Shown here in pieces: positions 1 through 12,728 of a DNA stretch of 12,728 nucleotides; the first letter of the stretch is position 1; each line of letters starts with the position of its first letter. The stretch is from Fidelibacterota bacterium (GTDB taxonomy: Bacteria; Marinisomatota; Marinisomatia; SCGC-AAA003-L08; TMED6). Below the pieces are notes generated by a model. The model was not told the DNA's origin and did no database searches. It saw only the letters and a program-made list of their open reading frames with translations. The translations under genes were made by a program, and so were the position numbers. The DNA is taken from positions 1 to 12,728 of the forward strand of contig JAAZYZ010000018.1 of NCBI GenBank assembly GCA_014239355.1. The letters are read 5' to 3'.

Positions 1-2025
1 GAAATTAGAACATCAGATGAAAGTTACTATAAATGGAATCAATGGATTTTTTCTAAATTATATGATTCAGGTTTAGCTTACCAAAAAGAAGCATTAGTTA
101 ATTGGGACCCTATTGATCAGACTGTTCTTGCTAATGAACAGGTTTTATCTGATGGTACTTCTGAGAGGTCTGGTGCAAAAGTTATTCAAAAACCACTAAA
201 GCAATGGTTCTTTAAAATTACAGATTATGCAGATGAGTTATTGAATTTTGAAGACTTAAATTGGCCTAAAAAAACTATTGCTATGCAAAAAAATTGGATA
301 GGTAAAAGTGTAGGTGCTTCGATTTATTTTGAAATATCTGGTTTTGATGAAAAAATTGAAGTATTCACAACAAGACCAGATACAATATTTGGTGCGACAT
401 ATATTGTGTTGTCCCCAGAGCATCCTTTGACAAAAAAAATTTCTAACAATAGTGCTGAGATTTTAGAGTATATTCAAGATTCAGCATCAAAAAATGAGTT
501 ACAAAGACTTGATTTGAATAAAGATAAAACTGGTATTTTTACTGGAGCGTATGCTATTAATCCGGCTAATAATAAGAAGGTACCAATTTGGATTGCGGAC
601 TATGTCTTAGTTTCTTATGGTACTGGAGCAATAATGGCTGTTCCAGCTCATGATGAAAGAGATTTTGAGTTTGCAAAAAAATATGATATTTCGATAGATA
701 TAGTTGTTGCAAAAACAAAAGAATTAGAGATTAGTGAAGAACCAATTTTTGAAGAGGGTTTTTCTGTTAATTCTGATTTTTTGGATGGCTTATCAACAAA
801 AGATGCAAAAAAGAAAATTATTAGCTGGTTAGAAGAAAAGTCATCAGGTAGGAAAGAGGTCAATTTTAGATTAAGGGATTGGTTGATATCAAGGCAAAGG
901 TACTGGGGTACTCCTATCCCAATTGTTTATGACCCTAAAGGTAAACCACATTTAGTTCCAGAAGAGCATTTGCCATGGAAATTACCTAATGATGTAGAAT
1001 ATAAACCTAAAGGGACATCTCCATTAGGCTCTTCAAAGGAATTGCTTGAAAGAACAGAATCTATATTTGGTAAAGGTTGGAAACCTGAGATTGATACTAT
1101 GGATACTTTTGTATGTTCTTCTTGGTATTATTTAAGGTACGTAGATTCAAAAAATAATAAGGAACCTTTTTCTCAGGAATCCCTTAATTGGCTTCCTGTT
1201 GACTGTTATGTAGGCGGAGCTGAACATGCAACAATGCATCTTTTGTATGCAAGATTCATAACTAAAGCTCTTAGAGATTTAAAATTAGTTAATTTTGATG
1301 AACCTTTTAAAAAGTTATACCATCAAGGAACAATAACAAAAGATGGTGCTAAAATGTCTAAATCAAAAGGGAATACAGTTGCCCCTGATCAATTTATAGA
1401 ACAATATGGTTCTGATACATTTAGAATATACTTAATGTTTATGGGACCCTATGATGAAGGTGGAGATTGGAATGATAAAGGCATTAAGGGGATTTATAGA
1501 TTTTTAAATAAAATTTGGAAATTAGTTTCTTTGCCTGATACTAAGAATATCAATAAAGAAACAGATCAATTAATGCATCAGACTATAAAAGTAGTTACCG
1601 ATGATCTATGTAAAATGAAATTTAATACATCAATTAGTAGGTTAATGGAGCTTGTTAATAGTGTAAGCGGAGAAGATTCTATTAGTCCTACTTTTAAGAA
1701 GAATATTGCTTTATTGTTAGCTCCGTTTGCACCTCATTTATCTGAAGAAATTTGGTTTCTAATAGGTAATAATTCATCTATATTTAATGAGTCTTGGCCA
1801 AAGTACAATCCTTTGAAATTAGAAAAAGATGAAATGAATGTTGTTATTCAGGTAAACGGTAAAGTACGAGCAAATATATCGCTGCCAAAGGGGTTAGATA
1901 AGGATGAAGTTTTAAAACAATGCAAACAGTTAGATAATGTTACTAAATATTTAGATGGAAATGAATTAATAAAGGAAATTTATGTTCCTGAAAAAATAGT
2001 TAATTTTGTGGTAAAAATAAGATGA
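1..2025 (+). CDS. leuS: Leucyl-tRNA synthetase, 5' end missing
   Basis: Charges tRNA-Leu with leucine in the cytoplasm. The frame is open from base 1 to the TGA at 2023-2025 (674 residues seen). The start and the HIGH motif lie upstream; by comparison with E. coli LeuRS roughly 150 residues are missing. Seen in order, counting from base 1: the conserved VNWDP and DQTVLANEQV stretch, the CP1 editing domain with TTRPDT (residues 123-128) and AVPAHDERD (213-221), the RLRDWLISRQRYWG segment, GGAEHATMHLLYARF, the KMSKS loop (451-455, bases 1351-1365), and the C-terminal domain with VIQVNGKVR and the IYVPEKIVN ending. The CCWRC-type zinc cysteines of E. coli are absent (RSGA instead), and the leucine-specific insertion before KMSKS is essentially missing, as in several non-proteobacterial LeuRS. 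The TTG at 241 is internal and not the start. The gene overlaps the next by ATGA. Confidence 0.98.
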   Translation, partial: EIRTSDESYYKWNQWIFSKLYDSGLAYQKEALVNWDPIDQTVLANEQVLSDGTSERSGAKVIQKPLKQWFFKITDYADELLNFEDLNWPKKTIAMQKNWIGKSVGASIYFEISGFDEKIEVFTTRPDTIFGATYIVLSPEHPLTKKISNNSAEILEYIQDSASKNELQRLDLNKDKTGIFTGAYAINPANNKKVPIWIADYVLVSYGTGAIMAVPAHDERDFEFAKKYDISIDIVVAKTKELEISEEPIFEEGFSVNSDFLDGLSTKDAKKKIISWLEEKSSGRKEVNFRLRDWLISRQRYWGTPIPIVYDPKGKPHLVPEEHLPWKLPNDVEYKPKGTSPLGSSKELLERTESIFGKGWKPEIDTMDTFVCSSWYYLRYVDSKNNKEPFSQESLNWLPVDCYVGGAEHATMHLLYARFITKALRDLKLVNFDEPFKKLYHQGTITKDGAKMSKSKGNTVAPDQFIEQYGSDTFRIYLMFMGPYDEGGDWNDKGIKGIYRFLNKIWKLVSLPDTKNINKETDQLMHQTIKVVTDDLCKMKFNTSISRLMELVNSVSGEDSISPTFKKNIALLLAPFAPHLSEEIWFLIGNNSSIFNESWPKYNPLKLEKDEMNVVIQVNGKVRANISLPKGLDKDEVLKQCKQLDNVTKYLDGNELIKEIYVPEKIVNFVVKIR

Positions 2026-2348
2026 TTTTAAAAGCTATATATAAGAATAGATTTTATTTTTGGATACTTTTTTTCTCGATGACTTTTATATCATATTTAT
2101 CTATATATAAATCTTTAGTTATTGATCGTACCTACTCTTTAATTCCATTTTATTTTTTAAGTTATATGTCTTTATTTAGTTTACTTCAATTATTGTCTAT
2201 ACTAATCGTTGTGGCTATTTTATCTAAATTTAATTTAACTAAAATTAATGCAGAGGCGTTAAAGATTATTGATATAAAAAAAAATATAGTATTAATTTAT
2301 AGTTTGGGTTTGTACTTGTTTATTACAATTCTTATAAGGACTTTATGA
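2022..2348 (+). CDS. Small three-helix membrane protein, unknown function
   Basis: I do not recognise this 108-residue protein. It is very hydrophobic, with three likely membrane helices at about residues 11-29, 40-68 (long) and 89-105, and basic residues at the N terminus and between helices 2 and 3. No catalytic motif or cysteine pair is visible. Its ATG overlaps the leuS stop (ATGA, 2022-2025), and its own stop overlaps the next start in the same way (2345-2348). Both overlaps support a real gene translated by coupling to leuS. It may form a complex with the membrane-anchored protein encoded next; that is inferred only from the overlap. The call as a gene is fairly secure; the function is open. 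Confidence 0.75.
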   Translation: MILKAIYKNRFYFWILFFSMTFISYLSIYKSLVIDRTYSLIPFYFLSYMSLFSLLQLLSILIVVAILSKFNLTKINAEALKIIDIKKNIVLIYSLGLYLFITILIRTL

Positions 2349-2905
2349 TTAAAAATATTTTATATGTAGTTGGAGTTTTAGGAACTTTAGTTTTTTATTA
2401 TTTATTCTATGAATATCAAAATAATAGATTTCTCAGTTTGGATAATCAATTAAACGAAATTAATCAAAAATTAGATTCAATTGTCTTGAAGGATGAAAGT
2501 TCATTAAATACTGAATCTATCAATTATAAAGAAAATAATATTGTAAAAAATAAAATAGTAAATTTTTCTGATTCCTTAATCAACCTGTTTGATAATGATG
2601 ATAAAATTAAAAAAATTACCGAAATTCAAAACAATGTTACTAATAATAATATTAAGACAGTTGTAGATACTTTTTGTTATGACTTGTCAGAGCAATATAA
2701 AATCATAAACTTTTATAATAATAAAATTCGAATTAAAAATATATTAATACCTGGTTCTATATTAATGTCAATAAATGATTCTTTAGTTCATAATGATGTT
2801 ACGTACATATTGAAAGAAATTAATGGGGAAGGTAGCTATATAAGGTTGCATAACCCAAATAATGATACCTTTTGCAAGTTTCATAAAATCAAACAAAGCT
2901 TATAA
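2345..2905 (+). CDS. Membrane-anchored protein with coiled coil, unknown function
   Basis: A 186-residue protein I cannot assign. One N-terminal membrane helix (about residues 4-22) is followed by a short heptad-like stretch (about 29-48) and an asparagine-rich linker to about 105. The C-terminal part (about 125-180) alternates hydrophobic and polar residues as a small beta domain would. The tetrapeptide DTFC occurs twice (108-111 and 174-177), holding the only two cysteines, so a disulfide is possible if this part lies outside the cytoplasm. The layout (anchor, linker, small beta domain) recalls periplasmic connector proteins such as GspC or PilP, but no signature supports that. ATGA overlap with the preceding gene indicates co-translation. 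It is the last gene of the leuS run and faces a convergent gene. Confidence 0.7.
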   Translation: MIKNILYVVGVLGTLVFYYLFYEYQNNRFLSLDNQLNEINQKLDSIVLKDESSLNTESINYKENNIVKNKIVNFSDSLINLFDNDDKIKKITEIQNNVTNNNIKTVVDTFCYDLSEQYKIINFYNNKIRIKNILIPGSILMSINDSLVHNDVTYILKEINGEGSYIRLHNPNNDTFCKFHKIKQSL

Positions 2906-2945
2906 ACTATAATAGGAGAGTATATTAGAATTGGACTATACTTAG

Positions 2946-2969
2946 TATATTATGACTATACATAATATA
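2946..2969. terminator. Inverted repeat between convergent genes, possible bidirectional terminator
   Basis: A perfect 9-bp inverted repeat with a 6-nt loop (arms 2946-2954 and 2961-2969) lies in the 82-bp gap between the stop at 2905 and the convergent stop at 2988. The position suits a shared terminator. The stem has only one G-C pair and no clean T tract follows on either strand, so it is weak by the standard rule and could be chance in such AT-rich DNA. Confidence 0.3.
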
Positions 2970-2987
2970 TATTATCAGAATAAAGTG

Positions 2988-4271
2988 TTAACTGTCAGAT
3001 TTTCTTCTATTACAAGGCATGCACAAAGCTTGCCCATTAGAAATTGAAGTCTTTCCGCCTTGTGAATAAGGGGTAATATGATCTGCTTCAAACCTATTGT
3101 CACCATCCATAGATATTGTTCCTTTGCACTTTTCACTATTATACCAGGATGCTTTGATATTAGCTTGACACTTTCCATTAGAACGTCTAAAAAGTATAAA
3201 CCTTTGATTATCTGTAAAACTTCTCCGTCCCTTTAGTGCTAAATCAGGAATATCTGCAAGAATGTATCTAAGTAAAATTTCATGAATTAATGTTTGATTT
3301 CCCACACTATCACTTCTGGCTGCATTAATAAAATCAATAAAAATTGGGTTTTGCTTATCTTCATCTTTCTCTTTATCAAGAGCTCTTTCATCTTCAAATT
3401 TTTGATAAGCGATACCTATTTGCTTTACTGCGTCATCGTTGATATTATATAGATTTCTTATATGGTTCATTAAGAATGGAATTCTAATTAAAGTATATTT
3501 TTTTAATTTAATTTCTCTATCTTTTAATGCTGAGAATGTTAAATCCATAGATCTTTTAATATCACTCATAATTCTATCAAGTTCTGTCGAAGGATTCTGA
3601 TTTTCTTTATAACTTTTTTTAATATCATCAGGCCTAATTGAGGATATTGCCTGCTTATAAAATTGATGAAATATTTTTGAACAGCCATCTTCGTATGCAA
3701 ATCTTTTATCTTTAAAACCAAAAATATTAGAATTTGAAAAAATATCATGTGTTCTTAATTCTTGTATTTTTAAGGGAACTTCTCCTGGGTAAGATCTCCT
3801 CTTTTCAGCAGCATTTAAGGGCGTACCTTCTTGTAATCTGCTAAACATTTCTTTTTCGTCATTCTCACTCCAATGGGTTAATACTACAACATCTAAATTC
3901 ACATTTAAAAAATTTAATTGAGTTTCATCATCTAATTCATCAAATTTTTTATTAGCAACCTCTTTTCCGTTTATCGGATCAAATTCTGGATTTAATGCAA
4001 ATTCGTTATTAAGGTATTCTTGAACTGTACCTATTCTTTGTTGTCCATCTACAACATCGTATTGCTTTAATGAAATATTATCACTTTTAAATTTTTTACT
4101 AAAGTACAACTTTGGTATGTCCATTGATCTTAAAACAGAGTCAATTAGTAATTGTTTTTGATATTTAGACCAAACCTTTTCTCTTTGGTATTGAGGAATA
4201 TTAATTTTTCCTGCTTCAAAAAAATGCTTTAAATTTGATATATTAAATGATTCTGTTTTTTTATCTCTCAT
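2988..4271 (-). CDS. DUF262 (GmrS-like) protein with C-terminal HNH nuclease
   Basis: A 427-residue protein with two parts. The N-terminal DUF262 domain has the hallmark IPQYQREKVW (residues 25-34), the DGQQR motif (75-79) and the later EMFSRLQEGTPLNAAEKRR stretch (141-159). In the GmrSD family this ParB-like fold binds or hydrolyses nucleotide. The C terminus (about 360-427) is an HNH/McrA-type nuclease: cysteines 368 and 382, EADHI with D397-H398, N412 in SNGQALC, then C417-x2-C420. All positions expected for metal and zinc binding are kept, so it looks active. The nuclease is an HNH with zinc cysteines rather than the DUF1524 domain of GmrD. Relatives act in modification-dependent restriction and phage defence. 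The start is divergent from the methylase-like fusion gene 67 bp away, and the two are probably one system (inference). Only a weak AGCGGA precedes the ATG. Confidence 0.9.
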   Translation of the reverse strand: MRDKKTESFNISNLKHFFEAGKINIPQYQREKVWSKYQKQLLIDSVLRSMDIPKLYFSKKFKSDNISLKQYDVVDGQQRIGTVQEYLNNEFALNPEFDPINGKEVANKKFDELDDETQLNFLNVNLDVVVLTHWSENDEKEMFSRLQEGTPLNAAEKRRSYPGEVPLKIQELRTHDIFSNSNIFGFKDKRFAYEDGCSKIFHQFYKQAISSIRPDDIKKSYKENQNPSTELDRIMSDIKRSMDLTFSALKDREIKLKKYTLIRIPFLMNHIRNLYNINDDAVKQIGIAYQKFEDERALDKEKDEDKQNPIFIDFINAARSDSVGNQTLIHEILLRYILADIPDLALKGRRSFTDNQRFILFRRSNGKCQANIKASWYNSEKCKGTISMDGDNRFEADHITPYSQGGKTSISNGQALCMPCNRRKSDS

Positions 4272-4338
4272 AATTCCGCTTTTTATTATTAAATTATTAT
4301 TAGTTTAACGATCGTAACATAATAAATTTTATTTTGAA
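4272..4338. promoter_or_regulatory. Divergent intergenic region with 8-bp palindrome
   Basis: These 67 bp must hold the promoters of both divergent genes. The stretch is nearly all A/T except a perfect palindrome ACGATCGT at 4308-4315, about 24 bp from the plus-strand start and 37 bp from the minus-strand start. It contains a GATC site. It is a reasonable operator candidate for shared autoregulation. I see no convincing -35/-10 pair on either strand, so no promoter is placed. Confidence 0.4.
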
Positions 4339-6084
4339 ATGAAAATAATTAAAAATATAAGTGATTTTATAATAGAATTTTATTCTTTTAATAATTTTAA
4401 AAGTGCTTGTCATTTCACATTAAACACTTCAATTGATAGCCGTGTAAATACTGACCATTTAAAAACCACAAAAAGAGCCAACATAATTGTTAGTGATCTA
4501 AATATTCATTCTGGACTAAAAGATATAAAAGACAAATATGATTTAATAATATGTGAATTTCCATTTAAAATAAAACCATTTATTAATGCATCGGATAGCA
4601 TTACTATGTATAAAGATGAATTTTTAATATTTCAAAGCTTATCTTTAATTAAGAATAATGGTTATGGTTTAATTATAACTCCCCCAACCTTTTTTGAAAA
4701 TACTCATTCTCAAAGATTTAAAAAATTTCTAGAATCTAAAGGTTTTTATATTAATATGTTTATTGAATTAAATAAATTTCCTATTAAAAAAGTAGATATA
4801 CCTACAGATGCTGAAGAGTATGAAAAATTTCAAATACATCAAAATAGATACACTTTCAATCCATGCTTGTTAGTAATATCTAAAAAAACATCTAAAAACC
4901 TTTTTATTTTAGAATTAAATGCAGATGTAGATGTTTCTAAAATATTTTTTAATTATTCAAATAAAATAAGTCAGAATATACAAAAAGGTATTTTTGTTGA
5001 TAATTCTCAAAATAATTTCAGTTCAATTAATAATTATAAAATCAAAAAAGAATTAGACAAACTTTTAATTAATTATGAAGATTATAAACAAGTAAAATTT
5101 AAAAATATTATTAAAGACAATGGCTTTAAAAGTATTGCTTCAGGAAAGAGTTATAATGAACAAAAAAATGCAATATATTTCCCTAGAATTGGTAGAGGGA
5201 AAATTCATTGCAATGTTGATGATGTTACTATTAAACATCACAATATTTATCAATTAATATTAGATGAAAAAATAATTATCAATCAATATGCAGCATTATT
5301 CTTCTCCTCCGATTTGGGTAATTTTATACGGACTTCATTAAATACTGGTTTATTTATACAAAGTATAACAAAAAAATCACTCGAAGACTGTTCTTTTCCT
5401 GTCCCTTCAATTAAAAAGCAAAAAATTATAATTAAAACAACAGAAAAATTAAGTTTATTAGAAAGTAAAATAAATTCATATAAAAATAAAATTAGTATTA
5501 ATCCTAATTCTGTTTTATCGATATTAGATGATGCTAATAGACTGCTAGGACAATTTAATTTGGTGAGTAAAGCAGATAAGGTTGTTAATTTAATTAATAA
5601 GGGTGAATCAAAGAGGTTGGAGTTTAAATCTAGTTTTCGTCAAAATTTAAGATCAAATAAATTTGATATAGAAATGCAATATGTTATTATGAAAACTATT
5701 AATGCTATGTTAAATACTTTGGGCGGAACATTATTAATAGGAGTTTCTGAAGATGAGGCTGGTGATGGAAAAGTTATTGGTATTGAACATGATAAATACA
5801 AAAATAATGATAAATACAATCTGGCCATTAAGCAGTTTATTGAAAATTACATGTCAAAAACAGTAGCTTCAAAAATAAATATTTCATTTATTGGGATAGA
5901 TGAAAAACAAGTATGTGTAATAGAGGTACCAATAATAAAAAAAACTTGGATGAGATATAAAGAAGAATATATCAATGGAAAACGAGTAATTGGAAAAGGG
6001 AAACTGGTAGAAAAATTATTTATTAGAACAGGTCCGAGCTCTAAAGAGCTTTTACCAAGTGAGGTTGATCAGCATTTTAATTAA
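4339..6084 (+). CDS. Fusion: degenerate adenine methylase + HsdS-like TRD + AlbA_2/Schlafen-like domain
   Basis: A 581-residue protein with three parts. Residues 1-190 resemble the second half of an HsdM-type N6-adenine methyltransferase: KYDLIICEFPF (67-76) sits where YDLIxxNPPF is expected, then LIKNNGYGLIITPPTFF (103-119) and PCLLVISKK (175-183). SAM motif I is missing and NPPF reads EFPF, so methylation is unlikely. Residues 250-385 resemble an HsdS target-recognition half with SFPVPSIKKQKIII (352-365) and a following helix. Residues 418-580 form an AlbA_2 domain: GESKRLEFK (422-430), NTLGGTLLIGVSED (459-472), FIRTGPSSKELLPSE (561-575). E423 and E428 have the E-x4-E spacing of Schlafen nucleases. 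An in-frame TAA at 4315-4317, with no start codon between it and 4339, and the divergent gene upstream show that the short N terminus is genuine. Composition is extremely AT-rich. Likely role: target recognition plus effector in defence, paired with the DUF262-HNH gene (inference). Confidence 0.85.
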   Translation: MKIIKNISDFIIEFYSFNNFKSACHFTLNTSIDSRVNTDHLKTTKRANIIVSDLNIHSGLKDIKDKYDLIICEFPFKIKPFINASDSITMYKDEFLIFQSLSLIKNNGYGLIITPPTFFENTHSQRFKKFLESKGFYINMFIELNKFPIKKVDIPTDAEEYEKFQIHQNRYTFNPCLLVISKKTSKNLFILELNADVDVSKIFFNYSNKISQNIQKGIFVDNSQNNFSSINNYKIKKELDKLLINYEDYKQVKFKNIIKDNGFKSIASGKSYNEQKNAIYFPRIGRGKIHCNVDDVTIKHHNIYQLILDEKIIINQYAALFFSSDLGNFIRTSLNTGLFIQSITKKSLEDCSFPVPSIKKQKIIIKTTEKLSLLESKINSYKNKISINPNSVLSILDDANRLLGQFNLVSKADKVVNLINKGESKRLEFKSSFRQNLRSNKFDIEMQYVIMKTINAMLNTLGGTLLIGVSEDEAGDGKVIGIEHDKYKNNDKYNLAIKQFIENYMSKTVASKINISFIGIDEKQVCVIEVPIIKKTWMRYKEEYINGKRVIGKGKLVEKLFIRTGPSSKELLPSEVDQHFN

Positions 6085-6091
6085 AAATATT

Positions 6092-6109
6092 TAAAGTAAT
6101 ACTTTAAGT
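6092..6109. repeat. 18-nt near-palindromic repeat, copy 1
   Basis: TAAAGTAATACTTTAAGT is identical to a second copy at 8481-8498. It is built on an 8-bp inverted repeat around a single central base (arms 6091-6098 and 6100-6107). It lies 7 nt after the stop of the fusion gene and 43 nt beyond the acsA stop, in a convergent gap. No T tract follows, which argues against a classic terminator; operator or REP-like element are alternatives. Confidence 0.55.
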
Positions 6110-6139
6110 ATAATTAATAATATCTATATTTATTTTACT

Positions 6140-6151
6140 CTTATATATAAG
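6140..6151. terminator. 12-bp palindrome before a T-rich tract, weak terminator candidate
   Basis: CTTATATATAAG is a perfect palindrome sitting one base beyond the acsA stop (6153-6155). On the plus strand it is followed by TTTATTTTTTG, so it could help end transcription of the fusion gene. The stem is nearly all A-T and has no room for a loop without melting, and the T-rich tract overlaps the acsA 3' end, so confidence is low. Confidence 0.25.
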
Positions 6152-6152
6152 T

Positions 6153-8069
6153 TTATTTTTTGTTTAAAATAAGAGATTCTACCACTGATGGGTCTGCCAA
6201 TGTTGAAATATCACCCATATTATCGATATCATTCTCAGCAATCTTACGCAGAATTCGTCTCATTATTTTACCTGATCTTGTTTTAGGTAGACCTGGATTA
6301 AATTGAATTTTATCGGGTGAAGCATGAGGACCTATAATCTCACGCACCTTGGCTCTAATACCGTTTTCAATATCAATACTCTCCTCTATTCCTGTCATCA
6401 AAGTAACAAAGGCATAGATTCCCTCTCCCTTAATATCATGGGGGTATCCTACAATAGCGGCCTCTGCCACATCTTTGAACTGGCCAATAGCTCCCTCAAT
6501 CTCAGCGGTCCCAAGTCTATGTCCTGAAACATTAAGCACATCATCTACCCGACCTGTAATCCAGTAGTATCCATCCTCATCTCTTTTAGCTCCATCTCCT
6601 GTAAAGTAATACCCCTTGAAATCTAATAGATAGGTATCAATAAAACGTTGATGGTCTCCATAAATGGTTCTCATCTGTCCTGGCCATGAATTTTTAATCG
6701 CTAATAAGCCCTCTGCTGGACTTGTATTTATTTCATTTCCATCAGGGTCCATTATAACAGGTTGAATACCAAAAAAAGGTGTGGTTGCAGATCCTGGCTT
6801 TAATTGAGTAATGGCAGGAAGAGGTGATATCATAATTCCTCCTGTTTCAGTCTGCCACCAGGTATCCACAATAGGACATCTTTCCTGCCCTACAATTTTA
6901 TAATACCAGTCCCACTCCGGTTTTTTGATGGTCTCCCCTACCGATCCTAATAATTTTAAAGATGAACGGTCCCATTTTGTGACAAAATCATCCCCTTCTT
7001 TCATAAGAGCCCTAAGAGCGGTAGGTGCAGTATAAAAAATATTTACCTTATGCTTTTCCACTATCTGCCAAAAACGTCCAAAATCAGGGTAATTTGGGAC
7101 TCCTTCAAACATCATGGTGGTCGCTCTGTTAGCCAAAGGGCCATAAATAATATAGGAATGCCCTGTAATCCAGCCAATATCTGCCGTACACCAGTAAATA
7201 TCTCCTGGCTGATAATCAAAGATTAATTCATGAGTATAGGATGCGTAGACCATATAACCGCCAGTTGTATGTAAAACACCTTTAGGGGTTCCGGTTGATC
7301 CTGAAGTATATAAAATAAAAAGAGGATCCTCTGCATCCATGGTCTCTGGCTTACAGATAGCTGATGAATCTTTAATGGTCTCATGCCACCATAAATCTCT
7401 ATTGTTTTCCATATTAACTTCAGTACCTGTTCTTTTAACCACAAAACAGTATTCAATAGAAGGGCATTTTTCTAAAGCTTTATCTGCATTTGATTTCATA
7501 GGTATATCCTGCTTAAGTCCTCTAACACCTGTATCTTGTGTAATTAGAGTCTTACATTTAGAATCATTAATTCTATCTGCTAGCGAATCCGGTGAGAATG
7601 CACCAAAAACAATGGAGTGAACAGCGCCAATTCTGGCACAGGCCAGCATAGCAATAGAGAGCTCTGGTATCATCTGCATATACAGACATACCCTATCTCC
7701 TTTCTTGATATTATGAGATTTTAAAACATTTGCGAATTTTGATACTTCCAAGAGTAATTCTTTATAGGTATAGGTTTTATGACTTTCAGGGTTATTTCCT
7801 TCCCAAATAAGTGCATTTTGATCACCATGACCACTTTCTATGTGCCGATCAAGACAGTTGTAGCTGGCATTTAGCTTTGCATTTTCAAACCAGCGGATAT
7901 TTCCTTTATTAAAATCTACTTCTGATACATTGTTCCATTTGCTGTACCAGGTAATTCTATTAGCAACCGAACTCCAGAAGCTGTCAGGATTTTTTATAGA
8001 TTCTTGATATAAGGAATTGTAATCTTCTATTGATTTTACGTGAGCTTTATTTAAATCTTTATAATTCAA
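6153..8069 (-). CDS. acsA: Acetyl-CoA synthetase (AMP-forming)
   Basis: Converts acetate, ATP and CoA to acetyl-CoA, AMP and PPi in the cytoplasm, allowing acetate use. The 638-residue length fits the family. Seen: N-terminal NCLDRH (71-76) and ALIWEG (86-91), the ATP-binding loop [10 protein letters not shown] (255-264), the acetate-pocket motif [11 protein letters not shown] (401-411) with the double Trp that restricts the pocket to small acids, [20 protein letters not shown] (488-507), and PKTRSGK (595-601), whose K601 is the known acetylation-control lysine. The start is TTG at 8069-8067, directly after the TAA of the upstream gene in the same frame. No ATG or GTG is nearby, and the N terminus aligns with E. 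coli Acs, so the TTG fits. An AGAAAG about 8-10 nt upstream could serve as a weak ribosome site. GC is visibly higher than in neighbours, as for a well-expressed gene. It is probably co-transcribed with the denV homologue. Confidence 0.97.
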
Positions 8070-8474
8070 TTATTTTGTCTTTCTATACCAATTAGGTTTC
8101 ATTGCAATTTTTTCTTCTATTCTTTGTCTTATTAATTTATAATCCTCAGGGTTTGGAGTCCAGTCATTATATAAATCATTTTTAACAAAGACATCTTTAG
8201 GGAATATTCTTGTCTTATCTGGGTTAAATCCTCGTTTTTTCATTTCTTCAATTAACTCTTGGTAGCGTTTATCTAGATATTTACCTTTATTGTAAAAAAA
8301 ATAAACATGACCAGTATTTAATGTGTACTGCTTAGGAACTTTAGATTTTTGGTAACCACTTTTACTAACTAAAGTCCTCTTTAAGCTACCTCCCACCATA
8401 AATATCTCCCTATATTCAGCGATTAGATGCTGATCAGTCAGCTTAGATGCTTCTATTAAATTTATACGGGTCAT
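8070..8474 (-). CDS. denV: Pyrimidine dimer DNA glycosylase/AP lyase (T4 endonuclease V family)
   Basis: Repairs UV damage: it cuts the glycosyl bond of cyclobutane pyrimidine dimers and nicks at the resulting abasic site. At 134 residues it is near the 138 of T4 DenV and matches from the first residue. MTRINL supplies the N-terminal Thr2 whose amine is the nucleophile after Met removal; DQHLIAEYRE (14-23) keeps H16, R22 and the catalytic E23. TGHVYFFYNK (residues 54-63) with the later EEMKKRGFNPD, and the C-terminal EEKIAMKPNWYRK (120-132), are also family features. T4 Arg26, involved in DNA contact and catalysis, is Met here (EIFM in place of ELPR), and the C-terminal tail is shorter. The symbol is by homology with the phage gene. 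It abuts acsA with no spacer, in the same frame. A near-palindromic repeat covers the region just upstream of its ATG. Phage origin is possible but unproven. Confidence 0.93.
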   Translation of the reverse strand: MTRINLIEASKLTDQHLIAEYREIFMVGGSLKRTLVSKSGYQKSKVPKQYTLNTGHVYFFYNKGKYLDKRYQELIEEMKKRGFNPDKTRIFPKDVFVKNDLYNDWTPNPEDYKLIRQRIEEKIAMKPNWYRKTK

Positions 8475-8480
8475 TTTATC

Positions 8481-8498
8481 TAAAGTAATACTTTAAGT
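8481..8498. repeat. 18-nt near-palindromic repeat, copy 2
   Basis: This is an exact copy of the 18 nt at 6092-6109. It sits 6 nt upstream of the denV-homologue ATG and 14 nt beyond the stop of the acylase gene (both minus strand). A protein bound here, or a hairpin here in the transcript, would affect translation or transcription entry into denV-acsA. Alternatively it marks the end of the acylase transcript. With copy 1 it brackets the denV-acsA pair. Confidence 0.55.
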
Positions 8499-8512
8499 TA
8501 ATTGTTTTAATA

Positions 8513-10594
8513 TTAAGGTTTATATGATATTTTTAAATATTTTTTTATACTATCAAGCTCAATAAAGGAAGGTTTCATTTCTTTATTGCTAAACAGATAA
8601 GCTTGATCAGAATAGTGTTTAGAGCTCTTATCAAGAGTTGCACTTCCGAACTGATGAATACTTTCGACTGATAGCTTTCCATTTTGATCCCAATCAACCA
8701 TTTGAAAGAAACAATCTCCGTGCCTTGCAACTCTTCTATTATCTACCATCCTAGAATAAACGGCCCTTAAAATATCGGGGCCACCATCAAGTGGAAGCAT
8801 TACCTCTCCCCTTTTTAATACTTGCAGGTCGCCCAAAGATATATTAATTTGACCAAATTCAGCCATTAAAAAGTCTACAGACTCTTTAAATTGGGTCATA
8901 ATTCTCTCATAGTCATAGTTAAAATCTTTGATATTGTATGTAATTTTAAATGTTAGAAGAGCCAAGGCCGCAGCTTTATTCTCTTTATTATTATTTAAAT
9001 CCCACTTCCTAAGCAGCTTTATACCTTCTAATAATTTTGTATCATCAGTTTGAATATCATTTAAAAAACGATCTAACGCATACTTCATCACAGAATTTTG
9101 AGAATAGTAAGTATCGTATTTATAATTATAAAACTCTTGCTTTGTAATAGACTGATCTTCTCCGTAAAGTTCATTAGCTCTATAGGCTCTGTTAGTTTGA
9201 AATTCTTCAATTCCTGCATTGTTAGGTAATGTTTTTATGGGGTTGTCCCCTCCTACTGTAGCTAAATAAGGGGTACTATTACAGTTTTGTAGGTAGCCAG
9301 ACTCAGGGTTTGTTGTTTGAGGTAACTCTTCAAAATTGTAATAAGAATCCCATATTAAATCTTTTCTGTCACCAGGGACAATACCGTCCCATTTAAACCC
9401 TTCCACTCTTTTTGGTATAAGTCCATTATAGATATAGAATAAATTGCTTAATTTATCGGCATATACGGTATTAAACATTGGAATCTGCATCATAGCCATA
9501 GATTCTTTAAATTCGCTTAAATTGCTTGATTTATTCATTTTATACCACTGTTCTAATTGACCAATCAGCCCACGACCAGAATATCGTATAGCATAAGTTC
9601 CATGGCTTGCCTTTATTACAGGACCATGTTTAGACCATAAAAGTTCTCGCTTAAAGGTCCATTTGATAGGTCCCCATAGCTTAACTTTGATTGGTAGTAT
9701 TTCTTGCTTAAAATCTATCCAATTACCATCTAGAAGATATTGATTTTCATTATCTGGATTTATTGTAAGTTCATAAATATCAACTAAATCAGGACTATTT
9801 ACTGTATGAGACCAGGCTAAATTTTTATTATAGCCTTTAAAAATAACAGGAGAACCTGGGAATAGTCCACCAGATACATTCCAGCCTTCTTCACTATGTA
9901 AATGTGCTTCATACCATGTGACTGGTCCTGTCCATGGTTGGTGAGAATTTATCGCTATTCTAGTATGACCATCATCTGTTCTATTTTTATTAAGCGCAAA
10001 CACATTAGACCCATACATTGAGTATTCTGTATTTGTATGGGTATAATCATAAAATTCTGGTTTAGTATCTTTCATTAACTCTTTGATATACCAATCTAAA
10101 TCAAACATTAAAGGTGTTCTAAATACAAAGCCTGCCACAATATCTTGCCCTTTGACTGGATATAGTTCTTGAAATGCTTTATCAGGATATTTTTCAATAT
10201 ATAGATTTATTCCGTCAGCATAAGCCTCACAAATTTGTCTTACTTCTAAAGGAAGGTCAGATTCATATTTTTGATTCACTGTATCCCAAACTTTAAGAAG
10301 CCCGACAAGATAATCGATTGGAGCTGCTTCTTTTCCTTTAACTGAAGCTGAAGTTCCTCTAACTGCTAACAGCACATCTTGAATTGTTTCAAAATCATCT
10401 TCAGCATGAGCATAAGCAAGACCAAAGGCTGTATCACTATCTTTTTGACCATAAATATGAGGTACGCCCCATACGTCTCTATATATCGTCACATCATAGC
10501 TGTATTCTTTTTGAATTATTCTATTTTTATTTGATATATAAAAATAGGAAATTATTAATACAGGAATGAGTATAAGGATACTTTTTATTTTCAT
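8513..10594 (-). CDS. Penicillin-amidase-family acylase (N-terminal nucleophile hydrolase), exported
   Basis: Predicted amide hydrolase of the penicillin acylase / AHL acylase / aculeacin acylase family, made as a precursor that cuts itself into alpha and beta chains. The 693 residues begin with a membrane helix or signal (about 4-20) after a lysine pair. Seen: VTIYRDVWGVPHIYG (35-49), FGLAYAHAEDDFETIQD (57-73), and the autocleavage site YGSNVFALN (194-202), whose Ser196 would be the new N-terminal nucleophile of the beta chain. SHQPWTGPVTWYEAHL (217-232) follows, then GYLQNCNSTPY (433-443) with the conserved Asn region. The QNCN form is closer to lactone and lipopeptide acylases than to penicillin G acylase, but the substrate cannot be read from sequence. 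It lies 8 nt after the SOUL gene, so the two are probably co-transcribed and act outside the cytoplasmic membrane. Confidence 0.92.
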   Translation of the reverse strand: MKIKSILILIPVLIISYFYISNKNRIIQKEYSYDVTIYRDVWGVPHIYGQKDSDTAFGLAYAHAEDDFETIQDVLLAVRGTSASVKGKEAAPIDYLVGLLKVWDTVNQKYESDLPLEVRQICEAYADGINLYIEKYPDKAFQELYPVKGQDIVAGFVFRTPLMFDLDWYIKELMKDTKPEFYDYTHTNTEYSMYGSNVFALNKNRTDDGHTRIAINSHQPWTGPVTWYEAHLHSEEGWNVSGGLFPGSPVIFKGYNKNLAWSHTVNSPDLVDIYELTINPDNENQYLLDGNWIDFKQEILPIKVKLWGPIKWTFKRELLWSKHGPVIKASHGTYAIRYSGRGLIGQLEQWYKMNKSSNLSEFKESMAMMQIPMFNTVYADKLSNLFYIYNGLIPKRVEGFKWDGIVPGDRKDLIWDSYYNFEELPQTTNPESGYLQNCNSTPYLATVGGDNPIKTLPNNAGIEEFQTNRAYRANELYGEDQSITKQEFYNYKYDTYYSQNSVMKYALDRFLNDIQTDDTKLLEGIKLLRKWDLNNNKENKAAALALLTFKITYNIKDFNYDYERIMTQFKESVDFLMAEFGQINISLGDLQVLKRGEVMLPLDGGPDILRAVYSRMVDNRRVARHGDCFFQMVDWDQNGKLSVESIHQFGSATLDKSSKHYSDQAYLFSNKEMKPSFIELDSIKKYLKISYKP

Positions 10595-10602
10595 AAAGCT
10601 GA

Positions 10603-11163
10603 TTACTTGATTTTATAAATTAGTTCATTTTTACGAAAAGGAGGTATGGCCCAGGGTGAATTATACTGAGCGATCATTAGTTCTGACTCTATTTCTAAAC
10701 TATTTTCTGCAACATATTGATCTAATATTTGCTTATAATAAGATACTCGACTATCCGTAGCCCACATACCAAAAGTTATAGCTATAACCTTTCCTATATC
10801 TATGGTATCTAGTATTACATCTTTATTGGTAGGCGCGGGTAGATCTTCTGGTTTTTCAACATGGAGCATAAAAAACATCATCTCATAATATTCATTATTG
10901 TTTTGAGTAATCACAGGAACTGTCATAGGTATATATTCATTAATAGAATTTTTCCCAAAAATATATTGACCTAGAGTTCTAAACATGTTATCATCTTCAC
11001 GTAATTCTATTTTTTTTATCAAAGTTTTTGCAATCACATAGGTAGAATATTGACGAACCTCAATTTCTCCATCTTTTTTAATAAGAGTATAGTCCGGTTC
11101 TTTATAGGTGCCTGTTAAGGCTATGGATAATAATAGTAAGTATATAAAATTAATTTTATTCAT
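10603..11163 (-). CDS. SOUL-family heme-binding-type protein, exported
   Basis: A 186-residue protein with a hydrophobic N-terminal signal (about 5-17) and then a SOUL/HEBP domain. Seen: EPDYTLIKKDGEIEVRQY (22-39), FRTLGQYIFGKNSINEYIPM (61-80) running into TVPV (81-84), and a C-terminal IPPFRKNELIY (173-183). SOUL proteins bind heme or other tetrapyrroles in some members, though the heme ligand is not conserved in the family. No cysteine follows the signal, so this copy is not a lipoprotein, unlike many bacterial relatives. It lies 8 nt after the FAD oxidoreductase gene and 8 nt before the acylase gene, suggesting one operon. A link to the reductase through tetrapyrrole or isoprenoid chemistry is possible but is inference. 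Confidence 0.92.
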   Translation of the reverse strand: MNKINFIYLLLLSIALTGTYKEPDYTLIKKDGEIEVRQYSTYVIAKTLIKKIELREDDNMFRTLGQYIFGKNSINEYIPMTVPVITQNNNEYYEMMFFMLHVEKPEDLPAPTNKDVILDTIDIGKVIAITFGMWATDSRVSYYKQILDQYVAENSLEIESELMIAQYNSPWAIPPFRKNELIYKIK

Positions 11164-11171
11164 AATTAAAT

Positions 11172-12392
11172 TTAAGAAAATAAGACTTTTAAATAAAAAA
11201 GTGGATTTGATAATTTTTCTTTAGAAATCTCTTTGGTAAGCATTCCAGATATAATATCCTGCACTTCTTTGCTTCTAGAAGCTTTATTGATAATTATATT
11301 TAATAGCATTCTATAATTAGATAGATTTTGCAGTTTTGTGCTCGTTTTCAATTCAGAACCAAGATCATCCCATACTAGTTTATGATAGGTAGAAAACATT
11401 TTTTTAGAAAAATCATTTTTCTCTATGGCTTTTGCGGCAACTTCAATTGCAAATTTAGAAGATGCCATTGCATTGCCTATTCCCTCGCCTGTAAACGGAT
11501 CCACAAGACCTGCTGCATCACCTAAAAGCATAAAACCATCTCCATGATTAGGTCTTTCTATTCTGCCCAGAGGCAGAGACCATCCTTTAGGGTTTTCAAG
11601 TTGTTTTGCATCTGAGAAACGTTCTTTGAAAAAGTCTGATTTGATTACTTCATCTAATATTTGTGTTAGCTTTCGTTCATCTTTTTTGGCTTGTTTCTTA
11701 CTTAAACCAATACCAATATTTGCAACATTTTCTCCTGCAGGAAATAACCAGAAATAGCCCGGTAGTACTTCATCTACAAAATGAAGTTCAATTTGATCTG
11801 TTAGCCCTTTAACTCCTTCATAATAACATCTAATAGCAATTGCAGTATTATCTTGATCTTCTGTATGAAAGCCTAATTTTCTGGCAATGGTTGATTTTGC
11901 TCCATCACAACCTAAAATAATCGGAGCATATATATTTTTCTTCTCTTTATTTTGAGTCCCTTTTACCCCAATTATTTTATTATCATCATATAAGAGATTT
12001 TCAACCTTAAAGTTTTCTCTTGTTTCCGTTACATTCTTAGCTTTTTCAAATAAGAAATTATCAAAAATTTCTCTTGGTATAACATACCCCTCTTTAATTT
12101 TACCTCTATTCTGAGGGCCACTTAAATTAATATCAAATTGTTTATGGGAAGGGCTACCAAAAGTGATTCTTTTGATGGTAGATCCTTTTAAATTAGGCAC
12201 ATCGTCTAAAATGTCTAACTCACGCATATATTTTACGCTTTTTCCAGATAAAGCATCTCCGCATATTTTGTCTCTAGGAAAAGAACCTTTATCAAGAATA
12301 ATTGTTTTAAGTCCTAGGCGACTAGCATATAAAGCTGCAGAGGTACCAGCTGGTCCTGCTCCTACAATGATAATATCGTATAAATTTGTCAT
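11172..12392 (-). CDS. Geranylgeranyl-reductase-family FAD oxidoreductase
   Basis: A flavoprotein of the geranylgeranyl reductase / digeranylgeranylglycerophospholipid reductase family, 406 residues. Seen: the FAD Rossmann motif VGAGPAG (10-16), the family motif PRDKICGDALS (39-49), GCDGAKS (161-167), PGYFWLFPAG (211-220), and the second FAD motif GDAAGLVDPFTGEGI (291-305). These place it firmly in the family. Characterised members saturate isoprenoid chains on chlorophyll, archaeal lipids or menaquinone. In a non-phototroph the likely substrate is a quinone side chain or polyprenol, but halogenase-like or epoxidase-like relatives share the same motifs. It is probably membrane-associated. It is the first complete gene of the 8-nt-spaced run with the SOUL protein and the acylase, and follows the EamA gene after 38 nt of almost pure A/T. 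Confidence 0.92.
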   Translation of the reverse strand: MTNLYDIIIVGAGPAGTSAALYASRLGLKTIILDKGSFPRDKICGDALSGKSVKYMRELDILDDVPNLKGSTIKRITFGSPSHKQFDINLSGPQNRGKIKEGYVIPREIFDNFLFEKAKNVTETRENFKVENLLYDDNKIIGVKGTQNKEKKNIYAPIILGCDGAKSTIARKLGFHTEDQDNTAIAIRCYYEGVKGLTDQIELHFVDEVLPGYFWLFPAGENVANIGIGLSKKQAKKDERKLTQILDEVIKSDFFKERFSDAKQLENPKGWSLPLGRIERPNHGDGFMLLGDAAGLVDPFTGEGIGNAMASSKFAIEVAAKAIEKNDFSKKMFSTYHKLVWDDLGSELKTSTKLQNLSNYRMLLNIIINKASRSKEVQDIISGMLTKEISKEKLSNPLFYLKVLFS

Positions 12393-12430
12393 GAGATATA
12401 ATTAAAAATTAAAAAATACATATAAATAAT

Positions 12431-12728
12431 TTACTTACGATTGACAGTATATATTGCTAATAAACTTAGTATGCCGCCAATAATTATATTAATTGTAAAA
12501 GGCTCATTTAAGAAAAGCCAAGCTATTCCCATTGCTAGAAAAGGTACAGAAAATATAAAAATACTAGCCTTTGAAGGCCCAAGAATCGGAGTGTAATACA
12601 TATAAATTGATGTTCCAAAAGACATCGCTCCTAATGAGACGAAAAAGAAATTTAAATAAAATCTAAAATCAAGCTCTGCAATCAAAAATTCATTAAGATT
12701 AATAAAGGGTAATGACATTAACATTGTA
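12431..12728 (-). CDS. EamA/DMT-superfamily transporter, C-terminal part (5' end beyond window)
   Basis: The last 99 or so codons of a drug/metabolite-transporter-type permease. The frame is open to the right edge of the window, so the ATG at 12724-12722 is probably internal. Three membrane helices are visible (about residues 23-43, 50-70 and 74-94 counted from that Met). The spacing matches the second EamA repeat: TPILGPSKASIFIFSVPFLAMG, then the conserved LNEP (E before the last helix), then IIIGGILSLLAIY. EamA members export metabolites or amino acids; no substrate can be inferred from this fragment. It reads in the same direction as the downstream genes, 38 nt before the FAD oxidoreductase gene. 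Confidence 0.88.
   Translation of the reverse strand, partial: TMLMSLPFINLNEFLIAELDFRFYLNFFFVSLGAMSFGTSIYMYYTPILGPSKASIFIFSVPFLAMGIAWLFLNEPFTINIIIGGILSLLAIYTVNRK

Follow-up and report, generated by a model that had tools for sequence, protein, structure and literature searches.

The window (the whole stretch of DNA analysed, 12,728 nucleotides) contains two intact, divergent genes separated by 67 bp. One encodes a DUF262-HNH protein of 427 aa and the other a 581-aa fusion of restriction-modification (R-M) and Schlafen-type parts. The original prediction, made from the sequence of the window, had described this head-to-head layout and the domain make-up of both proteins; the ORF coordinates agree with the former, and Pfam, alignment and modelling with the latter. 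The features are:

2988 to 4271, minus strand: DUF262 (GmrSD_N)-HNH nuclease gene, 427 aa (ORF, Pfam, family alignment and structure model)
4272 to 4338, no strand: divergent intergenic region, 67 bp (ORF coordinates)
4339 to 6084, plus strand: pseudo-HsdM/half-HsdS/AlbA_2 fusion gene, 581 aa
4339 to 5028, plus strand: fusion residues 1-230, HsdM-like methylase fold
5035 to 5508, plus strand: fusion residues 233-390, one HsdS-type target recognition domain and a long helix, i.e. half an HsdS (sequence and model)
5566 to 6081, plus strand: fusion residues 410-581, AlbA_2/Schlafen domain

Between positions 1950 and 6400, 41 promoter-like matches were counted, which is inside the shuffle range (36.7, sd 6.3), and a terminator scan was also uninformative. 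No hsd gene was found among the eight window proteins scanned with Pfam, a scan confined to the window within this genome. Elsewhere in the window, two small AT-rich ORFs (2022-2905, ~20% GC) follow LeuRS and have no Pfam match over the cut-off, and a gene of the pyrimidine dimer DNA glycosylase family (8070-8474; Pyr_excise, E 3.9e-17) lies directly upstream of acetyl-CoA synthetase on the same strand.

The DUF262 domain of the 427-aa protein was matched at 69.6 bits against a Pfam cut-off of 33.2. It carries DGQQR, the GmrSD mark, at residues 75-79, and the HNH core is at D397-H398. In a structure model, residues 1-162 are predicted to form the BrxU/SspE/ParB fold and residues 349-427 the McrA/Cas9 HNH fold. 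An N-terminal DUF262 domain with DGQQR, a ParB-like fold and a C-terminal HNH domain are common to this protein and to GmrSD/BrxU, SspE and DndI. It differs from GmrSD in the type of its HNH domain, which is of the PF01844/McrA type and matched PF01844, HNH_5 and HNH_4, whereas the GmrD HNH domain (DUF1524/PF07510) was not matched in a Pfam listing extending to E 1. It differs from BrxU, SspE and DndI in length, since most solved chains among the matches listed have 557-588 aa. The best PADLOC match for the gene was NsnA. Its relatives number 1557 proteins at E<=1e-3, the best 120 of which were listed, compared to at least 23 for the fusion. Phage records gave only partial matches to DUF262 or HNH (7 records), and scans of viral contigs gave no match for either window gene. 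In Campylobacter, hsd loci contain RloF, described as a DUF262 protein (PMC4619093), which shows that hsd loci can be accompanied by DUF262 proteins as well.

The fusion shares the HsdM core fold and an HsdS-type recognition domain with type I R-M subunits, but its methylase part has lost the catalytic motifs, as the original prediction had stated. In the window protein motif I is absent and motif IV is degenerate, with EFPF replacing N/D-PP-Y/F. A pattern search for the HsdM motif IV, (N/D/S)PP(Y/F/W), was positive in 0/27 fusion members versus 5/5 neighbouring true HsdM proteins, with one of the 27 members (P0014) starting after the motif IV region. The SAM-binding motif I (DPxxGxG) was retained in three of the 27 (P0020, P0022 and P0023). 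By sequence and model the fusion has a single recognition domain at residues 233-390, rather than the two domains and two helices of HsdS, and it carries an additional AlbA_2 domain. Two long forms retain a recognisable HsdM, namely P0021 (HsdM_N; N6_Mtase, E 4.1e-81) and, from a Pseudoalteromonas plasmid, P0144 (N6_Mtase, E 3.7e-55), and these reveal the origin of the N-terminal part.

The AlbA_2 domain (PF04326) was matched in the window fusion at 61.1 bits, compared to a gathering cut-off of 25.3, and in 20/21 members of the set A1 at E<=1. Counting along the alignment to 5yd0, E423, E428 and E471 of the window protein occupy the positions of the SLFN13 active-site triad E-E-D (E205, E210 and D248). 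E423 and E428 are invariant in 27/27 members, in an alignment that omits thirteen protein-search rows 80-86% identical to P0003, which was kept. The third acid is D in 26/27 members and E in the window protein, where it stands beside an insertion. The AlbA_2 fold and the acidic active-site positions are those of the Schlafen and SAMD9 tRNases and of bacterial Schlafen defence proteins, from which the fusion differs in that its remainder is R-M derived. A 2025 preprint by Taboada et al. reportedly deals with bacterial Schlafens in defence.

The protein search returned at least 23 members of the fusion family, scoring having been limited to 7,995 candidates. An earlier genome scan using the window protein alone gave no match. 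The scan with the recognition region, a search that favours intact copies, identified 16 loci, and in every one the fusion is full-length (532-586 aa) and bears a start and a stop codon. Three rows of matches had been flagged for one stop inside the match; by coordinates this was the gene's own terminal codon, and the flag was dismissed. According to record titles, the carriers, most of which are MAGs, are Gammaproteobacteria (two), a deltaproteobacterium, Desulfococcaceae, Chloroflexi/Anaerolineae, Calditrichota, Chlorobium, Kapaibacterium, Bacteroidota families, Cloacimonadota, Shapirobacteria and an ANME-2 archaeon. The fusions of the ANME archaeon and the deltaproteobacterium MAG are 82% alike over the recognition region, which appears to be a sign of transfer, with MAG binning errors possible. 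Seven plasmid records matched the fusion, none over 80% of its length, and phage records gave no match. The fusion is thus a real family that occurs in several phyla and in an archaeon and has a long form on a plasmid. No description of a Schlafen-HsdM/HsdS fusion was found in the literature searched, which was accessible in part and had preprints and most subscription journals outside its reach; novelty in print is provisional.

We compared the surroundings of the fusion in 17 loci, made up of the 16 genomes and one plasmid and spanning 4.5-20.6 kb. In 7/17 loci the fusion has type I hsd genes nearby, two contain remnants (L010, and L005 below the family cut-off), and eight show none. The fusion abuts an hsd gene (<=50 bp) in five loci, arranged as hsdM-fusion-hsdS-hsdR in L012, hsdR-hsdS-hsdM-fusion in L018, fusion-hsdM-hsdS..hsdR in L019, nuclease-fusion-hsdM-hsdS-SLFN-hsdR in L001 and nuclease-fusion-hsdS in L016, where hsdS is cut at the contig end and hsdM and hsdR were not seen. 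L017 has the order hsdM-hsdS-hsdR-AAA-McrC-fusion, and hsdM of L014 is 4.6 kb from the fusion. No hsd gene was detected in L004, L006, L007, L008, L009, L011, L013 and L015, either by ORF comparison or when the contigs were searched with HsdM_N and Methylase_S, and four of these eight loci span only 6-8 kb. HsdM_N matches in the 16 genome loci numbered 4, where the density of such matches across the same genomes predicts 0.14 (Poisson 1.3e-5). Genome-wide, HsdS and HsdM_N were each matched in 14/16 fusion genomes and 9/14 controls, some of the HsdS matches being the fusion itself. On the fusion tree (26 rows, P0014 being dropped as short) the hsd label required 8 changes against a shuffled mean of 7.6. 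This scatter suggests that hsd operons gain and lose the fusion, and a fixed hsd partner is not established. In L001 (E 6.4e-7) and L016 (E 8.3e-157) the nuclease encoded immediately upstream of the fusion is PDC-S02, a PADLOC candidate, at L001:3767-4702 (Mrr_cat just under the cut-off) and L016:726-1670 (NucS_C). Part of a KwaB-like protein and a kinase are further defence-type neighbours. The predicted connection with R-M and defence is supported. An hsd set always beside the fusion, which would have marked it as a type I relic, is not what these loci contain: hsd genes are common, though eight loci show none.

The original prediction had joined the two window genes into one defence system, in which the fusion would read a DNA target or its methylation state and license the neighbouring DUF262-HNH nuclease. 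The genes are adjacent and divergent in the window, and the pair probably recurs in the nearest relatives, P0002 (fusion, 74%, 578 aa) and P0025 (DUF262-HNH, 83%, 427 aa), each on a 4,673-bp contig that we take to be one and the same. When the 23 fusion rows were compared with the best 120 of the 1557 DUF262-HNH rows, no other contig size was common to both, the window itself apart. In addition, single chains elsewhere contain both domains. P0147 of S. meliloti pSymA (L002:2354-4489) has an N-terminal DUF262 (GmrSD_N) and a C-terminal AlbA_2, and a Haloquadratum plasmid protein annotated as DUF262 (L023:2360-4486) has a match to the AlbA_2 region, which favours a functional tie between the two. 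However, no fusion contig in the 16 genomes carries a DUF262 gene, although eight of these genomes have DUF262 on other contigs, and DUF262 is present among the ORFs of 0/17 fusion loci. Among the matches listed, adjacency thus recurred in the nearest relative alone, and pairing as a general rule was rejected. DUF262-HNH relatives also far outnumber the fusion; one 31% relative, on a Rhizobium plasmid, is flanked by a methyltransferase and a helicase in a different R-M-like operon, and the 75% relative P0026, on a 103,819-bp contig, has no fusion relative on such a contig among the matches listed. At E<=1e-40 the DUF262-HNH family was found in 2 of 398 sampled genomes from the phylum of genome G004, too few for measuring pairing. 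A single system is considered unlikely, and as a general rule it is not supported; the recurrence in the nearest relative and the DUF262/AlbA_2 single chains lend it partial support. Most likely the DUF262-HNH gene encodes a nuclease of its own that senses modification, of the GmrSD/SspE kind, and is kept beside the fusion in this lineage. Genes of both kinds are found in the company of restriction systems, and this may explain their meeting here.

For the fusion itself, one account is a regulatory decoy that would compete with HsdM/HsdS for assembly or target sites and so tune type I restriction, its AlbA_2 domain merely binding nucleic acid. A dead HsdM joined to half an HsdS does resemble a dominant-negative subunit, and the five loci in which the fusion abuts hsd genes are consistent with this. 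Nevertheless, we find such a role improbable, since it leaves both the hsd-free copies and the invariant E423/E428 pair unexplained. The fusion could also be the leftover of a type I R-M system, now without function; the hsd remnants of L010 and L005 and the copies beside housekeeping genes (L006 and L007) point that way. Against this are the residues invariant across phyla and the signs of transfer. The full-length open frame in 16/16 of the genomes found, in a search that favours such copies, suggests that there is more to the fusion than decay, and we consider the leftover account very unlikely.

We tentatively favour a reading, held at somewhat less than even confidence, in which the fusion is an RNase effector assembled from type I R-M parts and working like PrrC. 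As some relatives sit inside restriction operons, it may well be an RNA-cutting alarm made of restriction parts. PrrC is described as an RNase effector linked to the type I R-M operon EcoprrI and silent until restriction is attacked (PMC2610378; PMC3710099), and as an ABC-NTPase joined to a HEPN RNase (PMC3710099). Linkage to type I R-M marks the tRNA anticodon nucleases PrrC and RloC, and the fusion has hsd genes nearby in 7/17 loci. The RNase role of the fusion is predicted, and the fusion joins a Schlafen-type domain to a dead HsdM and half an HsdS rather than an ABC-NTPase to HEPN. The parts, their conservation and the hsd linkage are the established portion of this reading. Beyond them, the pseudo-HsdM/half-HsdS part would either dimerise on a DNA target or take a place in a type I R-M complex, and the AlbA_2 domain would be an RNase, most likely tRNA-cutting, that is silent in the DNA-bound or docked state. 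Phage attack on restriction, or its disarming, would release the RNase, and the infected cell would then come to a halt, as happens with PrrC and its neighbour EcoprrI. Counting against this are the eight loci without hsd genes, half of them short, the absence of hsd from the window proteins scanned, and the E instead of D at the third active-site position of the window protein. The scatter of hsd linkage over the fusion tree, which leaves a fixed partner unproven, also counts against it. AlbA domains may moreover bind nucleic acid, a DNA/RNA-binding role described in PMC5445408.

More broadly, and more doubtfully, the fusion could represent a widespread undescribed class in which a catalysis-dead methylase, still able to read a DNA target and perhaps the methylation state of that target, would govern the Schlafen/SAMD9-type tRNase fused to it and couple restriction failure to translation shut-off. 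Lineages would add an adjacent nuclease, DUF262-HNH in the window and the PD-(D/E)XK-type PDC-S02 in L001 and L016. If the RNase effector reading is right, restriction enzymes can carry their own RNase alarm through fusion to a dead methylase subunit, and type I restriction is linked to the same effector domain as the antiviral Schlafens and SAMD9 of animals. The fusion also offers a testable case for the purpose of a pseudo-methyltransferase in a defence locus.

Three further neighbours were observed. The HsdR of L012 (L012:6749-10204, 1151 aa), which shares an operon with the fusion, carries an AlbA_2 domain of its own at the C-terminus, a second way of joining AlbA_2 to restriction parts. 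The C-terminal part of a KwaB-like protein (L013:1985-2326) lies 87 bp upstream of the fusion in L013, and a protein kinase resembling the mad6 and PD-T4-6 models (L009:8111-9253) lies 15 bp upstream of it in L009.
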